Source: Actibacterium atlanticum
Lineage (GTDB): Bacteria > Pseudomonadota > Alphaproteobacteria > Rhodobacterales > Rhodobacteraceae
Length of the DNA stretch: 64,000 nt
Reading direction: 5' to 3'
Assembly: GCF_000671395.1 (NCBI RefSeq)
Contig: NZ_AQQY01000005.1
Span: forward strand, 62,001-126,000
Shown: one piece after another, positions 1 through 64,000 of the stretch
Layout of the letters: every line of letters starts with the position of its first letter
How positions within the stretch are numbered: position 1 is the stretch's first letter
Program-made: the position numbers and the translations under genes
The notes under the pieces: model-generated
The model's database searches: none
The model's input: only the letters and a program-made list of their open reading frames with translations
Told to the model about the DNA's origin: nothing

Positions 1-1
1 G

Positions 2-442
2 AGCGCGCCGGGCCGGCGCCGGGTCATTCTGAGCGTCCCGTTTGATCCGCCAACCCACATCGCGTCGCCACAAGATTCTCAATATTTTTGGAACGGCAAA
101 AAGCTTTTTGCGAAAGGCTGGAATGGTACAAAGTTCTGGCCAAACACCAACGACGTCGACGATCTGGTGACGGCTTTGAAAAAGCGGTTACAGTTTGCGC
201 CTTACGTCAATGCGAACCCAAAGGCCAAAAACACGACGGCGCTGTGGGTCTTACAGGACATCCTGACATCAATTTCGCCGCTTCCCGGCATGCAGGCGAA
301 CGCAGAGTTGGCGAAGATGATCTTTAACCCAGCTTCGCTGCCCGAGCTTGAGGACAAAGTGAACATTGCGATACAGGATTACGTTGACCCGCGATTGGTG
401 GATCGGATGATCGACATCAACACCAAGCGCCTGAAAGCGTAA
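2..442 (+). CDS. Unrecognised protein, C-terminal fragment (5' end outside window)
   Basis: The reading frame is open from the left window edge and ends at a TAA at 440-442, giving at least 146 residues. The visible part is soluble-looking, rich in Asn, Lys and Trp near its start, with no signal peptide, membrane segment or motif I recognise. An internal ATG at 167 would give a 91-residue protein, but the open frame and even composition upstream of it argue for a longer gene cut by the edge. It lies 70 bases before tRNA-Arg on the same strand. No function is assigned. Confidence 0.55.
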   Translation, partial: SAPGRRRVILSVPFDPPTHIASPQDSQYFWNGKKLFAKGWNGTKFWPNTNDVDDLVTALKKRLQFAPYVNANPKAKNTTALWVLQDILTSISPLPGMQANAELAKMIFNPASLPELEDKVNIAIQDYVDPRLVDRMIDINTKRLKA

Positions 443-512
443 TCTTTTACGGCTATGGAATCCGGTCGTCGGATTGACCCTGCAAAGCGCCATTGCTAGG
501 GAAGCGGGGTGC

Positions 513-589
513 GGTCCCTTAGCTCAACTGGATAGAGCAGCTGACTTCTAATCAGCAGGTTGAGGGTTCGAGTCCTTCAGGGATCGCCA
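513..589 (+). tRNA. tRNA-Arg (anticodon TCT)
   Basis: A full cloverleaf is visible. The acceptor arms are GGTCCCT (513-519) and AGGGATC (579-585) with one G-T pair. The D arm is GCTC/GAGC. The anticodon stem is GCTGA/TCAGC around loop CTTCTAA, so the anticodon is TCT at 547-549. The T arm carries GGTTCGAGTCC. CCA is encoded at 587-589. It decodes AGA (and AGG by wobble), codons that are rare in a GC-rich genome like this one. Confidence 0.95.
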
Positions 590-596
590 ATAGCGC

Positions 597-1202
597 TTAC
601 AGCTTTTGATCTTTATCGCACAGCGTGCCCACCACGCGTGAAATCATCCGATCCAGATCGCGTGGGTCCATGGCCGACAGGCGCGGCTCTTCGCCCAGCG
701 AAATCATCCCGTGCACACAGCTGAAAATCGCCCGGGCATTGCGGTTGCGTTCAGATGTGGTGGACAGGCGGGTAAGGCGGTCAAGCTGCTCGGCAAAGAG
801 ATTGGTGATCGGCGCCAGCGCATCATAAAAACCTTCAGCAGAGTCAGCAGGCGGCAGGCCGATGGAAAACAAGGTGCGCCACCGTTGGGGCTGATCCTCG
901 GCATATGAACGATAGGCCTGTGCCAAGGTGATGATCATGTCGCCCGGGTCTTCGTTTTCCATGCCTTCAATCGAGCCGCGCAAGTGATCGGCGATTTGCA
1001 GCATGGTGCGGCGGTTGATCTCGATCGCGATTTCGCCCAGATCGCCAAACACCGTGTAGATAGCCCCAAGGGCGCAGCCCGCTTCGTTGGCCAAATCCCG
1101 GGCGCGCAGGGCGACGATGCCACCATTTTCGATTTCGGCTTCGGCGACTTCAAGCAGCTTTGCGCGCAGAGCGTCTTTCTTGGGCGTGGATTTCGGTGAC
1201 AT
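597..1202 (-). CDS. TetR/AcrR-family transcriptional regulator
   Basis: A 201-residue protein with an N-terminal TetR DNA-binding domain: the helix-turn-helix covers roughly residues 30-52 (RARDLANEAGCALGAIY). It is followed by an all-helical ligand/dimer domain resembling the WHG-type TetR C-terminal family. It should act as a dimeric repressor released by a small ligand. It lies 153 bases downstream of the MFS exporter on the same strand rather than divergent from it. The spacer carries several dyads that could serve for autoregulation. The ligand cannot be read from the sequence. Confidence 0.85.
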   Translation of the reverse strand: MSPKSTPKKDALRAKLLEVAEAEIENGGIVALRARDLANEAGCALGAIYTVFGDLGEIAIEINRRTMLQIADHLRGSIEGMENEDPGDMIITLAQAYRSYAEDQPQRWRTLFSIGLPPADSAEGFYDALAPITNLFAEQLDRLTRLSTTSERNRNARAIFSCVHGMISLGEEPRLSAMDPRDLDRMISRVVGTLCDKDQKL

Positions 1203-1228
1203 GGCAGGTGATTCCCGGTGAAAGTGGG

Positions 1229-1325
1229 TGAACTTTGTTCAAGTTTTATGCTGCTGCGCAGCAGAGAAAAACCCCTATAGCGCGAACAATTTCACCTAAT
1301 ACGCCTATTGGCGAGGAATCGCCAA
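1229..1325. promoter_or_regulatory. Dyad-rich spacer upstream of the TetR gene
   Basis: Three inverted repeats occur in the 153-base spacer: TGAAC-TTT-GTTCA (1229-1241), the perfect 14-base palindrome CTGCTGCGCAGCAG (1251-1264) and TTGGCGA-GGAA-TCGCCAA (1308-1325). The first is the closest to the start codon and is a plausible TetR autoregulatory operator. The last could be an mRNA hairpin after the MFS gene, but it has no T-run. The operator roles are inference. Confidence 0.4.
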
Positions 1326-1355
1326 ATATACGGGCAGGAAGGGCGGGATTTTTCG

Positions 1356-2561
1356 CTAAATGCCCGCGCGTCTCATCGTGCTTAACCCTAGAGCGCATAG
1401 CGCCATAACCGCAGCGGCCACAACGAAGGGCGCGCCGGGAAAGAAAAGCGGTGTGTCCGCATGGGTGAACAGGGCAAAGCTTTGTGTCATCACCAGCGGA
1501 GACAGGATCATAGCGATGGCGCGCGCTGAACTGACAGCGCCTTGCAGTTCACCTTGCTGGCTTGCGGCTGCGCGCCGTGACATCATGCCTTGAAGCGCGG
1601 GTCCGGTGACAGCGCCCAAAGCGCCAAGCGGGATCAACGCGAAGGCCAGAGCGCTCTGTGTCACGAATGCCATCGCCGCCATCGCAATGGTCGAGATCAC
1701 AAACCCCAGCATCGCTGTGTATCGTTCCCCTAACCTTTTTAGGATAGGCCGGATCAAGGCGCCTTGGCAGATCGCCATCGACAGGCCAAACACCGCCAGG
1801 GACGGGCCGATTGTGCGTGGCTCCCAGCCAAAACGCAGTTGGGTGAAATAGGCCCAGACGGCGGGGTAAACGCCATAGGCAAACTCGTAAAGGAACGACA
1901 GGCCCAACAGTTGCCGCAACCCGGGCAGAGCGCTCATCGCGCGAAAGGCGCCTAACGGGTTTGCGCGTGTCCATTCAAAGCGACGGCGCTTGTTGGCGGG
2001 CAGGGTCTCGGGCAGGGCGATAAGGCCTAGCAGAAGGTTGGCCAAGGCAATGCCAGCCGCGGCCCAAAACGGGGCACGCGGGCCTAGCTCTCCCAGCAGC
2101 CCTCCGATCACCGGCCCAATGACAAACCCCAAGCCAAAGGCTGCGCCTATCAGACCGAACCGGGCGGCTTTTTGTTCGGGCGCAGAAATGTCAGCCAGAT
2201 ATGCCGTCGCGGTCGAGGAGGTCGCCGCTGTGATCCCGCCGACAATTCGTGCGATCAACAGCAACCAGATCGAGTGCGCCAATGCCATCACCATATAGTC
2301 CGCGGCCATCACTGCCAGGGATACCAACAGCACCGGGCGACGTCCGAACCGATCTGACAGATTGCCGAGCAACGGGCTGAACAGAAATTGCATGACCGCA
2401 AAGCTGGTCGCCAGAACCCCACCCCATTTTGCCGCCAAAGACAGATCCGCGCCCTGCACTTGTTGCAGCAAGTCTGGCATGACCGGAACGATCAGTCCGA
2501 TCCCCATCGCATCTATTGTGATGGTCGCGAAGATGAAGATCAAAGGAAGTCGATCACGCAT
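1356..2561 (-). CDS. MFS transporter of the Tet/TCR type
   Basis: A 401-residue hydrophobic protein with the pattern of 12 membrane helices. It begins with the TetA-like helix containing DAMGIGLIVPVMP and has the MFS loop 2-3 motif GNLSDRFGRRP near residue 65, with the weaker repeat between helices 8 and 9. Tet-type drug/H+ antiporters share this layout. Many chromosomal relatives export unknown compounds, so tetracycline as substrate is not implied. It is followed on the same strand by a TetR regulator, supporting ligand-controlled efflux. Confidence 0.85.
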   Translation of the reverse strand: MRDRLPLIFIFATITIDAMGIGLIVPVMPDLLQQVQGADLSLAAKWGGVLATSFAVMQFLFSPLLGNLSDRFGRRPVLLVSLAVMAADYMVMALAHSIWLLLIARIVGGITAATSSTATAYLADISAPEQKAARFGLIGAAFGLGFVIGPVIGGLLGELGPRAPFWAAAGIALANLLLGLIALPETLPANKRRRFEWTRANPLGAFRAMSALPGLRQLLGLSFLYEFAYGVYPAVWAYFTQLRFGWEPRTIGPSLAVFGLSMAICQGALIRPILKRLGERYTAMLGFVISTIAMAAMAFVTQSALAFALIPLGALGAVTGPALQGMMSRRAAASQQGELQGAVSSARAIAMILSPLVMTQSFALFTHADTPLFFPGAPFVVAAAVMALCALGLSTMRRAGI

Positions 2562-2633
2562 GACGCATCTTTGCCTTGGATGCCGCGCAAATCAAACAGA
2601 CTTGTCCGGCCCTTGGGTGAACCAGAGGGGCCA

Positions 2634-3416
2634 TCATACGTGCCCGATAGCGTTTAGAAAGCTTGTCAGGTGGCCGCCATAGGTGGCCGGTTTTTCGACA
2701 CAGGCAAGGTGCCCAGCGTTCTGGATCAGCGCGAACTGCGAACCTTTGATCAGGTCTGTGGTTTCCCGTACCATATCAGCAGGGGTAGAGCCATCATGGC
2801 TGGCCGCAATGCCCAGGGTGGGCAGGGTCAGACTGGCAGTGGGGGTGTAAAAGTCGGTGCCAGCGATGGCGTGGCAACAGGCGGCATAACCTTCGGGCCT
2901 TTGGTTGGCGACGATGTCACGCCAGAAAGAAGCCTGGGGCGAGGCGCGGAAGGACTTTGTAAACCAACGCTCCATGGTCGGGTCCAGCACGGGCGCTAAC
3001 CCATCGCGCAATACGGCATCGGCCCGGTCGTGCCACATCTTTGCCGTCCCAATTTTCGCAGCAGTGTTTGACAGCACCATGGCGCGCACCTGATCCAGCC
3101 GTTTCACCGCCAGCCCCTGCGCCACCATCCCGCCCAGCGACAGGCCAACAAACACGCAGTCTCGGATATTCAGCGCATCCAATAGCGCCTCGGCGTCGCG
3201 CACCAGCGTGCCCATGGCATAAGGTCCAGGAGGACAATCGGATTGCCCATGCCCGCGCATGTCATAGCGCACAATGCGCAGCCCCTTGGGCAGGTGGTCC
3301 AACACCGGGTCCCAGACCCGCATATCTGTCCCCAGCGCATTGGCAAACACCACCGGAGCACCAGTTCCGACATCGGAATATGCGATACGAACACCGTTCA
3401 GATTTAACGTCTTCAT
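2634..3416 (-). CDS. pcaD: 3-oxoadipate enol-lactonase (PcaD-type alpha/beta hydrolase)
   Basis: A 260-residue alpha/beta hydrolase close to the usual PcaD length. The catalytic serine is in GLSLGG, the acid in SHDGSTP and the histidine in NAGHLACVE. PcaD hydrolyses 3-oxoadipate enol-lactone to 3-oxoadipate in the beta-ketoadipate pathway for protocatechuate. The start overlaps the stop of the upstream EEP-family gene by four bases (ATGA), so translation is coupled. No other pca gene is visible here. The family match is good, but the lack of pathway neighbours leaves open a related lactonase or esterase role. Confidence 0.75.
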   Translation of the reverse strand: MKTLNLNGVRIAYSDVGTGAPVVFANALGTDMRVWDPVLDHLPKGLRIVRYDMRGHGQSDCPPGPYAMGTLVRDAEALLDALNIRDCVFVGLSLGGMVAQGLAVKRLDQVRAMVLSNTAAKIGTAKMWHDRADAVLRDGLAPVLDPTMERWFTKSFRASPQASFWRDIVANQRPEGYAACCHAIAGTDFYTPTASLTLPTLGIAASHDGSTPADMVRETTDLIKGSQFALIQNAGHLACVEKPATYGGHLTSFLNAIGHV

Positions 3417-4606
3417 CCGTCGACCAGCCGCATATGCGCCATGATCTGCCCGTGATCCGAGGCCAGTTTGTTATACGGTGCCTCAGGATGAGACCCATCT
3501 GTCAGGTGATCATTGAACACGCTGAAATAGTCCATTTCGGCGATGCGTTTTTCATAGTCGGGGTGAAAATGCCGAGACATCAGAATCTGGTCGATGGATT
3601 CAAATACGCCACCGAAAGCCGATGTATAGACCATGTCGCGCAGGCTTTTGCGGACAAATAGCTTCTCGGCCGAGTGCAGGCGCACGCGTTCGACGCTTTC
3701 GTTGATCTGTGCCGCCTCGTGTTTGTTATAGCGCTGATCGGCTTCTTCGGCGTCATGGCGGCGCATCCAGGCATAGTTGCGGAACGGCACTTCTCCGGTG
3801 ATGATTTCCGAAGACACCGCGTGTTCGCCGTCATTGAAATCACCCAAAGCCATCACCGGGCGCCCCAGTTTCAGTTCCTCCAAAATCAGATCACGCAGCA
3901 CCCAGGCTTCGGCCATTCGGCGCAGACCAGAGCGCAAGGCGCCCATGGACCGTCCCGCCGCCTGATACTGCAAAAGATCGACCTCGGGTGAAAAGCGCGC
4001 GCCGTGTGGGCGGATGAACTCGCCCAGTTTCGATTTCAGGTGGCAATTGAACACGGTCACGACCTGATCCCCCACCGGAATGCGGCATTTCAGGATCGGG
4101 CGCGAGGTGCGCGAAATGCGATAGCTGCCCGCGTCGCCGCCTCCTAATTCATGGAATTCGATCTCAAGCGGTGGGTCCTGCACCTGAATAATCTCGGGCG
4201 GTTCGGCAAATCCAAAGCGCGACAGAGTGGCCACGCCAGGGCGGCGGTTGCCCGGCCCACTGTCCGAGACGTTTGGCGCAAAGGCCAGCGCGGCCTCGCT
4301 GTAATCGTCATAGGCAAGTTTGCGAAAAATCGCCTTCTTATGGTACCGCTTTGACTTGTTGGGAACGCTGGCCTCGTTTGAGGCCTGACCACGGTTATCG
4401 GCCTCGTCGATGACATCGCGCAAAGCCTCTTCTTCAAAGATTTCCTGAAAGCAGACGATATCGGCGTTCATCGTCATGACCTGATCTGCCAGCCAGTCCT
4501 TCTTCCACGCATATTCTTCGGGGGTGTACTGTTCGAACCGGTAATACTCTTTTTCCGGTCCGATCAGGTTTTTGACATTGAACGAGGCGATGGTGAAATC
4601 AGTCAT
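3413..4606 (-). CDS. Endonuclease/exonuclease/phosphatase (EEP) family protein
   Basis: A 397-residue protein with the EEP fold signatures in order: FNVKNLIG at the N-terminus, CFQEIFEEE (metal-binding Glu) near residue 60, FNCHLKSKLG in the middle, LGDFND near residue 260 and SDHGQI near the C-terminus (catalytic Asp-His). These residues coordinate Mg2+ and cleave phosphodiester or phosphomonoester bonds. Family members range from DNA repair nucleases to phospholipases, and the substrate is not evident. There is no signal peptide. It overlaps the genes on both sides by four bases within a five-gene coupled unit. Confidence 0.75.
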   Translation of the reverse strand: MTDFTIASFNVKNLIGPEKEYYRFEQYTPEEYAWKKDWLADQVMTMNADIVCFQEIFEEEALRDVIDEADNRGQASNEASVPNKSKRYHKKAIFRKLAYDDYSEAALAFAPNVSDSGPGNRRPGVATLSRFGFAEPPEIIQVQDPPLEIEFHELGGGDAGSYRISRTSRPILKCRIPVGDQVVTVFNCHLKSKLGEFIRPHGARFSPEVDLLQYQAAGRSMGALRSGLRRMAEAWVLRDLILEELKLGRPVMALGDFNDGEHAVSSEIITGEVPFRNYAWMRRHDAEEADQRYNKHEAAQINESVERVRLHSAEKLFVRKSLRDMVYTSAFGGVFESIDQILMSRHFHPDYEKRIAEMDYFSVFNDHLTDGSHPEAPYNKLASDHGQIMAHMRLVDG

Positions 4607-5577
4607 GATCCGTCTCCGAAACGGGAAAGGGCTTGGGTGAACAGGTCGGCGTCGACATTACCGCCTGAGGCGACAACGATCACAGTGTCGCCGGTGATGG
4701 TGTCCGGGTGATAAAGCGCGGCGGCAAGCGCGACCGCGCCCCCCGGCTCGATAACAATCTTCAAACGGGTGAACGCCGCGGCCATGGCGCGCAGGGCGTC
4801 TTCGTCACTGACCGTCAGGGCAGGGCCACAAAGGCGTTGCAGGATCGGGAAAGTCAGATCCCCGGGCGCGGGGGTGATGATGGCATCACACAAAGAGCCA
4901 GTCGTGCGTGGATTGGTTTGGATTGTCCCGCTGATCAGCGATCGTGCGACATCATCAAACCCGATGGGTTCGACCGGACGCACCTGCATCTGCGGCGCCT
5001 TGGCTTCAAGGGCAAGCGCGATGCCCGACGTCAGCCCGCCCCCGCCACAAGGCACCAGAACCTGCGCGTTTGCGCAGCCATCCGCTTGCTGTGCGATCTC
5101 AAGTCCGGTGGTGCCTTGCCCGGCAATGACCTGCGGGTTGTCATATGGCTTGATCAGGGTCTGGCCGCTTTCCTTGGCCAGCGCTACGCCGATTTCTTCT
5201 CGGTTCTCGGACGCGCGGTCATACAGCACCACCTTGGCGCCCAGGGCGCGGGTGTTGGCGACTTTAAGCTTCGGCGCGTCCCGGGGCATCAGGATGGTAG
5301 CATGAACACCATTCAATTTAGCCGCCAAGGCCACGCCCTGTGCGTGGTTCCCCGACGAGTATGCAAAGACGCCTTTGGCGCGCTCTTGCGGTGTCAGGGC
5401 GGTTAAGGCCGACCAGGCACCGCGAAACTTGAAGCTGCCTGTATGTTGCAGGCATTCGGGTTTGATCAGCACCCGCCGCCCGGCGATTTCGTCCAGAAAA
5501 GGTGATGACAAAAGCGGGGTGCGGCGCGTGCGCCCTTCCAACCGCGCGGCGGCGGCGCGGATCAGGTCGATGTTCAC
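4603..5577 (-). CDS. Threonine/serine dehydratase (PLP-dependent)
   Basis: A 324-residue fold-type II PLP enzyme. The Schiff-base lysine lies in GSFKFRGA near residue 50, the substrate loop is SSGNHAQG, and the phosphate-binding glycine loop is PCGGGGLTSG. It lacks the C-terminal ACT-like domains of biosynthetic IlvA, which fits catabolic threonine/serine ammonia-lyases or the related serine racemases. The expected reaction is threonine to 2-oxobutyrate plus ammonia. It overlaps the alpha/beta hydrolase gene upstream and the EEP gene downstream by four bases each. Substrate preference cannot be read from sequence. Confidence 0.8.
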   Translation of the reverse strand: MNIDLIRAAAARLEGRTRRTPLLSSPFLDEIAGRRVLIKPECLQHTGSFKFRGAWSALTALTPQERAKGVFAYSSGNHAQGVALAAKLNGVHATILMPRDAPKLKVANTRALGAKVVLYDRASENREEIGVALAKESGQTLIKPYDNPQVIAGQGTTGLEIAQQADGCANAQVLVPCGGGGLTSGIALALEAKAPQMQVRPVEPIGFDDVARSLISGTIQTNPRTTGSLCDAIITPAPGDLTFPILQRLCGPALTVSDEDALRAMAAAFTRLKIVIEPGGAVALAAALYHPDTITGDTVIVVASGGNVDADLFTQALSRFGDGS

Positions 5578-6395
5578 GCGACCGCCTTGAGGAAGCCGTC
5601 AATGACCTTAAGCGCCGGAGGTTCATCCAAAAACGGAATATGGGCGCGGTCCGGCACGTTGGCGAACAGCATGTCGGGGCGTCGCCGCTGCATCTCATCA
5701 GCAGTTTCTTGGGAAAGCAGGTCTGAATTTGCGCCCCGGATCAGCGCCAGAGGCTTGCCTGCAAGCGCATCAAACATCGGCCACAGATCCACTTCGGGGC
5801 CGTCGAAGGCTTCGATAAAGGCCTCGCGCAGGGCCGGATCATAGGTGATCTGCAACCCGTTTTCGGTCTGGGTGTAGTGTTTACAGGCCTCTTCCATCCA
5901 GCGGTTTTCCGGCAGGTTTGCAAACCCTGTCATGTTCTGGGCCAGCCCTTGGGCGGCTTCTTCATGGGTTTTGGCAGCTGGGTTGCGCCCGACATAGTTA
6001 AAGATCGCCTCCAGCCCGGCGCGTTCAATCACCGGTCCGATGTCGTTGAAACACACCCCGGTCACGCGGTCGGGTACGGTTGCGCCCAGCCCCAGCGCGA
6101 TCAACCCACCGCGAGACGTGCCAAGGATAGGCGCTGTTTCCATCCCCAGATGGTCCAGCAGGTTGATGGCATCCTGTGCCTCACGCGGGACGCTATAGGT
6201 TTGCGCCCCAGTCCATTGCGATGCTCCGCGCCCGCGGTAGTCCATGCAGATCATTTGAACATCGTTCAGGTGGGGCGCTAAGTAGTCGAAATCAGCGACG
6301 GTGCGGGTCAGGCCTGCAAGGCAAAGCAAGGGCCGCCCCTTACCGGTGATACGATAGGCAATGCGGGCGCCGTCATCGGCATTGTAAAATTCCAT
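5574..6395 (-). CDS. Alpha/beta hydrolase
   Basis: Read as 273 residues from the ATG at 6395, which shares its A with the stop of the HAD gene (TGATG), a typical coupled start. A longer in-frame extension to 6497 lies inside the HAD gene and is unlikely. The nucleophile serine sits in GTSRGG, the oxyanion region is LLCLAGLTRT, and the histidine is in DRAHIPFLDEP close to the end. This is a generic epoxide-hydrolase/esterase-like member with no specific substrate signature. Its place between dehalogenase and dehydratase genes suggests small-molecule catabolism. Confidence 0.78.
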   Translation of the reverse strand: MEFYNADDGARIAYRITGKGRPLLCLAGLTRTVADFDYLAPHLNDVQMICMDYRGRGASQWTGAQTYSVPREAQDAINLLDHLGMETAPILGTSRGGLIALGLGATVPDRVTGVCFNDIGPVIERAGLEAIFNYVGRNPAAKTHEEAAQGLAQNMTGFANLPENRWMEEACKHYTQTENGLQITYDPALREAFIEAFDGPEVDLWPMFDALAGKPLALIRGANSDLLSQETADEMQRRRPDMLFANVPDRAHIPFLDEPPALKVIDGFLKAVA

Positions 6396-7081
6396 CAAAG
6401 GGTTCTCGCTAATTCGGGGATAGGGCAGAGGTCGGACAGCGTATGAGCTGGTTTCCATGGCAATCGGTCTGTCGGTTGGCTGGCGCGGTTTACCCAAGCT
6501 GTCGTAAAGCCGTACCCAGTGGCACAGCCCGCATCCCAGCCGTTGGATGAAACAAACAGAACCTCGGATTTAGCGCAGCCAAAGTGATGCCCGACAAGAT
6601 CATAAACGCGGGGGGCGGGTTTGAAGACACCAACGCTTTCAACAGAAAGCGTGACATCCAGCAGTGCGGAAATACCGGCGGAATTTACCGCGCCCTCCAG
6701 CATCGCCGGAGACCCGTTTGAAAGGATGGCGGTGTTCATCCCGGCCTGTTTCAGCTGCTCCAGCATCGCCGGGACTTCGGGGTATGCGGCAAGCTCCCAG
6801 TACAGGGCCAGAAGCCGCGCGCGCAGGTCTTGATCAGACAAGGCGCAGGCTTCTAGCGCCCAGTCCAGCCCATCTTGGGTAACCTGCCAAAAATCCGTAT
6901 GCGCGTCGGTCACAGCCCGCAGCCAGGTGTATTCTAGCTGTTTGTTGCGCCAGTGGGCCGCCAGTTGAGGCCATGTCTGAGAGAGGCATTCAAACCCGGG
7001 TTCCGCCGCGACCTGCCGTGCAGCAGCGGTGACATCAAAGAGCGTGCCATACGCGTCAAAAACGCAAGTCGTGATGGGCAT
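6395..7081 (-). CDS. Haloacid dehalogenase type II (HAD superfamily)
   Basis: 228 residues from the ATG at 7081, chosen because AGGAGG lies nine bases upstream and the HAD motif I begins directly (CVFDAYGTLFDV, nucleophile Asp). Motif II is SNGSPAML and the C-terminal acid motif is VSSNGWDAG, the arrangement seen in L-2-haloacid dehalogenases. These hydrolyse (S)-2-haloalkanoates to (R)-2-hydroxyacids through an aspartyl ester. It is the first gene of a five-gene overlapping unit running to 2634. Some relatives are phosphatases, so dehalogenation is likely rather than proven. Confidence 0.8.
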   Translation of the reverse strand: MPITTCVFDAYGTLFDVTAAARQVAAEPGFECLSQTWPQLAAHWRNKQLEYTWLRAVTDAHTDFWQVTQDGLDWALEACALSDQDLRARLLALYWELAAYPEVPAMLEQLKQAGMNTAILSNGSPAMLEGAVNSAGISALLDVTLSVESVGVFKPAPRVYDLVGHHFGCAKSEVLFVSSNGWDAGCATGYGFTTAWVNRASQPTDRLPWKPAHTLSDLCPIPELARTL

Positions 7082-7251
7082 GCGGTGTCCTCCTGTGTTG
7101 CACGTTGGCATAAGGCTTGAAGCGGGGGAAGCCCCCTTGGGGCCGGGGTTTACAATCCGGTAAGAACCCCTAGGGTGGCGCGACGCCCAGAGCACCCGGC
7201 GCGATGATGCGCGGCCTCTGCAAATTCATCCGCAATACAAGGAAATCACCA

Positions 7252-7680
7252 ATGACCCAGGTGAAATCGGGCGACAAGGTTGCCATTCATTATACCGGAA
7301 CGCTGACAGATGGCTCGGTCTTTGACAGCTCTGAAGGCCGCGATCCGCTGGAATTTACCGTTGGTTCGGGTCAGATCATTCCGGGGCTGGACAAAGCGCT
7401 TCCCGGTATGACCGTTGGCGAGAAAAAGACCGTGAGCATCGCCCCTGAAGAGGCATACGGCCCGCAGCAGGAGGGTGCTATGCAGCAGGTCCCGATTGAG
7501 CAGGTCCCGGCAGATATCCCCAAAGAGGTCGGTCTTCAGCTGCAGATGCAAAGCCCGCAGGGGCAGGTCATTCCGGTGACCATCGCCGAGGTCACCGAGA
7601 CCCATATCACACTGGACGCCAACCACCCGCTGGCCGGCAAAGAGCTGACCTTTGCCTTTGAGATCGTAAAGATCGGCTGA
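7252..7680 (+). CDS. FKBP-type peptidyl-prolyl isomerase (SlyD-like)
   Basis: 142 residues from ATG 7252, preceded by AAGGAA. The FKBP core is clear: VAIHYTGTLTDGSVFDSS, then EFTVGSGQIIPGLDKAL and GEKKTVSIAPEEAYG. An inserted segment (about residues 70-115) resembles the chaperone insert-in-flap domain of SlyD-type FKBPs, after which the last FKBP strand resumes. It lacks the His/Cys-rich metal tail of E. coli SlyD. There is no signal peptide, so it should be cytoplasmic and assist folding at proline bonds. An in-frame ATG at 7204 has a weaker context. Confidence 0.88.
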   Translation: MTQVKSGDKVAIHYTGTLTDGSVFDSSEGRDPLEFTVGSGQIIPGLDKALPGMTVGEKKTVSIAPEEAYGPQQEGAMQQVPIEQVPADIPKEVGLQLQMQSPQGQVIPVTIAEVTETHITLDANHPLAGKELTFAFEIVKIG

Positions 7681-7737
7681 TCCAGATCATGGGCGCCCCT
7701 CCCCCAGCTGTGGTGAACTGCAGGGGGAGGGCGCAAC

Positions 7738-8343
7738 ATGGAACCCAATATCGATACCATCCGGGCCCGGCTCGCCGAGCTGCGCGAAGCGTTGCAGCAA
7801 GAGATCGAAGCGCGAAGAGAACGATTTCGATATCGCGTGCGCCATGGCCGGGTGGAGTTTGAGCAAGACGCGCGCCGCGCCCACCGTGAAGCGCGCGAAA
7901 GCCTGCGCAGCTTTCTGTCTCGGGCGAAGCTCCGGGTCATTGTCACCGCACCATTGATTTACGCGCTTATCCTGCCAATAGCGCTGTTGGACGGTTTCGT
8001 GTCGCTCTATCACGCGATCTGTTTTCCGGTTTATGGCATCGCCAAGGTAAAGCGCGCGGATCACATCGCAATTGATCGTCAGCACTTGGCCTATCTGAAC
8101 GGATTGCAACGGCTCAATTGTATCTACTGCGGCTATTGCAACGGGGTGATCTCTTATGTGCGCGAGATCGCCGCGCGGACCGAGCAATACTGGTGCCCGA
8201 TCAAACATGCGCGGCGTTTGCATGACACGCATGATCTGTATGGCGGGTTTCTGGATTACGGCGACGCGGGGGATTATCGCGGCGAGTTGACCCGTTTACG
8301 TGCCGAGCTGGCGAAGCTGCGCGAAGAGCATCCTGCCAAATAG
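7738..8343 (+). CDS. Conserved-looking membrane protein with CxxCxxC cluster, unknown function
   Basis: 201 residues starting at ATG 7738, seven bases after GGGGGAGG. Layout: a highly charged, Arg/Glu-rich coiled-coil-like N-terminus (1-62), one hydrophobic hairpin or long helix (about 66-100), then a short region with CIYCGYC (about residues 128-134) and another Cys (WCP) at about 153, and a charged helical C-terminal tail. Three cysteines with spacing CxxCxxC plus a fourth could bind Zn or an Fe-S centre on the cytoplasmic face. I do not know a characterised homologue. Confidence 0.7.
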   Translation: MEPNIDTIRARLAELREALQQEIEARRERFRYRVRHGRVEFEQDARRAHREARESLRSFLSRAKLRVIVTAPLIYALILPIALLDGFVSLYHAICFPVYGIAKVKRADHIAIDRQHLAYLNGLQRLNCIYCGYCNGVISYVREIAARTEQYWCPIKHARRLHDTHDLYGGFLDYGDAGDYRGELTRLRAELAKLREEHPAK

Positions 8344-8345
8344 AA

Positions 8346-8393
8346 CGCGCCAAGGCGCGCAAGAGATGTCTCCGCGCCCCTAGTCGGGGCGCG
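8346..8393. repeat. Structured intergenic element, copy A (hairpin - GAGAYGTCTC dyad - hairpin)
   Basis: Between convergent genes lie CGCGCC-AA-GGCGCG (8346-8359), then GCGCGCAAGAGATGTCTC (8355-8372) and a perfect 8-bp hairpin CGCGCCCC-TAGTC-GGGGCGCG (8373-8393). The 18-base core recurs with one mismatch at 22565-22582, where it is also flanked by two GC hairpins. There is no T-run, so it is not a classical terminator. Confidence 0.5.
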
Positions 8394-8429
8394 TCGGATT
8401 GGTGTGTGCGGTGAGGGGGGCGTTCAGGC

Positions 8430-9218
8430 TTAGAGGTTGTCTGGCTGCGGCATGCCCAGCACGTGAACCCCGCCATCGACATTGATGATCTCGCCGGTGG
8501 TACAAGCGCCGTTGTCCGAGGCCAGATAGACGGCTGTACCGCCCACTGCTTCGAGCGTTGCGTTCGACCCTAGCGGCGCGTTGGTTTCGGTGTAGCGATA
8601 GGTTTTGCGTGCGCCGCCGATCGCCGCCCCGGCCAGGGTTTTCATCGGGCCGGGCGAAATGGCGTTGACACGAATGCCATCGGGACCCAGGTCATTGGCC
8701 AGATAGCGCACGGTGCTTTCCAGCGCTGCTTTGGCCACGCCCATCACGTTGTAGAACGGGGTGACGCGGTTGGAGCCCGCATAGGTAAGGGTCAGCAGCG
8801 TGCCGCCCTCAGACATCAGCGGGGCGGCGCGCCGCGCCACGTCGATCAGCGAGTAGCACGAGATTACCAGCGAGTTTTTGAAGTTCTCACGGCTGGTGTT
8901 GATGAAGCGGCCGGTCAGCTCGTTCTTGTCGGAATAGGCGATGGCGTGCACGACGAAGTCCAGCTTGCCCCATTCCTGTTCCAGCTTGGCGAAGGCCGCA
9001 TCCAGCGAGGCGTCGTCGGTGACGTCCACATCCAGCAGCAGGTTGGAGCCGACACTGGCCGCCAGCGGTTCTACCCGTTTTCCAAACGCATCACCTTGGT
9101 AAGAGAACGCCAGCTCGGCGCCCTCAGCAGCCAGCGCTTTGGCGATGCCCCAGGCGATGGAGCGTTCATTTGCGACACCCATTACGAGGCCGCGTTTGCC
9201 TTTCATCAGATCAGCCAT
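8430..9218 (-). CDS. fabI: Enoyl-[acyl-carrier-protein] reductase (NADH), FabI
   Basis: A 262-residue short-chain dehydrogenase of the divergent FabI type: GVANERSIAWGIAKAL is the nucleotide-binding segment, and the catalytic YNVMGVAKAALES gives the Tyr-x6-Lys pair. It reduces trans-2-enoyl-ACP to acyl-ACP, the last step of each fatty-acid elongation round in the cytoplasm. It lies five bases downstream of fabB in the fabA-fabB-fabI unit, so it should be co-transcribed with the unsaturated fatty-acid genes. Confidence 0.95.
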   Translation of the reverse strand: MADLMKGKRGLVMGVANERSIAWGIAKALAAEGAELAFSYQGDAFGKRVEPLAASVGSNLLLDVDVTDDASLDAAFAKLEQEWGKLDFVVHAIAYSDKNELTGRFINTSRENFKNSLVISCYSLIDVARRAAPLMSEGGTLLTLTYAGSNRVTPFYNVMGVAKAALESTVRYLANDLGPDGIRVNAISPGPMKTLAGAAIGGARKTYRYTETNAPLGSNATLEAVGGTAVYLASDNGACTTGEIINVDGGVHVLGMPQPDNL

Positions 9219-9223
9219 ATCGG

Positions 9224-10453
9224 TTACCCGTGGTATTTGCTCATGACGAGGGTTGCGTTGGTGCCGCCAAAGCCGAAGCTGTTGGACAGGACGCTGTCCA
9301 GTTCCACGTTTTCGCGCAGCTCGGTGACGATTTCACCCTCATTAATTTCGGGGTCGAGCTCGGTGACGTTGGCCGAGGCAGCGATGAAGTTGCCCTGCAT
9401 CATGATCAGCGAGTAGATCGCTTCGTGCACGCCGGTGGCGCCCAGGCTGTGACCAGTCAGCGACTTGGTCGAGGCAATCGGCGGGGTCGAGCCTTCGCCG
9501 AAGACGCGACGCACGGCCTTGACCTCGGTCACGTCGCCTGCGGGGGTCGAGGTGCCGTGGGCGTTGATATAGTCGATCTTGCGGCCTTCGGGCAGGGTGC
9601 TGGCGGCCAGCCGCATCGAGCGTTCGCCGCCTTCGCCAGACGGTGCAACCATGTCGTGGCCGTCCGAGGTGGCGCCGTAACCGGTGACCTCGGCGTAAAT
9701 TTTCGCACCGCGCGCCAGAGCGTGATCCAGATCTTCCAGAACCACAACACCGCCGCCGCCGCCGATCACGAATCCGTCGCGGGTGGCATCAAACGGGCGC
9801 GAGGCGGTTTCAGGCGCGTCGTTATATTTAGACGACATGGCGCCCATCGCGTCAAACAGGCACGACAGGGTCCAATCGACCTCTTCGCCGCCGCCGGCAA
9901 AGACGATGTCCTGCTTGCCCATCTGGATTTGCTCCACACCGTTGCCGATGCAGTGGGCCGAGGTCGAACAGGCCGAGGTGATCGAATAGTTGATCCCTTT
10001 GATCTTGAACGGGGTCGCCAGACAGGCCGAGTTGGTCGAGCTCATGCAGCGCGTCACCATAAAGGGACCCATACGTTTGGGCGCGCCTTTTTCGATCACG
10101 ATGTTATGGGCCGAGAAGAAGTTCGAGGTGGACGGGCCTCCCGAGCCCATGATCAGGCCGGTGCGTTCATTCGAAACATCGCTGTCTTCGAGACCGGAGT
10201 CCGCAATGGCCTGCTCCATGGCGATGTAGTTATATGCTGCACCCGGTCCCATGAAACGCAGCTGGCGCTTGTCGATGGCCGCGGTCAGGTCGATCTGCGG
10301 GATCCCGGCAACTTGGCTGCGAAAGCCGTGCTTGGTGTATTCCTCTTCGGCCCGGATGCCGGATTTGCCGGCGCGAAGGCTGGCTTCTACCTCGGCAACA
10401 GTGTTGCCAATCGGCGAGACGATCCCCATCCCGGTGATAACGACGCGGCGCAT
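9224..10453 (-). CDS. fabB: Beta-ketoacyl-ACP synthase I, FabB
   Basis: A 409-residue condensing enzyme beginning [15 protein letters not shown]. The active-site Cys is in [10 protein letters not shown] (near residue 163), and the two catalytic histidines are in [11 protein letters not shown] and [11 protein letters not shown]. FabB elongates acyl-ACP with malonyl-ACP and is required for unsaturated fatty acids together with FabA. Its place right after fabA fits FabB rather than FabF. It starts 23 bases after the fabA stop. Confidence 0.95.
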
Positions 10454-10476
10454 GGGCGCACTCCTCTTTGTTGGGT

Positions 10477-10986
10477 TCAGCTCTCGGAGAGGGCGACCTT
10501 CATGTCTTTGACCTGATAGATCACCTCGCCATCGGCCTCAACCCGGCCATCGGCCACACCCATGGTCAGGCGGCGGGTTTGGATAGCTTTGGTGAAATCC
10601 ACATAGTAAGTCAGCATCTTGCGGTCGGGGCGGACCATGCCGGTCAGTTTGACTTCGCCAACGCCCAAGGCGTAACCGCGCCCTTTCCAGCCGCGCCAGC
10701 CCAGATTGAAGCCGGTCAGCTGCCACAGCCCGTCCAGGCCCAGACAGCCGGGCATGATCGGGTTGCCGGGGAAGTGACAGTCAAAGAACCACAGGTCGGG
10801 GGAGATGTCGAACTCGGCGGTGATGTGTCCTTTGCCATGGGCACCACCTTCTGCGCTTACGTCAGTGATGCGGTCCATCATCAGCATCGGCGGAGCAGGT
10901 AACTGGGGATTGCCCGGACCGAACAGCTCCCCACGTGCACATTTCAGAAGATCATCTTTGCTAAAGCTACTTGGAAAGTCGCTCAT
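10477..10986 (-). CDS. fabA: 3-hydroxydecanoyl-ACP dehydratase/isomerase, FabA
   Basis: 169 residues, the usual FabA length. The hot-dog active site is seen as [19 protein letters not shown] with the catalytic His, and the conserved Asp follows in the long helix. FabA dehydrates 3-hydroxydecanoyl-ACP and isomerises trans-2- to cis-3-decenoyl-ACP, the branch point to unsaturated fatty acids. It is the first gene of fabA-fabB-fabI and divergent from irr, an arrangement common in alphaproteobacteria. The shared 163-base intergenic region should hold both promoters. Confidence 0.95.
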
Positions 10987-11149
10987 TCAGCCCCCGCCCT
11001 TATGTTCGTTTTGCATTGCAATGTTCCTGTAACACTGCGTTCGAAGGCGTTGCAATAGCTGGTGCGCTGGGGCACCAAAGCTGAGGTGCATTGAAAATAT
11101 CCCCAAAAAGGCTTTATAAAGCGCCATGAGAAGTTCGCGGATAGGCAGA

Positions 11150-11566
11150 ATGACACCCGACGCAATCGAACGTGGTACCAAATGGCTGGCAAGCGCAGAC
11201 CTGCGCCCCACGCGGCAGCGCGTGCAATTGGCGGCATTGCTTGTCGGGGATGGTCAGAACCGCCACGTCACCGCGGAAAGTCTGTTTGCCGCTTCGGTAG
11301 AGAGCTGCGAGAAGGTTTCGCTGGCGACGGTCTATAACACGCTCAAGGCTTTTTGTGACGCAGGGCTGATGCGTGAAGTCGTGGTGGATGGGTCCAAAAG
11401 CTATTTTGACACCCGCACGGATGAACATCCGCATTTCTATTGGGAAGAGAACGGCGCCTTGGAAGATGCTTCTGCGGATGGTTTGCGCATTGCGTCATTG
11501 CCCGAGTTGCCCGAAGGGGCGGAACTGTCGCGCATCGACGTGGTGATCCGTCTGCGCAAAGCTTAA
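11150..11566 (+). CDS. irr: Iron response regulator Irr (Fur superfamily)
   Basis: 138 residues from ATG 11150; an upstream in-frame ATG at 11126 would add eight residues. The winged-helix segment LRPTRQRVQLAALL and the recognition helix VSLATVYNTLKAFCDAGLM are typical Fur/Irr. The dimer domain keeps DEHPHFYWEENG, where Irr proteins have their metal/haem histidines. It lacks the N-terminal haem regulatory Cys-Pro of Bradyrhizobium Irr, as usual in this family branch. Irr controls haem synthesis and iron genes by sensing haem status. It is divergent from fabA. Confidence 0.88.
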   Translation: MTPDAIERGTKWLASADLRPTRQRVQLAALLVGDGQNRHVTAESLFAASVESCEKVSLATVYNTLKAFCDAGLMREVVVDGSKSYFDTRTDEHPHFYWEENGALEDASADGLRIASLPELPEGAELSRIDVVIRLRKA

Positions 11567-11630
11567 GACCCCAGCCATAACATCCGTCGAAAATTATGTG
11601 GTGAATAACGTTCGACCAAGGTTTTCGGCC

Positions 11631-12500
11631 CTAGAACCACTGGCCGGGTTCCATCAATCCCAAATCAAGCAATTGCTGCGACGACCAGTTGAACGGCGTG
11701 GAATTGTGCCAGGTGAAGGTGTGAATATCGAAGGTCGACCCGGCGTTTGACTTCAGCGCTTTAGCAGTTCGAAACGAACAGATTGCCGCAGTGATGTTGT
11801 GGTGCCAGGGACAGGCATAGGTATTGTACTCTTCATCGCTGAAGGTGTGATTTGCGCGCAGGCGCAGTCCGGGCTTTGCTTTGAACAACGCAATGCGGTC
11901 AATCTTGCGCCGCGCTTTAGGCACGTGTTCTTCGAACCGCCATCGCAACCCGCCAAAGAAGTTCAGCTGCCGCTCTCGGGGATGATCATTGTTGCCCGGG
12001 TCAGGGCGGGCCAGAGCGTAATATCCTGATTTGTCCAACTGGGCGGTCTCAAGGGAAACCGCATCGGGGTATTGATCCAAATCCTTGGCGTAAAGGTCGA
12101 TGACATAGGTCAGCATCGCGTCACGACGTTCTTCGTTATGGAACGTCAGCATCTCGCCGATGGTGCGGGTCTCGCAAAACGGGAAGAACAGGTATTCTGC
12201 ATTGTAGCAGTAATAGAACCACTGGCCGGGGGCGGATTCGATAATCCGGTTGATGGCGCGAATGAAAGCGCCTTCGCGATAGACGTCCAGAGTGACGTGA
12301 TGCACCCGATCGGTGACATCATCCGGTAGCTCGATCCCGACGGGCGCCAGAACGACCACCGCTTTGAAGCCGATGTTCAGATGATGGCGGATTGTCGTGT
12401 CGACCTCGACCGGGTCTTCCACCAGGATCAGCGCAATCGGACCCTTTGACAGCACGCCAGTGCCATCAGCCAGAAACTTGTTCAAACTCGGATACTTCAT
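11631..12500 (-). CDS. Conserved hypothetical protein, possibly glycosyltransferase-2-like
   Basis: 289 residues from ATG 12500; the frame stays open upstream to 12779 but that part overlaps the miaB start region and reads unlike protein. The N-terminal part alternates short strands and helices (LSKGPIALILVED, GFKAVVVLAP, IRAINRIIES), followed by YYCYNAEYLFFPFCETRTIGEML, which resembles the Trp/Asp-rich half of family-2 glycosyltransferase-like proteins without a clear DxD. There is no signal peptide. It is convergent with irr and divergent from miaB. Function is not assigned. Confidence 0.65.
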   Translation of the reverse strand: MKYPSLNKFLADGTGVLSKGPIALILVEDPVEVDTTIRHHLNIGFKAVVVLAPVGIELPDDVTDRVHHVTLDVYREGAFIRAINRIIESAPGQWFYYCYNAEYLFFPFCETRTIGEMLTFHNEERRDAMLTYVIDLYAKDLDQYPDAVSLETAQLDKSGYYALARPDPGNNDHPRERQLNFFGGLRWRFEEHVPKARRKIDRIALFKAKPGLRLRANHTFSDEEYNTYACPWHHNITAAICSFRTAKALKSNAGSTFDIHTFTWHNSTPFNWSSQQLLDLGLMEPGQWF

Positions 12501-12626
12501 AAATGGCCCCTGCTGCCCGCACTTTGGCTTTGTCGCAAAAGTCCTGCAATTTGGTTGACATTGCAAGCGTTGCGGCGCGCCGCGGCATTGTGTAAGCAGG
12601 CGCCTTGAAAACCTCGAGGCAGGATC

Positions 12627-13949
12627 ATGGCCGACCCAAAGAAGCTTTTTATCAAGACCTATGGCTGTCAGATGAACGTCTATGACAGCGAGCGCATGTC
12701 CGAAGCCATGGGCGGCGCGGGCTATGTCACGACCGACAGCCCCGATGATGCCGACATGATCTTGCTGAATACCTGTCATATCCGGGAAAAGGCGGCGGAA
12801 AAGGTTTATTCTGAATTAGGCCGGTTCAAAGGGCTGAAGGCGGACAAACCTGATCTGAAAATCGGGGTTGCAGGTTGCGTGGCGCAGGCCGAAGGCGAAG
12901 AGATCATGCGCCGTCAGCCGCTGGTCGATCTGGTGGTTGGCCCGCAAAGCTATCATCGCCTGCCCGAGATGGAGGCGAAAACCCAGCAAGGCGAGAAAGC
13001 GCTCGACACTGATTTCCCCGAGGAAGACAAGTTCGAGAAGCTGAAATCGCGCCCCAAAGCGCGTCGCGCACCTTCGGCGTTTTTGACGGTGCAGGAAGGC
13101 TGCGACAAATTCTGCGCCTTCTGCGTGGTGCCCTATACCCGCGGGGCCGAGGTGTCGCGCCCCGCTGAACGTGTGTTGGCCGAGGCCCGCGATCTGGTCG
13201 AACGCGGCGTAGCCGAGATCACGCTTCTGGGTCAAAACGTCAACGCTTATCATGGCGACGCACCGCAGGGTGGTGACTGGGGACTTGCCCGACTGATCCG
13301 CGAACTGGCCGAAGTCGATGGGCTGGAGCGTATTCGCTATACCACCAGCCATCCCAACGACATGGAAGACGACCTGATCCGCGCCCATGGCGATTGTGAA
13401 AAACTGATGCCCTATCTGCACTTGCCGGTGCAGTCGGGCAGTGACCGCATTTTGAAGCGGATGAACCGCAGCCACACTGCGGAAAGCTATCTGCGGGTGA
13501 TTGACCGGATTCGCGAAGCCCGCCCCGATATTCTGCTCTCGGGCGATTTCATCGTCGGCTTCCCGGAAGAAACCGATGCCGATTTCGAGGACACGCTGAA
13601 ACTGGTTGAACAGGTCCGTTATGGACAATGCTATAGTTTCAAATACTCCACCCGACCCGGCACCCCGGCGGCAGAGCGTGAACAGCTACCCGAAGACGTG
13701 AAATCAGAGCGGCTGCAACGGTTGCAGGCGCTGCTGAACCAGCAGCAGGCTGAGATTCAGGCCGCGATGGTTGGGCGCGAGGTTGGCGTGCTGTTTGAAA
13801 AGAAAGGTCGGCTGCCCGGGCAGATGGTCGGAAAGTCGGATCACTTGCATGCGGTTTACGTTCAGGCACCTGAAAGCCTGCTGGGGCAGGTGGCGCGTGT
13901 GCGGATTACCGGAACGTCCTCAAATTCTCTGGCCGGCGAATTGATCTGA
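12627..13949 (+). CDS. miaB: tRNA-2-methylthio-N6-dimethylallyladenosine synthase MiaB
   Basis: 440 residues with the three MTTase domains in order. The N-terminal UPF0004 domain has [13 protein letters not shown] and NTCHIREKA plus the third Cys in GVAGCVAQ. The radical-SAM domain has the CxxxCxxC cluster in [19 protein letters not shown]-terminal TRAM domain ends in [15 protein letters not shown]. It adds the 2-methylthio group to i6A37 of tRNAs reading UNN codons, using two 4Fe-4S clusters. It starts with a good AGGATC-spaced ATG. Confidence 0.96.
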
Positions 13950-14154
13950 CACAAACGCCGCGCTGCAGCGGGGATCGTTCATATTTGGGGGTAAATTTCG
14001 CCAGTTTGCGGGAATTGTTGCGAAAATTGATACAATATGTGGTAAATCTTTCTTCACATACATACAAAATTTGCTAGACTTTCGCAAATGATGCGGTGTG
14101 GGCGCTGTTCGTATCATGTAATGCGCCCGGTGATTTTCTGCGAAGGATAGAAAA

Positions 14155-14727
14155 GTGGTGACGAGGATTATTCAGGCAGCTCGGGTTGGGCTAGGAGGCG
14201 CTGCAGCGCTGGCCATGGCCCTGACCGTGAGCGCGGGGGCTGCTCAGGCGCAGCAGAAGGTTATCAAGGGTGAACGCTATACGCCGACGATTTGGGTTGA
14301 CCCGGACGGATGCGAACACTGGGTTATGGATGATGGCTGGGAAGGCTACATGACCCCGCACGTCAACCGTGATGGCATTCCGGTTTGCCGCCGTGGCAAT
14401 ACCTGCGGTGTGATTGCGTCGGATCAGTTGTTTACAACCGACAAACACCACATCACCGCTTCGGGCAAAGCGCGTTTGCAGAAGTTCTTCAATGAGAGCA
14501 GCGCGACGTCGTTCATCATTGTCGGACACACAGACGCCCGCGCCTCGGATTCATATAACATGGCGCTGTCGCAGCGTCGTGCGAACTCGGTCGCATCGGT
14601 TGCCCGCAGCGTGGGTGCCCGCATTGCCGATGTGCGCGGGTACGGGGAACGCCAACCGGTGGCCAGCAACAAGACCGCATCCGGCATGGCGCGCAACCGC
14701 CGTGTTGAAATCATCTGCTTGCGTTAA
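14155..14727 (+). CDS. OmpA-family peptidoglycan-binding protein with N-terminal Cys motif
   Basis: 190 residues from GTG 14155 (GTG 14158 is equally possible) after GAAGGA. The signal peptide runs to about residue 32 (SAGAAQAQ). Residues 46-78 carry a small motif: IWVDPDGCEHW, DDGWEGY and IPVC, with cysteines at 53 and 78. Residues about 87-189 form an OmpA C-terminal domain (VGHTDARASDSYN, LSQRRANSV, NRRVEI), including the Asp and Arg that bind the meso-diaminopimelate of peptidoglycan. It is followed after 12 bases by a lipoprotein gene with the same small motif. Confidence 0.85.
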   Translation: MVTRIIQAARVGLGGAAALAMALTVSAGAAQAQQKVIKGERYTPTIWVDPDGCEHWVMDDGWEGYMTPHVNRDGIPVCRRGNTCGVIASDQLFTTDKHHITASGKARLQKFFNESSATSFIIVGHTDARASDSYNMALSQRRANSVASVARSVGARIADVRGYGERQPVASNKTASGMARNRRVEIICLR

Positions 14728-14739
14728 GGAGAGGCGATC

Positions 14740-15042
14740 ATGAAACCGATCAAAGCAATCGCGTTTGGCATGTCGGCCTTGCTGCTGGCAGGCTGTATCG
14801 ACGCCCCTAAACGGGACAAGACCCGCGACTATGGCATCGACCGCAAGGATCTTAGCCAGCTGCGCGCCGGGATTTGGGTTGATCCGCAGGGCTGTGACCA
14901 CTGGATCATCGACGACGGCGCCGAAGGCTATCTGTCGGCGCGACTCGATAAGTACGGTAAACCGGTGTGTTCGGGCATTGCTCCGCCCGAAACGGCCGTC
15001 GGCCCCTACAAAAGTGGCTCTGCGATCGAAGATCCGATCTGA
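14740..15042 (+). CDS. Small outer-membrane lipoprotein sharing the OmpA partner's Cys motif
   Basis: 100 residues, preceded by AAGGAGAGG. The lipobox LLAGC places the lipidated Cys at residue 19, with no Asp at +2 (Ile), so outer-membrane sorting is expected. Residues 45-77 repeat the motif of the preceding protein: IWVDPQGCDHW, DDGAEGY, KPVC, with cysteines at 52 and 77, the same 25-residue spacing. No other domain is visible. The pair probably forms a two-gene operon ending at the terminator at 15064-15098. Function unknown; an envelope structural role is inference. Confidence 0.75.
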   Translation: MKPIKAIAFGMSALLLAGCIDAPKRDKTRDYGIDRKDLSQLRAGIWVDPQGCDHWIIDDGAEGYLSARLDKYGKPVCSGIAPPETAVGPYKSGSAIEDPI

Positions 15043-15063
15043 TTTCGCATCAAAACTGTTTCA

Positions 15064-15098
15064 AAAAAGGTCGCATCCCGCCGGGTTGCGGCCTTTTT
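15064..15098 (+). terminator. Rho-independent terminator after the OmpA/lipoprotein pair
   Basis: A 12-bp stem AAAAAGGTCGCA / TGCGGCCTTTTT with one G-T pair and a loop of about 11 bases ends in five T. It separates the lipoprotein gene from phoH. Confidence 0.8.
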
Positions 15099-15192
15099 CG
15101 TATCAAATTCGTGAAATGCGAAACCTAGTGCTTGCGTGAATCTATATTGAGGGCCACCATATCTATGTAGGATCTAACCAACGGAGTCCTTT

Positions 15193-16224
15193 TTGGGCAT
15201 AAGCGCTCTCACACCCCCGCCGAACGCAGAAGCAGCACACGAACTTCTTCTGGAGTTTCCTGACAACCGTCTCTTGATTGATTTGTGCGGAGAATTTGAC
15301 CGCAATCTCGCTCAGGTAGAACACAAGATGGGTGTCCATATTCTGCGGCGGGGCAATCAGCTTGCCATCGTGGGCGATGGCGAGGCCCGCGGACAGGCGG
15401 CCATGGTGCTGCAACAGCTCTATGCCCGTCTCGAAAGTGGCAAGCAGGTCGAGGCCGGTGACGTAGATGGCGCCATCCGTATGGGAGATTCTGCCGAAGG
15501 TACTGGCACGCGGGACGGCGATCAGATGGAGCTGTTCAAAGGTGGCACCGTGGAGATCAAGACCCGTAAAAAAACGATTGAGCCGCGCACAGATGCGCAG
15601 AAGGCTTATGTGACGTCCTTGTTTGAAAACGAATTGGCCTTTGGGATCGGTCCTGCGGGTACCGGTAAAACCTACTTGGCAGTGGCGGTTGCTGTGAACA
15701 TGTTCATTGGCGGTCATGTGGATCGGATCATCCTGTCGCGCCCCGCCGTCGAAGCGGGCGAAAAGCTGGGCTATCTGCCCGGTGACATGAAAGACAAGGT
15801 CGACCCGTACATGCAGCCGCTTTATGACGCGCTGAATGATTTCCTGCCTTCCAAGCAAGTCACTAAACTGATCGAAGAGAAAAAGATCGAGATCGCACCG
15901 CTGGCTTTTATGCGGGGGCGCACTCTGGCGAATGCCTTTGTGGTTCTGGATGAAGCCCAGAACGCCACCACCATGCAAATGAAAATGTTCCTGACCCGCC
16001 TGGGCGAAGGGTCGCGCATGGTGATCACCGGTGACCGCAGCCAGGTGGACCTGCCGCGCGGTGTGCAATCGGGCCTGCGCGATGCCGAGAACCTGCTGAA
16101 GGGCATCAACAAGATCAGCTTCAACTACTTCACCTCGAAAGACGTCGTGCGCCACCCGCTGGTCGCCAAGATCATCGAGGCTTATGACGCCGCAGACATG
16201 AAGTCGCAGGCCAAAAAGGCCTGA
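15193..16224 (+). CDS. ybeZ: PhoH-family ATPase (YbeZ)
   Basis: 343 residues from a TTG start at 15193, supported by GGAGT upstream and the family N-terminus. The PhoH domain covers roughly residues 130-335, with Walker A GIGPAGTGKTYLA and Walker B AFVVLDEAQNAT. It is an ATP-binding protein that acts with the endoribonuclease YbeY in rRNA maturation and quality control. It begins the phoH-ybeY-corC-lnt series, a conserved alphaproteobacterial order. Confidence 0.9.
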   Translation: MGISALTPPPNAEAAHELLLEFPDNRLLIDLCGEFDRNLAQVEHKMGVHILRRGNQLAIVGDGEARGQAAMVLQQLYARLESGKQVEAGDVDGAIRMGDSAEGTGTRDGDQMELFKGGTVEIKTRKKTIEPRTDAQKAYVTSLFENELAFGIGPAGTGKTYLAVAVAVNMFIGGHVDRIILSRPAVEAGEKLGYLPGDMKDKVDPYMQPLYDALNDFLPSKQVTKLIEEKKIEIAPLAFMRGRTLANAFVVLDEAQNATTMQMKMFLTRLGEGSRMVITGDRSQVDLPRGVQSGLRDAENLLKGINKISFNYFTSKDVVRHPLVAKIIEAYDAADMKSQAKKA

Positions 16225-16263
16225 TGCCTTTCCCTGCGCCGATTTCGGCAGTATGGGGCGTAT

Positions 16264-16758
16264 ATGGAGCTTGATATTCTGATCGAAGAGCCGCGCTGGG
16301 ACGCGGCGGAGCTTGGGCCTTTGGCGCGATCCGCCTGTGGCGCGGTAGTTGCGCATCTGCGGTTGGGTAACACCGAAATCAGCCTGCTGGGCTGTGATGA
16401 TGCCCGCATTGCGGTGTTAAACGCCGATTTCCGTGACAAGCCGACACCGACCAATGTTCTTTCGTGGCCCGCACAGGAGCTGGCAGCCCAAGCGGACGGC
16501 GGGCAGCCCACGCAACCGGAACCTGACTTCCCGGATATGCCCTTGGAACTGGGCGACATCGCCATCTCCTTTGAAACCTGTACCCGCGAAGCACAAGAGC
16601 AGGGCAAGCCTTTCGCAGACCATGTCACGCATCTTTTGGTTCACGGCACCCTGCATTTGTTGGGTTTTGACCACATTCGGCCGAAAGATGCTCAGTTGAT
16701 GGAGCGGCTAGAGGTTGAAATACTTGCTAAAATGGGCATTTCAGACCCATATGAATAA
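16264..16758 (+). CDS. ybeY: Endoribonuclease YbeY (rRNA maturation factor)
   Basis: 164 residues. The zinc site H-x3-H-x5-H is visible as HGTLHLLGFDH near residue 130, preceded by LGDIAISFET, the conserved metalloprotease-like strand. YbeY processes the 16S rRNA 3' end and takes part in 70S quality control. It starts 39 bases after the YbeZ gene, consistent with joint expression. Confidence 0.93.
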   Translation: MELDILIEEPRWDAAELGPLARSACGAVVAHLRLGNTEISLLGCDDARIAVLNADFRDKPTPTNVLSWPAQELAAQADGGQPTQPEPDFPDMPLELGDIAISFETCTREAQEQGKPFADHVTHLLVHGTLHLLGFDHIRPKDAQLMERLEVEILAKMGISDPYE

Positions 16759-16796
16759 AAGCGGGTCATGATACCGCGATAAATTGGTAAGGAACG

Positions 16797-17675
16797 ATGG
16801 GCGACCAGACCGACGGGTCTTCTAACGCGGCGCAGAGCGCGCTGCTTGAAACCAACAAACGCAACAGCGGCTTTTGGAGCCGCGTCAGCGCCATGTTCTC
16901 TTCGACAGAACCTCAACCAGATTTGCCTGCCACGACGCTGCCGCCTGAGCAGCCCGCACCGGGCATGGTCAACCTACGCCGACTGCGCGTGGATGATGTG
17001 GCCATTCCCAAGGTCGAGGTTGTGGCCGTGCCGGAAGACATCTCTAAAGCGGATTTGGTGGATGTATTCCGCGACAGCGGCAAGAGCCGCTTGCCTGTCT
17101 ATGACGGTACGCTGGATACGCCGCGCGGCTTTGTGCACCTGAAGGACTTTGCGCTGAAGTACGGCTTCAACGGCGTCGGCAACGAGTTTGAAATCGCACC
17201 TTTGTTGCGCCCGCTTTTGTACGTGCCGCCGTCCATGCCGATTGGGGTGCTTTTGCAAAAGATGCAGACCGAACGGATGCATCTGGCTTTGGTGATCGAC
17301 GAATACGGCGGTGTGGACGGGCTGGTCTCGATCGAGGATCTGATCGAACAGGTCGTCGGTGAAATCGAAGACGAACATGACGTGGCCGAGGGCCGGTTCT
17401 GGACCCTTGAAAAGCCAGGAATTTACCTGACGCGCGCACGTACCCCGTTGGATGAATTCGAGACCGAGCTGGGCTTCAAGCTGTTGGATGGAGAGGACGA
17501 AGAAGAGATCGACACGCTGGGCGGGTTGGTCTTTATGCTGTCGGGCCGGGTTCCCGCGCGGGGCGAGGTTGTTCAGCATGAAAGCGGGGCCGAGTTCGAA
17601 GTGGTCGATGCCGATCCGCGCCGTATCAAACGGCTGCGGGTGCGTCTGCCCGCTGACATCCAGAAAGCGACCTAA
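16797..17675 (+). CDS. CBS-domain protein of the CorC/HlyC family
   Basis: 292 residues. After a low-complexity N-terminus there are two CBS domains (about 65-190, with SRLPVYDGTLDTPRGFVHLKD split across them and LALVIDEYGGVDGLVSIED) and a C-terminal CorC_HlyC domain (LGGLVFMLSGRVPARGE). It has no DUF21 membrane domain, as in short CorC proteins. Family members are linked to Mg2+/Co2+ efflux and binding of adenosine nucleotides, but the name hemolysin is historical. It lies between ybeY and lnt in the conserved order. Confidence 0.85.
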   Translation: MGDQTDGSSNAAQSALLETNKRNSGFWSRVSAMFSSTEPQPDLPATTLPPEQPAPGMVNLRRLRVDDVAIPKVEVVAVPEDISKADLVDVFRDSGKSRLPVYDGTLDTPRGFVHLKDFALKYGFNGVGNEFEIAPLLRPLLYVPPSMPIGVLLQKMQTERMHLALVIDEYGGVDGLVSIEDLIEQVVGEIEDEHDVAEGRFWTLEKPGIYLTRARTPLDEFETELGFKLLDGEDEEEIDTLGGLVFMLSGRVPARGEVVQHESGAEFEVVDADPRRIKRLRVRLPADIQKAT

Positions 17676-17678
17676 TTC

Positions 17679-19184
17679 ATGAGAATCGGGCGCGTGGCGA
17701 TCAGCGACGGTTCAGCGCGCCGCCCCGCGATGTTCGCGGCCTTCCTGTCGGGGGGGCTGGCGGCTGCCGGGCAAGCGCCGCTGAACCTGTGGCCCCTTGC
17801 CTTGCTTGGATTTGCGGCGCTGTTCTGGCTGGTGCTTCCGGCCCAGACCCCCGGTCGCGCCGCGCGTTTGATGTGGATTGGCGGGGGTGGCTATTTCATG
17901 GCTGCGCTAAGCTGGATCATCGAACCCTTTCTGGTCGACATCGCGCGTCACGGGTGGATGGCACCTTTCGCCATCGTTCTGCTTGGGTTCGGTCTGGCAC
18001 TGTTTTGGGCAGCTGCAGCCTTTGCCGCGGCATGGCTTTTTGCGCCGCGTCGGGCACGATCCATTGCTTTGATCACCACGCTTTGCGCCGCAGAGCTGGC
18101 CCGGACATATGTGCTTACCGGGTTTCCGTGGGCATCAATTGGCCATCTGTGGATCGCCAGCCCGGTATTGCAGCTGGCGGCGCTGGGTGGGCCAAGCTTA
18201 CTGACAGCGCTGGCGCTTTTGGTCGCAATGCTTCCTGTTGCGTTCGGCCTTGTAGGTGGGGTGGCTGCTGCAATGGTTTTGGCCAGCGTTCTGGGCTGGG
18301 GTGTGTTGCTGAATGGGCCGGTCGAATCCATCTCGGACCCGGCCCCCTCCGTTCGATTAATTCAACCCAATGCGGCGCAACATCTGAAATGGGAACGCGA
18401 CCAGATACCGGTGTTTTTCCAGCGCCAGCTTGACCTGACGCAGGCGCCGGGCACACCAGACCTGATCGTTTGGCCGGAAACCTCGGTGGCCTATGCCCTG
18501 CGTAGCGCGGAGCCGTTGTTGCGCGAAATGGCGCGGGCCGGGGCAGGTAAACCGATTGTATTTGGGGTACAGCGGCGCGAAGCGGGGCGGGCCTATAATT
18601 CGGCTGCGGTTATTGATGCAACCGGCACGGTCGTTCAGCGCTATGACAAACATCACCTCGTACCCTTTGGCGAATACATGCCCTTTGCTGACATCTTCGC
18701 CCGCTTCGGGCTGTTCGGTCTGGCTGCGGGGCAGGGCTATGGTTACTCTGCCGGGCCGGGTGCACAGGTGTGGGACCTTGGACCGCTTGGCAAAGTGCTG
18801 CCTCTGATCTGCTATGAAGCAGTCTTCCCCCAAGATCTGCGCGCAGCCCCCGAACGGCCTGACTGGGTGTTACAGATCACCAATGACGCCTGGTTCGGAA
18901 ATTTCTCAGGGCCTTATCAGCATCTGGCCCAGGCCCGTTTGCGCGCGGTGGAGCAGGGCCTGCCGATGCTGCGCAGTGCCAATACCGGCGTCTCGGCGGT
19001 GATCGACGCGCGAGGGCGTGTCACCCATGCCTTGCCTCTGAACACCGCAGGGCAACTGACCGCCCCCATTCCGCCCGCCTTGCCGCCCACCGTCTATGCC
19101 CGCTGGGGAGATTGGCCTGCATTGGTGCTGATCCTTATGGCACTTGCTGCCTGTGTGGCGCGACGAGGACGACTTTCTGATTGA
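17679..19184 (+). CDS. lnt: Apolipoprotein N-acyltransferase Lnt
   Basis: 501 residues with an N-terminal half of about seven membrane helices (to roughly residue 205) and a periplasmic nitrilase domain. The Glu-Lys-Cys triad is visible in VWPETSVAY, YDKHHLVPFGEY and PLICYEAVFP. A final C-terminal helix precedes the Arg-rich tail. Lnt transfers an acyl chain to the N-terminal Cys of apolipoproteins in the inner membrane, so it would finish the lipoprotein encoded at 14740. It starts three bases after the CBS gene stop. Confidence 0.94.
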   Translation: MRIGRVAISDGSARRPAMFAAFLSGGLAAAGQAPLNLWPLALLGFAALFWLVLPAQTPGRAARLMWIGGGGYFMAALSWIIEPFLVDIARHGWMAPFAIVLLGFGLALFWAAAAFAAAWLFAPRRARSIALITTLCAAELARTYVLTGFPWASIGHLWIASPVLQLAALGGPSLLTALALLVAMLPVAFGLVGGVAAAMVLASVLGWGVLLNGPVESISDPAPSVRLIQPNAAQHLKWERDQIPVFFQRQLDLTQAPGTPDLIVWPETSVAYALRSAEPLLREMARAGAGKPIVFGVQRREAGRAYNSAAVIDATGTVVQRYDKHHLVPFGEYMPFADIFARFGLFGLAAGQGYGYSAGPGAQVWDLGPLGKVLPLICYEAVFPQDLRAAPERPDWVLQITNDAWFGNFSGPYQHLAQARLRAVEQGLPMLRSANTGVSAVIDARGRVTHALPLNTAGQLTAPIPPALPPTVYARWGDWPALVLILMALAACVARRGRLSD

Positions 19185-19220
19185 CCCGGGCGCTTGCCCC
19201 GCCTATCGGGGGTGGATTAA

Positions 19221-19268
19221 CCGTCACAACGGCTTCCTGACGTGGCGGGGGTATAATCAATGGAGCAC
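19221..19268 (+). promoter_or_regulatory. SAM/SAH riboswitch controlling metK
   Basis: Stem CCGTCAC (19221-19227) / GTGGCGG (19242-19248) encloses the conserved loop AACGGCTTCCTGAC. Downstream, AATGGAGCA (19259-19267) contains the Shine-Dalgarno sequence and pairs back to the loop as a pseudoknot. The metK ATG is at 19274, so ligand binding would hide the ribosome site. The loop and the 3' GGAGCA closely match the known Rhodobacterales SAM/SAH aptamer, which is almost always found before metK. Confidence 0.9.
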
Positions 19269-19273
19269 TTCTC

Positions 19274-20455
19274 ATGAGCCGTAAGAATTATGTATTCACC
19301 TCCGAGTCGGTCTCGGAAGGGCACCCCGATAAGGTCTGTGACCGTATCTCGGATGCTGTGCTTGACGCGTTTTTGTCTGTCGAGCCTGAAGCCCGCGTCG
19401 CCTGCGAGACCTTCGCCACAACCAACCGTGTTGTTGTGGGCGGCGAAGTGGGGCTGAGCGACGCTGACAAGCTGGTCGAAATGAAGGACAGTGTCGACAG
19501 TATCGTGCGCGACTGCATTCGCGACATTGGCTATGAGCAGGACAAGTTCCATTGGCGTGACGTCGAAGTCACCAACCTTTTGCATGAACAGTCGGCCCAT
19601 ATCGCGCAAGGCGTGGACGAAGCCGAGGGCAAAGACGAAGGTGCCGGTGATCAGGGTATCATGTTTGGCTATGCCACCAATGAAACCCCTCAGATGATGC
19701 CGGCCCCGATCCTGTATGCCCATGGCATTCTGGAACGTTTGGCCGAAGTGCGTAAATCGGGCGCGGAACCGGCGCTTGGCCCCGATGCCAAGTCGCAGCT
19801 TTCGGTGCGGTACGCCGATGGCAAACCGGTCGAGGTTACCTCGATTGTGTTATCGACCCAGCACATGGACGAGGCTTTGAGCAGCGCAGATGTGCGCGAC
19901 ATCATTGAGCCCTACATTACCGAAACCCTGCCTGATGGCTGGTTGACCGGCAACACCGTGTGGCACGTCAACCCGACCGGTAAGTTCGTGATCGGCGGCC
20001 CCGATGGCGATGCGGGCCTGACAGGGCGCAAGATCATTGTCGACACCTATGGCGGCGCCGCGCCCCACGGCGGTGGTGCATTCTCCGGCAAAGACCCCAC
20101 CAAGGTGGACCGCTCGGCGGCTTATGCCGCGCGCTATCTGGCCAAGAACGTGATTGCTGCCGGGATGGCGGATCGCTGCACTGTGCAGCTGTCCTATGCG
20201 ATTGGCATCGCCGAGCCGCAGTCGATCTATGTCGACACCATGGGCACCGGTCAGGTGGATGACGCCGCGATTGAGGCCGCCATTGGCAAGGTCATGGACC
20301 TGACCCCGCGCGGTATTCGGACACATCTGGGCATGAACCGCCCGATCTATCAACGCACGGCGGCCTATGGCCACTTTGGCCGCGACCCGCAGGCCGATGG
20401 CGGCTTTAGCTGGGAGCGTACCGATCTGGCGGACGCGTTGAAAAACGCGGTGTAA
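19274..20455 (+). CDS. metK: S-adenosylmethionine synthetase MetK
   Basis: 393 residues. Signatures in order: [19 protein letters not shown], the conserved [12 protein letters not shown], and the glycine-rich [16 protein letters not shown] region. It makes S-adenosylmethionine from methionine and ATP. The SAM/SAH riboswitch just upstream indicates feedback repression of translation by the product. A strong terminator follows 22 bases after the stop. Confidence 0.97.
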
Positions 20456-20476
20456 AGATCAATCCACCCCTTTTCA

Positions 20477-20507
20477 GCGCGTCCCATTTGGGGCGCGCCT
20501 CTTTTTT
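20477..20507 (+). terminator. Rho-independent terminator after metK
   Basis: Stem GCGCGTCCC / GGGGCGCGC with one G-T pair, a short ATTT loop and a CTTTTTT tail. Confidence 0.88.
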
Positions 20508-20534
20508 CGATCACTAGATTGCATGCTGCATAGC

Positions 20535-20816
20535 TTAGGCCAGTAGCAGGATTTCGCTTTGGCCTGACCCACGGCGCAGAGCGTGGATTTCTGCGAATTC
20601 AGGATCGTTGATCCAGCCCAGAGCAGCTTCTTTGTCAGGGAAAGACAAGATCACCGCACGGCTGGGAACAGGGGCGTCGCCTTCGATGCGGATGGCTTCG
20701 CCAGACATGGCGATCGGCTGGCCACCGTATTTCGACAGGGCCGGCCCGGCCTTGGCGCCATAGGCGGCGAAGCTTTCAGGGGCGGTGATGGTCAGTTCTA
20801 CGGTTGCATAGATCAT
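20535..20816 (-). CDS. DUF1330-family protein
   Basis: 93 residues with the ferredoxin-like alpha/beta pattern of DUF1330: an N-terminal strand (IYATVELTI), a helix with FAAYGAKAGPAL, the conserved KYGG turn, then SRAVILSFPDKEAALGWIND and a final helix. DUF1330 proteins are small dimeric proteins of unknown role related to stress-responsive barrel folds. It is divergent from a LysR regulator 94 bases away, which may control it. Confidence 0.82.
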   Translation of the reverse strand: MIYATVELTITAPESFAAYGAKAGPALSKYGGQPIAMSGEAIRIEGDAPVPSRAVILSFPDKEAALGWINDPEFAEIHALRRGSGQSEILLLA

Positions 20817-20881
20817 TTGGGGTCTCCTTGCTTGGGTGGGGGCAAACTACGGCGTCCCGAATTGCGCGAAAACGCGTGTGT

Positions 20882-20912
20882 TTGCATGCAATACGTGCGA
20901 AAATGCATGCAT
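20882..20912. promoter_or_regulatory. Twin palindromes at the LysR gene start
   Basis: Two perfect 10-base palindromes, TTGCATGCAA (20882-20891) and ATGCATGCAT (20903-20912), are 21 bases apart, about two helical turns, in the divergent region. The second overlaps the LysR start codon. This geometry fits cooperative binding of a regulator on one DNA face and autorepression of the LysR gene. Confidence 0.5.
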
Positions 20913-21783
20913 GAATTTACATTGGGATGATCTGAAAACCGTGTTGGAGCTTGTCCGGCATGGGTCGCTCGCCAGTGCAGGGGCGCAGTTGGGGGTGAAT
21001 TATACCACCGTCGCGCGCCGTGTGGCGCGGGCGGAGGCTGCGCTGGGGGAAGTCTTGTTTGAACGGCTGGCCGATGGCTATCAGCCGACCGAAGCAGCGC
21101 TTTTGGTCGCCCGCCACGCTGGCGAGATGCAGCAAAGCGAAGACACCCTGCTGCGGCACTTGGCAGGACGCGATGAACGCCTGTCTGGTCCGTTGACCCT
21201 GACCGCACCGCAGTTGCTGATTGCGCATGTGCTGGCGCCCGCGCTTCAGACCTTTGCAGAGGCGCATCCAAATGTCGATCTGCGGGTCAAGGCAACCAAC
21301 GATTTGTTGGACCTGACCCGGCGCGAGGCCGATCTGGGCGTGCGCGTCAGTCGCGATCCGGGGGATACGCTGACGGGGCTGCGGCTGGCCGCGCAAGACA
21401 GTGCCAGTTTTGCCAGCGCGGATTGGGCGGCGCGGATTGCCGAGGACCCGACCGCGCCCATTGACTGGATCGTTTATGAGGCCCACGCGACCTTGCCCAA
21501 ACATGTGTTGCAGACCTCGCCCAGCAGTCGGATCAGGTATCGGTTCGATGATATGATTGCCTTGGCTGGTGCGGCGCAGGCAGGCTTGGGCGTGGTGCGG
21601 ATGCCGATGTTTCTGGGCCGGTCCTTAGACGGGCTTGTACAGGTGCCGCTGTTGCCGCCTACACCGTACATGGATATCTGGCTGGTGGGGCACCCCGACG
21701 TCTGGCCCTCGGCCAAGGTGACGGCGTTGCGTCAGGCGATCCGGGCCGACCTGAAAGCACGCCGCGCCCTGTTCGTGGCCTAG
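20911..21783 (+). CDS. LysR-family transcriptional regulator
   Basis: 290 residues from ATG 20911; upstream in-frame codons to 20836 read as Cys-rich non-protein. The N-terminal winged helix (WDDLKTVLELVRHGSLASAG, then TTVARRVARAEAALGEVLFER) is typical LysR. The effector domain follows from about residue 90. The proteins usually act as tetramers. Its divergent neighbour is the DUF1330 gene. The effector is not known. Confidence 0.9.
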   Translation: MNLHWDDLKTVLELVRHGSLASAGAQLGVNYTTVARRVARAEAALGEVLFERLADGYQPTEAALLVARHAGEMQQSEDTLLRHLAGRDERLSGPLTLTAPQLLIAHVLAPALQTFAEAHPNVDLRVKATNDLLDLTRREADLGVRVSRDPGDTLTGLRLAAQDSASFASADWAARIAEDPTAPIDWIVYEAHATLPKHVLQTSPSSRIRYRFDDMIALAGAAQAGLGVVRMPMFLGRSLDGLVQVPLLPPTPYMDIWLVGHPDVWPSAKVTALRQAIRADLKARRALFVA

Positions 21784-21825
21784 GCCCCGTTGCCGCGCGG
21801 GCCAAGGCTTGTTAAACGCGCGGCC

Positions 21826-22539
21826 ATGACCAGCTCGAACAAACATCCCGGCGCGCCGTGGCGCAATTTCTATGGCCGTATTCATGGCAAGACCCTGCGC
21901 GACAATCACAAGTCGTATCTTGAGACGGATCTGACCGCGCTGTCACCGGGCGCTGTCGGCTGGGAGGAAAACCCCGAGCGCAACCCGATTGATCTGGACG
22001 GGCTGTTTGGCGGCAAGGATGTCTGGCTGGAGATCGGCTTTGGTGGCGGCGAACATATGGTGCATCAGGCGAGCCAGAACCCCAATGTCGGCATTATTGG
22101 GTGCGAGCCGTTCATCAATGGTGTGGCGATGCTGTTGGGCAAAATCCGCGAGGCAGGGGTCGAGAATGTCGCTGTACATCCGGGCGATGTGCGCGACATG
22201 TTTGATGTGCTGCCGGATGAGAGTATTTCCAAGGCGTTTTTGTTGTACCCGGACCCCTGGCCCAAAAAGCGTCATCACCGGCGTCGGTTCGTGACACCCG
22301 AGTATCTGGAGCCTTTGCACCGCGCGTTAAAGCCGGGCGCGATTTTCCGCGTGGCGACGGATATTCCTGATTATGTGCGCCAGACGATGGAACAGGTGCC
22401 GAAGCACGGGTTTGAGTGGTTGGCCGAGCGCCCCGACGATTGGCGCACGCCATGGGGCGATTGGTATTCGACCCGTTATGAGCAAAAAGCCCTGCGCGAA
22501 GGGCGGGTGCCCCATTATCTGACATTCCGCAAGGTTTGA
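21826..22539 (+). CDS. trmB: tRNA (guanine-N7-)-methyltransferase TrmB
   Basis: 237 residues from ATG 21826. Signatures are the SAM-binding LEIGFGGGEHMVH, CEPFINGVA and the TrmB-specific YPDPWPKKRHHRRRFV. The C-terminal part has the Thr/Arg guanine-binding stretch WYSTRYEQKAL. It methylates G46 in the tRNA variable loop. It has no other translation gene beside it. Confidence 0.95.
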   Translation: MTSSNKHPGAPWRNFYGRIHGKTLRDNHKSYLETDLTALSPGAVGWEENPERNPIDLDGLFGGKDVWLEIGFGGGEHMVHQASQNPNVGIIGCEPFINGVAMLLGKIREAGVENVAVHPGDVRDMFDVLPDESISKAFLLYPDPWPKKRHHRRRFVTPEYLEPLHRALKPGAIFRVATDIPDYVRQTMEQVPKHGFEWLAERPDDWRTPWGDWYSTRYEQKALREGRVPHYLTFRKV

Positions 22540-22554
22540 TCGTTTGCCAAGCGG

Positions 22555-22611
22555 TGCGCGCGATGCGCGCAAGAGACGTCTCGGGGCTGTCTGCCCCTCG
22601 GGTGGGGGCAG
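22555..22611. repeat. Structured intergenic element, copy B
   Basis: TGCGCGC-GAT-GCGCGCA hairpin (22555-22571), the core GCGCGCAAGAGACGTCTC (22565-22582) with the palindrome GAGACGTCTC, then CTGCCCC-TCGGGTG-GGGGCAG hairpin (22591-22611). The core and the hairpin-dyad-hairpin order match copy A at 8346-8393. It lies between trmB and aroA. Confidence 0.5.
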
Positions 22612-22694
22612 ATTGAGGTGTCGCGCAGAATTGCAGTGGACGCTTGCGGCGCCATGGGTTAGGGCAAACACCGCAAGATACAGGGGAGTTGTGC

Positions 22695-24044
22695 ATGTCT
22701 AGCCATGGTGATCCGATCCCGATGACCGCTCGTAAATCCGGCCCTTTAAAGGGCGAGGCGCAGGTGCCCGGCGATAAGTCTATCTCGCACCGGTCACTGA
22801 TCCTGGGAGCGATGGCGGTGGGCGAGACCAAGATCACCGGTTTGCTGGAAGGTCAGGATGTGCTGGATACCGCCAAAGCGATGCGGGCTTTTGGTGCTGA
22901 AGTCACCCATCACGGCCCCGGAGAGTGGACCGTGCATGGCGTGGGCGTTGGCGGTTTTGCCGAGCCTGAGGATGTGATTGATTGCGGCAACTCGGGCACG
23001 GGCGTCAGGCTGATTATGGGGGCCATGTCGACCTGCCCGATCAGTGCCACGTTCACTGGCGATGCCTCGTTGCGATCACGCCCGATGAAGCGGATCACCG
23101 ATCCGATTGCCGCGTTTGGCGCAAAATCCTATGGCCGCGATGGTGGGCGTTTGCCGATGACCATCGTTGGCGCGGCAGAGCCCGTACCGGCGCGTTATGT
23201 TGTGCCCATGCCCTCGGCACAGGTGAAATCGGCGGCTTTGCTGGCCGGGTTGAACGCGCCGGGCGAAACCGTGGTGATCGAGAAAGAAGCCACGCGCGAT
23301 CATACTGAACGGATGTTGGCCGGGTTTGGCGCGCAAGTGAAGGTGGAAGACACCGATGAAGGCCGCGTGATCACCTTGACCGGACAGCCTGAATTGCAGC
23401 CCCAGACCATCGTCGTGCCGCGTGACCCCTCCAGCGCCGCCTTCCCGGTGTGCGCGGCGTTGATCGTCGAAGGCTCGGACGTTTTGGTGCCGGGCATTGG
23501 CCTGAACCCGACCCGCGCAGGTCTGTTCACCACCTTACAGGAAATGGGCGCCGAGCTGGTGTTTGAAAACATGCGCGAAGAGGGCGGCGAGCCTGTCGCC
23601 GATCTGCGCGCCAGGTTCTCGGACAACATGCAGGGGATTGAGGTGCCGCCCGAACGCGCGCCTTCGATGATTGATGAATACCCGATCCTGTCGGTTGTGG
23701 CGGCCTTTGCCCATGGCAAAACTGTCATGCGCGGCGTCAAAGAGTTGCGCGTCAAGGAATCTGACCGGATTGACGCGATGGCGCGCGGGCTGGAAGCCTG
23801 TGGCGTGACCATTGAAGAAGACGAAGACACGCTGATCGTGCATGGGATGGGGCCGGGTGGTGTTCCCGGTGGGGCCACAGCCGAGGCCCGGTTGGACCAC
23901 CGTATTGCCATGTCCTTTCTGTGCGGCGGTATGGCATCGCAACAGCCGATCTCGGTCGATGATGCGGGGCCGATTGCGACCTCTTTCCCGGTGTTTGAAC
24001 CATTAATGGAGAGTCTGGGCGCGCAGCTGGTACGCTCGGAATGA
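22695..24044 (+). CDS. aroA: 3-phosphoshikimate 1-carboxyvinyltransferase (EPSP synthase) AroA
   Basis: 449 residues from ATG 22695, preceded by CAGGGGAG. Signatures: [17 protein letters not shown] at the N-terminus, [24 protein letters not shown] and [17 protein letters not shown]. The sequence around residues 95-105 (GNSGTGVRL) has the Gly and Ala-free context of class II-like alphaproteobacterial enzymes. It joins shikimate-3-phosphate and PEP in aromatic amino-acid synthesis. Its stop overlaps the GFA gene by four bases. Confidence 0.96.
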
Positions 24045-24442
24045 GCTTCAATGGCAGCTGCCTGTGTGGCGCGCTGCGCTACACGGTTGATCAGCCGCTT
24101 GGGCCGGTCACTGCCTGCCATTGCACCCAATGCCGCAAGATCAGCGGTCATTATGTGGCTGCGGCGCCTGCAGATTGGGAAAATGTCACCGTCGAAGGGG
24201 AGCTGAAATGGTTCGAGAGCTCGCCTCAGGCGCGGCGCGGCTTTTGCCCCAATTGCGGATCGTACCTGTTTTGGGAAGAGTATGACGGTAAGGTTTATAT
24301 CATGGCAGGCACGCTGGATGGCGACACCGGCCTGACCATGGACGGGCATATCTTTTACGCCGACAAAGGCGACTATTACCGCGCCGGGCAGGCGTTGCCA
24401 TGTTGGGCGCAAGATCGCGGCGACAAGGAGATCGAACCATGA
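24041..24442 (+). CDS. GFA-family zinc protein (CENP-V/GFA fold)
   Basis: 133 residues with the GFA cysteine pattern: [10 protein letters not shown], then [11 protein letters not shown] and [11 protein letters not shown]. These bind structural and exchangeable zinc ions. The name comes from a glutathione-dependent formaldehyde-activating enzyme, but most members have no shown activity. It overlaps aroA by four bases and cmk by four bases, so it sits inside the aroA-cmk operon as a coupled insertion. Confidence 0.87.
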
Positions 24443-25056
24443 GCTTCACCGTAGCAATCGACGGACCTGCGGCTGCAGGCAAGGGCACGATCTCGAAGGC
24501 TGTGGCGGCGCATTTTGGGTTTGCGCATCTTGATACCGGCTTGCTGTATCGCGCCGTTGGAGCGCAGACATTGGATGGGCTCGACGCCATCAAGGCCGCC
24601 AAATCGCTGACACCAGAAGCGCTTGCACGCAGTGATCTGCGCACGCCTGCCGTTGCGCAGGCGGCTTCCAAAGTGGCGGTAGTTGCCGAGGTTCGTGCGG
24701 CGCTAGTCGATTTCCAGCGTGCCTTCGCCCGGCGTGCGGGCGGTGCGGTTTTGGATGGGCGCGACATTGGCACGGTGATCTGCCCCGACGCCGAGGCAAA
24801 GCTTTTCATCACGGCCAGCGCCGAAGTCCGCGCCGAACGTCGTTATTTGGAGCTGGCGGACAAAGGGCAGGACGTCACCCGCGCGCAAGTTCTGAAAGAT
24901 GTGAAAGAACGCGATGCACGTGATGCTGAACGTGCGACAGCGCCGATGAAAGCGGCAGATGACGCGGTAGTTCTGGATACATCCACCCTTAGTATCAATG
25001 ATGCAGTGGCCCAGGCGTTGGCATTGATCGAGCAGCGCAAAGACGACCGGGCATAG
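24439..25056 (+). CDS. cmk: Cytidylate kinase Cmk
   Basis: 205 residues from ATG 24439, overlapping the GFA stop (ATGA). The P-loop is [14 protein letters not shown], followed by [12 protein letters not shown] and [15 protein letters not shown]. It phosphorylates CMP and dCMP to the diphosphates. aroA-cmk-rpsA is a widely conserved bacterial gene order; here two extra genes separate cmk and rpsA. Confidence 0.95.
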
Positions 25057-25149
25057 CCCCAAACCCCGTCGCATTCCCCGATGTGCTCAAATTCGTTATG
25101 ATCGCGGCGCGGATCGGTTAGGGTTCCCTTCACACAAGAGGAGGAAACC

Positions 25150-25833
25150 GTGACTGACATTTTTCCATATCAATTTTCTCAGCTGAAGGTAGATGAAGAC
25201 TATCCCAAAAACATCGTGGATAACTGGGGTGGTTGGCCCGAGAGTTGGCTGATCGAACCAGGCGTGACGCGGCTGGATGCCGCGCTGCATCACCCAAATG
25301 GCAAGTTCTACTTTTTCAGAGGTTCTGAATATTGCCGCTACGATCCAAAGCGCCGCACGATGGATGACGATTATCCGCGCAATATCGTGGATGTATGGAC
25401 TGGCTGGCCAAGCTCCTGGATTAACGACGATGGCGAAACCCGTGTGGACGCGGCGTTTTACAGCGGTTCCAAGCGCAAGGTCTATTTCTTCAAGGGCGAT
25501 GAATACATTCGCTACGCCCCGGGTGTCGGCGTGGATGATGACTACCCCAAGATCACCGCGAACGAGTTTAACGGTTGGCATTTGATGAATGTCGGAAGCG
25601 CGAAATGTGCCGTGTCTACTGGGTCCCGCGACGTGGTTTTCATGGGGCAGGGCCGATGGGCGGGCTACAGGATGGGCCACGGAAACGATGGCGGTGGCAT
25701 CATGCCGCAATCCCCCGATGGCTGGCCAACCGGGACGCAATGGGACAACCCGGATGCAGGCCTGGATTCCACGAAATGGGGGCGCTGCTATATCTTTAAG
25801 GGGTCACAATACCTTAGGCTTTCCCAAGACTAA
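25150..25833 (+). CDS. Hemopexin-repeat protein
   Basis: 227 residues from GTG 25150 after GAGGAGGAAA. At least two clear hemopexin-like blades appear. Each has the pattern DDYPxNIVDxWxGWPxSW, followed by xxDAAxxxxxGKxYFFxGxEYxRYD. A third, more divergent blade starts near residue 130 and the last is marked by RCYIFKGSQYLRL at the C-terminus. Four blades make a small beta-propeller. There is no signal peptide, so it should be cytoplasmic. Hemopexin-like proteins are scattered in bacteria and may bind metals, haem or partners. It is on the same strand between cmk and DUF6525. Confidence 0.82.
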   Translation: MTDIFPYQFSQLKVDEDYPKNIVDNWGGWPESWLIEPGVTRLDAALHHPNGKFYFFRGSEYCRYDPKRRTMDDDYPRNIVDVWTGWPSSWINDDGETRVDAAFYSGSKRKVYFFKGDEYIRYAPGVGVDDDYPKITANEFNGWHLMNVGSAKCAVSTGSRDVVFMGQGRWAGYRMGHGNDGGGIMPQSPDGWPTGTQWDNPDAGLDSTKWGRCYIFKGSQYLRLSQD

Positions 25834-25930
25834 ACTTAGGTGCGCAGAAGCCGGCCAGAGGAAGACTCAAGGTATCCTTTGGCCGGTGCCCGATGCAGCT
25901 TGGCAATGGCTTGCAAAATCCGCGACCCCG

Positions 25931-25957
25931 TGATGTTATGGTATAACATAACATTAC
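25931..25957. promoter_or_regulatory. Candidate Zur box upstream of the DUF6525 gene
   Basis: Perfect inverted repeat ATGTTATG-N6-CATAACAT (25933-25940 / 25947-25954) in an AT-rich island, ending eight bases before the ATG at 25965. It resembles the proteobacterial Zur operator core TGTTATA-TATAACA. A possible promoter overlaps it: TTGCAA (25911-25916), 17 bases, TGTTAT (25934-25939), so binding would block transcription. Confidence 0.55.
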
Positions 25958-25964
25958 AGCTGGC

Positions 25965-26216
25965 ATGACGATCCGAAACCTTTCCTCCCAACTGCGCCGC
26001 CGTCGCTCCGTGAACCCGATGCGAGAGTACGACGCCTTGCCGCCCGAACTGCGCCAATGGCTGTCGCAGGCGCGTTTGCCATGGTCGGCCCGTTCTGCCC
26101 GGCGCATTTGGAACAAAGCTGTGCAGGACGGCGGGGCCGAGGCGGCCCTGGCCCGTCTGGAGGCCGCAGAAATCGCCACATTGCGCCGCGATGACCCATT
26201 GGGCTTGCCCAGATAG
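25965..26216 (+). CDS. DUF6525-family small protein
   Basis: 83 residues, basic and helical. The N-terminus is NLSSQLRRRRSVNPMREYD, followed by LPPELRQWLSQARLPWSARSARRIWNK split by short turns, the pattern I associate with the alphaproteobacterial DUF6525 family. No enzymatic motif. It could be a nucleic-acid-binding or adaptor protein. Its start lies eight bases from a Zur-like inverted repeat, so it may be zinc-regulated; this is inference. Confidence 0.7.
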   Translation: MTIRNLSSQLRRRRSVNPMREYDALPPELRQWLSQARLPWSARSARRIWNKAVQDGGAEAALARLEAAEIATLRRDDPLGLPR

Positions 26217-26233
26217 GCGATTCCCTCTATAGA
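26205..26233 (+). promoter_or_regulatory. Candidate sigma-70 promoter for rpsA
   Basis: TTGCCC (26205-26210), a 17-base spacer and TATAGA (26228-26233). It overlaps the end of the DUF6525 gene and would give a leader of about 175 bases before rpsA. Confidence 0.5.
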
Positions 26234-26257
26234 ACGCGCGTCGACAAGGCGAACAAC

Positions 26258-26313
26258 GCCATAAAAACAAGAGACGAGCAGGGTCGGAACCTCCGGCCCT
26301 CTTTGTTTATGGC
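26258..26313 (+). other. Long hairpin in the rpsA leader
   Basis: Inner stem GGGTCGG (26281-26287) / CCGGCCC (26293-26299) around AACCT, extended by nearly complementary outer arms GCCATAAAAACAAGAG (26258-26273) and CTCTTTGTTTATGGC (26299-26313). It could be a structured leader for S1 autoregulation or a terminator of the upstream gene. Confidence 0.5.
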
Positions 26314-26414
26314 ACGTCTGACCAATTCGTTCCGCCCAAGGCGGACACCAACCAAGACCGGCGGAGACAACCGCTCGGCCAGATAAAACGTTTGAAAAAG
26401 GAACCTGAGACCAC

Positions 26415-28094
26415 ATGGCTCAAAACGTATCAATGGAGGAATTCGAAGCCCTCCTGAACGAAAGCTTCGAAATTGACACCCCTGCCGAAGGTTCGGTTGT
26501 CAAAGGTAAGATCATCGCGATCGAGGCCGGTCAGGCCATCATCGACGTCGGCTACAAAATGGAAGGCCGCGTTGAACTGAAAGAATTCGCAAATCCTGGT
26601 GAAGCCCCCGAAGTTGCCGTTGGCGACGACGTGGAAGTCTTCCTTGAGCGCGTTGAAAACGCCCGTGGCGAAGCTGTTGTCAGCCGTGACAAAGCCCGCC
26701 GTGAGGAAGCCTGGGACCGCCTGGAAAAAGCATATGCCGACGAACAGCGCGTCGAAGGTGCTATCTTTGGCCGTGTCAAAGGCGGCTTTACCGTCGATCT
26801 GGGCGGCGCCGTGGCCTTCTTGCCCGGCTCGCAGGTTGACGTACGTCCCGTACGTGACGCTGGCCCGCTGATGGGTCTGAAGCAGCCCTTCCAGATCCTG
26901 AAAATGGACCGTCGCCGTGGCAACATCGTTGTGTCGCGTCGCGCCATTCTGGAAGAGTCGCGTGCCGAACAGCGTGCAGAAGTTATCGGCAAACTGGCTG
27001 AAGGCGACGCCGTGGACGGCGTGGTCAAGAACATCACCGAATACGGCGCATTCGTCGATCTGGGTGGTGTGGACGGCCTGCTGCACGTCACCGACATGGC
27101 CTGGCGCCGTGTGAACCATCCTTCCGAGATCCTGTCGATCGGCGAAACCGTCAAGGTTCAGGTCATCAAGATCAACAAGGAAACCCACCGTATCAGCCTG
27201 GGCATGAAACAGCTGCAGGACGATCCGTGGAACACCGTCGAAGGCAAGTACCCGCTGGAATCGGTCCACACCGGTCGCGTCACCAACATCACCGACTACG
27301 GTGCATTTGTTGAGCTGGAGCCCGGCGTTGAAGGTCTGGTTCACGTCTCGGAAATGTCCTGGACCAAAAAGAACGTTCACCCCGGCAAAATCGTTTCGAC
27401 CAGCCAGGAAGTGGAAGTCATGGTTCTGGAGATCGACACCTCCAAGCGCCGCGTTTCGCTGGGTCTCAAGCAGACCATGCGCAACCCGTGGGATGTGTTC
27501 GCAGACAACAACCCTGTCGGCACCGAGGTCGAGGGCGAGGTCAAGAACATCACCGAATTCGGTCTGTTCATCGGCCTGGACAACGACATCGACGGCATGG
27601 TTCACCTGTCGGACTTGTCGTGGGATCAGCGCGGCGAGGAAGCCATCCAGAACTACCGCAAGGGCGACGTTGTCAAAGCCGTTGTCACCGAGGTCGATGT
27701 CGACAAAGAGCGCATCAGCCTGTCGGTCAAACAGCTGGGCGGCGATCCGTTCTCGGAAGCTGTCGAAGGCGTCAAGCGCGGTTCGATCATCACTGTCGAA
27801 GTGACAGCGATCGAAGAAGGCGGCATCGAGGTGGATTACGAAGGCATGAAGTCCTTCATCCGCCGCAGCGATCTGTCGCGTGACCGTGCCGAGCAGCGCC
27901 CCGATCGTTTCGGCGTGGGCGACAAGGTCGACGTACGTGTCACCAACGTAGATGGCAAAACCCGTCGTCTGGGTCTGTCGATCAAAGCGCGCGAAATCGC
28001 CGAAGAGAAAGAAGCCGTGGAACAGTACGGTTCGTCGGATTCGGGTGCATCGCTGGGCGATATCCTGGGTGCCGCTCTGAAGGGCGACGAGTAA
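26415..28094 (+). CDS. rpsA: 30S ribosomal protein S1
   Basis: 559 residues with six S1/OB-fold repeats. Repeats 3-5 are the clearest, each with a version of VxNITxYGAFVxL followed by GLxHVxEM; repeats 1, 2 and 6 are more divergent, as usual. S1 binds mRNA leaders and assists initiation on the 30S subunit. The ATG follows AAAAAGGAACC. It usually represses its own translation, and the hairpin leader upstream may serve this. A strong terminator follows. Confidence 0.97.
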   Translation: MAQNVSMEEFEALLNESFEIDTPAEGSVVKGKIIAIEAGQAIIDVGYKMEGRVELKEFANPGEAPEVAVGDDVEVFLERVENARGEAVVSRDKARREEAWDRLEKAYADEQRVEGAIFGRVKGGFTVDLGGAVAFLPGSQVDVRPVRDAGPLMGLKQPFQILKMDRRRGNIVVSRRAILEESRAEQRAEVIGKLAEGDAVDGVVKNITEYGAFVDLGGVDGLLHVTDMAWRRVNHPSEILSIGETVKVQVIKINKETHRISLGMKQLQDDPWNTVEGKYPLESVHTGRVTNITDYGAFVELEPGVEGLVHVSEMSWTKKNVHPGKIVSTSQEVEVMVLEIDTSKRRVSLGLKQTMRNPWDVFADNNPVGTEVEGEVKNITEFGLFIGLDNDIDGMVHLSDLSWDQRGEEAIQNYRKGDVVKAVVTEVDVDKERISLSVKQLGGDPFSEAVEGVKRGSIITVEVTAIEEGGIEVDYEGMKSFIRRSDLSRDRAEQRPDRFGVGDKVDVRVTNVDGKTRRLGLSIKAREIAEEKEAVEQYGSSDSGASLGDILGAALKGDE

Positions 28095-28118
28095 ACCTCG
28101 CCTGATATCTGAAAATTG

Positions 28119-28148
28119 GCCCCGCAGAGCAATCTGCGGGGCTTTTTT
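28119..28148 (+). terminator. Rho-independent terminator after rpsA
   Basis: A 10-bp perfect stem GCCCCGCAGA / TCTGCGGGGC with a GCAA tetraloop and six T. Confidence 0.95.
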
Positions 28149-28157
28149 ATGCCCGTT

Positions 28158-29069
28158 TTATCCGAAAACCGACCATCCGGTTTTCTGGGCGAAACGTTCA
28201 ACCGCCAGAGTGCCCAAAGCCGAGTTTCCCTGAGCGTTCAGCCCCGGTGACCAGACCGCAATAGAAGCCCGCCCCGGCGCGATCACAAGAATCCCACCGC
28301 CGACCCCGCTTTTGCCGGGCAATCCGACCCGATAGGCAAAGTCACCCGAACCATCGTAATGGCCGCAGGTCAACATCAAGGCGTTGATGCGGCGCACACT
28401 GCCCGTTGAAATCTGTGACGGAAAGCCTGACGCCCCAACCAGAAACCTGCCCGCCATGGCCAGTTGGCGCGGAGTCATTTCAATGGCGCATTGGTGAAAG
28501 TAGGTGCCACATGTCAGGGCAGGGACATGATGAAGGTTGCCATGAGCCGCCATGAAATGCGCCAGCGCCAAGTTGCGATCCCCGTGCCGGGTTTCTGATC
28601 GCGCCACCGCATCGTCGATGTGGATATCCTCGTCTTCGGCGCAGGCGCGGATAAAGCGCAGCAACTCTCCCAACACCTCGCGCGGGGCATGGCCGGCAAG
28701 AATGGCGTCGGTGACGACCAGCGCCCCGGCATTGATGAACGGGTTTCTTGGAATGCCCTGTTCATGTTCCAACTGCAGGATCGAGTTGAATGGTAGGCCA
28801 GAGGGCTCTCTTCCGACCCGGCTCCATAGCCGGTCTCCGAACCGCCCCAAGGCCAATGACAGGGTGAACACTTTGGAGACAGACTGAATCGAGAAACGCG
28901 TGTCGGCTTCGCCGGTTGTAAACACCCGTCCGTCCGCTAACGCTACCGCCATCCCGAAATGGGCGGGGTCCACGCAGGCCAGCTGGGGAATATAGTCCGC
29001 CGGGGTGCCGCGATCGGTTTGGGCCGCGATCTCTTGCGCGATTTGCGCCAGAATACCTTCATAGTCCAT
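28158..29069 (-). CDS. glsA: Glutaminase GlsA
   Basis: 303 residues from ATG 29069, chosen because AGGGA lies eight bases upstream; ATG 29093 is an alternative giving eight more residues. Serine-dependent beta-lactamase-like glutaminase signatures: [16 protein letters not shown] (catalytic Ser-x2-Lys), [12 protein letters not shown], and the C-terminal [12 protein letters not shown]. It hydrolyses glutamine to glutamate and ammonia. It is convergent with rpsA and divergent from ihfB, interrupting the usual rpsA-ihfB adjacency. Confidence 0.93.
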
Positions 29070-29425
29070 CGGCTTGGTCCCTGGTTTGGACATGTCTTTT
29101 GACAGATGGTGTATCGCTCTGGCCGAGCGCGACAAGGGGAAAGCGGCGTGGCGCGCACGGGCGGGGCTGCGAATCAAGGGCTTCGCAGGCGCGGAAAAAG
29201 CCCGGGCCGCAGCGCGGCATCGGTCAGTCGGGGTGCTGTGGTGGGTCGCAGGGGCTGGCAAGAGCGGGCCATTTGCCGTTCAGATCGCAGGAAATCGCAT
29301 GGTTCTCTTTGATTATTAACGCTTTCTCTTTGTCGCCTGCTTAAAAAGTGCCTATAGTTGGCAGGCTTATAAGACATGCTCGAACGCGAAATAACGCGCG
29401 GCGTCACGGGGGAGGGAAGGCTTCA
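29070..29425. other. Divergent glsA/ihfB intergenic region
   Basis: 356 bases with no supportable gene. The left two-thirds is GC-rich and open in several frames on both strands without ribosome sites or a protein-like composition. The right third is AT-richer and carries the probable ihfB promoter at 29330-29358. No dyad of note was seen. Confidence 0.5.
29330..29358 (+). promoter_or_regulatory. Candidate sigma-70 promoter for ihfB
   Basis: TTGTCG (29330-29335), a 17-base spacer and TATAGT (29353-29358), 68 bases before the ihfB ATG, in an AT-rich stretch. Confidence 0.55.
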
Positions 29426-29716
29426 ATGATCCGGTCTGAATTGATTCAGAAGATTGCAGACGAAAACCCACATCTTTATCAGCGGGATGTTGAGCGTATC
29501 GTGAACACCGTTTTTGAAGAGATTATCTCGGCGATGGCCGATGGTGACCGGGTTGAACTGCGCGGCTTTGGCGCGTTCTCGGTCAAGAAGCGCGATGCGC
29601 GCACTGGCCGAAATCCGCGCACCGGCGAGGCTGTTGAGGTTGAAGAGAAGTTTGTTCCGTTCTTTAAAACGGGTAAGCTTTTGCGTGACCGCCTCAATGG
29701 GAATGAATCGGACTGA
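29426..29716 (+). CDS. ihfB: Integration host factor beta subunit
   Basis: 96 residues from ATG 29426 after GGGAGGGAAGG. It is a DNABII protein: [18 protein letters not shown] is the IHF-beta N-terminus, and the DNA-binding arm region is [15 protein letters not shown], whose Pro intercalates to bend DNA. It forms a heterodimer with IHF alpha and bends DNA at promoters and recombination sites. It starts the ihfB-lapA-trpF series. Confidence 0.95.
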
Positions 29717-29719
29717 TCT

Positions 29720-30082
29720 ATGCTGCGCTACCTGCGTTACTTGTTTCTGGCAGCCCTTGGGCTTTGCCTTGTCACTGTTGCACTGGCCAACCGCCAGCTT
29801 GTTCACCTTAAACTGCTGCCCGAAGACATCGCCGGTTTTTCCGGCATGCAACTGGATATCCAACTGCCGATGTTTGTCGTCGTCTTTGGCGGGATCATCG
29901 CGGGTTTGTTGATCGGGTTTGTCTGGGAATGGCTGCGTGAGGCGCGTTTGCGTGCCGAAGGCGACCGTGCCAAACGCGATGCCAAAAAGCTGGAGCGCGA
30001 AGTGAAAAAGCTGCGCCAGCCTGACCCGGCCAAGGGCGATGATGTGCTGGCGCTGCTTGATGGCGACAGCGCTGCGCGTTAA
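29720..30082 (+). CDS. LapA-domain (DUF1049) inner-membrane protein
   Basis: 120 residues with two membrane helices (about 6-23 and 48-68, the latter VVVFGGIIAGLLIGFVW) and a charged coiled-coil tail with a Lys/Arg/Glu pattern (75-104). This is the LapA/DUF1049 layout. In enterobacteria the homologue works with LapB in lipopolysaccharide assembly control by FtsH. The gene after ihfB on the same strand is its usual place. It starts three bases after the ihfB stop. Confidence 0.85.
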   Translation: MLRYLRYLFLAALGLCLVTVALANRQLVHLKLLPEDIAGFSGMQLDIQLPMFVVVFGGIIAGLLIGFVWEWLREARLRAEGDRAKRDAKKLEREVKKLRQPDPAKGDDVLALLDGDSAAR

Positions 30083-30091
30083 ACGCGCGAT

Positions 30092-30757
30092 ATGACCCTC
30101 CAGACTCGTGTCAAAATCTGCGGCCTGACGCAGCCAGACCATGTCGCGGCGGCGGCACAGGCCGGTGCGGCCTATGTGGGCTTTGTCTTTTTTCCAAAGT
30201 CGCCGCGCAACGTGTCGGTCGCACAAGCTGCTGCTTTGGCGTTAGAGGTGCCCGTGGGCGTCGCCAAGGTTGCTTTGGTTGTGAACGCGGACGATACCCT
30301 GCTGGATCAGATCACCGACAAAGTGCCTTTGGACATGTTGCAATTGCATGGCGCCGAAACCCCTCAGCGGGTGCAGGAAATCCGCTCGCGCTATGGGTTG
30401 CCGGTGATGAAGGCCGTTGGCGTCGCGGATGCCGAAGATTTGCCAGCGCTGGCCGAATATTCCTATGTCGCCGATCAGATCCTTGTCGATGCCAAGCCGC
30501 CTCGCAACGCAGACTTGCCCGGCGGCAACGGGTTGTCCTTTGACTGGCGCCTTTTGGAAGGGCGCCGCTGGGCCGTGCCGTGGATGCTGGCAGGCGGGCT
30601 GACGCCGGAAAACGTTGCCACCGCCGTGCAGATGACCGGTGCCAAGCAGGTTGATGTGTCCTCGGGTGTGGAAAGCGCGCCGGGGGTAAAAGACGCGGAC
30701 AAAATCCGCGCCTTTATCAAGGCCGCGCAAACGGGCCCCGTGCCCAGCCTGAAGTGA
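30092..30757 (+). CDS. trpF: Phosphoribosylanthranilate isomerase TrpF
   Basis: 221 residues, a TIM barrel with the TrpF starts [12 protein letters not shown] (catalytic Cys) and [23 protein letters not shown] in the middle, and the C-terminal phosphate site [14 protein letters not shown] with the general acid Asp earlier. It isomerises N-(5'-phosphoribosyl)anthranilate in tryptophan synthesis. It lies nine bases after the lapA-like gene and upstream of trpB with one small gene between. Confidence 0.95.
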
Positions 30758-30775
30758 TCTGAGGGGGCGTTGGCG

Positions 30776-31072
30776 ATGTATACGGTGTTGGTGTCAGGTC
30801 GAAAGGTCAGGGGGTTAGGGGCGACAGTCACGGCGCTTGGCGGCGCGCGGCGTCAGTGCCGATCAGCAAAGTCCACCCCGGGCAACACCGCATCCAAGGT
30901 GTTTCACAAAAAGGGGGCTGTCTTTGTGCTAAGCGTCTGGGACAATCAGGAGGCTGCCGCAGCCTTCACCCCTGAGATGCCCGAAGCGCAAACGATCAGC
31001 TATCCCTCTCTCAGGCTGCCCACTTCGGCTCAAGCAGCTGAAAGCTGGTTCGAAGAGCTGAACGCCGAGTGA
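30776..31072 (+). CDS. Small unrecognised protein between trpF and trpB
   Basis: 98 residues from ATG 30776, after GAGGGGG. The N-terminal part is very basic (GRKVRGLG, RRQCRSAK); the C-terminal part is acidic with VFVLSVWDNQEAAAAFTPE, a strand-helix segment faintly like small dimeric alpha/beta-barrel monooxygenases. I do not recognise a family. It is on the same strand as trpF and trpB with tight spacing, so a role in the same transcript is likely but unsupported otherwise. Confidence 0.5.
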   Translation: MYTVLVSGRKVRGLGATVTALGGARRQCRSAKSTPGNTASKVFHKKGAVFVLSVWDNQEAAAAFTPEMPEAQTISYPSLRLPTSAQAAESWFEELNAE

Positions 31073-31144
31073 TTTTCCTGTGTGTGGCTTTACCGCGCCC
31101 TATATAGGCTTTAAACGCGCTAGGGCAGCACACGGGAGAGCAAA

Positions 31145-32398
31145 ATGGCCGATGACCTGTACAACAGCTTCATGAACGGACCCGATGAAAAGGGCCGCTT
31201 TGGCATCTATGGTGGCCGCTTTGTGTCGGAAACCCTGATGCCGCTGATCCTGAGCCTTGAGGAAGAGTACGATAAGGCCAAGGACGATCCCGATTTCTGG
31301 GCCGAGATGGACTATCTGTGGAAATACTACGTCGGCCGCCCCTCGCCGCTGTATCACGCCGAACGCCTGTCGGATCATCTGGGCGGTGCCAAGATCTACC
31401 TGAAGCGCGACGAGCTGAACCATACCGGCGCGCATAAGATCAACAACGTGCTGGGTCAGATTTTGCTGGCCAAACGCATGGGTAAAACCCGCATCATCGC
31501 CGAAACCGGCGCAGGGCAGCATGGTGTGGCCACCGCCACTGTTTGTGCCCGCTTTGGTCTGAAATGCGTTGTCTATATGGGGGCACATGATGTGCAGCGT
31601 CAGGCGCCCAACGTCTTCCGCATGCGTCTGCTGGGTGCCGAGGTCGTGCCCGTCACCAGTGGCCGTGGCACGCTGAAGGACGCGATGAATGACGCGCTGC
31701 GCGACTGGGTCACCAACGTGCGCGAAACCTTCTACTGCATCGGCACCGTGGCCGGGCCGCACCCTTATCCTGCGATGGTGCGCGACTTCCAGTCGATCAT
31801 CGGCAAAGAGGTGCGCTGGCAGTTGGAAGAGCAAGAAGGCGAAGGCCGCTTGCCCGATACGATCATTGCTGCGATCGGTGGTGGTTCCAACGCCATGGGC
31901 CTGTTCTATCCGTTCCTTGACGACAAATCAGTCCGCATCATTGGTGTCGAAGCCGGCGGCAAGGGCGTGAATGACAAGATGGAGCATTGCGCCAGCCTGA
32001 CCGGCGGCCGCCCCGGCGTGCTGCATGGGAACCGCACCTATCTGCTGCAGGATGATGATGGCCAGATATTGGAAGGCCACTCGATTTCGGCCGGGCTGGA
32101 TTACCCGGGCATTGGTCCTGAACACAGCTGGCTGAATGATACCGGCCGCGCCGAGTATGTCTCGATCACTGACCGTGAAGCGCTGGAAGCGTTCCAACTG
32201 TCGTGCTCGACCGAAGGGATCATCCCGGCGCTGGAGCCCAGCCACGCGCTGGCCCATGTGATGAAGATCGCGCCTGATCTGCCCAAGGATCATATCCTTG
32301 TGATGAACATGTGCGGACGCGGCGATAAAGACGTGCAAACCGTCGCGGCCCATCTTGGTTTTGACATGTCCGACACTGAAGGGCGCACGGTCGAGTAA
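31145..32398 (+). CDS. trpB: Tryptophan synthase beta subunit TrpB
   Basis: 417 residues. The PLP lysine is in [16 protein letters not shown] near residue 98, the phosphate loop is [10 protein letters not shown], and [11 protein letters not shown] and [10 protein letters not shown] are present. It joins indole and serine to tryptophan. The usual partner trpA does not follow: a terminator comes directly after, then an unrelated locus. trpA must lie elsewhere. The start follows GGGAGAGC. Confidence 0.97.
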
Positions 32399-32405
32399 CC
32401 CCCAA

Positions 32406-32439
32406 AACCCCCGCCGTATTGCGCGGGGGGTTCTTTTTT
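32406..32439 (+). terminator. Rho-independent terminator after trpB
   Basis: AACCCCCGC pairs with GCGGGGGGTT (one bulge) around a CGTATTGC loop, followed by CTTTTTT. Confidence 0.82.
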
Positions 32440-32584
32440 CAGCCCTAAACCCAAGTTTATGGCCCTCGACCCCCGGTTTAATTAGGTCAGAATAAACCGG
32501 AGGCCGATTTTTTCGGTTTGCGATGATTGGCATCTCTTTCGCGACGGCACGCATGGGGCGGGCTGACTGTGAAAGGATTGGACT

Positions 32585-33118
<534 letters not shown>

Positions 33119-33197
33119 TCGTTTGACCAGGATCGTGAAGATGGAGCGCGCAACCGCGCTCCATCGGATCGTCCGTCGGTCATGACCGGAGATTTAT

Positions 33198-33749
33198 ATG
33201 CCTAGTTTCTCGCAAAACCTGATGCGGATCGCGCTAGCGACCGGGCTTAGTCTGGCCTCGGCCGGAGCGGGTTTTGCACAAACAGTTGAGCAGGCCCTGA
33301 TCGCCGAACTCAAGGCGCAGGGCTACACGCGGATCGAACGGTCGCGGACTTTTTTGGGTCGTGTCCGGTTGGAGGCTGAAGGCAACGGGATCGAGCGCGA
33401 GATCATCTTCAACCCGCGCACCGGAGAAATACTCAGAGATTTCTGGGAAATTGACGACGATGACAATCTGCCTTTGTTGAACCCAGGCGATGATGATGAC
33501 CATGAAAGCGCGTCCGGCGGTGGGGCTGGGTCTGGCGGCGATGAAGATGGCGACGACGACGACGATGATGATGATGACGACGGCGACGATGAAGATGATG
33601 ACGACGACGACGATGATGATGATGACGACGGCGACGATGAAGATGATGACGAAGACGACGAAGATGATGAAGATGACGAAAACGATGAAAGAGATGATCG
33701 CGACAGGGGTGATGTGCGTGACGCAGTAGAAGATCGTTTTGGGCGCTAG
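33198..33749 (+). CDS. Secreted PepSY-like paralogue with Asp/Glu-rich tail
   Basis: 183 residues with a signal peptide to about residue 27 (SAGAGFAQ). The head (29-85) repeats the first protein's pattern: AELKAQGYTRIE, a Val/Arg strand, REIIFNPRTGEILRD. A Gly/Ser linker (105-114) leads to an acidic segment 115-166 of Asp with some Gly, Glu and Asn, containing an exact 16-residue tandem duplication, and an Arg/Asp-rich end. It starts 79 bases after the first poly-Asp gene, and its stop abuts the next gene's GTG. The role is unknown; cation or mineral binding is inference. Confidence 0.82.
   Translation: MPSFSQNLMRIALATGLSLASAGAGFAQTVEQALIAELKAQGYTRIERSRTFLGRVRLEAEGNGIEREIIFNPRTGEILRDFWEIDDDDNLPLLNPGDDDDHESASGGGAGSGGDEDGDDDDDDDDDDGDDEDDDDDDDDDDDDGDDEDDDEDDEDDEDDENDERDDRDRGDVRDAVEDRFGR
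33552..33647 (+). repeat. Exact 48-bp tandem duplication in the acidic tail
   Basis: 33552-33599 and 33600-33647 are identical: 4 GAC, 4 GAT, 2 GAC, GGC GAC GAT GAA GAT GAT. It encodes residues 119-134 and 135-150 of the second acidic protein. Absence of any synonymous difference points to a recent duplication or repeated correction. Confidence 0.93.
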
Positions 33750-34304
33750 GTGAATGCGATAAACGAAAAGAGCAACAGACAAGGTCCGGGGGAGAAGGTG
33801 AGCGGCAAAGGATTTATCATTGTCGTGTTATGCGTACAGGTTGCCTGTGCGATCTTCTTTGTATCCGATATCGTGCTGACCGTATTTGGTGCGCGTGCAC
33901 GCCCGGTTGCATGGCACATTCGCGAGATGATGGAGATTGGCGCGGCACTGGGGTTGATCCTGGGCGTGATGCTGGGTGCGATCGCGTTGCACCGAACCAT
34001 GCGCCAAACCGCGGCCGCCGAAGAGAAGTTGCGGCTGGCCTCGGGCGCATTCATCGAGCTGATGGAAGAACGATTTGTCGACTGGAAACTGACCCCAGCT
34101 GAACGCGACGTTGCCCTGTTCGCGATAAAGGGGCTGTCGACACAAGAGATCGCGTCTTTGCGCCAAACCTCTGAGGGCACGGTGAAGGCGCAGACCAATG
34201 CGATTTACCGCAAAGCGGGTGTATCGGGCAGACCGCAATTGCTGAGCCTGTTCATCGACGACCTGATGGATGACGCGTTGGTCAAAGATCAGGCGGTCGC
34301 GTAA
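33750..34304 (+). CDS. Membrane-anchored LuxR-type HTH protein
   Basis: 184 residues from GTG 33750, directly after the stop of the acidic paralogue; GTG 33798, with GGGGGAG nearby, is an alternative. Two membrane helices (about 22-46 and 62-84) bracket a short external loop, followed by a helical linker and a GerE/LuxR-type helix-turn-helix (about 115-170: LTPAERDVALFAIKGLSTQE, EGTVKAQTNAIYRKAG). There is no response-regulator or autoinducer domain, so the membrane hairpin is the likely sensing part. It probably regulates the two acidic proteins beside it. Confidence 0.8.
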   Translation: MNAINEKSNRQGPGEKVSGKGFIIVVLCVQVACAIFFVSDIVLTVFGARARPVAWHIREMMEIGAALGLILGVMLGAIALHRTMRQTAAAEEKLRLASGAFIELMEERFVDWKLTPAERDVALFAIKGLSTQEIASLRQTSEGTVKAQTNAIYRKAGVSGRPQLLSLFIDDLMDDALVKDQAVA

Positions 34305-34660
34305 AGCTCCAACACATTCAAAGGTACGATGGCCAAGGCGCGACGGTGGGTTGCGCGCAGGTTGACCTTGGGCGCGCAGCCTTCGTCATGGGCCTGCAAA
34401 AAACGGCTGGCACAAAGGCACCAGCTGTCGCCCGGTTTAAGGCCGGGAAATTCAAACATTGGGCGCGGCGTAGACAGGTCATTGCCGACATATTTGGAAT
34501 AGGCCAGAAACTCGGCCGTCATCACCGCGCAAACGGTGTGACTTCCGGCATCTTCCGAACAGGTATTGCAGTGTGCATCGCGAAAGAACCCGGTTTTTGG
34601 CCTGTAGCCACAGGGCTCAAGCGGGTCACCATAGACGTTTTCAGACGGGTCCATTTGCAT
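34289..34660 (-). CDS. DUF2237-family protein
   Basis: 123 residues with the DUF2237 pattern: NVYGDPLEPCGYRPKTGFFRD near the start (split), CNTCSEDAGSHTVCAVMT, a Phe/Leu-rich middle and the C-terminal GDSWCLCASRF, HDEGCAPKVNLRATHRRAL. The many cysteines (at least seven) may bind a metal. The family is common in proteobacteria and cyanobacteria with no assigned function. Its 3' end overlaps the LuxR-type gene by 16 bases (convergent). Confidence 0.85.
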   Translation of the reverse strand: MQMDPSENVYGDPLEPCGYRPKTGFFRDAHCNTCSEDAGSHTVCAVMTAEFLAYSKYVGNDLSTPRPMFEFPGLKPGDSWCLCASRFLQAHDEGCAPKVNLRATHRRALAIVPLNVLELYATA

Positions 34661-34728
34661 GGGTAAGCTTCCATAGCGGGTGCGCGCGTAGCCTGTCAGG
34701 TTTGCAGGTTTGGCGCAAGGTCAGGAGT

Positions 34729-35403
34729 TTATTTGAACTTGTCGACCAGTTTTTGCATTGCCGAGCGCGTGTCTTCTGGCGCGACAGCCTGTACGGGCGC
34801 TGGTTTTTCCTTGGGTTTTGACGTCGATGACCGGGGCGGTGCAGTGCGCAGCGATACGGCATTCATGAACTTGCCACTGTCGCCATCGGCAAGGTGGCCT
34901 GCGCCGTCGCTGATCCCGCGCAACAGGTCTTCCAGCCAGCTCTGATCGGCCTTGGTAAAATCGGCCAGCACATAGCCTGAAACGCGGTCCTTATGGCCCG
35001 GATGGCCAATGCCCAGACGCACCCGGCCATAGCTTTCGCCGATATGCCCATGGATCGAGCGCAGCCCGTTGTGGCCAGCATGCCCGCCGCCTTGCTTGAC
35101 GCGGCATTTGCCCGGCGCCAGGTCCAGTTCGTCATGCAGCACGATGACATCCTCGGGTGTCAGCTTGTAAAAGCGCATGGCCTCACCCACCGATTGGCCG
35201 GACCGGTTCATGAAGGTTTCGGGCTTTAGCAAAAGTACTTTCTCTCGCCCCAGACGGCCCTCGGCCAACAGCCCCTGAAACTTGGACCGCCACGGCGCAA
35301 AGCCGTGATCCTCGGCGATGCGATCCAGCGCCATAAAGCCGATATTGTGCCGGTTTCCCGCGTATTTCGGGCCTGGATTGCCCAACCCAACCAAGAGTTT
35401 CAT
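34729..35403 (-). CDS. pth: Peptidyl-tRNA hydrolase Pth
   Basis: 224 residues. The core (1-185) has GLGNPGPKYAGNRHNIGFMA with the catalytic His near residue 20, FMNRSGQSV and DELDLAPGKCRVKQGGGHAGHNGLRSI in parts. A C-terminal extension of about 35 Pro/Lys-rich residues is longer than in E. coli Pth and is seen in Rhodobacterales. It frees tRNA from stalled peptidyl-tRNA. rplY normally lies directly upstream; here an IsdG-like gene on the other strand is between them. Confidence 0.95.
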   Translation of the reverse strand: MKLLVGLGNPGPKYAGNRHNIGFMALDRIAEDHGFAPWRSKFQGLLAEGRLGREKVLLLKPETFMNRSGQSVGEAMRFYKLTPEDVIVLHDELDLAPGKCRVKQGGGHAGHNGLRSIHGHIGESYGRVRLGIGHPGHKDRVSGYVLADFTKADQSWLEDLLRGISDGAGHLADGDSGKFMNAVSLRTAPPRSSTSKPKEKPAPVQAVAPEDTRSAMQKLVDKFK

Positions 35404-35421
35404 AACCTGCCCCGATGGTGC

Positions 35422-35471
35422 ATTGAATTCGGGCTGACGATATTGACCTGACCGCAGGAATTCAATCTATT
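35422..35471. promoter_or_regulatory. Divergent pth / haem-monooxygenase promoter region with inverted repeat
   Basis: A perfect 9-base inverted repeat, ATTGAATTC (35422-35430) and GAATTCAAT (35458-35466), brackets a candidate rightward promoter: TTGACC (35443-35448), 17 bases, TCTATT (35466-35471). The right arm abuts the -10, so a bound repressor would block it. The regulator is unknown. Confidence 0.45.
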
Positions 35472-35537
35472 GCGGCACAGCAAGGACGCACGGTGCGTTC
35501 CAAGCCAGATTTATCCCCTGAGAATGGAGCCCCCAAA

Positions 35538-35858
35538 ATGTCGTTTATTGCGATGAACCGTTTTAAAATCACCCCCGGCCGTGAGGCAGATTTTGAAGAA
35601 ATCTGGCGCAACCGGGACCGAAACCTGAAAGAGATGAAAGGCTTTGTGGAGTTCCGCTTGCTGAAAGGCGCGAAGACCGACGAATATACGCTTTATTCCA
35701 GTCACGTGATCTGGGACAGCCGCGCTGATTTCGAAGCATGGACCAAATCTCAGCAGTTTCGCGACTCGCATAAGAATGCCGGGCAGGGACGCAGCCGCGG
35801 GGTCATGGCCGGACATCCGAACTTCGAAGGCTTTGAAACGGTTCTGCACGAAAGCTGA
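35538..35858 (+). CDS. Antibiotic-biosynthesis-monooxygenase-fold protein, IsdG-like haem degradation candidate
   Basis: 106 residues from ATG 35538, after GGAG. A ferredoxin-like ABM domain with FIAMNRFKITPGRE, GFVEFRLL and VIWDSRADFEAWTKS. The Asn7, Trp68 and His78 positions match the Asn-Trp-His triad of IsdG-type haem monooxygenases, which open the haem ring to release iron. The gene is on the opposite strand between rplY and pth. The triad match is good evidence but specificity still needs testing; other ABM proteins lack a clear substrate. Confidence 0.75.
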   Translation: MSFIAMNRFKITPGREADFEEIWRNRDRNLKEMKGFVEFRLLKGAKTDEYTLYSSHVIWDSRADFEAWTKSQQFRDSHKNAGQGRSRGVMAGHPNFEGFETVLHES

Positions 35859-35871
35859 CACGTCCTAACAA

Positions 35872-35899
35872 AAAAGCGCGACCCGAAGGCCGCGCTTTT
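35872..35899. terminator. Bidirectional terminator between the IsdG-like gene and rplY
   Basis: AAAAGCGCG (35872-35880) and CGCGCTTTT (35891-35899) form a 9-bp stem around a 10-base loop, with A-run and T-run ends. It can stop transcripts from both convergent genes. Confidence 0.82.
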
Positions 35900-35922
35900 G
35901 AAAATCTGAGAGAGGCTGAGGA

Positions 35923-36567
35923 TTATTCCTCGGTCGCTGCCTCTTCGGTCGCTGCTTCTTCGCCACCTTCGCCCTCATCATCAGCCGAACGCAGGCTCGA
36001 CGGAGCCGAGATGTTCGCGATGACGAAGTTACGGTCGGTGATCATCGGGCGGGTGCCCTCGGGCAGGGTCACATCGTTGATGTGTACAATATCGCCCACA
36101 TCCAGCTCGCTGATGTCGATTGCGATCTTCTCGGGGATATCGCCAGCAGTTACTTTCAGTTCGATCTCAGGGCGTACAGCCGTCAGAACACCGCCTTTTT
36201 TCAGGCCGGGCGATACTTCTTCGCCGGTGAACTCAACCGGAATAAACAGGTTGATGCGCGAGTTGCGGCGCAGGCGCATGAAATCGACGTGGATCGGCAG
36301 GTCTTTGACCACATCACGCTGAACGCCACGGCAGATGACGCGGACGTCTTCCATGCCTTCGGCTTTCATGTTGAACAGCGTCGACAGGAAACGGCCCTGC
36401 TTCAGACGCTTGAACAGCTCGTTGAAGGGGATGTTGATCGATACAGGGTCTTCGCCGCCGCCATAGACGACACCGGGTACCATATTTTCACGACGTGCTT
36501 GACGAGCGGCTCCCTTGCCTGTCCCCGCGCGAACCGTGACTTCAAGATCAGGAATCTGACCAGCCAT
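35923..36567 (-). CDS. rplY: 50S ribosomal protein L25 (Ctc form)
   Basis: 214 residues from ATG 36567 with TTAGGAG upstream. The N-terminal L25 domain ([34 protein letters not shown]) binds 5S rRNA; the C-terminal TL5/CTC beta domain follows ([27 protein letters not shown]). The last 25 residues are Glu-rich. Ctc-type L25 is longer than the E. coli protein. Its usual operon partner pth lies at 34729-35403. Confidence 0.94.
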
Positions 36568-36927
36568 GTTTCTAACTCCTAAGTTATGGGCATCCTCCAG
36601 GGTGTATGCCCGATTGAAGCCGCGCGTATACGGCACAATCAGGCATTTGGAAAGAGGGAAACCCGGTCAAAATCATTGGTTTTCCCTTGTTTTTGGCCTG
36701 TTCACAGCGGCGAGAGCTGCCTGACATTTCAGCAAGAGGCCGGATTTGCCGGGGAATCGGGCGGGGGCGATGCGCGGGAACTTGCGCAGTTACGGTATCC
36801 GCGCGTCGGAAATTGCAATCGCACGCAGGGCTGGCAGGCTGTTTACACATCGGGTGGCACAACCAAGCGAAGCAGTCATAAGCCGCCCAAGAGCCGGGAG
36901 GAGGACTTTAACAACGAGGTCTCCACA
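36568..36927. other. rplY / GNAT divergent intergenic region
   Basis: 360 bases. The plus-strand frame of the GNAT gene stays open through it, but its translation lacks protein-like order and has several Cys and Ser runs. A possible rplY promoter on the minus strand reads TTTCCA-17-TATACG, ending about 80 bases before the ATG. No other signal was found. Confidence 0.4.
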
Positions 36928-37521
36928 ATGCTCAGACGTTCGAAAATGCCAAAGAATACACCAGACGACGCCCCAGCGCGGCGCTTGGTTTTGCGACGCC
37001 TCGGTCGGCGGGATCGGCGCTATCTGCGCGATCACCTGATTGGATTGGGGCCAAACGGGCGCCGAATGCGCTTTTGCGGTCAACCAAGCAACGAAGTGAT
37101 TTCCGACTATGTAGACGCGATCGACTGGCGGCACGCGGTGCTGATTGGTCAGTTCGATGGCGCCCAACTGGTTGGGGTGGCCGAACTTTTCCCAACCCTG
37201 CCGCGCTGGGCGCGCTGCGCTGAACTGGCGGTTTCCGTGTCGCGGGACTGGCGCGGAAAAGGGCTGGGCGCTGCCTTGACCGAGGCCGCTTTGACCCATG
37301 CCCAAGACCACCGGATCAGGCGCGTGACCTTGCTGATCTCACCGGAAAATCAGGCGATGCTGGCCGTGGCAGAACATCAGGGCGCTCGGTTGCTGCCTGT
37401 GGCAGACATGGTGGTGGCGCGGTTGCGGTTGCGCGCAGTTCCCAATCCGGTCCTTCAGGGGATCAAAGCCATCGTAGCCATGGCGTTGCCGCCTTGGGGG
37501 CGTGCAGCGCGCGCGGTATAG
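36928..37521 (+). CDS. GNAT-family N-acetyltransferase
   Basis: 197 residues from ATG 36928, preceded by GAGG; the frame is open upstream to 36586 but without supporting features. The acetyl-CoA binding motif is VSRDWRGKGLGAALTEAAL near residue 100. A variable N-terminal part begins with a short basic region. It should acetylate an amine on a small molecule or protein. It converges with lldD, three bases apart. Confidence 0.8.
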   Translation: MLRRSKMPKNTPDDAPARRLVLRRLGRRDRRYLRDHLIGLGPNGRRMRFCGQPSNEVISDYVDAIDWRHAVLIGQFDGAQLVGVAELFPTLPRWARCAELAVSVSRDWRGKGLGAALTEAALTHAQDHRIRRVTLLISPENQAMLAVAEHQGARLLPVADMVVARLRLRAVPNPVLQGIKAIVAMALPPWGRAARAV

Positions 37522-37524
37522 GAG

Positions 37525-38688
37525 CTACTCCCAACGGCCCGAAAAACCTTCGGGCACAAGCAATACGTCGCGGTTCAGGTCTTGCACCGACTTGCGCCCG
37601 CAAAGGGCCATGGTGGTATCCAGTTCTTTATGGATGATCTCCAGCGCTTTGGTGACTCCCTGTTCGCCCATCGCGCCCAGCCCGTATATGTAGGCGCGGC
37701 CGATGTAAGTGCCGGTCGCGCCCATGGCCAAAGCCTTCAGCACGTCCTGACCTGACCGGATGCCGCTGTCCAGATGGACCTCAACCTTGTCGCCCACAGC
37801 GTCCAGAATTTCTGGCAGAGCCCGGATCGCCGACAGGGCCCCATCAATCTGACGCCCGCCATGGTTGGAAACGATGATGGCATCCGCACCGACCTCTAGC
37901 GCCAAGCGCGCGTCTTGGGCGTCCAGAATGCCCTTCAGGATCAATTTGCCATCCCAGCGGCGGCGGTAGTCTTTGACCTTTTCCCAATCAAGCCGTGGAT
38001 CAAACTGCTTGTGCGTCCAATCCATCAGCGAGGTCATATCCGCCACATCCTTGGCGTGGCCAACGATATTCCCGAACCCGCGTCGCGGTGTGCCCAGCAT
38101 GCCCAAACCCCAACGCCATTTCGTGGCCAGATCGGCCATCACCGGCAGGGTCATCTTTGGCGGGGCCGACAAGCCGTTCTTCAGGTCTTTGTGGCGTTGA
38201 GCCAGAATCTGAAGGTCCAGCGTCAAAACCATCGCGGAACATTCCGCCGCCTTGGCGCGCTGGATCAGCCGGGTGATGTAATCATCATCCCGCATCACAT
38301 ACAGCTGGAACCAGAAGGGCGTGCTGGTGTGCTCGGCGACGTCTTCAATTGAACAGATCGACATGGTCGAAAGCGTGTAGGGCACCCCGAAGTTTTCGGC
38401 GGCGCGGGCGGCTTTTATCTCTCCGTCCGGGTGCTGCATGCCGGTCATGCCGACGGGGGCCAAGGCCACGGGCATGGCAACGTCCTGACCAATCATTTTC
38501 GATGTGGTCGAACGTCCCTCCATATCTAAGGCAACCCGTTGACGCAGATATATCTTTTCAAAGTCCGATGTGTTCTCGCGAAAGGTTTGTTCGGTCCAAC
38601 TGCCCGCTTGCGCATAGTCGTAGAACATCTTTGGGACCCGCCGTTTGTACAGGCGTTTGAGGTCATCAATGCAGGTGATCACAGGCAT
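37525..38688 (-). CDS. lldD: L-lactate dehydrogenase / FMN-dependent alpha-hydroxy-acid oxidase
   Basis: 387 residues, a FMN TIM barrel. Signatures: FDYAQAGSWTEQT-type N-terminus (MFYDYAQAGSWTE), PVALAPVGMTGMQHPDGE, the catalytic His in IIVSNHGGRQIDGA and the FMN phosphate site SGIRSGQDVLKALAMGATG. It oxidises L-lactate to pyruvate and passes electrons to the respiratory chain. It lies 54 bases downstream of thiX on the same strand, so some read-through from the thiamin operon is possible, with no metabolic link known. Confidence 0.9.
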   Translation of the reverse strand: MPVITCIDDLKRLYKRRVPKMFYDYAQAGSWTEQTFRENTSDFEKIYLRQRVALDMEGRSTTSKMIGQDVAMPVALAPVGMTGMQHPDGEIKAARAAENFGVPYTLSTMSICSIEDVAEHTSTPFWFQLYVMRDDDYITRLIQRAKAAECSAMVLTLDLQILAQRHKDLKNGLSAPPKMTLPVMADLATKWRWGLGMLGTPRRGFGNIVGHAKDVADMTSLMDWTHKQFDPRLDWEKVKDYRRRWDGKLILKGILDAQDARLALEVGADAIIVSNHGGRQIDGALSAIRALPEILDAVGDKVEVHLDSGIRSGQDVLKALAMGATGTYIGRAYIYGLGAMGEQGVTKALEIIHKELDTTMALCGRKSVQDLNRDVLLVPEGFSGRWE

Positions 38689-38742
38689 GAGGGCTCCCTA
38701 TTTCAGGGCATTGCTAGCAACCCAAATGCGCAGCGGCAAGGC

Positions 38743-39483
38743 CTAGCGCAGTCGGCGGTTCAGCGCGGCGGTACACCCCCGGTCGACGGCGTAATGCAGG
38801 CAGACCGTAAAGACGGCCAGCACGATCAGCGCGGCAAACATCAGGTCGGTCTTGGCGCGACCATTGGCCAGCAGCATCAGGTATCCCAACCCGTTGCTGG
38901 CCCCAACCCATTCGCCAATGATTGCGCCGATGGGTGCATAAACCGCCGCCAATCGCAGGCCCGAAGTAAAGCCGGGCAAGGCCGCCGGGATGCGGATTTT
39001 CCACATTGTCGCGCGCGGCGTAGCGCCCATCACTTTGGCCAGTTCCAGCATCTGCGGCGGTGTGCGCATCAGCGCGTCAAAGAAGGTCGATGTGACCGGG
39101 AAGTAGATGATGATCAACGCCATCGCCACTTTCGACCATAGCCCAAAGCCCAGCCAAAGGGTCAGCAAAGGCGCCAGTGCGAAAACCGGGATCGCCTGCG
39201 ACAGTACCAACATCGGCCGCATCAACGCCCGCGCCAGTGGCGAAGCCGCCAGCCCGATGGCGGACAATCCGCCCAGCCCCGCGCCAAGAACGATGCCCAC
39301 CAGCACCTCGGTGATGGTGACCACGCTGTGCTCGGCCAGCAAGGCGCGGCTGTCCCACATCGTCTGGGCGACTTTGGCGGGGGCGGGTAACAGGAACGAG
39401 GGCACGCCCGTCATCCAGACAACCGTCTGCCAGATCGCCAGAACCAAAATCCCGGCTGCCAGAAGGCGCGCTGCGCCGATCAC
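38743..39483 (-). CDS. thiX: ABC transporter permease for thiamin pyrimidine precursor (ThiX)
   Basis: 246 residues with six predicted membrane helices and the binding-protein-dependent permease loop GEWVGASNGLGYLMLLANG near residue 185. It is related to SsuC/TauC permeases. As last gene of the thiamin operon, it should form the channel with ThiY and ThiZ to import 4-amino-5-hydroxymethyl-2-methylpyrimidine or its amino/formylamino derivatives. Its start overlaps the upstream tenA stop by four bases. Confidence 0.85.
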   Translation of the reverse strand: MIGAARLLAAGILVLAIWQTVVWMTGVPSFLLPAPAKVAQTMWDSRALLAEHSVVTITEVLVGIVLGAGLGGLSAIGLAASPLARALMRPMLVLSQAIPVFALAPLLTLWLGFGLWSKVAMALIIIYFPVTSTFFDALMRTPPQMLELAKVMGATPRATMWKIRIPAALPGFTSGLRLAAVYAPIGAIIGEWVGASNGLGYLMLLANGRAKTDLMFAALIVLAVFTVCLHYAVDRGCTAALNRRLR

Positions 39484-40133
39484 TTGGCGACCTCAAAACC
39501 AGCCCATGCCGCGTCGAAAAACGCGCGCTCAAGCTGAACGGCGCGGGTGAACAGGCTTTCGACCTTGGCTTGCTCGGCGGCGTCCAGCTTGTGCCAGGCT
39601 TTGTCCAACTGCCCGCGCAAATACGCCACGACGCCTTCAAACCCTGCGCCACAATGCAGGGTGATCCACTCGCCCAGCCAGAATGGCAGGTCGTTGGCGC
39701 GGTCGGCAAAGGGGGAGGCCCAATCCAGATACACCCCTTCGGCCACGCTCAGCACCGCCAGCATCTGCGCATAGCTGCCCGAGGTGCGGGCCTCGGCCAT
39801 CAGCGCTTGAAACGCTGCGGTTTCGGGCGCGGCTTTGTTGGCCTCGGGCACGCCCAAGGCTTCGAGAGAGCGCAGGAAATAGGTGTTCTCTGGCCCGCAG
39901 ATCAGGCCCAGAAACTGTGCGCCCGGCACGCCGTCCGCCAGCGTCGGTGCATGGGCCACGGCCGAGGCCAGCAGGCGCACGAATTCTTCGACAAACAGGT
40001 AATCCTGTTGCAGGTAGCCCGCCATGATATCGCGCTCTATCGTGCCATTGGTCAGCGCATCGGTGAAGGCGTGGTGGGTGGCCGCGTGCCAGTCGTCGGT
40101 GCATTTGGATTGCATCATTTGGGTCGGGGTCAT
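39480..40133 (-). CDS. tenA: TenA-family protein lacking the active-site Cys (Glu type)
   Basis: 217 residues, all-helical TenA fold (DDWHAATHHAFTDALTNGTI, YLQQDYLFVEEFVRLL). At the position where classic TenA has the Cys in an LxPC motif it has LSVAEGVYLDW, with a Glu instead. Glu-type TenA of plants deformylates and deaminates pyrimidine breakdown products. Here it lies beside a Cys-type TenA, so the two may act in sequence. It overlaps or abuts thiZ and thiX. Confidence 0.82.
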   Translation of the reverse strand: MTPTQMMQSKCTDDWHAATHHAFTDALTNGTIERDIMAGYLQQDYLFVEEFVRLLASAVAHAPTLADGVPGAQFLGLICGPENTYFLRSLEALGVPEANKAAPETAAFQALMAEARTSGSYAQMLAVLSVAEGVYLDWASPFADRANDLPFWLGEWITLHCGAGFEGVVAYLRGQLDKAWHKLDAAEQAKVESLFTRAVQLERAFFDAAWAGFEVAK

Positions 40134-40858
40134 CAGGCGGTCTCCATCAACAGGCGCAGCAACTGGCCTTGATAGACCAGCGTGTCAGGGGCATCGAATT
40201 GGCGGGGCGGGGTGGTCGCGGGGGGTGGCACCTCGGTCAGCCTGTCCTGCGACATCACCAGAATTTTGTCGCCCATGCGGGCGGCCTCGGCGGCGTCATG
40301 GGTGACCTGCACCACGGTGCGGCCCGCCAGCAGTTCCGCTGACAGATCCTGCATCAGGGAGCGATTGCGCGCATCAAGGGCGGAAAACGGCTCGTCCAAC
40401 AGAACAACCGGGCGGTCTTCCATCAACGTGCGGGCAAGGGCCACGCGCTGGCGCTGCCCACCCGAAAGCGCGCCGGGCTTCTTGCTGGCATGATCTGCCA
40501 GTCCGACACGGGTCAGCACGCGCAACGCGCGCTCGGTATCGGGCATTGCGCCACGCAGCGCGGCCCCCAGCGTGACATTGTCCAGCACCGTGCGCCATTC
40601 CAGCAACAGATCGCTTTGCGCCATCAGAGCGATACGATCTTGCAAGGGGGCGCCATCTTCGGCCCCCAACGAACCTTCAAATGTCACACCACTGTCCAGC
40701 CCGGCAAACAGCCGCAACATGGTGGATTTACCCACGCCCGACGGGCCCAGCAGGCAGGTCCACGTCCCCGCAGGCGCGGTGAATTCAAGCGGTCCAAAGA
40801 CCGGCGCCCCGTCATAGCGCGCGCTGCCGGAAAGATGCAGGGCGGGGGCGGGGGTCAT
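40133..40858 (-). CDS. thiZ: ABC transporter ATP-binding protein (ThiZ)
   Basis: 241 residues from ATG 40858, overlapping the upstream tenA stop. Walker A is GPSGVGKST, the signature LSGGQRQRVALARTL and Walker B VVLLDEPFSALD, all complete. It is of the SsuB/TauB type. It powers import through ThiX with ThiY. The stop codon overlaps the start of the Glu-type tenA by one base. Confidence 0.88.
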   Translation of the reverse strand: MTPAPALHLSGSARYDGAPVFGPLEFTAPAGTWTCLLGPSGVGKSTMLRLFAGLDSGVTFEGSLGAEDGAPLQDRIALMAQSDLLLEWRTVLDNVTLGAALRGAMPDTERALRVLTRVGLADHASKKPGALSGGQRQRVALARTLMEDRPVVLLDEPFSALDARNRSLMQDLSAELLAGRTVVQVTHDAAEAARMGDKILVMSQDRLTEVPPPATTPPRQFDAPDTLVYQGQLLRLLMETA

Positions 40859-41523
40859 GGACGCAATCCCATATCCCAAAACCCGACCTCAAGCCGGGTG
40901 GCGATGGTGAAAGTCTGGCAAAGCGCATCCCAACGGGGGCTGGAGGCATCGCCCACGCGGCGCGCCACAGCGCCGTCGATCAACGCGCCGACATCGCGAC
41001 AGACCTGTTGATAGTCCTCGCCGCCATAGGTTTCGATCCATTCGGCGTATGCGTCGCTGGTTTTCTCGTCCAGTAACCGCGCGCCAATTTCACCGTATCC
41101 CAGAACGCAAGGCGCCAAGGCCGCCAGCAGATCGACGAAATCGCCCGAATGCCCGGCGTCCAGCACATAGCGCGTATAGGCCAGATTCTCGGGCCGCTCG
41201 ACCGCGTCAAACAGCTGTTGTTCAGAAATCCCGGCCTCGGCGCAGGTTTTTACATGGAGCTTCATTTCTTCGTCGATCAGCGCATGCACTGTCGCCGCAC
41301 AGGCGCGCATTTCGTCCAGCGTTTCCGCCTTGGTCACCGCCAAGGCCCAAGCGCGCGAGAAATGGATCAGGAACACGTAATCCTGCACCAGATAATGCAG
41401 GAAGGCCGCGCGCGGCAGGGTGCCGTCGCGCAGGCCTTCGACAAAGGCATGGCGGGTATAGGCGGGCCATGCCTCCCCAGCGGCATCGCGCCACTGGGGA
41501 AAGGTTGTGCCGTAATCGGTCAT
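40855..41523 (-). CDS. tenA: Aminopyrimidine aminohydrolase TenA (Cys type)
   Basis: 222 residues, TenA fold with YLVQDYVFLIHFSRAWALAV and the catalytic cysteine in LAPCVLGYGEIG near residue 140, matching the LxPCxxxYxEIG pattern of active TenA. It hydrolyses 4-amino-5-aminomethyl-2-methylpyrimidine to the hydroxymethyl form used for thiamin synthesis. It overlaps thiY upstream and thiZ downstream by four bases each. Confidence 0.88.
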   Translation of the reverse strand: MTDYGTTFPQWRDAAGEAWPAYTRHAFVEGLRDGTLPRAAFLHYLVQDYVFLIHFSRAWALAVTKAETLDEMRACAATVHALIDEEMKLHVKTCAEAGISEQQLFDAVERPENLAYTRYVLDAGHSGDFVDLLAALAPCVLGYGEIGARLLDEKTSDAYAEWIETYGGEDYQQVCRDVGALIDGAVARRVGDASSPRWDALCQTFTIATRLEVGFWDMGLRP

Positions 41524-42458
41524 TGTTCGCCCAGATCCACGGCCAGATCGTCCACCATCCGGGTGCCTTCAACCAGACCCGAGGCATTCAGGAAGGTTTC
41601 AAACCGCGCATAGCGATCTTCGTCCAGCGCTTCGGGGCGTAGGGCGAAACGCGGCAGGGTGTCGACCCAGGCGCGGGCGTTCAGCTCGTCTTGCAGCTCT
41701 TTCGAGGTGCCGGCGAAAATCTCCCAGCTTTCTTCGGGGTGGTTGACGATGTACTGGGTGGCAAGTTCAGTGGCGCGCAGGAAGCGGCGCACGGCGTCTT
41801 TGTCCATCAGCTCGGGGTTGGCGACATAGATCAGCTCGTCATAGGTCGGCACGCCCTCTTCTTCGATGTAGAAACATTTGCCGGGGACGCCTTCGATGTC
41901 CATCTGGTTCAGTTCAAAGTTGCGATAGGCGCCCAGAACAGCGTCCACCTGACCCGACATCAGCGACGGCGACAGCGACCAGTTCACATTGACCAGCTCA
42001 ACATCGTCCATCACCAGACCGTATTTCGCCAAAATGGCGGTCAGCAGGGCCTCTTCGACACCGGCAACCGAATAGCCGATCTTGCCGCCCTTCAGATCCG
42101 CGGGGGTTTTGACGGGGCCGTCTTCCAGCACCAGCAGGCAGTTCAGCGGGGTGGCGACCAGCGTGCCGACGCGTTTCAGCGGCATGCCCTCGGCCACTTG
42201 CAGGTGCAGTTGCGGCTGGTACGAAACCGCCAGATCGGCCTTGCCAGCGGCGGCCAGCTTTGGCGGGTCAGACGGGTCTGCGGGCGGAACAATTTCGACC
42301 TCAAGCCCCTGATCGGCGAAATAGCCCTTTTCCTGCGCCACGATGATCGGCCCGTGGTCGGGGTTGATGAACCAGTCCAGCATGACGGTGAACTTGTCGG
42401 CGGCAAAGGCCGGGCTGGCGGCCAGTAGCGCAGCTGCGGCGATAGATGCGAGTTTCAT
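41520..42458 (-). CDS. thiY: Periplasmic substrate-binding protein for thiamin pyrimidine (ThiY)
   Basis: 312 residues from ATG 42458, after AGGAGAAGG. The signal peptide ends near residue 20 (ASPAFAAD). The mature part starts KFTVMLDWFINPDHGPIIVAQ, the NMT1/THI5-like fold of ThiY and yeast Thi5. It should bind a formylamino- or amino-pyrimidine in the periplasm. Position in the operon between thiF and tenA supports the role. It is the only gene here with a strong own ribosome site besides overlaps. Confidence 0.9.
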   Translation of the reverse strand: MKLASIAAAALLAASPAFAADKFTVMLDWFINPDHGPIIVAQEKGYFADQGLEVEIVPPADPSDPPKLAAAGKADLAVSYQPQLHLQVAEGMPLKRVGTLVATPLNCLLVLEDGPVKTPADLKGGKIGYSVAGVEEALLTAILAKYGLVMDDVELVNVNWSLSPSLMSGQVDAVLGAYRNFELNQMDIEGVPGKCFYIEEEGVPTYDELIYVANPELMDKDAVRRFLRATELATQYIVNHPEESWEIFAGTSKELQDELNARAWVDTLPRFALRPEALDEDRYARFETFLNASGLVEGTRMVDDLAVDLGEQ

Positions 42459-43426
42459 GGGTTTCCTTCTCCTGTTTCGTCGCCAAGGGCGAGTAATGCG
42501 ATTTCTATGTTCGTTTGCTTCGCCACGCCTTCGGCGGCGTTCCAGGCGCGCAGGCCTGAGCGGCAGCACAGCACCATGCGTTGTCCTTGTTCGGGCTCAG
42601 GCATTGGCTGGCCGGGCGCAATCCGGTGCGCGGCGCTGTGGGGCAGGGGGCCTTCGTGTGCGGCGCGCAGGTCGATGATCAGGTCGTCATCACACAGGGC
42701 CGTACGCGCGATGAACGCCGGGCGGTGGGCCGGTTCGGGCGCGTTGTCAAAGCGGAAGCCGCCAAAGCGCATCGTGGCCGCATCATAGGTGGTCAGCTGG
42801 CCCAGCGGGTTGGGCTGTGCGCCGGTAATTACCGCCACGGCCATCTGCGCCTGCAACGCACCAATTATCCCGACCAGCGGCCCCAACACCCCGGCACTGT
42901 CGCAGCTTTCCATACGCGCAGGCAGATCAGGGAACAGGGCGCGCAAGCTGGGCGCACCGGCGCAGAACCCACCGACATAGCCCTCCAGCCCAACGACCGA
43001 GGCGCTGATCAGTGGCACATCCGCTGCTTGGCAGGTGTCTGACAGAATGTAAGAGGCCGCGAAACTGTCGGCGCAATCCAACACCACGTCACAACCTGCC
43101 ACCAGATCGGCGGCATTGGCCGGGTCAAGCACCTCCGGAGCCGGCTCGACCGTACAGTCGGGGTTCAGCGCTTTCATGCGCTGGGCGGCGACGGTGACTT
43201 TGGGCCGGCCGATATCGGCCTCGGCAAACAATGTCTGCCGGTGCAGGTTCGACAGCGATACCACGTCGGCATCCACCAAACGCACCGCGCCAAGACCCGC
43301 CCCCACCAGATAGGGCAGGGAGGGTGCGGCCAACCCGCCCGCGCCCACCATCAGCACGCGGGCCTTGCGCAGGCGATCCTGCGCGGGCTGGCCAATCACG
43401 GCAATCTGGCGGGCGTAACGGCTCAT
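42455..43426 (-). CDS. thiF: ThiF-type adenylyltransferase fused to a rhodanese-like domain
   Basis: 323 residues. Residues 1-235: ThiF/MoeB/HesA domain with RYARQIAVIGQPAQDRL, GAGGLAAPSLPYLVGAG and LVDADVVSLSNLHRQ. Residues about 245-315: a rhodanese-like domain with the sulfur-carrying loop VLCCRSGLRAW. ThiF adenylates the ThiS C-terminus, and a rhodanese domain can donate persulfide sulfur (as ThiI does elsewhere). The fusion, next to ThiS and ThiG, offers a complete sulfur transfer path. It overlaps thiE and thiY by four bases each. Confidence 0.9.
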   Translation of the reverse strand: MSRYARQIAVIGQPAQDRLRKARVLMVGAGGLAAPSLPYLVGAGLGAVRLVDADVVSLSNLHRQTLFAEADIGRPKVTVAAQRMKALNPDCTVEPAPEVLDPANAADLVAGCDVVLDCADSFAASYILSDTCQAADVPLISASVVGLEGYVGGFCAGAPSLRALFPDLPARMESCDSAGVLGPLVGIIGALQAQMAVAVITGAQPNPLGQLTTYDAATMRFGGFRFDNAPEPAHRPAFIARTALCDDDLIIDLRAAHEGPLPHSAAHRIAPGQPMPEPEQGQRMVLCCRSGLRAWNAAEGVAKQTNIEIALLALGDETGEGNP

Positions 43427-44019
43427 ACGCAGACCTCAAGCCATTCGCGCACGCGCGCCTCAGGGTCGTCATTCAGCGTGATGTCGGTGACGGCAGATAC
43501 GATATCCGCGCCGGCCTCAAACGCGCCGGGCGCACGCGGCACCGACATGCCCCCAATGGCGATCAGTGGGATATCCCCGATCAGCGCTTTCCACTCGGTC
43601 AGTTTTTCAACGCCCTGACGGTGCCATTTCATCTTTTTCAGGATCGTTGGATAGATCGGACCCAGCGCGACATAGTCCGGCTGCAACGCCAGCACCCGGT
43701 CCAGTTCAGCGCGGTCATGGGTCGACACGCCAAGGCGCAGCCCGGCGGCGCGGATCGCGTCCAGATCGGCCTCGTCCAGGTCCTCTTGTCCCAGATGAAT
43801 CCAATCACAGCCCAGTTCAATCGCCAGTGGCCAATAGTCGTTCACCACCAATGTGGCGCCGTGTTCATGGCACAGGTCGCGGGCGCGGGTGATCTGATCG
43901 CGCAGCACGTCTTCAGAGCGGTCTTTCAGGCGCAATTGCACCAGCTTGATCCCTTGCGGCAGCAGGCGCTCCAGCCAGGTGATATCATCGAAGATCGGGT
44001 AAAACGGGTGCAGGTTCAT
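43423..44019 (-). CDS. thiE: Thiamin-phosphate synthase ThiE
   Basis: 198 residues, a TIM barrel with [40 protein letters not shown] and [10 protein letters not shown]. It couples the pyrimidine diphosphate and thiazole phosphate into thiamin phosphate. The sequence is slightly divergent from E. coli ThiE in the pyrophosphate loop (GPIYPT where TxTxT is usual), so it may be the TenI-like branch, but it is the only ThiE-like gene in the operon. Confidence 0.85.
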
Positions 44020-44795
44020 TCCAGAAATGCCTTTCCCAAAACCGGGGTGGAAGGCGCGGCCATATCGCGGGGCGACATCGGGTCGGCCTCATAGGCCAGT
44101 CGCCCGGCTTCGAGCGCACGGGCAAAGCCCTCGGCCATGGCGGCCGGATCGCCCGCTTTGGCCACGGCGGTGTTCAACAGCACCGCGTCATAGCCCATTT
44201 CCATCGCCGCAGCCGCCTGACTGGGCAGGCCCAAACCGGCATCAACCACCAGCGGGATGTCGGGGAAATGGGCGCGCAGGCTGCGTAGCCCGTAAAGGTT
44301 GTTCAGCCCCAGCCCGGTGCCAATCGGTGCGCCCCACGGCATCAAGACCTTGCATCCGGCCTGGACCAGCCGATCACACAGAACCAAGTCTTCGGTGCAG
44401 TAGGGAAACACCTGAAACCCGTCCTCAGCCAAGGTATGGGCTGCCTCAACCAGCCCGAATGGGTCGGGTTGCAGCGTATCGGCGTGGCCGATGACTTCGA
44501 GCTTGATCCAGTTGGTATCAAACAGCTCGCGCGCCATTTGGGCGGTGGTCACGGCTTCGCGTACCGAGTGGCAACCTGCGGTATTGGGCAAAACCTTGAC
44601 GCCCAGATCGGCGATCAAATCCCAAAAGGCGCCGCCTGCGCGGTCTCCGCCAGCTTCGCGCCGAACCGAGACGGTCGCGATGCCAGCGCCAGAGCGCCGG
44701 AAAGCATCGGCCAGAATGGCAGGCGACGGATACATCGCCGTGCCCAGCATTAGCCGCGAGTCCACTTGGGTGCCGTAAAAATCCACCATGCTCAT
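44016..44795 (-). CDS. thiG: Thiazole synthase ThiG
   Basis: 259 residues, the usual length. Signatures: [47 protein letters not shown] (the Schiff-base Lys), [15 protein letters not shown]. It forms the thiazole ring from deoxyxylulose-5-phosphate, dehydroglycine and ThiS-thiocarboxylate. Its start overlaps the thiS stop by four bases. Confidence 0.95.
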
Positions 44796-44989
44796 CCCCC
44801 CTGTCGCGGCGTGACGATCTCAAGCCGGTCGCCTTCTGCCAATTCCTGGGCGTCGCGCGCGGTGGCCGGGACGAAGTTTTCGTTCACGGCAGTGGCCACC
44901 CGCTGATCGCCATAGCCCAGTTCATGCAACGCTTGTGCCAACGTGTTTGCGGCCACGTCGGTGTCGGTTCCGTTAACCGTGATCTTCAT
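44792..44989 (-). CDS. thiS: Sulfur carrier protein ThiS
   Basis: 65 residues from ATG 44989, after GGAGGATTTCT. Ubiquitin-like fold with [15 protein letters not shown] and the required C-terminal Gly-Gly (TPRQGG). It carries the thiocarboxylate sulfur for the thiazole ring. It overlaps the end of thiO by 17 bases and thiG by four. Confidence 0.93.
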
Positions 44990-45956
44990 AGAAATCCTCC
45001 GGGGTTTTGCCGTCACAAATCAGATCGCCTACCAACTGCGCCAAGGCGGGGGTCAGCAAATAACCGTGGCGGAACAAACCGTTGACGTGGATCACATCGC
45101 CGATACGACGAATGCGCGGCAGGTTGTCGGCAAAGGCCGGGCGGGCGTCTGTGCCGATTTCCACTAGGTCGGCCTCACCGAACCCCGGATGCAGCGCATA
45201 GGCAGCGCTAAGCAATTCAAGCACCGAACGCACCGTGACGCGTTTGCGGTCTTCGCTTTCCAATTGCGTGGCGCCCAGCATGTAATGCCCGTCGCCACGG
45301 GGCACGATGTACAGCGGATAGCGCGGGTGTAGCAGCCGTACCGGGCGGCTGAGCGTGACATCCGGCGCGTTCAGGATCACCATTTCGCCCTTCACCCCGC
45401 GCAGATCGGGCAGAGCATCGCGGGCGGCCAATCCGCGGCAGTCAATGGTTTGACCTTGCGCAGTTCCCGCCTCAGAAATGAACTCTACCCCGCCGTCTTC
45501 CAGCTGAGTGCGCAGATGGGTCAACATCTGGCGCGGGTTGATGTGGGCCTCGTCCTTGAAGAACAGCGCGCGGTCGAAACGATCCGCCAAATGCGGCTCA
45601 ATTTGCGATAGCGCGCTGCGATCCAGCGTTTCATGGCGCTCGGTACGGCGGGCGAACCGGTCCAGCTCTTGTGCGTCGCGGCTTAACGCGACGGCGACCG
45701 AGCCATTGTGAACAACGTCCACACCGTGCTGCGCGCACCAGTCCGCCGCCAGCTGACCAAGCCGCACGACAGGCTCTTCCGCGCTTTCGCCTTCGCAAAA
45801 CGGCGCCAACATGCCACCTGCCCACCACGAACAGCCATGCGGCCCCGGTGCGGGTGCGGGATCATAGACGCGTAGGGCCACGCCGCGGGCGTGCAATTCC
45901 GTGGCGACGCTTAGGCCCACGATGCCCGCACCCAAAATGGTGATCGGCGCGGTCAT
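44973..45956 (-). CDS. thiO: Glycine oxidase ThiO
   Basis: 327 residues from ATG 45956, overlapping the thiD stop. The FAD-binding Rossmann motif is ITILGAGIVGLSVATEL, and the C-terminal VNGLFRHGYLLTPALA is typical of DadA/ThiO oxidases. It oxidises glycine to dehydroglycine (iminoacetate), the third substrate of ThiG, and so replaces the oxygen-sensitive ThiH. Aerobic thiazole synthesis is therefore expected. Confidence 0.92.
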   Translation of the reverse strand: MTAPITILGAGIVGLSVATELHARGVALRVYDPAPAPGPHGCSWWAGGMLAPFCEGESAEEPVVRLGQLAADWCAQHGVDVVHNGSVAVALSRDAQELDRFARRTERHETLDRSALSQIEPHLADRFDRALFFKDEAHINPRQMLTHLRTQLEDGGVEFISEAGTAQGQTIDCRGLAARDALPDLRGVKGEMVILNAPDVTLSRPVRLLHPRYPLYIVPRGDGHYMLGATQLESEDRKRVTVRSVLELLSAAYALHPGFGEADLVEIGTDARPAFADNLPRIRRIGDVIHVNGLFRHGYLLTPALAQLVGDLICDGKTPEDFYEDHG

Positions 45957-46753
45957 GACCACACCTTGTGGAAGTGGTGTACCGGCCCATGCCCGGCACC
46001 AATGTTCAGGTCATCGGCGCGCAGGATCGCCTGATGCAACCAACCGTGCGCGGCGCGCACGGCTGTGTCGACAGACTGCCCCCGCGCCAGCCCGGCAGCA
46101 ATGGCCGAAGACAAAGTGCAGCCCGTGCCATGGGTGTTGCGGGTTTCGATCCGGTCGGCTTTCAGCGCGATTTCAGCACCATTGATCAGCCAATCGGTGC
46201 AGATATCTCCGGCACCATGGCCGCCTTTCATCAGCACCGCCTTGGGCCCCAATGCCAGCAATTCCCGCCCCTGGCGCTGCAAACCATTGGGCGAAAGTTC
46301 TTCGGGTTGGTTTAGCAGGCAGGCGGCTTCGGGGATGTTGGGGGTCAGAACGGTGGCACGGGGCAGCAGGGTTTCACGCAACGCGCTGACAGCCTCGTTT
46401 GCCAGCAAAGCATCACCGGATTTGGCAATCATCACCGGGTCCAGAACGATGGGTCCGGTATAGCCTTCCAAAGCGCCCGCCACGGCCTCGATCACCTCAA
46501 CCGAGGCCAACATGCCGATTTTCACGGCGCCGATGTCGATGTCATCCAGCACGACTTTGATCTGCGAAGCCACCAGCTCAGGCGCGATCGCCGCGACCCC
46601 GAAAACGCCCACAGTGTTTTGCGCTGTGATTGCTGTGATGGCCGATGTGCCAAACACGCCAAGCGCAGAAAATGTCTTTAGGTCGGCCTGTATTCCAGCG
46701 CCGCCACCGCTGTCAGAGCCTGCAATTGTCAGGGCTGCGGGGTGTTGTGTCAT
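45953..46753 (-). CDS. thiD: Hydroxymethylpyrimidine/phosphomethylpyrimidine kinase ThiD
   Basis: 266 residues from ATG 46753, after GGGAGAGAG. Ribokinase-like fold with [33 protein letters not shown] and the anion hole [17 protein letters not shown]. It phosphorylates hydroxymethylpyrimidine twice, to the diphosphate used by ThiE. It is the first gene of the operon, 66 bases after the end of the TPP riboswitch. Confidence 0.95.
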
Positions 46754-46819
46754 GGCTCTCTCCCAAGCGCAGGAACCGGATGACACGCGGCCTTTTTGCG
46801 GGGTTTCCCAAGGCCGAGC

Positions 46820-46903
46820 TCCGTTCCCTACGCCGATGTTAGTCGGATCAGGTTCGATGGGTTGGCCTGCGCCTCTCAGCCCGGTTTCCCAGGCACCCCA
46901 ACG
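46820..46903 (-). promoter_or_regulatory. TPP riboswitch (THI element) of the thiamin operon
   Basis: Read on the minus strand: GGGGTGCC near 46899-46892, then GGCTGAGAGGCG, CCATCGAACCTGATC and TAACATCGGCGTAGGGA ending near 46824. These are the conserved P1/P2/J3-2/P4 parts of the TPP aptamer in order. It lies 66 bases before thiD and should control the whole eleven-gene operon. A further hairpin between aptamer and thiD may transmit the signal. Confidence 0.95.
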
Positions 46904-47166
46904 GATTTCCGTAACGTTACTGACAGGAACACGGCTTTGTAAACCCCAAGAAATCAAGCCCGGATTTCCGCAGGTTAGGGCCAACCGAATCGATGCTTTC
47001 GTCGCTTACGGGGAATTTTTTCCCAGAAAATCAACAAATTCCGTCTGGGGGCACTATAATAAGCTGTGTCGAACCGGCCGGGGTGATTCCTGTTGCTGGA
47101 TGTAACTAGAAAAAAAACGAAGGTCCGACCCTTCGAAAAATGTCAAAGACACAGGGAGAAATCCAT
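46904..47166. other. Divergent region upstream of thiamin and betaine operons
   Basis: 263 bases without a gene; with the riboswitch and thiD leader the gap is 413 bases. A consensus -10 TATAAT at 47055-47060 with TCAACA 18 bases upstream is a probable promoter for the ABC importer. A run of A (47111-47118) precedes its ribosome site. The thiamin-operon promoter could be TTTACA-18-TAACGT on the minus strand near 46920-46950, a weak match. Confidence 0.45.
47031..47060 (+). promoter_or_regulatory. Candidate promoter for the betaine-type ABC operon
   Basis: TCAACA (47031-47036), an 18-base spacer and a perfect TATAAT (47055-47060), 107 bases before the ATG at 47167. Confidence 0.5.
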
Positions 47167-48141
47167 ATGACATTCCGAATCCGCACAGCTTGTGCGGCCA
47201 TCGCTCTGAGCGCATGTGCAGCCGGAGCGGCCCAAGCAGAATGCGGCGAAGTCACCATCACAGAAATGAACTGGGCGTCGAGCGCAGTGGTTACTCATGT
47301 TTCCAAGTTCCTGATGGAGCAAGGCTATGGCTGCACCGTCAGCACCGTGCCTTCTTCGACCGTTCCCGCTTTGGTGTCGGTCGCCGAAACCGGTACGCCC
47401 GACATTGTGACCGAGTTGTGGACGAACGGCGCACCGGCCTATGGTGAACTGCAGGACGCAGGCAAGATCGAAACTGTCGCCGACGTGCTGTCGGATGGCG
47501 GGATCGAAGGCTGGTGGGTGCCTCAGTATCTGGTCGATGAACACCCCGAACTCGCCACTGTCGAGGGCGTTCTGGCCAACAAAGACCTGCTGGGCGGCCG
47601 TTTCCACAACTGCCCCGATGGCTGGGCCTGTAAAAACACCAACAACGAGCTGACCCGCAACTTTGGTCTGGTCGATGCAGGCTTTGAAATATTCCTGCAT
47701 GGCTCGGGTGAAACGCTGGCAACCTCGATCGCCTCGGCTTTTGAAAACAAAGAGCCTTGGATCGGGTACTACTGGGCGCCGACTGCGTTGCTGGGCAAAT
47801 ACCCGATGGTCTCGATCGATCTGGGTGTGCCCTATGACGAGGAAGTTTTCCTGTGTGCCGCTGACGCGGAATGCGATACGGATGGCAAATCCAGCTGGCC
47901 GGTTGGCCCTGTGAAAACCGTGGTGACCACGGACTTCTCGTCCAAGAACCCCGACATCGCGGCGCTGATGGGCAATGTTGCCTTTACCAACGCGCAGATG
48001 GGTGAGGTGCTTGCCTGGAAAGACGCCAACAGCGCCTCCAACGAAGAGGCCGCCGTGTACTTCCTGTCGACCTACAAAGATGTGTGGGCGGGCTGGATCA
48101 ACGACGATGCCAAGGCCAAGCTGGCCGCGTTGTTGAAGTAA
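47167..48141 (+). CDS. Glycine betaine/choline-type ABC transporter, substrate-binding protein
   Basis: 324 residues from ATG 47167, after AGGGAGAAA. The signal peptide ends about residue 22 (AAGAAQAE). The mature protein is an OpuAC-type binding protein: EMNWASSAVVTHVSKFLME, VTELWTNGAPAY, and several Trp residues (WWVPQYL, GYYWAPT) likely to cage a quaternary amine by cation-pi contacts. It has two Cys pairs, unusual for cytoplasmic but fine for periplasm. Substrate may be betaine, choline, proline betaine or a sulfonium such as DMSP. Genes for permease and ATPase follow. Confidence 0.88.
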   Translation: MTFRIRTACAAIALSACAAGAAQAECGEVTITEMNWASSAVVTHVSKFLMEQGYGCTVSTVPSSTVPALVSVAETGTPDIVTELWTNGAPAYGELQDAGKIETVADVLSDGGIEGWWVPQYLVDEHPELATVEGVLANKDLLGGRFHNCPDGWACKNTNNELTRNFGLVDAGFEIFLHGSGETLATSIASAFENKEPWIGYYWAPTALLGKYPMVSIDLGVPYDEEVFLCAADAECDTDGKSSWPVGPVKTVVTTDFSSKNPDIAALMGNVAFTNAQMGEVLAWKDANSASNEEAAVYFLSTYKDVWAGWINDDAKAKLAALLK

Positions 48142-48156
48142 AATCACCGGACTTGT

Positions 48157-48180
48157 GGGGGCGCTGTTGGCGCCCCCTTT
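48157..48180 (+). terminator. Stem-loop after the binding-protein gene (partial terminator / mRNA stabiliser)
   Basis: GGGGGCGC (48157-48164) / GCGCCCCC (48170-48177) with a TGTTG loop and only three T. Such hairpins after binding-protein genes let the binding protein be made in excess over permease and ATPase. Confidence 0.6.
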
Positions 48181-48228
48181 GCTGTCTGCGCTTCGGGTGC
48201 GGACGCGTCCGGAACAAGAGGATACCTT

Positions 48229-49263
48229 ATGGCCACCTATGATGGCATGTTCGAGGCACTCGGTCTGAGCGACTGGTGCGAAAAAGATAGTTCTGGCGGC
48301 CCCATGACCATGGCCCAGCTGCTGGCCCAAAGTAACGGCGGCGCCGAGGAAAAGACCCCATTCTGGGAGACCCCGTTCCCTTCGCTGGATGAGCTGAACC
48401 AGTCCTGCGACGCAATCGCCCGCACGCGCGATATGACCAGCTGGGTAGAGAACCTGTTTCTGTCTGTGAAAGACGGGCTGAAATTGGTGCTCGACCCAAT
48501 CACCCAACCGCTCAGCTGGGCGCTGGATGGCTCACTTTGGTTGTTTGAGACCCTGCCGTGGTTTGTCGTGATCCCGGCATTGTTGCTGATCGTCTGGTTT
48601 GCAACGCGGTCTTTGGCGCTGGTGGGCGGGGTGGCAGTATCATTTCTGTTTCTGGCCTTCATCGACCACTACACGCCTGCGATCCAGACCTTGTCGATCA
48701 TCTTTGTCTGTACCGGGTTCAGCGTGGCGCTGGGCGTTCCCATCGGCATTTTGATGTCGCGGTCTGACACGTTGCAGCGCATATCCCTGCCGGTGCTGGA
48801 CATGCTGCAAACCCTTCCAACCTTTGTGTATCTGATCCCGCTGATCTTTCTGTTCTCGGTCACGGAATCGAAACTCTATGGCGTGGCGATTATCCTCTAC
48901 GCCATCGTGCCGGTGATCCGCCTGACGGATCTGGGCATTCGACTGGTCGATAAGGATGTGATCGAGGCGGCCGATGCCTTTGGCATGACCAGCCGGCAGA
49001 AACTGTTTGGCGTTCAGATCCCGCTGGCGCTGCCCAACATCATGGCAGGCGTCAACCAGACCATCATGATGAGCCTTGCGATGGTGGTGATCGCCTCGCT
49101 GGTGTCGGCCCCCGGATTGGGCGTTCTGGTGCTGCGCGGCATTCGCAACCTTGAGCTGGGTGTCGGGCTGGTGTCGGGCTTTGGTATCGTACTTCTGGCG
49201 ATCTTGCTGGACCGCGTCACCAAGGCCTCGCTGAATCGTATCAACGCCGCGCAACCCCGATAA
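48229..49263 (+). CDS. Glycine betaine/choline-type ABC transporter, permease
   Basis: 344 residues. A hydrophilic N-terminal segment of about 95 residues precedes six or so membrane helices. The ProW/OpuAB-type permease region has the EAA loop IEAADAFGMTSRQKLFGVQI near residue 245. The long N-terminal segment is also seen in ProW, but here it contains WCEKD and a possible amphipathic helix (WVENLFLSVKDGLKL). It starts 87 bases after the binding protein stop. Confidence 0.9.
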   Translation: MATYDGMFEALGLSDWCEKDSSGGPMTMAQLLAQSNGGAEEKTPFWETPFPSLDELNQSCDAIARTRDMTSWVENLFLSVKDGLKLVLDPITQPLSWALDGSLWLFETLPWFVVIPALLLIVWFATRSLALVGGVAVSFLFLAFIDHYTPAIQTLSIIFVCTGFSVALGVPIGILMSRSDTLQRISLPVLDMLQTLPTFVYLIPLIFLFSVTESKLYGVAIILYAIVPVIRLTDLGIRLVDKDVIEAADAFGMTSRQKLFGVQIPLALPNIMAGVNQTIMMSLAMVVIASLVSAPGLGVLVLRGIRNLELGVGLVSGFGIVLLAILLDRVTKASLNRINAAQPR

Positions 49264-49275
49264 GGAGAGAGACAG

Positions 49276-50328
49276 ATGAGCAAACAAGCGAAAGTCTCGA
49301 TCAAGGGGCTGTACAAAATTTTCGGGGCCACGCCGGAGGCCATGTTGTCCGCCGTCTATGACGGGATCGGCAAAGACGATCTGTTGGAACAGCACGGCCA
49401 CGTGCTGGGCCTGCAGGACATCAACGTCGACATGGCCCCGGGGGAAACCACGGTGATCATGGGTTTGTCAGGGTCTGGCAAATCGACCTTGATCCGTCAC
49501 CTGAACCGTCTGATCGAACCCACCGCCGGGGAGGTTCTGATCGATGGCGAAAACGTGCTGGACTATGACGAGGCCCAGCTGCGCCGCCTTCGGCAGGAAA
49601 AGATGTCGATGGTGTTTCAGAAATTCGCGCTTTTGCCACATCGCACCGTTTTGCAGAACGCCGCCATGGCGCGGATCGTGCGCGGTGAAGAAGAGGCCGA
49701 TGCCGAAAAAGCCGCCGCCAAGTGGCTGGATCGTGTCGGGCTGGCGGGTTTTGAGGATCACTATCCACATCAGCTGTCGGGCGGCATGCAACAACGTGTC
49801 GGGATCGCCCGCGCGCTGGCCAGCGACAGTGACATCATGCTGATGGACGAGGCGTTCTCGGCGCTTGACCCGCTGATCCGTACCGACATGCAGGACCTGC
49901 TGCTTGAGCTGCAGGAAGAGCTGCATAAAACCATCGTCTTTATCACCCATGATCTGGACGAGGCGCTGAAACTGGCCGACCATCTGGTCATCCTGAAAGA
50001 CGGCTACGTGGTGCAACAGGGCGAGCCGCAGCACATCCTGCTGAACCCCAATGACCCCTATATCGAGGACTTTGTCAGCGATATTAACCGGGCGCGGGTG
50101 TTGCGGGTGCGCTCGGTCATGAAGCCGATCAATGGTACCACCAGCTTTGAGGGCGTGGTGGATGCCGATGACAATCTGGAAAAGCTGATCGAGATTTCCG
50201 GCGGCGACACCACCCATGCCTATAAGGTGCAGCGTGATGGCGAAGACGTCGGGGTGCTGAAGATGAAAGACTTGGTGCGCGCGCTGGTGCCTGCCGTACC
50301 GTCCTCGGACGAAAACACGCTGCGCTAG
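49276..50328 (+). CDS. Glycine betaine/choline-type ABC transporter, ATP-binding protein
   Basis: 350 residues. Walker A GLSGSGKST, signature LSGGMQQRVGIARAL and Walker B IMLMDEAFSALD are complete. The N-terminus has the ProV-type extension KIFGATPEAMLSAVYDG. A shorter C-terminal region (about 270-345) resembles the CBS-like osmosensing module of ProV/OpuAA, with the anionic end DVGVLKMKDLVRALVPA. GGAGAG precedes the ATG. The operon ends here, one base from the convergent transglutaminase gene. Confidence 0.9.
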   Translation: MSKQAKVSIKGLYKIFGATPEAMLSAVYDGIGKDDLLEQHGHVLGLQDINVDMAPGETTVIMGLSGSGKSTLIRHLNRLIEPTAGEVLIDGENVLDYDEAQLRRLRQEKMSMVFQKFALLPHRTVLQNAAMARIVRGEEEADAEKAAAKWLDRVGLAGFEDHYPHQLSGGMQQRVGIARALASDSDIMLMDEAFSALDPLIRTDMQDLLLELQEELHKTIVFITHDLDEALKLADHLVILKDGYVVQQGEPQHILLNPNDPYIEDFVSDINRARVLRVRSVMKPINGTTSFEGVVDADDNLEKLIEISGGDTTHAYKVQRDGEDVGVLKMKDLVRALVPAVPSSDENTLR

Positions 50329-50329
50329 G

Positions 50330-51202
50330 CTAAACCGGGATGACATCCACCTGATGGGCGGTCTGATGACCGCCCTCCGACTTCAACGCCCCCTTTACCG
50401 GCGCGACGTCGCTGTAATCTCGCCCGATCGCAACCGAGATATGATCATTCGCCGCTAGGGTGTCATTGGTCGGGTCGATCTCGATCCAACCGGTTTCCGC
50501 ACCGCACCACGCCCGTACCCAGGCATGCATCGCATCCGCCCCTTCCAGTCGGGGTTGGCCCGGCGGGGGATCGGTGCGTAAAAAGCCCGACACATACCCC
50601 GCCGGAATGCCCAGACTGCGCAGCGCGCTGATCATCACATGGCTGAGGTCCTGACACACACCGCGTTTGGCGTGAAACGCGTCCAGCGTCGTGGTCGAAA
50701 CATCCGTGGCACTTGGATCAAAGCTGAAATGTTGATGCACCGCTTGGCTGACGGTTTTGACAGCGGCCAATACTGACATGTCCGCCGTCACCAGCTCTCG
50801 GGCGAAGGCGGCGATGTCGGGCTCCAAAGCGATGCGGGGTGATTTGCCCAAAAAGTGATGGGGGGACCAGTTCGCGATGGATTGCACCGCGCCGACCTCG
50901 GCCGCCATTCCGGCAAGTGGGCAGCTAAGATCCAGCCTCCCGCCCTTGGCGTCGCGTTGCACCCGGCCCTCAAAGGTGAACTCGACCCGTTCAAGGCGCC
51001 GCTCGTGCACCAGTTCGGACAGTTTGTTGCCAAAGAAATCAATCCGCTCGGCCCGGCTGCTGGCGGCCGGGGTGGCGGTGACATTGCTGAAAACAAGGTT
51101 TTGCCCCGGGCAAATGCGGGGTTGCAGGCGCAACAATGTCCGATGCACGGCAGCGGGCGTGTCATAGTCATAGGCGATTCTCAGACGGATATCGAACTGC
51201 AT
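50330..51202 (-). CDS. Transglutaminase-like protein
   Basis: 290 residues with the bacterial transglutaminase N-terminal domain (IRLRIAYDYDTPAAVHRTLL) and the Cys-His-Asp core: Cys in KRGVCQDLSHVM near residue 187, His in DAMHAWVRAW, Asp in IEIDPTND. There is no signal peptide, so it is cytoplasmic. Proteins of this type usually lie beside permuted ATP-grasp and alpha-E proteins, as here. The reaction may be peptide-bond hydrolysis or amide formation; it is not known. Confidence 0.88.
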   Translation of the reverse strand: MQFDIRLRIAYDYDTPAAVHRTLLRLQPRICPGQNLVFSNVTATPAASSRAERIDFFGNKLSELVHERRLERVEFTFEGRVQRDAKGGRLDLSCPLAGMAAEVGAVQSIANWSPHHFLGKSPRIALEPDIAAFARELVTADMSVLAAVKTVSQAVHQHFSFDPSATDVSTTTLDAFHAKRGVCQDLSHVMISALRSLGIPAGYVSGFLRTDPPPGQPRLEGADAMHAWVRAWCGAETGWIEIDPTNDTLAANDHISVAIGRDYSDVAPVKGALKSEGGHQTAHQVDVIPV

Positions 51203-51214
51203 CGCATCCTCCCC

Positions 51215-53584
51215 CTAGCCCAGATAATACGCGGTGATGGCATCGGAAATTCCCGCCAGTTCGCCGCGTACCCCTGCAAGACGCTCGCCGGTCATCTCCT
51301 GTGGGGATGAAATGGCCAGATCGGTTTGCAGTTTCAGCATCAACCGTTCGACATCCGACATCGCTACGCGCTGCACTGCGTTGGCCAGACGGCGTTCTTC
51401 GTCATGCAGTTTATGCGCCTGAAACAGGATCGAGCGCGGATTGTCATCATCCAGCGCCAGCAGATCCACCACCGTATTGCGGCTGCTTTCCACCGAATAC
51501 CGACGCCGGTGCGCCAAGGTGCTTTCGCCGATTTCCAATGCCACATCCAGGCTGCCGGTGGGCGCATCGGGCGCGGTAAACCGGATCAGCGTCGCGGCGA
51601 TCTGATCCGCGCGTTCCAAAGCGCGGCCCATGGTCAGGAAACGCCAGCCCGAAAAGCGGAACATGTTTTCATGCACAAGGCCCGAGAAGCCAGCGGTTTT
51701 GCGCAGCAGCACTGACATGGCATGCATCGCGTCATCGCCCAGTTGCGCCCGCGTGGAGATATCGGCACTGGCGCGGCGCAGATCGTTCAGGGCGTTCCAG
51801 CCATCGGTGGAAAACTGATCGCGGATTTCCGAAGCACACGCGACCGACGCCCCCAACATGTCCAGAATCCCGTCAGGGACTGCGCGGTCTGGCGACAGGC
51901 CAAACTGTGTCAGATGCTCGGCGAAATACTCGACCAGAGGCAGAGCATCGGGGCCATGTGTGGCCAGCCGCCGGTTATAGGCCCGCAGCAGGCGCATGCT
52001 GGCCTCGGCCCGCTCCACATAGCGGCCCAGCCAGAACAGGTTATCTGCAGCGCGGGCGGGCAACTGGCTGGGCAGGCGTCGCATGAAGGGTTTCTTGGCC
52101 TGATGATCGGTCAGAGCTGCCTGTTTGCCGGGCTGATCGGTGACGATCCAGACGTCGGCCACCGTGCCGCCCTTTTGCATCGCCAGCGCCGTGGGGTCGG
52201 TGGTTTTGCCGATCCGGGCATAGCCGCCGGGCATCACTGTCCACCCTTTTTCGGTGCGCGCGGCAAAGACCCGCACAACCATCGGGCGGGGCACCAGTTT
52301 GCCGTCGATCATGGCGGGCGTCGTCGAAAGCGATACGGCTTCCTGCCCAACAAGCTTGCCTCCTTCAGCGGCCAGCCATTCGGCGACCGGGCGCTGGGCA
52401 GTGTCGCGGAACTTGCCTCCAAGGGCGGTGGTTGCACCCAGTTCAAACGGTAGCTGCGAGGACATCGCAGGCCCGATCATCATCCGGTCAAGGTTGTCCA
52501 GAACGAAAGCGCGTTCTTTTTCTTGCCCGCACCACCATGTGGCGATGTTTGGCAGCTTTAGCTGTGCGCCGGTCAACTGCTCGCAGATCCGCGGCAAAAA
52601 GGCCATCAGGGCGCGCGATTCCAGAACGCCCGAGCCAAGGCAGTTCACCATTGCCACCGCGCCTGACTGCAGCGCCGAGACCATCCCCGGCGTGCCAAGG
52701 GCTGAGGTTTCATCCAATTCCAGCGGGTCGGCAAAACGCGAGTCCAGCCGCCGCCACAGCACGCCTACTGGCTCGCGCCCGTGGATGGTGCGTACAGTCA
52801 GGGTGCCGTTTTCGACCTTCAGGTCGCCGCCTTCCAGCAGGTCAAACCCCAGATGGCGGGCGATATAGGCATGCTCAAAATAGGTGTCGGTGTGCTGGCC
52901 GGGGGTCAGGATACCGACGCGGCCCTCACTCTCTTGGCGAAGCCCATTCAGCGCGCTGCGAAAGCGGTTGAAGAACCCGCCAAGTCTTTCAACATTGGAG
53001 TTGGCAAAAAGTTCGCTAAAGACCCGACTGGTGGCCATGCGGTTTTCAATCGCGAACCCCGCGCCTGAAGGCGCCTGAGTGCGATCCCCCAGAACGAACC
53101 AGCCACCATCGGGTGAACGGCCAATCTCAAATGCCAGAAAATGCAGAAAATGGCCCGACCGCGGCTGTACCCCAACCAAAGGCCGCAGCCATTCGGGATT
53201 GCGCGCGACCAGCTCTGCGGGCAGCAGCCCATCGCGCACCATTGTGCCCGCGCCATAGAGATCGGCAGCGACCTGCTCCAGCAACTCGGCGCGCTGGATG
53301 ATGCCGTCAGCCACCCCCTGCCATTCGTCGCCCGAGATGATCACCGGCACGTGGCTAAGCGGCCAGTCTCTTTCGGCGGACTCCGGCCCGGTGAACTGAC
53401 GGTAATACACCCCGGCGTCATGCAGATATTGATCGCCCCGGGCAAAACGGGCCGCCAGTTGGTCTGAACTTTGCGTTGCAAGATGGCGCACCAGCGGCGA
53501 CCAGACCGGGCGCAAAGCCCCGTCTTCAAACAGCTCGTCCGCGACCCCGCTTGGGGGCGCGTAATGATTCAGCAACGCTTTCAT
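51215..53584 (-). CDS. Circularly permuted ATP-grasp protein fused to alpha-E domain
   Basis: 789 residues. The N-terminal two-thirds (about 75-480) is the circularly permuted ATP-grasp domain, with VGILTPGQHTDTYFEHAYIA, a LVNCLGSG-like turn (AMVNCLGSGVLES) and the Arg/Lys-rich ATP-binding end (KLVPRPMVVRVF). The last third (about 500-789) is the alpha-helical alpha-E domain, starting AADNLFWLGRYVERAEASMRL. These two are often separate genes; fusion suggests direct coupling. Predicted to activate a carboxylate with ATP and ligate it to an amine. Twelve bases separate it from the transglutaminase gene. Confidence 0.88.
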   Translation of the reverse strand: MKALLNHYAPPSGVADELFEDGALRPVWSPLVRHLATQSSDQLAARFARGDQYLHDAGVYYRQFTGPESAERDWPLSHVPVIISGDEWQGVADGIIQRAELLEQVAADLYGAGTMVRDGLLPAELVARNPEWLRPLVGVQPRSGHFLHFLAFEIGRSPDGGWFVLGDRTQAPSGAGFAIENRMATSRVFSELFANSNVERLGGFFNRFRSALNGLRQESEGRVGILTPGQHTDTYFEHAYIARHLGFDLLEGGDLKVENGTLTVRTIHGREPVGVLWRRLDSRFADPLELDETSALGTPGMVSALQSGAVAMVNCLGSGVLESRALMAFLPRICEQLTGAQLKLPNIATWWCGQEKERAFVLDNLDRMMIGPAMSSQLPFELGATTALGGKFRDTAQRPVAEWLAAEGGKLVGQEAVSLSTTPAMIDGKLVPRPMVVRVFAARTEKGWTVMPGGYARIGKTTDPTALAMQKGGTVADVWIVTDQPGKQAALTDHQAKKPFMRRLPSQLPARAADNLFWLGRYVERAEASMRLLRAYNRRLATHGPDALPLVEYFAEHLTQFGLSPDRAVPDGILDMLGASVACASEIRDQFSTDGWNALNDLRRASADISTRAQLGDDAMHAMSVLLRKTAGFSGLVHENMFRFSGWRFLTMGRALERADQIAATLIRFTAPDAPTGSLDVALEIGESTLAHRRRYSVESSRNTVVDLLALDDDNPRSILFQAHKLHDEERRLANAVQRVAMSDVERLMLKLQTDLAISSPQEMTGERLAGVRGELAGISDAITAYYLG

Positions 53585-53622
53585 CCCGCCTTGTTACCTG
53601 CCGCGAAAGGATTCCCCAAGGA

Positions 53623-56600
53623 TCATAGTCCGGGCGCGCGCCTTAAATCGAGCGTCATCGGGAACTCGGGATGCGGGCATTCATGCGCGGGCCAGTAACT
53701 GCCCGCCGTGTGGCCCATCTTTTCAAAGCGCGCCAGACGGCGGGCATCGGCCTCGTTGGTGTTGACGGGGAACGTGTCATAGTTGCGCCCACCGGGATGC
53801 GCGACGTGATAGGTGCACCCGCCAAGCGCGCGCCCTGTCCAGGTGTCAAAGACATCAAAGATCAGCGGCGCGTTGACGGGCAAAACCGGATGTAAGGCCT
53901 CGGCCGGTTGCCAGGCTTTGAACCGTACCCCGCCGACCGAGACACCGCTTTCGCCGGTGGCATGCAGCGGAATCTGGCGCTGATTACAGGCCACGATATA
54001 GCGTTCAGGGTTGGTTGTGGTCAGTTGCACCTGCATGCGCTCCACGGAACTGTCGGTATAGCGCACCGTGCCACCAATTGCGCCACGTTCCCCCATCACA
54101 TGCCATGGTTCCAGTGCCTGACGCAGCTCCAGATGCACGCCGTCGTATTCCACTTCGCCGGCAAACGGAAAGCGGAACTCGCGCTGGGCTTCAAACCAAT
54201 CAGCGCGCAGATCAAACCCGTGATCGGACAAATCACGCAGCACATCCATGAAGTCCTGCCACAGGAAGTAGGGCAGCATGAAACGATCATGCAATGCCGT
54301 GCCCCAGCGCACCGGTTTGCCCTTCAGCGGCTTGTCCCAGAACCGCGCCATCAAGGCGCGCAGCAGCACTTGTTGGGCAAGGCTCATCTTGGCATCGGGC
54401 GGCATTTCAAAACCGCGGAATTCAACAAGCCCTAAGCGCCCGGTGGGGCCGTCGGGAGAGAACAGCTTGTCGACGCAAATCTCGGCCCGGTGGGTGTTGC
54501 CGGTGACATCAATCAGGATGTTGCGCAGCAGACGGTCCAGGAGCCATGGCTGGGGCGGAACACCTTCGTCGGGCGAGGGGATCTGCGACAGCGCAATCTC
54601 AAGCTCATACAGCGTGTCATGGCGGGCTTCGTCGATACGCGGGGCCTGCGACGTCGGCCCGATGAACAACCCGGCAAACAGATACGACAAAGACGGATGG
54701 CGTTGCCAGTGCAGGATCAGCGAGCGCAGCAGATCGGGCCGCCGCAAGAACGGCGAGTCGTGTAGCGTTTCACCGCCTACGACCACATGGTTGCCACCGC
54801 CGGTGCCGGTGTGGCGGCCATCAATCATGAACTTGTCGGCCCCCAGACGGGTCTGACGGGCGTCCTCATAGACGCCTGTGGTGATGTCGACGCAGTCCTG
54901 CCAGCTGTGGGCGGGCTGGATATTGACCTCGATCACGCCCGGATCAGGCGCCACGCGGATCACGCTTAGCCGCGCGTCATCGGGCGGGGTGTAGCCTTCG
55001 ATGTGGATCGGCAGGCCCAGTTCCTCGGCGGTGGCTTCGGCGTTCGCCAGAAGCTCCAGATAGTCATCCAGCGCTTCGACAGGCGGCATAAACAGGCACA
55101 GCTTGCCATCACGTGGTTCAATCGCAATGGCGGTGCGGACCGCGCCATCTTTTGGATCAATGCCTTGCTCTATGATCCGTTGGCGTGGTTGCCCTTCGTC
55201 CCGCGGGGCCGATGACGGTTGCACATGTTCGGGTGTCACCTCAGGGAGCGTGTCGGCCTCTTCGCGCGCGATGCGTTCCAGTTCTGCCATGATCTCCCGC
55301 CGTTTCTGGCTCCACTCGGCGTGAAAGTCAGGCAAGGGGGCAAGCGGAACGGAGGGGTCAGTCGTATAGATATACGGGTACTCAGCGGGCGGGACATGCG
55401 GCAGCGTGCCCAGCGGCAGGCGAAAGCCCACCGGGCTGTCACCGGGGATCAGGAACAAATGCCCACGCCGGGTTTTCCATGCTTCCGAGCGCCAGCGCTT
55501 GCCCGTTGCTTTGCTTTGCCAGCGTTGGATGGGCATTGCATAGCCTGCAGGCGTATCCAGACCGCGCGCGAACACCCGCGCGATACGGGCACGAACCTCG
55601 GGGTCTTTCAACTTGGAGTCTTCGGGGGTGACATTTTCTGGCAACCCGGCCTCTTTTAGGATCCACTCGGCGGGGTCCTCATAGGTGGGGCGCACGTAGT
55701 CGGGACCGATCCCAAGGTTTTCGGCGAATTTGGTCAGGAACTGATCCGCATTTTCGGGCGTGGCCGTGGACGGATCGGGGGTTTCCCCCGCAACCAGATC
55801 AGGGTTCTTCCACACCGGTTTGCCATCGCGCCGCCAATACAGCGAATAGGTCCAGCGCGGCAGGGTTTCGCCCGGATACCATTTGCCCTGACCGTAGTGC
55901 AGGAAGCCATTTGGTGCGAAACGGCTGCGCAACCGTCGGATCAGCTTATCGGCCAGATCACGTTTGGTGGGGCCAACAGCGCCTGTGTTCCATTCATCGG
56001 CCTCAAAATCGTCGATCGACACGAAAGTCGGCTCGCCCCCCATGGTCAGGCGCATATCCTGCTTGGCCATGATGTCGTCGATCTTGTTGCCAAGCGCGTC
56101 CAGCGCGTCCCAGGCTTCATCCGAAAACGGCTTGGTGATGCGCGGGTGTTCGGCGACCCGTTTCACCTCCATCTCAAAGTTGAAATCGACTTCGGCAAAG
56201 CTGGCCATGCCGCTGATCGGCGCGGCATTACGGTAATGCGGGGCTGAGCACAGCGGAATATGGCTTTCGCCCGTCAATAGGCCCGAAGTCGGGTCCAGCC
56301 CGATCCAGCCCGCACCGGGCAGGAACACCTCGCACCAAGCGTGCAGATCGGTGAAATCGTGGTCGGTGCCCGCAGGGCCATCCAAGGCCTCTAGATCGGG
56401 TTTCAGCTGGATCAGATAGCCCGAGGTGAACCGCGCCGCAAAGCCCAGATGGCGCAGCATTTGCACCAACAGCCACGAGGTATCCCGGCAGGAACCGCGC
56501 CCGTGCTGCAGGGTCTCTTCGGGGGTTTGCACACCCGGTTCCATGCGGATCACATAGCCGATGTCCTTTTCCAGCTGCGCGTTCAGCCCAACCAGAAAAT

Positions 56601-57027
56601 CCACCGTGCGTTCTGCTTCGCGCGGCACCGTGTCCAGCAGCGCTTTCAGGCGCGGCCCGGCCGGTTCAGGGGTGCGATAGATCGTCAGATCGTCGATCAG
56701 CTCTTCGGGGTAGTCGAAGGGGAAGCTCTCGGCCTCTTCATCCACGAAGAAATCGAACGGGTTATAGACCGTCATATCGGCCACCAGATCGACCTCGATC
56801 TTCAGTTCGGTCACCGGCTCTGGGAAAACATAGCGCGCCATCCAGTTGCCGTACGGGTCTTGCTGGTGATTTACGAAATGTCCTTCGGGGCTGATCTTCA
56901 GCGAATGCGAGATCACCCGCGTGCGCGAATGCGGCGCCGGGCGCAGCCGGATGATCTGGGGCGCCAGCGTAACTGGGCGGTCGTATTTGTAATGGGTGAG
57001 GTGGTGGATGCTCGCCTTGATGGCCAT
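53623..57027 (-). CDS. Transglutaminase-DUF2126 giant protein
   Basis: 1134 residues from ATG 57027 with GGAAG five bases upstream; the start at 57039 is an alternative. The N-terminal transglutaminase (about 1-285) has the Cys in [14 protein letters not shown], His in DLHAWCEVF and Asp in GLDPTSGL. The large DUF2126 region (about 290-1120) follows, with [28 protein letters not shown] and [15 protein letters not shown], a pattern related to carboxylate-amine ligases (GCS2/ATP-grasp-like amidoligases). It is the first gene of a three-gene unit. A role in making or attaching a peptide-like modification is predicted, not shown. Confidence 0.88.
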
Positions 57028-57160
57028 GAGGTCTTCCATGTGGTCTTCGTTTCGATGATCACAGGCGCTGGAACGCGGAATGTAAAGTGGTCCGGCGAGA
57101 AATGATGAAATGTCTGGTCGCCGAAATTCATCAGCGACCAAGATTTGATCAGTGTTCTGA

Positions 57161-58015
57161 CTACAGTTTCGATGCGTCCGCAGGTTCGGCGGGCTTGAAC
57201 GCGGCAAGGACGCGCCGCGCGGCAAAAAAGACAGGATCATGGGTGTCTTTCAGGATTTGCACCCGGTCAAACCGGTCAGAGTCAGCGTTTACCGCGTCGC
57301 GCAGCGCCTGCCCAAAGGCCATGCGCAGCTCTGTGCCGATGTTGAACTTGCAAATACTGGAGCCGCGCGCCAGTGCCGAGCGTTGCGCCACAGGCACGCC
57401 TGAGCCGCCATGGATCACCAATGGCACCGTGGTGACAGCCTCAATCGCGCGGATGCGCTGCTCATCCAGCCCGCCTTCTTTGTCCTGCTGCAAGTGAACA
57501 TTGCCCACCGATATCGCCATCGCATCCACTCCGGTTTCACGGGCAAATTGCGCGGCGTCATCTGGGTCGGTCCCGGCCGAGTTTTCACCCCCTGAATAGC
57601 CGACAAACCCGATCTCACCTTCGCAGGAAATCCCAGCATCATGCGCCATTTCTGCGATCCGCGCGGTTTCGTCGATGTTCTGGTTCAGCGGCTTGCGCGA
57701 CCCGTCGAACATCAACGAGGTGAACCCGCTGTCTAACGCTTGCTTACACTCGTCAAACGTATAGCCATGATCCAGGTGTGCCACGACGGGCACGCTGGAC
57801 TGTTCTGCCAGATGGCGGAACATTTTTCCCAACACAGGCAGGGGCGTGTGGTCGCGGCAACTGGGCCCCGCCTGCAAGATCACAGGCACAGATTCGGCCT
57901 CAGCAGCGGCGACATAGGCGCGCATTTCCTCCCAGCCTAAAGTGACCAGCCCGGCCACCGCATAGCCCCCGGACAGGGCTGGTTGAACGACGTCTTTCAG
58001 TGTTGCTAAGGTCAT
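57161..58015 (-). CDS. iolJ: Class II ketose-bisphosphate aldolase (IolJ-like)
   Basis: 284 residues of the zinc-dependent class II aldolase family: [13 protein letters not shown] (zinc His), [23 protein letters not shown] and [10 protein letters not shown]. In the inositol pathway IolJ splits 2-deoxy-5-keto-gluconate-6-phosphate to dihydroxyacetone phosphate and malonate semialdehyde. The overlap with iolB (four bases) supports this role over fructose-bisphosphate aldolase. Confidence 0.88.
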
Positions 58016-58869
58016 TTGAACTTTGCCACCATATCCATAATTCCCGGAATTGTTTGCAGCTGCGCTGCATGGGTTGGTTGAAAATACTGCGTCAGTGATC
58101 GCTGGCTAAGCCCGCCCAGAATGGTGAAGTAATACATCTGGTATCCGGGCAAAACGGCGCAGGGGTGATACCCTTTGTCGATCAGGACCGTTGAGCCATC
58201 AACGACGTGATAGGCGTCACCCGGCGTGTTCTCGGCGCGCTGAAGCATCTGAAGCCCCGAGCCATATTGCGGCTTGAAGCGAAAGTTATAGGTTTCGTCA
58301 TGGCGGGTTTCGATCAGCGTGCCATCCGCGTCGCGGCGGTCGGTGTCATGCTTATGCGACGGAAACCCCGACCAGCCCCCTTCACCAACCGTATACAGTT
58401 CACTGACCAGCAGACGACCGACGCGGTCGTGGCAGTCGGCGCCCAGAATATGCTTGATTTTGCGATGGGTCTTGGTGTCGTCAGAGCCATACTGAACCAC
58501 ATCCAACTGATCGGCGCGCACATCGAACGGCGCCAGCACTTTGTCGTATTTGGCTCCGGCTATGAAGGTCTCTGTGGTGTCGGTTTTACAGGTAAGGCGC
58601 ACCTTGGCACCGACCGGCGCATAGACACCTTCTGGGTCGCCATCCCAAACATCCGCAGTGCGGTTGCCCAGATCATGAAAGCGAGCACCGTCCACCTTAA
58701 CATCCACCGTGCCGGTGGCGGGTACAATGCAGGTTTCATAGCCGGGCAGGGCGTACTCGAACACCTCGCCCCGGTTCAGTTTGACGATGTTGAAATAGTT
58801 CAGGGGCACCCGCGCGTCCTCGACATCGACGATGGGCCGGTTCTTGTTGTCGTAAGGGGCAATATGCAT
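58012..58869 (-). CDS. iolB: 5-deoxy-glucuronate isomerase IolB
   Basis: 285 residues from ATG 58869, after AAAGGAC. KduI/IolB-type double cupin; the C-terminal half has SGFPSHKHDTDRR, YNFRFKPQYG and YHPCAVLPGYQMYYF with the metal-binding His and Glu. It isomerises 5-deoxy-glucuronate to 2-deoxy-5-keto-gluconate in inositol breakdown. It starts 11 bases after iolC and overlaps iolJ. Confidence 0.94.
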   Translation of the reverse strand: MHIAPYDNKNRPIVDVEDARVPLNYFNIVKLNRGEVFEYALPGYETCIVPATGTVDVKVDGARFHDLGNRTADVWDGDPEGVYAPVGAKVRLTCKTDTTETFIAGAKYDKVLAPFDVRADQLDVVQYGSDDTKTHRKIKHILGADCHDRVGRLLVSELYTVGEGGWSGFPSHKHDTDRRDADGTLIETRHDETYNFRFKPQYGSGLQMLQRAENTPGDAYHVVDGSTVLIDKGYHPCAVLPGYQMYYFTILGGLSQRSLTQYFQPTHAAQLQTIPGIMDMVAKFK

Positions 58870-58880
58870 GGCGTGTCCTT

Positions 58881-59858
58881 TCAGCAATCGGTGGCGCCGG
58901 GATGCGAATCCAAAAAGGTCTCCAGCTCGGCTGTGGTGGGCATGGCGCCAGCACAGCCGGGCTGTGACACAACGATCGACGCACAGGCCGAGCCGCGCAG
59001 GACCGCGCTGCGCAGGTCATGCCCCGCCGCGACAGAGGCCAGCATTCCGGCCATGAAACTGTCTCCGGCGCCGTTAGGTTTAACGGCAGTGACGGGGAAG
59101 ATGCCGGTGCGGATTTCCTGCTGTGCCGTAAGGGTGATCGCGCCCTGATGCCCCATTTTATAGATCACCAGTTTGCCTTTCGCGGCCAGTTCGCGGGCCT
59201 TATCCAACCCCTTGTCCAAACCGCCCGCCATAAAACCAAACTCCTCGTCATTGCCGACGATCAGATCGCTTTCGTCGCCGGCGCGGCTTAACACCTGCGC
59301 CGCCACATCCGCCGAAGGCCAGCTGTACGGGCGGTAATCAATGTCAAAGATCACAGGCAACCCGGCAGCTCGGCCCTGTTCAAACGCATGAAAAGTAGCG
59401 CTGCGCGAAGGTTCAGCCGCAAAAACCGTACCGGCGGTGATCAGTGCGCTGAAACGGGTGTAATCGACCGCGTCCATGTCTTTGGCGGTGACCTGAAAGT
59501 CGGCCGCCCCGTTGCGATAAATGACATTTTGAAAGTCTTCTAAACGGCTTTCATAAACGGCCAGCGAGGTTCGCGCCTCGCCCCCTACGGTGCGCACATA
59601 GCGGGTGTCGACGCCGTAGTCTCGTAGCCGGTTCATACAAAAGCGCCCGACCGCGTCATCCGATACCGAAGTCACCAATGCGCTGGTGCAGCCAAGTTTC
59701 GTAAGCCCGACGCAAATGTTGGCAGACGAGCCGCCTAAATCTGCGCGAAACGCTTTGGCATCTTCGCTTTTTACCCCAACCGGATCAGCGAAAACATCCA
59801 TGCCCGCCCGCCCGAACACGGCGAAGTCTCCTTTGCGAATGGCGTCTAAAACTTTCAT
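58881..59858 (-). CDS. iolC: 5-dehydro-2-deoxygluconokinase IolC
   Basis: 325 residues from ATG 59858 with AAAAAGGG nine bases upstream; frame extends to 60284 but crosses the operator and the divergent gene. PfkB/ribokinase family: DFAVFGRAGMDVFADPVGV, DLGGSSANICVGLTKLG and KPNGAGDSFMAGMLAS (anion hole). It phosphorylates 2-deoxy-5-keto-gluconate. It lacks the C-terminal DUF2090 aldolase-like domain fused in some IolC proteins, consistent with a separate iolJ. First gene of the left arm of the iol locus. Confidence 0.92.
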   Translation of the reverse strand: MKVLDAIRKGDFAVFGRAGMDVFADPVGVKSEDAKAFRADLGGSSANICVGLTKLGCTSALVTSVSDDAVGRFCMNRLRDYGVDTRYVRTVGGEARTSLAVYESRLEDFQNVIYRNGAADFQVTAKDMDAVDYTRFSALITAGTVFAAEPSRSATFHAFEQGRAAGLPVIFDIDYRPYSWPSADVAAQVLSRAGDESDLIVGNDEEFGFMAGGLDKGLDKARELAAKGKLVIYKMGHQGAITLTAQQEIRTGIFPVTAVKPNGAGDSFMAGMLASVAAGHDLRSAVLRGSACASIVVSQPGCAGAMPTTAELETFLDSHPGATDC

Positions 59859-59952
59859 CTGCGCAGCCCTTTTTGCCTTGCCATACAGGTTCATGCGCCT
59901 GCATCCGTCGCCCCGGTCTGGGAAAAAACTTTGGCGGGCGTCTGAATGGCGC

Positions 59953-59981
59953 TTGCGCGCTTTGTAGACTCGCGGTACGGT
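59953..59981 (+). promoter_or_regulatory. Candidate promoter for the right-hand iol arm
   Basis: TTGCGC (59953-59958), a 17-base spacer and TACGGT (59976-59981), immediately before the operator palindrome at 59983-60000, so repressor binding would cover the start site. Confidence 0.45.
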
Positions 59982-59982
59982 T

Positions 59983-60000
59983 TTTGCAACCGGTTGCAAA
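59983..60000. promoter_or_regulatory. LacI/GalR-type operator between the iol arms
   Basis: TTTGCAACCGGTTGCAAA is a perfect 18-base palindrome with the central CG and the TTGCAA half-site typical of LacI-family operators. It lies between the divergent iolC and dehydrogenase genes. A LacI-family gene is at 63267, the obvious candidate regulator. Confidence 0.85.
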
Positions 60001-60029
60001 CCGTGAAATGAGTCAGGGAGGACCGAGGA

Positions 60030-61133
60030 GTGACTCAGATCGGCGTTGGTATTTTGGGGGGTGGCTACATGGGCAAGGCCCATGCCGTGGCCATGTCTTC
60101 GGTCGGGGCTGTATTCAATACGGCGCTGCGGCCGCGGCTTGAAATGGTGTGCGCAACGACTGATGAAAGCGCCGAGCGCTATCGCCAGTCCTATGGGTTT
60201 GCGCGTGCCACTAGCGATTGGCGGGCGTTGGTAGAGGACGACAAGGTCGAGGCCATTGTCATCGCGACGCCGCAGGAAATGCATCGCCCCATCGCCGAAG
60301 CTGCCTTTGCCAGGGGGAAGCCGGTTTTGTGTGAAAAGCCGTTGGGCGCGTCACTGAACGATAGTGCCGCGATGGTCGCCGCCGCCGAGGCCGCAGGCGT
60401 GGCAAATATGGTCGGGTTTAACTACATCCGAACCCCGGCCAGCCAATACGCCCGGCAGCTGATCGCTGCGGGGGAAATCGGTGAAATCACGTGGTTTCGT
60501 GGCGAGCATACCGAAGATTTCTATGCTGATCCCAAGACCCCGGCGACTTGGCGTACCAGCGGCAAGGCCAATGGTACGATGGGCGATCTGGCGCCACATA
60601 TGGTCAACGCCGCGCTGGCGCTGATGGGGCCAATAGAGCGCGTGTTGGCCGAGGTTGAAACCGTTCACGCGACCCGACCCGGTGGCAAAGTCACGAACGA
60701 CGACCACGCGCAGATGATGGTGCGTTTTGCCAATGGCGCGATGGGGTCGATGTATTTCAGCCGCATCGCAACCGGGCGCAAGATGGGTTATGCCTATGAA
60801 ATATCAGGGACAAAAGGCGCGATCCGTTTCGATCAAGAGGATCAGAACGCGCTGTGGCTCTATCGGATGGACGAGCCCGAGGCGGAACGTGGCTTTCGCA
60901 AAATCCTGACCGGCCCTGCCCACCCAGATTACGAACCCTTCTGCCAAGGGCCCGGCCATGGCACGGGCTATCAGGATCAGATCATCATCGAAGCGCGAGA
61001 CTTTTTGCAGGCGATTGAAACTGGCGCGCCGGTCTGGCCCACCTTTCGGGACGGCCACGAGGTCAACCGGGTGATTGCAGCGGGGTTTGCCTCGGATGCG
61101 GCGCAAACTTGGAAGTTTATCAAAGACTTCTGA
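60030..61133 (+). CDS. Gfo/Idh/MocA-family oxidoreductase (inositol dehydrogenase-like)
   Basis: 367 residues from GTG 60030, after GGAGGACCGAGGA. NAD-binding Rossmann GILGGGYMGKAHAVAM, the family EKP motif in VLCEKPLGASLND, and the C-terminal beta-sheet with the Asp-His region (GDLAPHMVNAAL). In inositol pathways such enzymes oxidise myo- or scyllo-inositol to inosose or rearrange ketones. It starts the right arm of the iol locus. It is not the canonical idhA by sequence alone, so the exact substrate is open. Confidence 0.88.
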   Translation: MTQIGVGILGGGYMGKAHAVAMSSVGAVFNTALRPRLEMVCATTDESAERYRQSYGFARATSDWRALVEDDKVEAIVIATPQEMHRPIAEAAFARGKPVLCEKPLGASLNDSAAMVAAAEAAGVANMVGFNYIRTPASQYARQLIAAGEIGEITWFRGEHTEDFYADPKTPATWRTSGKANGTMGDLAPHMVNAALALMGPIERVLAEVETVHATRPGGKVTNDDHAQMMVRFANGAMGSMYFSRIATGRKMGYAYEISGTKGAIRFDQEDQNALWLYRMDEPEAERGFRKILTGPAHPDYEPFCQGPGHGTGYQDQIIIEARDFLQAIETGAPVWPTFRDGHEVNRVIAAGFASDAAQTWKFIKDF

Positions 61134-61152
61134 ACAATGGAGGCTCGCCCGA

Positions 61153-62043
61153 ATGAGCATCAAGATTGCCAACGCGCCTTGTTCCTGGGGGGTTGAATTC
61201 GCGGATGATCCGCGCAACCCGTCTTGGCAAACGGTGCTGAAAGAATGCGCCCAAGCGGGCTATACCGGCATTGAGCTGGGCCCGGTGGGTTTCATGCCAG
61301 AAGACCCCGCTGTTCTAGGCGACGCCTTGGCCGAGCATGATCTTGAACTTGTCGGCGGCGTGGTGTTTCGCCCGTTCCATGATCCGGCTGCCTGGGACGA
61401 GGTGCTGGACGCTACGCATCGCACTGCCCGTGCGCTGAGGGCGCATGGGGCGCAGCATCTGGTGCTGATCGACTCGATTTCGCCGCGCCGTGCACCCACG
61501 GCGGGCCGTGCGGCAGAGGCAGAGCAGATGGAGGCCGCAGAGTGGGCCGCTTTTCGCGACCGCATTGCCCAAAGCGCCCGCATCGGCGTTGAGGAATACG
61601 GCCTGACGGTTGGTATTCATGCCCATGCCGCCGGGTTCATCGACTTTGAGCCAGAGCTGGAACGCCTGCTGGACGAGGTTGACGAAAAGATCCTAAAGAT
61701 TTGTTTCGATACCGGTCATCACTCCTATGCGGGCTATGATCCGGTGGCCTTCATGAAGCGGCATGCAGACCGTATTTCCTATATGCATTTCAAAGACATA
61801 GACCCAAAGGTCAAGGCCGGGGTAATCGCCAATCGCACCGGGTTCTATGACGCCTGCGGTCAGGGGATATTTTGCAAGCTGGGGCAGGGGGATGTGGATT
61901 TTCCGGCGGTGCGGCAGGTGCTGTTGGATGCGGGGTTCAGCGGCTGGTGTACAGTCGAACAGGACATCGACCCGACGCTGGATGTCACCCCGCGTGAGGA
62001 CAACCGATACAATCGCGAATACCTGAAAAGCATCGGTTTTTAG
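61153..62043 (+). CDS. TIM-barrel inosose dehydratase/isomerase-like protein (IolE/IolI group)
   Basis: 296 residues from ATG 61153, after GGAGG. A xylose-isomerase-like TIM barrel: IKIANAPCSWGVEF at the start, YTGIELGPVGFMP, the metal site around CFDTGHHSYAG and MHFKDIDPKV, and GWCTVEQDID (metal Glu) near the end. IolE removes water from 2-keto-myo-inositol; IolI isomerises ketoinositols. Both share this fold. The position in the iol arm supports one of the two; IolE is favoured as no other candidate is present in the window. Confidence 0.82.
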   Translation: MSIKIANAPCSWGVEFADDPRNPSWQTVLKECAQAGYTGIELGPVGFMPEDPAVLGDALAEHDLELVGGVVFRPFHDPAAWDEVLDATHRTARALRAHGAQHLVLIDSISPRRAPTAGRAAEAEQMEAAEWAAFRDRIAQSARIGVEEYGLTVGIHAHAAGFIDFEPELERLLDEVDEKILKICFDTGHHSYAGYDPVAFMKRHADRISYMHFKDIDPKVKAGVIANRTGFYDACGQGIFCKLGQGDVDFPAVRQVLLDAGFSGWCTVEQDIDPTLDVTPREDNRYNREYLKSIGF

Positions 62044-62075
62044 CGATACACAAGTGATGCACAAGCGATGCACAT
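62043..62075 (+). repeat. Three 11-bp tandem direct repeats
   Basis: GCGATACACAA (62043-62053), GTGATGCACAA (62054-62064) and GCGATGCACAT (62065-62075) lie in the short gap before the next dehydrogenase gene. The 11-base period is one helical turn. It may bind a protein or be a remnant of slippage. Confidence 0.65.
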
Positions 62076-62117
62076 CCCATGCATACGCGGTGCGGATTGG
62101 CAGTAGGGAGCAATGCC

Positions 62118-63254
62118 ATGACGAAACTGAAATGGGGCATGATCGGGGGCGGCGAAGGCAGCCAGATCGGACCGGCACACCGGTTGGGCGCGCTGGCAGA
62201 CGGGCGGTTTGAAATGACCGCGGGTGCGCTGGATCATCGGCCCGAGGCCGGGCGCGCCTATGCCCGGACACTTGGGATCGCGGCCGACCGCGCCTATGGC
62301 GATTGGCAGGAAATGCTGGCGGGTGAAAAGGACCGGAAGGATCGGATTGATCTGGTGACCGTCGCCACCCCCAATGCCACGCATTTTGAGATCACCAAAG
62401 CCTATCTGGAGGCGGGCTTTAACGTGCTGTGCGAAAAGCCGATGACCATGACGGTGGAGGAGGGCGAGGAGATCGTCCGCGTGGCCGAAAAATCCGGCAA
62501 GATCTGCGCCGTGAACTATTGCTACAGTGCCTATCCCATGGTGCGACAGGCCCGCGCCATGGTGCGCGCAGCAGAGATCGGCAAGGTGCGGCTGGTCGTG
62601 ACCAATTTCGCCCACGGCCATCACGGCGATGCCACGGATGCCGACAATCCGCGCGTGCGCTGGCGCTATGATCCGGCGATGGCTGGCGTTTCAGGCCAGT
62701 TTGCCGATTGCGGCATTCATGCGCTGCACATGGCCAGTTTCATCTGCGATGATAAGGTCAAAACGCTGAGCGCCGATTTCGCGTCAACCATCCCAAGCCG
62801 CGTCTTGGAGGATGACGCGATGGTCAATTTCCGGATGGAAGGCGGCACGGTGGGGCGGTTGTGGACCAGCTCGGTTGCGATTGGGCGGCAGCACGGGTTC
62901 GACATTCAGGTGTTCGGGGAAACCGGAGGGCTGCGCTGGGCCTCGGAACAGCCCAACCAGCTGATCTATACCCCCGTGGGGGGACGCACACAGATCATCG
63001 AAAAAGGCGAAAGCGGGCTGCATGAAGATGCGCAGCGGCTGAGCCGTGTCGCCATCGCGCACCCCGAAGGGTTTCCTTTGGCCGTGGCCAATATCTATTG
63101 CGATCTGGCAGATGCGATTGCGGGCGAGGCACGCGACGGGTTGCCCAATGCCGCTGATGGCGTGCGGTCGATGGCGGCGGTGCACACGGCGGTGGCGTCC
63201 GCCCAAGAGGGCGGAGCGTGGTTGGACGCCCGGCCTTCGATCTTCAGGGATTAG
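62118..63254 (+). CDS. Gfo/Idh/MocA-family oxidoreductase, second copy
   Basis: 378 residues from ATG 62118, after TAGGGAG. Rossmann start WGMIGGGEGSQIGPAHRLG, VLCEKPMTMTVEEGEE and the C-terminal GQFADCGIHALHM with the catalytic His. It is only distantly like the first copy, so different substrates are expected (for example scyllo- versus myo-inositol, or a ketoinositol). It follows the IolE/IolI-like gene after 74 bases containing three 11-bp repeats. Confidence 0.88.
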   Translation: MTKLKWGMIGGGEGSQIGPAHRLGALADGRFEMTAGALDHRPEAGRAYARTLGIAADRAYGDWQEMLAGEKDRKDRIDLVTVATPNATHFEITKAYLEAGFNVLCEKPMTMTVEEGEEIVRVAEKSGKICAVNYCYSAYPMVRQARAMVRAAEIGKVRLVVTNFAHGHHGDATDADNPRVRWRYDPAMAGVSGQFADCGIHALHMASFICDDKVKTLSADFASTIPSRVLEDDAMVNFRMEGGTVGRLWTSSVAIGRQHGFDIQVFGETGGLRWASEQPNQLIYTPVGGRTQIIEKGESGLHEDAQRLSRVAIAHPEGFPLAVANIYCDLADAIAGEARDGLPNAADGVRSMAAVHTAVASAQEGGAWLDARPSIFRD

Positions 63255-63266
63255 AGCAGGGCGCGC

Positions 63267-64000
63267 TTACGGCTTTGGCCGAAGGGTGGCGCGCTCGATC
63301 ACTGAACAGGGGTAAATGCGCGCCTCGGGCAGACGCTCGGGCGTGTCCAGCATCGCGACCATCAGTTCGATCGAGGAGTCCACGATTTGCCCGATTGGCT
63401 GGTGGATCGTGGTCAGGTTGATGTTTTCCCAGCGCGACATTTCCATGTCGTTCAGCCCGATGATCCCGATATCATCCGGGCAGGACAGCCCGCTGTCCTT
63501 GATCGCCGAGAGCGCCCCGATCGAGAGCACATCATCGCCGCAGAAATACGCCTGCGCCGGGGTGTCCTGCAGCAGGCGCATCATCGCCTGACGGCCCGCG
63601 TCAAACGAATAAGCGCTGGCGAAGCTGGAAGTGGTTGCGATCTGCGGGTGGTTTGCCATTTGTGACATGAACCCGGTATGGCGATCCTGGGTCGAGGTGG
63701 CGCTTTGCGGCCCGCCAAGGAACGCCACCCGGCTGTACCCCCGCGCCACCAGTTCGCGCGCCGCCATTCGCCCGCATTCCACGTTGTCGATCCCGACGAC
63801 ATGCACCTGCGGGGTTGTGGCCGACCGGCCAAAGGCATGCACCACCGGGATGCCCGCATCGCGGAAGGCTTTGGAAAACAATGCTGGTAAGGTCGACGAT
63901 GCCACGATCACCCCATCCACCGAATATTGCCGCATCATGCGGACAGAGTTTTCCGGGTCTACCTCGTCTGACAGGTTCACCAGCAGTGGGCGCAATCCGC
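63267..64000 (-). CDS. LacI-family transcriptional regulator (N-terminus beyond window)
   Basis: The frame runs open to the right window edge, so the DNA-binding helix-turn-helix is not visible. The visible 244 residues are the periplasmic-binding-protein-like effector domain: VDGVIVASSTLPA, ELVARGYSRVAFLGGP, YFCGDDVLSIGAL, IGIIGLNDMEMSRW and INLTTIHQPIGQI. It converges with the second dehydrogenase gene, 12 bases apart. It probably represses both iol arms through the operator at 59983-60000, with an inositol-derived inducer. Confidence 0.9.
   Translation of the reverse strand, partial: GLRPLLVNLSDEVDPENSVRMMRQYSVDGVIVASSTLPALFSKAFRDAGIPVVHAFGRSATTPQVHVVGIDNVECGRMAARELVARGYSRVAFLGGPQSATSTQDRHTGFMSQMANHPQIATTSSFASAYSFDAGRQAMMRLLQDTPAQAYFCGDDVLSIGALSAIKDSGLSCPDDIGIIGLNDMEMSRWENINLTTIHQPIGQIVDSSIELMVAMLDTPERLPEARIYPCSVIERATLRPKP

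Follow-up and report, generated by a model that had tools for sequence, protein, structure and literature searches.

Two adjacent genes in a 64,000-nucleotide stretch of Actibacterium atlanticum DNA (the window) encode an OmpA-type exported protein and a short lipoprotein that share a 33-residue domain with two cysteines. The same two genes occur side by side, in the same order, in many genomes of the Rhodobacteraceae. We tentatively incline to the view that the pair forms a two-piece envelope link, in which the twin domains would be joined directly or via a shared partner, without going so far as to call this probable.

The gene pair in the window

The gene order in the window is miaB, the OmpA-type gene, the lipoprotein gene, phoH, ybeY, a CorC-type gene, and lnt; the neighbouring genes were named by eye and from an annotated Ruegeria region. 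The features of the pair are listed in Table 1. The OmpA-type protein has a signal peptide with a cleavage site between AQA and QQ (recognized by eye) and possesses no lipobox. It matched PF00691 with 51.3 bits, which is above the Pfam cut-off of 27.2, and the top Foldseek matches of its OmpA domain were PA0833, YfiB, and OmpA C-domains. The lipoprotein is composed of the lipobox, the 33-residue domain, and a 23-residue tail. The hairpin downstream of the lipoprotein gene would close a two-gene unit; it was absent from the output of a simple terminator scan. The promoter scan returned one site versus 0.7 expected and was uninformative.

Table 1. Features of the two-gene unit (positions in the window)
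Feature	Positions	Strand	Evidence and remarks
OmpA-type exported protein gene	14155..14727	+	ORF and translation; 190 aa, GTG start
Twin two-Cys domain, OmpA copy, residues 46-78	14290..14388	+	BLASTP to lipoprotein (19/33); match to profile A1; three predicted strands in fused model
OmpA-like peptidoglycan-binding domain, residues 92-182, with TD-x14-R pair	14428..14700	+	PF00691; Foldseek
Short lipoprotein gene, 100 aa	14740..15042	+	ORF; starts 12 bp past the OmpA stop
Lipobox Cys19 (LLAGC), predicted lipidation site	14794..14796	+	Sequence; lipobox-like string in 129/130 relatives
Twin two-Cys domain, lipoprotein copy, residues 45-77	14872..14970	+	BLASTP; lipoprotein-alone model
Terminator-like hairpin and T run, 12-bp stem with one wobble, just 3' of the lipoprotein gene	15063..15098	+	By eye

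The domain reads IWVDPDGCEHWVMDDGWEGYMTPHVNRDGIPVC in the OmpA-type protein (residues 46-78) and IWVDPQGCDHWIIDDGAEGYLSARLDKYGKPVC in the lipoprotein (residues 45-77). Comparison of the two proteins by BLASTP aligned exactly this 33-residue stretch, with 19 of 33 residues identical, no gaps, and an E value of 3e-15 (single comparison). The two cysteines are 25 residues apart in both copies. A sequence-only reading of this DNA had pointed to such a motif, common to the OmpA protein and the adjacent lipoprotein and with this same cysteine spacing; that the stretch alone could be aligned confirms it, and the shared domain can be regarded as established. Chance similarity was considered and is ruled out by the BLASTP match together with the recurrence of the domain pair in 130 distinct pairs. 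A domain dispersed over many proteins of the genome was likewise rejected, as only two copies were found in the genome of A. atlanticum at E values of 10 or better. Both cysteines are conserved and, judging from this, probably form a disulfide.

Two extra conserved cysteines, located in GNTCG and EIIC, flank the OmpA domain, so that the mature part of the OmpA-type protein contains four. This additional pair is present in 129 of 130 relatives. Its position suggests a second disulfide, which would pin the ends of the OmpA domain.

Predicted fold

Both copies of the domain are predicted to adopt the same three-stranded meander. Namely, a model (50 rows) in which the two proteins were fused by reading across the stop codon between them placed strands at 13-16, 21-27, and 32-36 in one copy and at 206-210, 216-221, and 226-230 in the other. 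The confidence of this model was modest (mean pLDDT 72.8, pTM 0.54). The lipoprotein modelled alone (54 rows) reached a mean pLDDT of 82.1; block means within the domain were 83-96. The earlier reading had asked for structure predictions of both proteins as a check on its idea of a duplicated mini-domain; the predicted secondary structure is the same in the two copies and speaks for this idea. A fold match of the lipoprotein in the PDB was sought and rejected: the best Foldseek E value was 1.1 and the best VIA-align Z score was 2.4 (vaccinia G3/L5), which says nothing about the novelty of the fold.

Distribution among genomes

Genomes were searched with a profile built from 18 motif copies (A1) and with a wider profile (A4). 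Within the family, sampled at one genome per genus, 183 of 295 genomes matched A1: 179 contained two copies, four contained one, and 112 contained none. The wider profile again matched 183 of 295 genomes of this sample. The motif therefore recurs far beyond the pair in the window, and the concern that it might be restricted to these two proteins no longer stands. Since 112 of the 295 family genomes lack the pair, it must be dispensable in much of the family. Of the four single-copy genomes, two (G270 and G603) encode a lipoprotein alone; in G515 the contig breaks off within the OmpA copy, and G486 displays only a weak match (E 9.5e-4). In the order sample, 142 of 196 genomes matched. Twelve of these are single-copy genomes, all from genus g33, and one genome (G682) contains four copies.

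The class sample (385 genomes of Alphaproteobacteria) yielded five strong matches, all in members of the same family. No credible copy was found in its other 380 genomes, where A1 gave two weak matches (E 0.0023 and 0.0033) and A4 gave nine (E 0.008-0.05); among the matches listed, all of these weak ones span part of the domain. In the phylum sample (299 genomes), 11 family genomes were retrieved along with five weak non-family matches (E 0.0015-0.009). Occurrence of the domain outside its own family was considered for the weak class-sample and phylum-sample matches, and none of them, among the matches listed, was accepted. The best 80 of at least 547 relatives obtained in a contig scan are titled as Rhodobacteraceae or Roseobacter-group organisms, apart from two titled Alphaproteobacteria only.

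The plasmid collection contained eight records with the motif, from Thioclava, Tritonibacter, and Ruegeria. The complete block of miaB, OmpA-type gene, lipoprotein gene, phoH, ybeY, corC-type gene, and lnt is located on the 491-kb megaplasmid of Ruegeria pomeroyi DSS-3 (L259, NC_006569.1 131-8869), in which the pair has the locus tags SPO_RS19800 and SPO_RS19805. In Thioclava sp. GXIMD4215 (L260), a 428-kb plasmid carries the segment from miaB to phoH, after which come ABC transporter genes. In both strains, these core genes sit on large plasmids.

Architecture of the pairs

The comparison included 130 distinct pairs, 78 from named genome records and 52 from other genomes. Both genes lie on the same strand, with the OmpA gene first, in all 130. 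The intergenic gap ranges from -1 to 31 bp and is most commonly 12 bp (120 of 130 pairs, those with an ATG start found); over a larger, partly redundant set of loci it ranges from -2 to 31 bp. A tblastn search over the 130 loci detected phoH in 124 and miaB in 120.

The sequence-only reading had assigned the two proteins to different anchoring modes, wall and outer membrane, and the sequences do support two modes of anchoring. TD-x14-R is present in the OmpA domain of all 130 pairs. This motif comprises an Asp and an Arg, 15 residues apart, which we take to be those that hold diaminopimelate; the residues and their spacing come from Acinetobacter OmpA. A hydrophobic stretch and an AxA-like site precede the OmpA copy of the two-Cys domain in 127 of 130 pairs each. 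Lipobox-like strings upstream of this copy were found in seven of 130 pairs, and only that in G016 (L010) is convincing by eye. In the lipoproteins, a permissive pattern detected a lipobox-like string in 129 of 130, the exception (L066) having a disturbed frame. These features point to wall binding by the first protein and to lipidation of the second.

Two loci deviate from this scheme. In G016 (L010), the OmpA-type protein has an apparent lipobox (LTGC), and the partner lipoprotein lacks the usual tail, ending directly behind the domain. This would make lipoproteins of both, which, as far as the sequence goes, fits action at a membrane. In G014 (L030 / L011), the OmpA gene looks disrupted: the domain-bearing frame stops early, and the motif copies are about 1.5 kb apart versus the usual distance of about 0.6 kb, as if something had been inserted.

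Conservation and co-variation

Across the pairs, mean pairwise identity reaches 83% in the OmpA copy and 84% in the lipoprotein copy of the two-Cys domain, compared with 65% in the OmpA domain and about 55% in the lipoprotein tail. The residues conserved to at least 94% in both copies form one set: W, D, P, G, C, H, W, DDG, EG, G, P, V, and C.

Evolutionary distances of the two motifs are correlated (r 0.72), and the correlation is 0.61 with PhoH and OmpA-domain distances removed; none of 999 permutations gave a value as high. This test was performed with the 122 of 130 pairs for which the retrieved sequence covered enough of PhoH. The lipoprotein motif and its own tail have a distance correlation of 0.42, which is below the motif-motif value. 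Without four divergent loci (118 pairs), the correlation was 0.52 and the partial correlation 0.35, again with none of 999 permutations as high. These values suggest joint evolution of the two motifs but do not prove it, because the permutation ignores the tree and shared ancestry is not fully removed. Identity between the two motifs is 48.6% within a genome, slightly above the 48.1% across genomes; none of 5000 permutations reached the within-genome value, but the effect is tiny and is not cleared of shared ancestry.

These data bear on the idea of a fossil duplication, according to which a single copying event placed the domain in the OmpA gene, the two proteins now act independently in unrelated tasks, and their adjacency is inertia. 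Adjacency can indeed last without function, and no paper naming DUF6440, the family discussed below, was found. However, conservation of the domain exceeds that of the OmpA domain and of the lipoprotein tail, and the two genes are also jointly absent from the 16 motif-less genomes examined and jointly duplicated in one genome. We regard a mere fossil as highly improbable.

Relation to DUF6440 and phage proteins

The statement of the sequence-only reading that no name was known for this domain holds in so far as no Pfam or NCBIfam family matched the 33-residue stretch above its cut-off, but it has to be amended, since the domain is distantly related to a named family. In hmmscan, DUF6440 (PF20037) matched the window lipoprotein exactly over the domain with 13.5-13.8 bits, below the cut-off of 26.5. 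A weak DUF6440 match was obtained for 32 of 54 lipoproteins examined (best E 0.0024). In a Foldseek search of viral models, DUF6440 took rank 1 with probability 0.99 over 41 columns, yet with an E value of 0.14; it accounted for five of the first 32 rows. The family phrog_11767 matched the window lipoprotein with an E value of 6.3e-4 and a protein of phage SP-15 with an E value of 2.5e-8.

Profiles of phage proteins, accepted DUF6440 members among them, were compared with those of the domain. The wider profile A4 aligned to a profile of four phage rows (A5) with a probability of 94.5% and to one of fourteen phage rows (A6) with 96.3% (E 1.7e-9), and the lipoprotein alignment reached 92.0% against the phage profile. 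In the control for this comparison, 200 column shuffles gave at most 37.2%. Additionally, the phage profile was run over 13,635 ORFs, where ORFs with E values under 1e-8 to A1 were taken as motif ORFs and a gene could be counted repeatedly owing to overlapping loci and to genomes present in two collections. The first 15 places were all taken by motif ORFs, with lone lipoproteins on top (E 1.4e-6), and 61 of 317 motif ORFs ranked above the best other ORF. E values below 0.05 were attained by only 12 of the 317 motif ORFs, and values below 1 by 133 of them versus three non-motif ORFs. Single-sequence hhalign comparisons with five phage proteins gave 46-84% for four and 0.4% for the second SP-15 protein. 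Among the controls, one of 300 random frames scored 81% (15 columns) and the rest at most 5.4%, and one of 60 shuffles scored 45.5%. In view of these results, we do not trust the single-sequence scores alone and rely on the profile comparison and the ORF ranking.

The DUF6440 protein of Bacillus phage SP-15 scores above the cut-off (31.4 bits), reads as a lipoprotein, and has two cysteines in the same places. SP-15 encodes also a second, weaker DUF6440-like protein. Similar proteins, with a lipobox or one membrane helix as judged by eye, occur in Aeromonas and Xanthomonas phages and in IMG/VR contigs. Of six phage sequences scanned against Pfam (two full-length proteins and four fragments), three scored above the cut-off. 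The cysteines are 20 to 27 residues apart in the 14 phage rows, and the phage relatives examined carry single copies of the domain. A tblastn search of the phage collection with the motif gave no match.

The phage proteins (L263 1369-1626, L264 1369-1725, L266 472-714, L267 415-708, and L269-L283) are small and exported, and mostly follow the pattern TGCQYLS...TPRL...C. They are possibly involved in superinfection exclusion.

The order D..GC.(Y/W)......(T/S)PR(L)...G..C is common to the domain, DUF6440, phrog_11767, and phrog_8801, and both cysteines align. In contrast to these families, the domain described here has the DDGxEGY stretch between the cysteines, a near-fixed spacing of 25, paired use, and a fusion to an OmpA domain. 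On the strength of these alignments we regard the domain as sharing descent with DUF6440; it is a distant relative and is not filed as a member, since its scores are below the Pfam cut-off.

Absence, lone copies, and the proposed function

The search for the OmpA-type protein covered 24 genomes, 16 of them without the motif. In these 16, neither gene was found, and the best resemblance to the OmpA-type protein (E 1e-17 or weaker) was due to generic OmpA domains. Orthologs were identified in G728 (E 3.5e-62) and G682 (E 1.4e-58), and a cut one in G515. In G678, phoH comes immediately after miaB. The same is true for G270, which has a lone lipoprotein elsewhere, beside glnA (by eye); the lone lipoprotein of G690 is also located at another site, away from the miaB-phoH locus. 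Both cysteines are kept in these two proteins, and the DDGxEGY patch shows no more than conservative changes. The surroundings were read in these two of the 12 single-copy g33 genomes; G728, also of genus g33, has the full pair. Given that lone lipoproteins exist, the domain does not need its twin.

The G682 genome contains a second, strongly diverged pair of OmpA and lipoprotein genes, side by side (L190 1414-2291, also within L214). Its acidic stretch is altered (IYNG, FIEG), DD is lost, and WVSP replaces WVDP in both proteins.

Taken together, the shared domain, the joint presence and absence of the genes, and the fixed gene order are most simply read as a two-piece link. The OmpA-type protein would be exported by its ordinary signal peptide and, having no membrane anchor of its own, would bind peptidoglycan through the OmpA domain, as its family and residues indicate. 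The lipoprotein, judging from its lipobox, would most likely reside in the outer membrane. Each protein would bear one copy of the small domain, a distant relative of DUF6440 with three strands locked by cysteines. By mutual pairing or through a common third component, the twin domains would bring the wall-bound and the membrane-bound protein together, and the pair could tether the outer membrane to the wall or act as a scaffold between them.

The most serious alternative is that each copy binds the same ligand, such as a protein, a glycan, or a metal, and that no complex of the two ever forms; the pair would then be a duplicated receptor on two anchors. The conserved patch of the lone lipoproteins in G270 and G690, the single set of residues conserved in both copies, as expected for one ligand, and the single-copy phage relatives are all in line with it. 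Independent binders, however, would require neither the joint absence in 16 genomes, nor the joint doubling in G682, nor the co-variation of the motifs. We consider uncoupled ligand binding a real possibility, though a doubtful one.

A strict heterodimer, in which the domains bind only each other, possibly with an inter-copy Cys bond acting as a covalent clamp, appears improbable. It would explain the two conserved cysteines per copy, the co-variation, and the two copies per genome. The cysteine spacing, which is 25 in 127 of 130 OmpA copies and in 124 of 130 lipoprotein copies, can be cited on both sides: in the three pairs where it is 26 in the OmpA copy, it is 26 in the lipoprotein as well, but two pairs combine 25 in the OmpA copy with 26 in the lipoprotein. 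Lone lipoproteins with an intact patch and both cysteines, as well as single-copy phage relatives with the same two cysteines, speak against such a clamp and make an internal Cys bond more likely. For the two-piece link, the intact lone lipoproteins favour a third or shared partner, or self-pairing, over strictly mutual binding.

Significance and comparison with known systems

The literature search retrieved no paper on this pair and no experiment on these proteins. No paper was found for DUF6440, for the Ruegeria accessions and locus tags, or for three guessed old-style tags, and none of the locus tags in the excerpt of PMC7901474 could be tied to the present pair. Attachment of the outer membrane to the wall in Alphaproteobacteria is an open question, for which this two-gene unit, widespread and specific to one clade, offers a candidate that can be tested directly. 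Also, DUF6440, a family of unknown function in Pfam, gains a cellular setting: exported, envelope-anchored, and probably disulfide-locked. This setting may help to explain the phage versions of DUF6440.

According to the excerpted text of PMC10470522, most Alphaproteobacteria lack homologs of Lpp and of other outer-membrane lipoproteins. The same excerpt describes DalA (RSP_1200) of Rhodobacter sphaeroides, an outer-membrane lipoprotein of about 18 kDa that is linked to peptidoglycan, binds it by itself, and co-precipitates with a predicted L,D-transpeptidase, RSP_1199; the OmpA family protein RSP_1033 is among the DalA co-precipitants (PMC10470522). The lipoprotein studied here resembles DalA, as portrayed there, in being a Rhodobacterales lipoprotein of, most likely, the same compartment, but its precursor is 100 aa long and has no recognized wall-binding domain. 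Identity of the two was considered and is doubted on size (100 aa versus about 18 kDa) and setting only, in so far as that excerpt of PMC10470522 describes DalA.

The best solved match of the OmpA-type protein, by both sequence and fold, is PA0833, followed by OprF and YfiB by sequence and by YfiB by fold. The OmpA-like domain is shared with PA0833, YfiB, and YiaD (PF00691), and TD-x14-R is kept. In most of these proteins, one chain also carries the anchor, a lipid or a barrel. The present OmpA chain differs from them in having no anchor and in carrying an extra two-Cys domain in front.

The score of the OmpA-type protein for Pal (TIGR02802) is 60 bits, below the NCBIfam cut-off of 125.35. One scenario, which we hold to be unlikely, is that Rhodobacteraceae took over a phage-type Cys-locked domain, doubled it, and fused one copy to an OmpA domain, thereby producing a split counterpart of Pal whose two proteins are connected by the twin domains. 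Under the two-piece link, the connection between outer membrane and wall via an OmpA-like domain would work as it does in Pal; unlike in Pal, the lipid anchor and the wall binding would be divided between two proteins.
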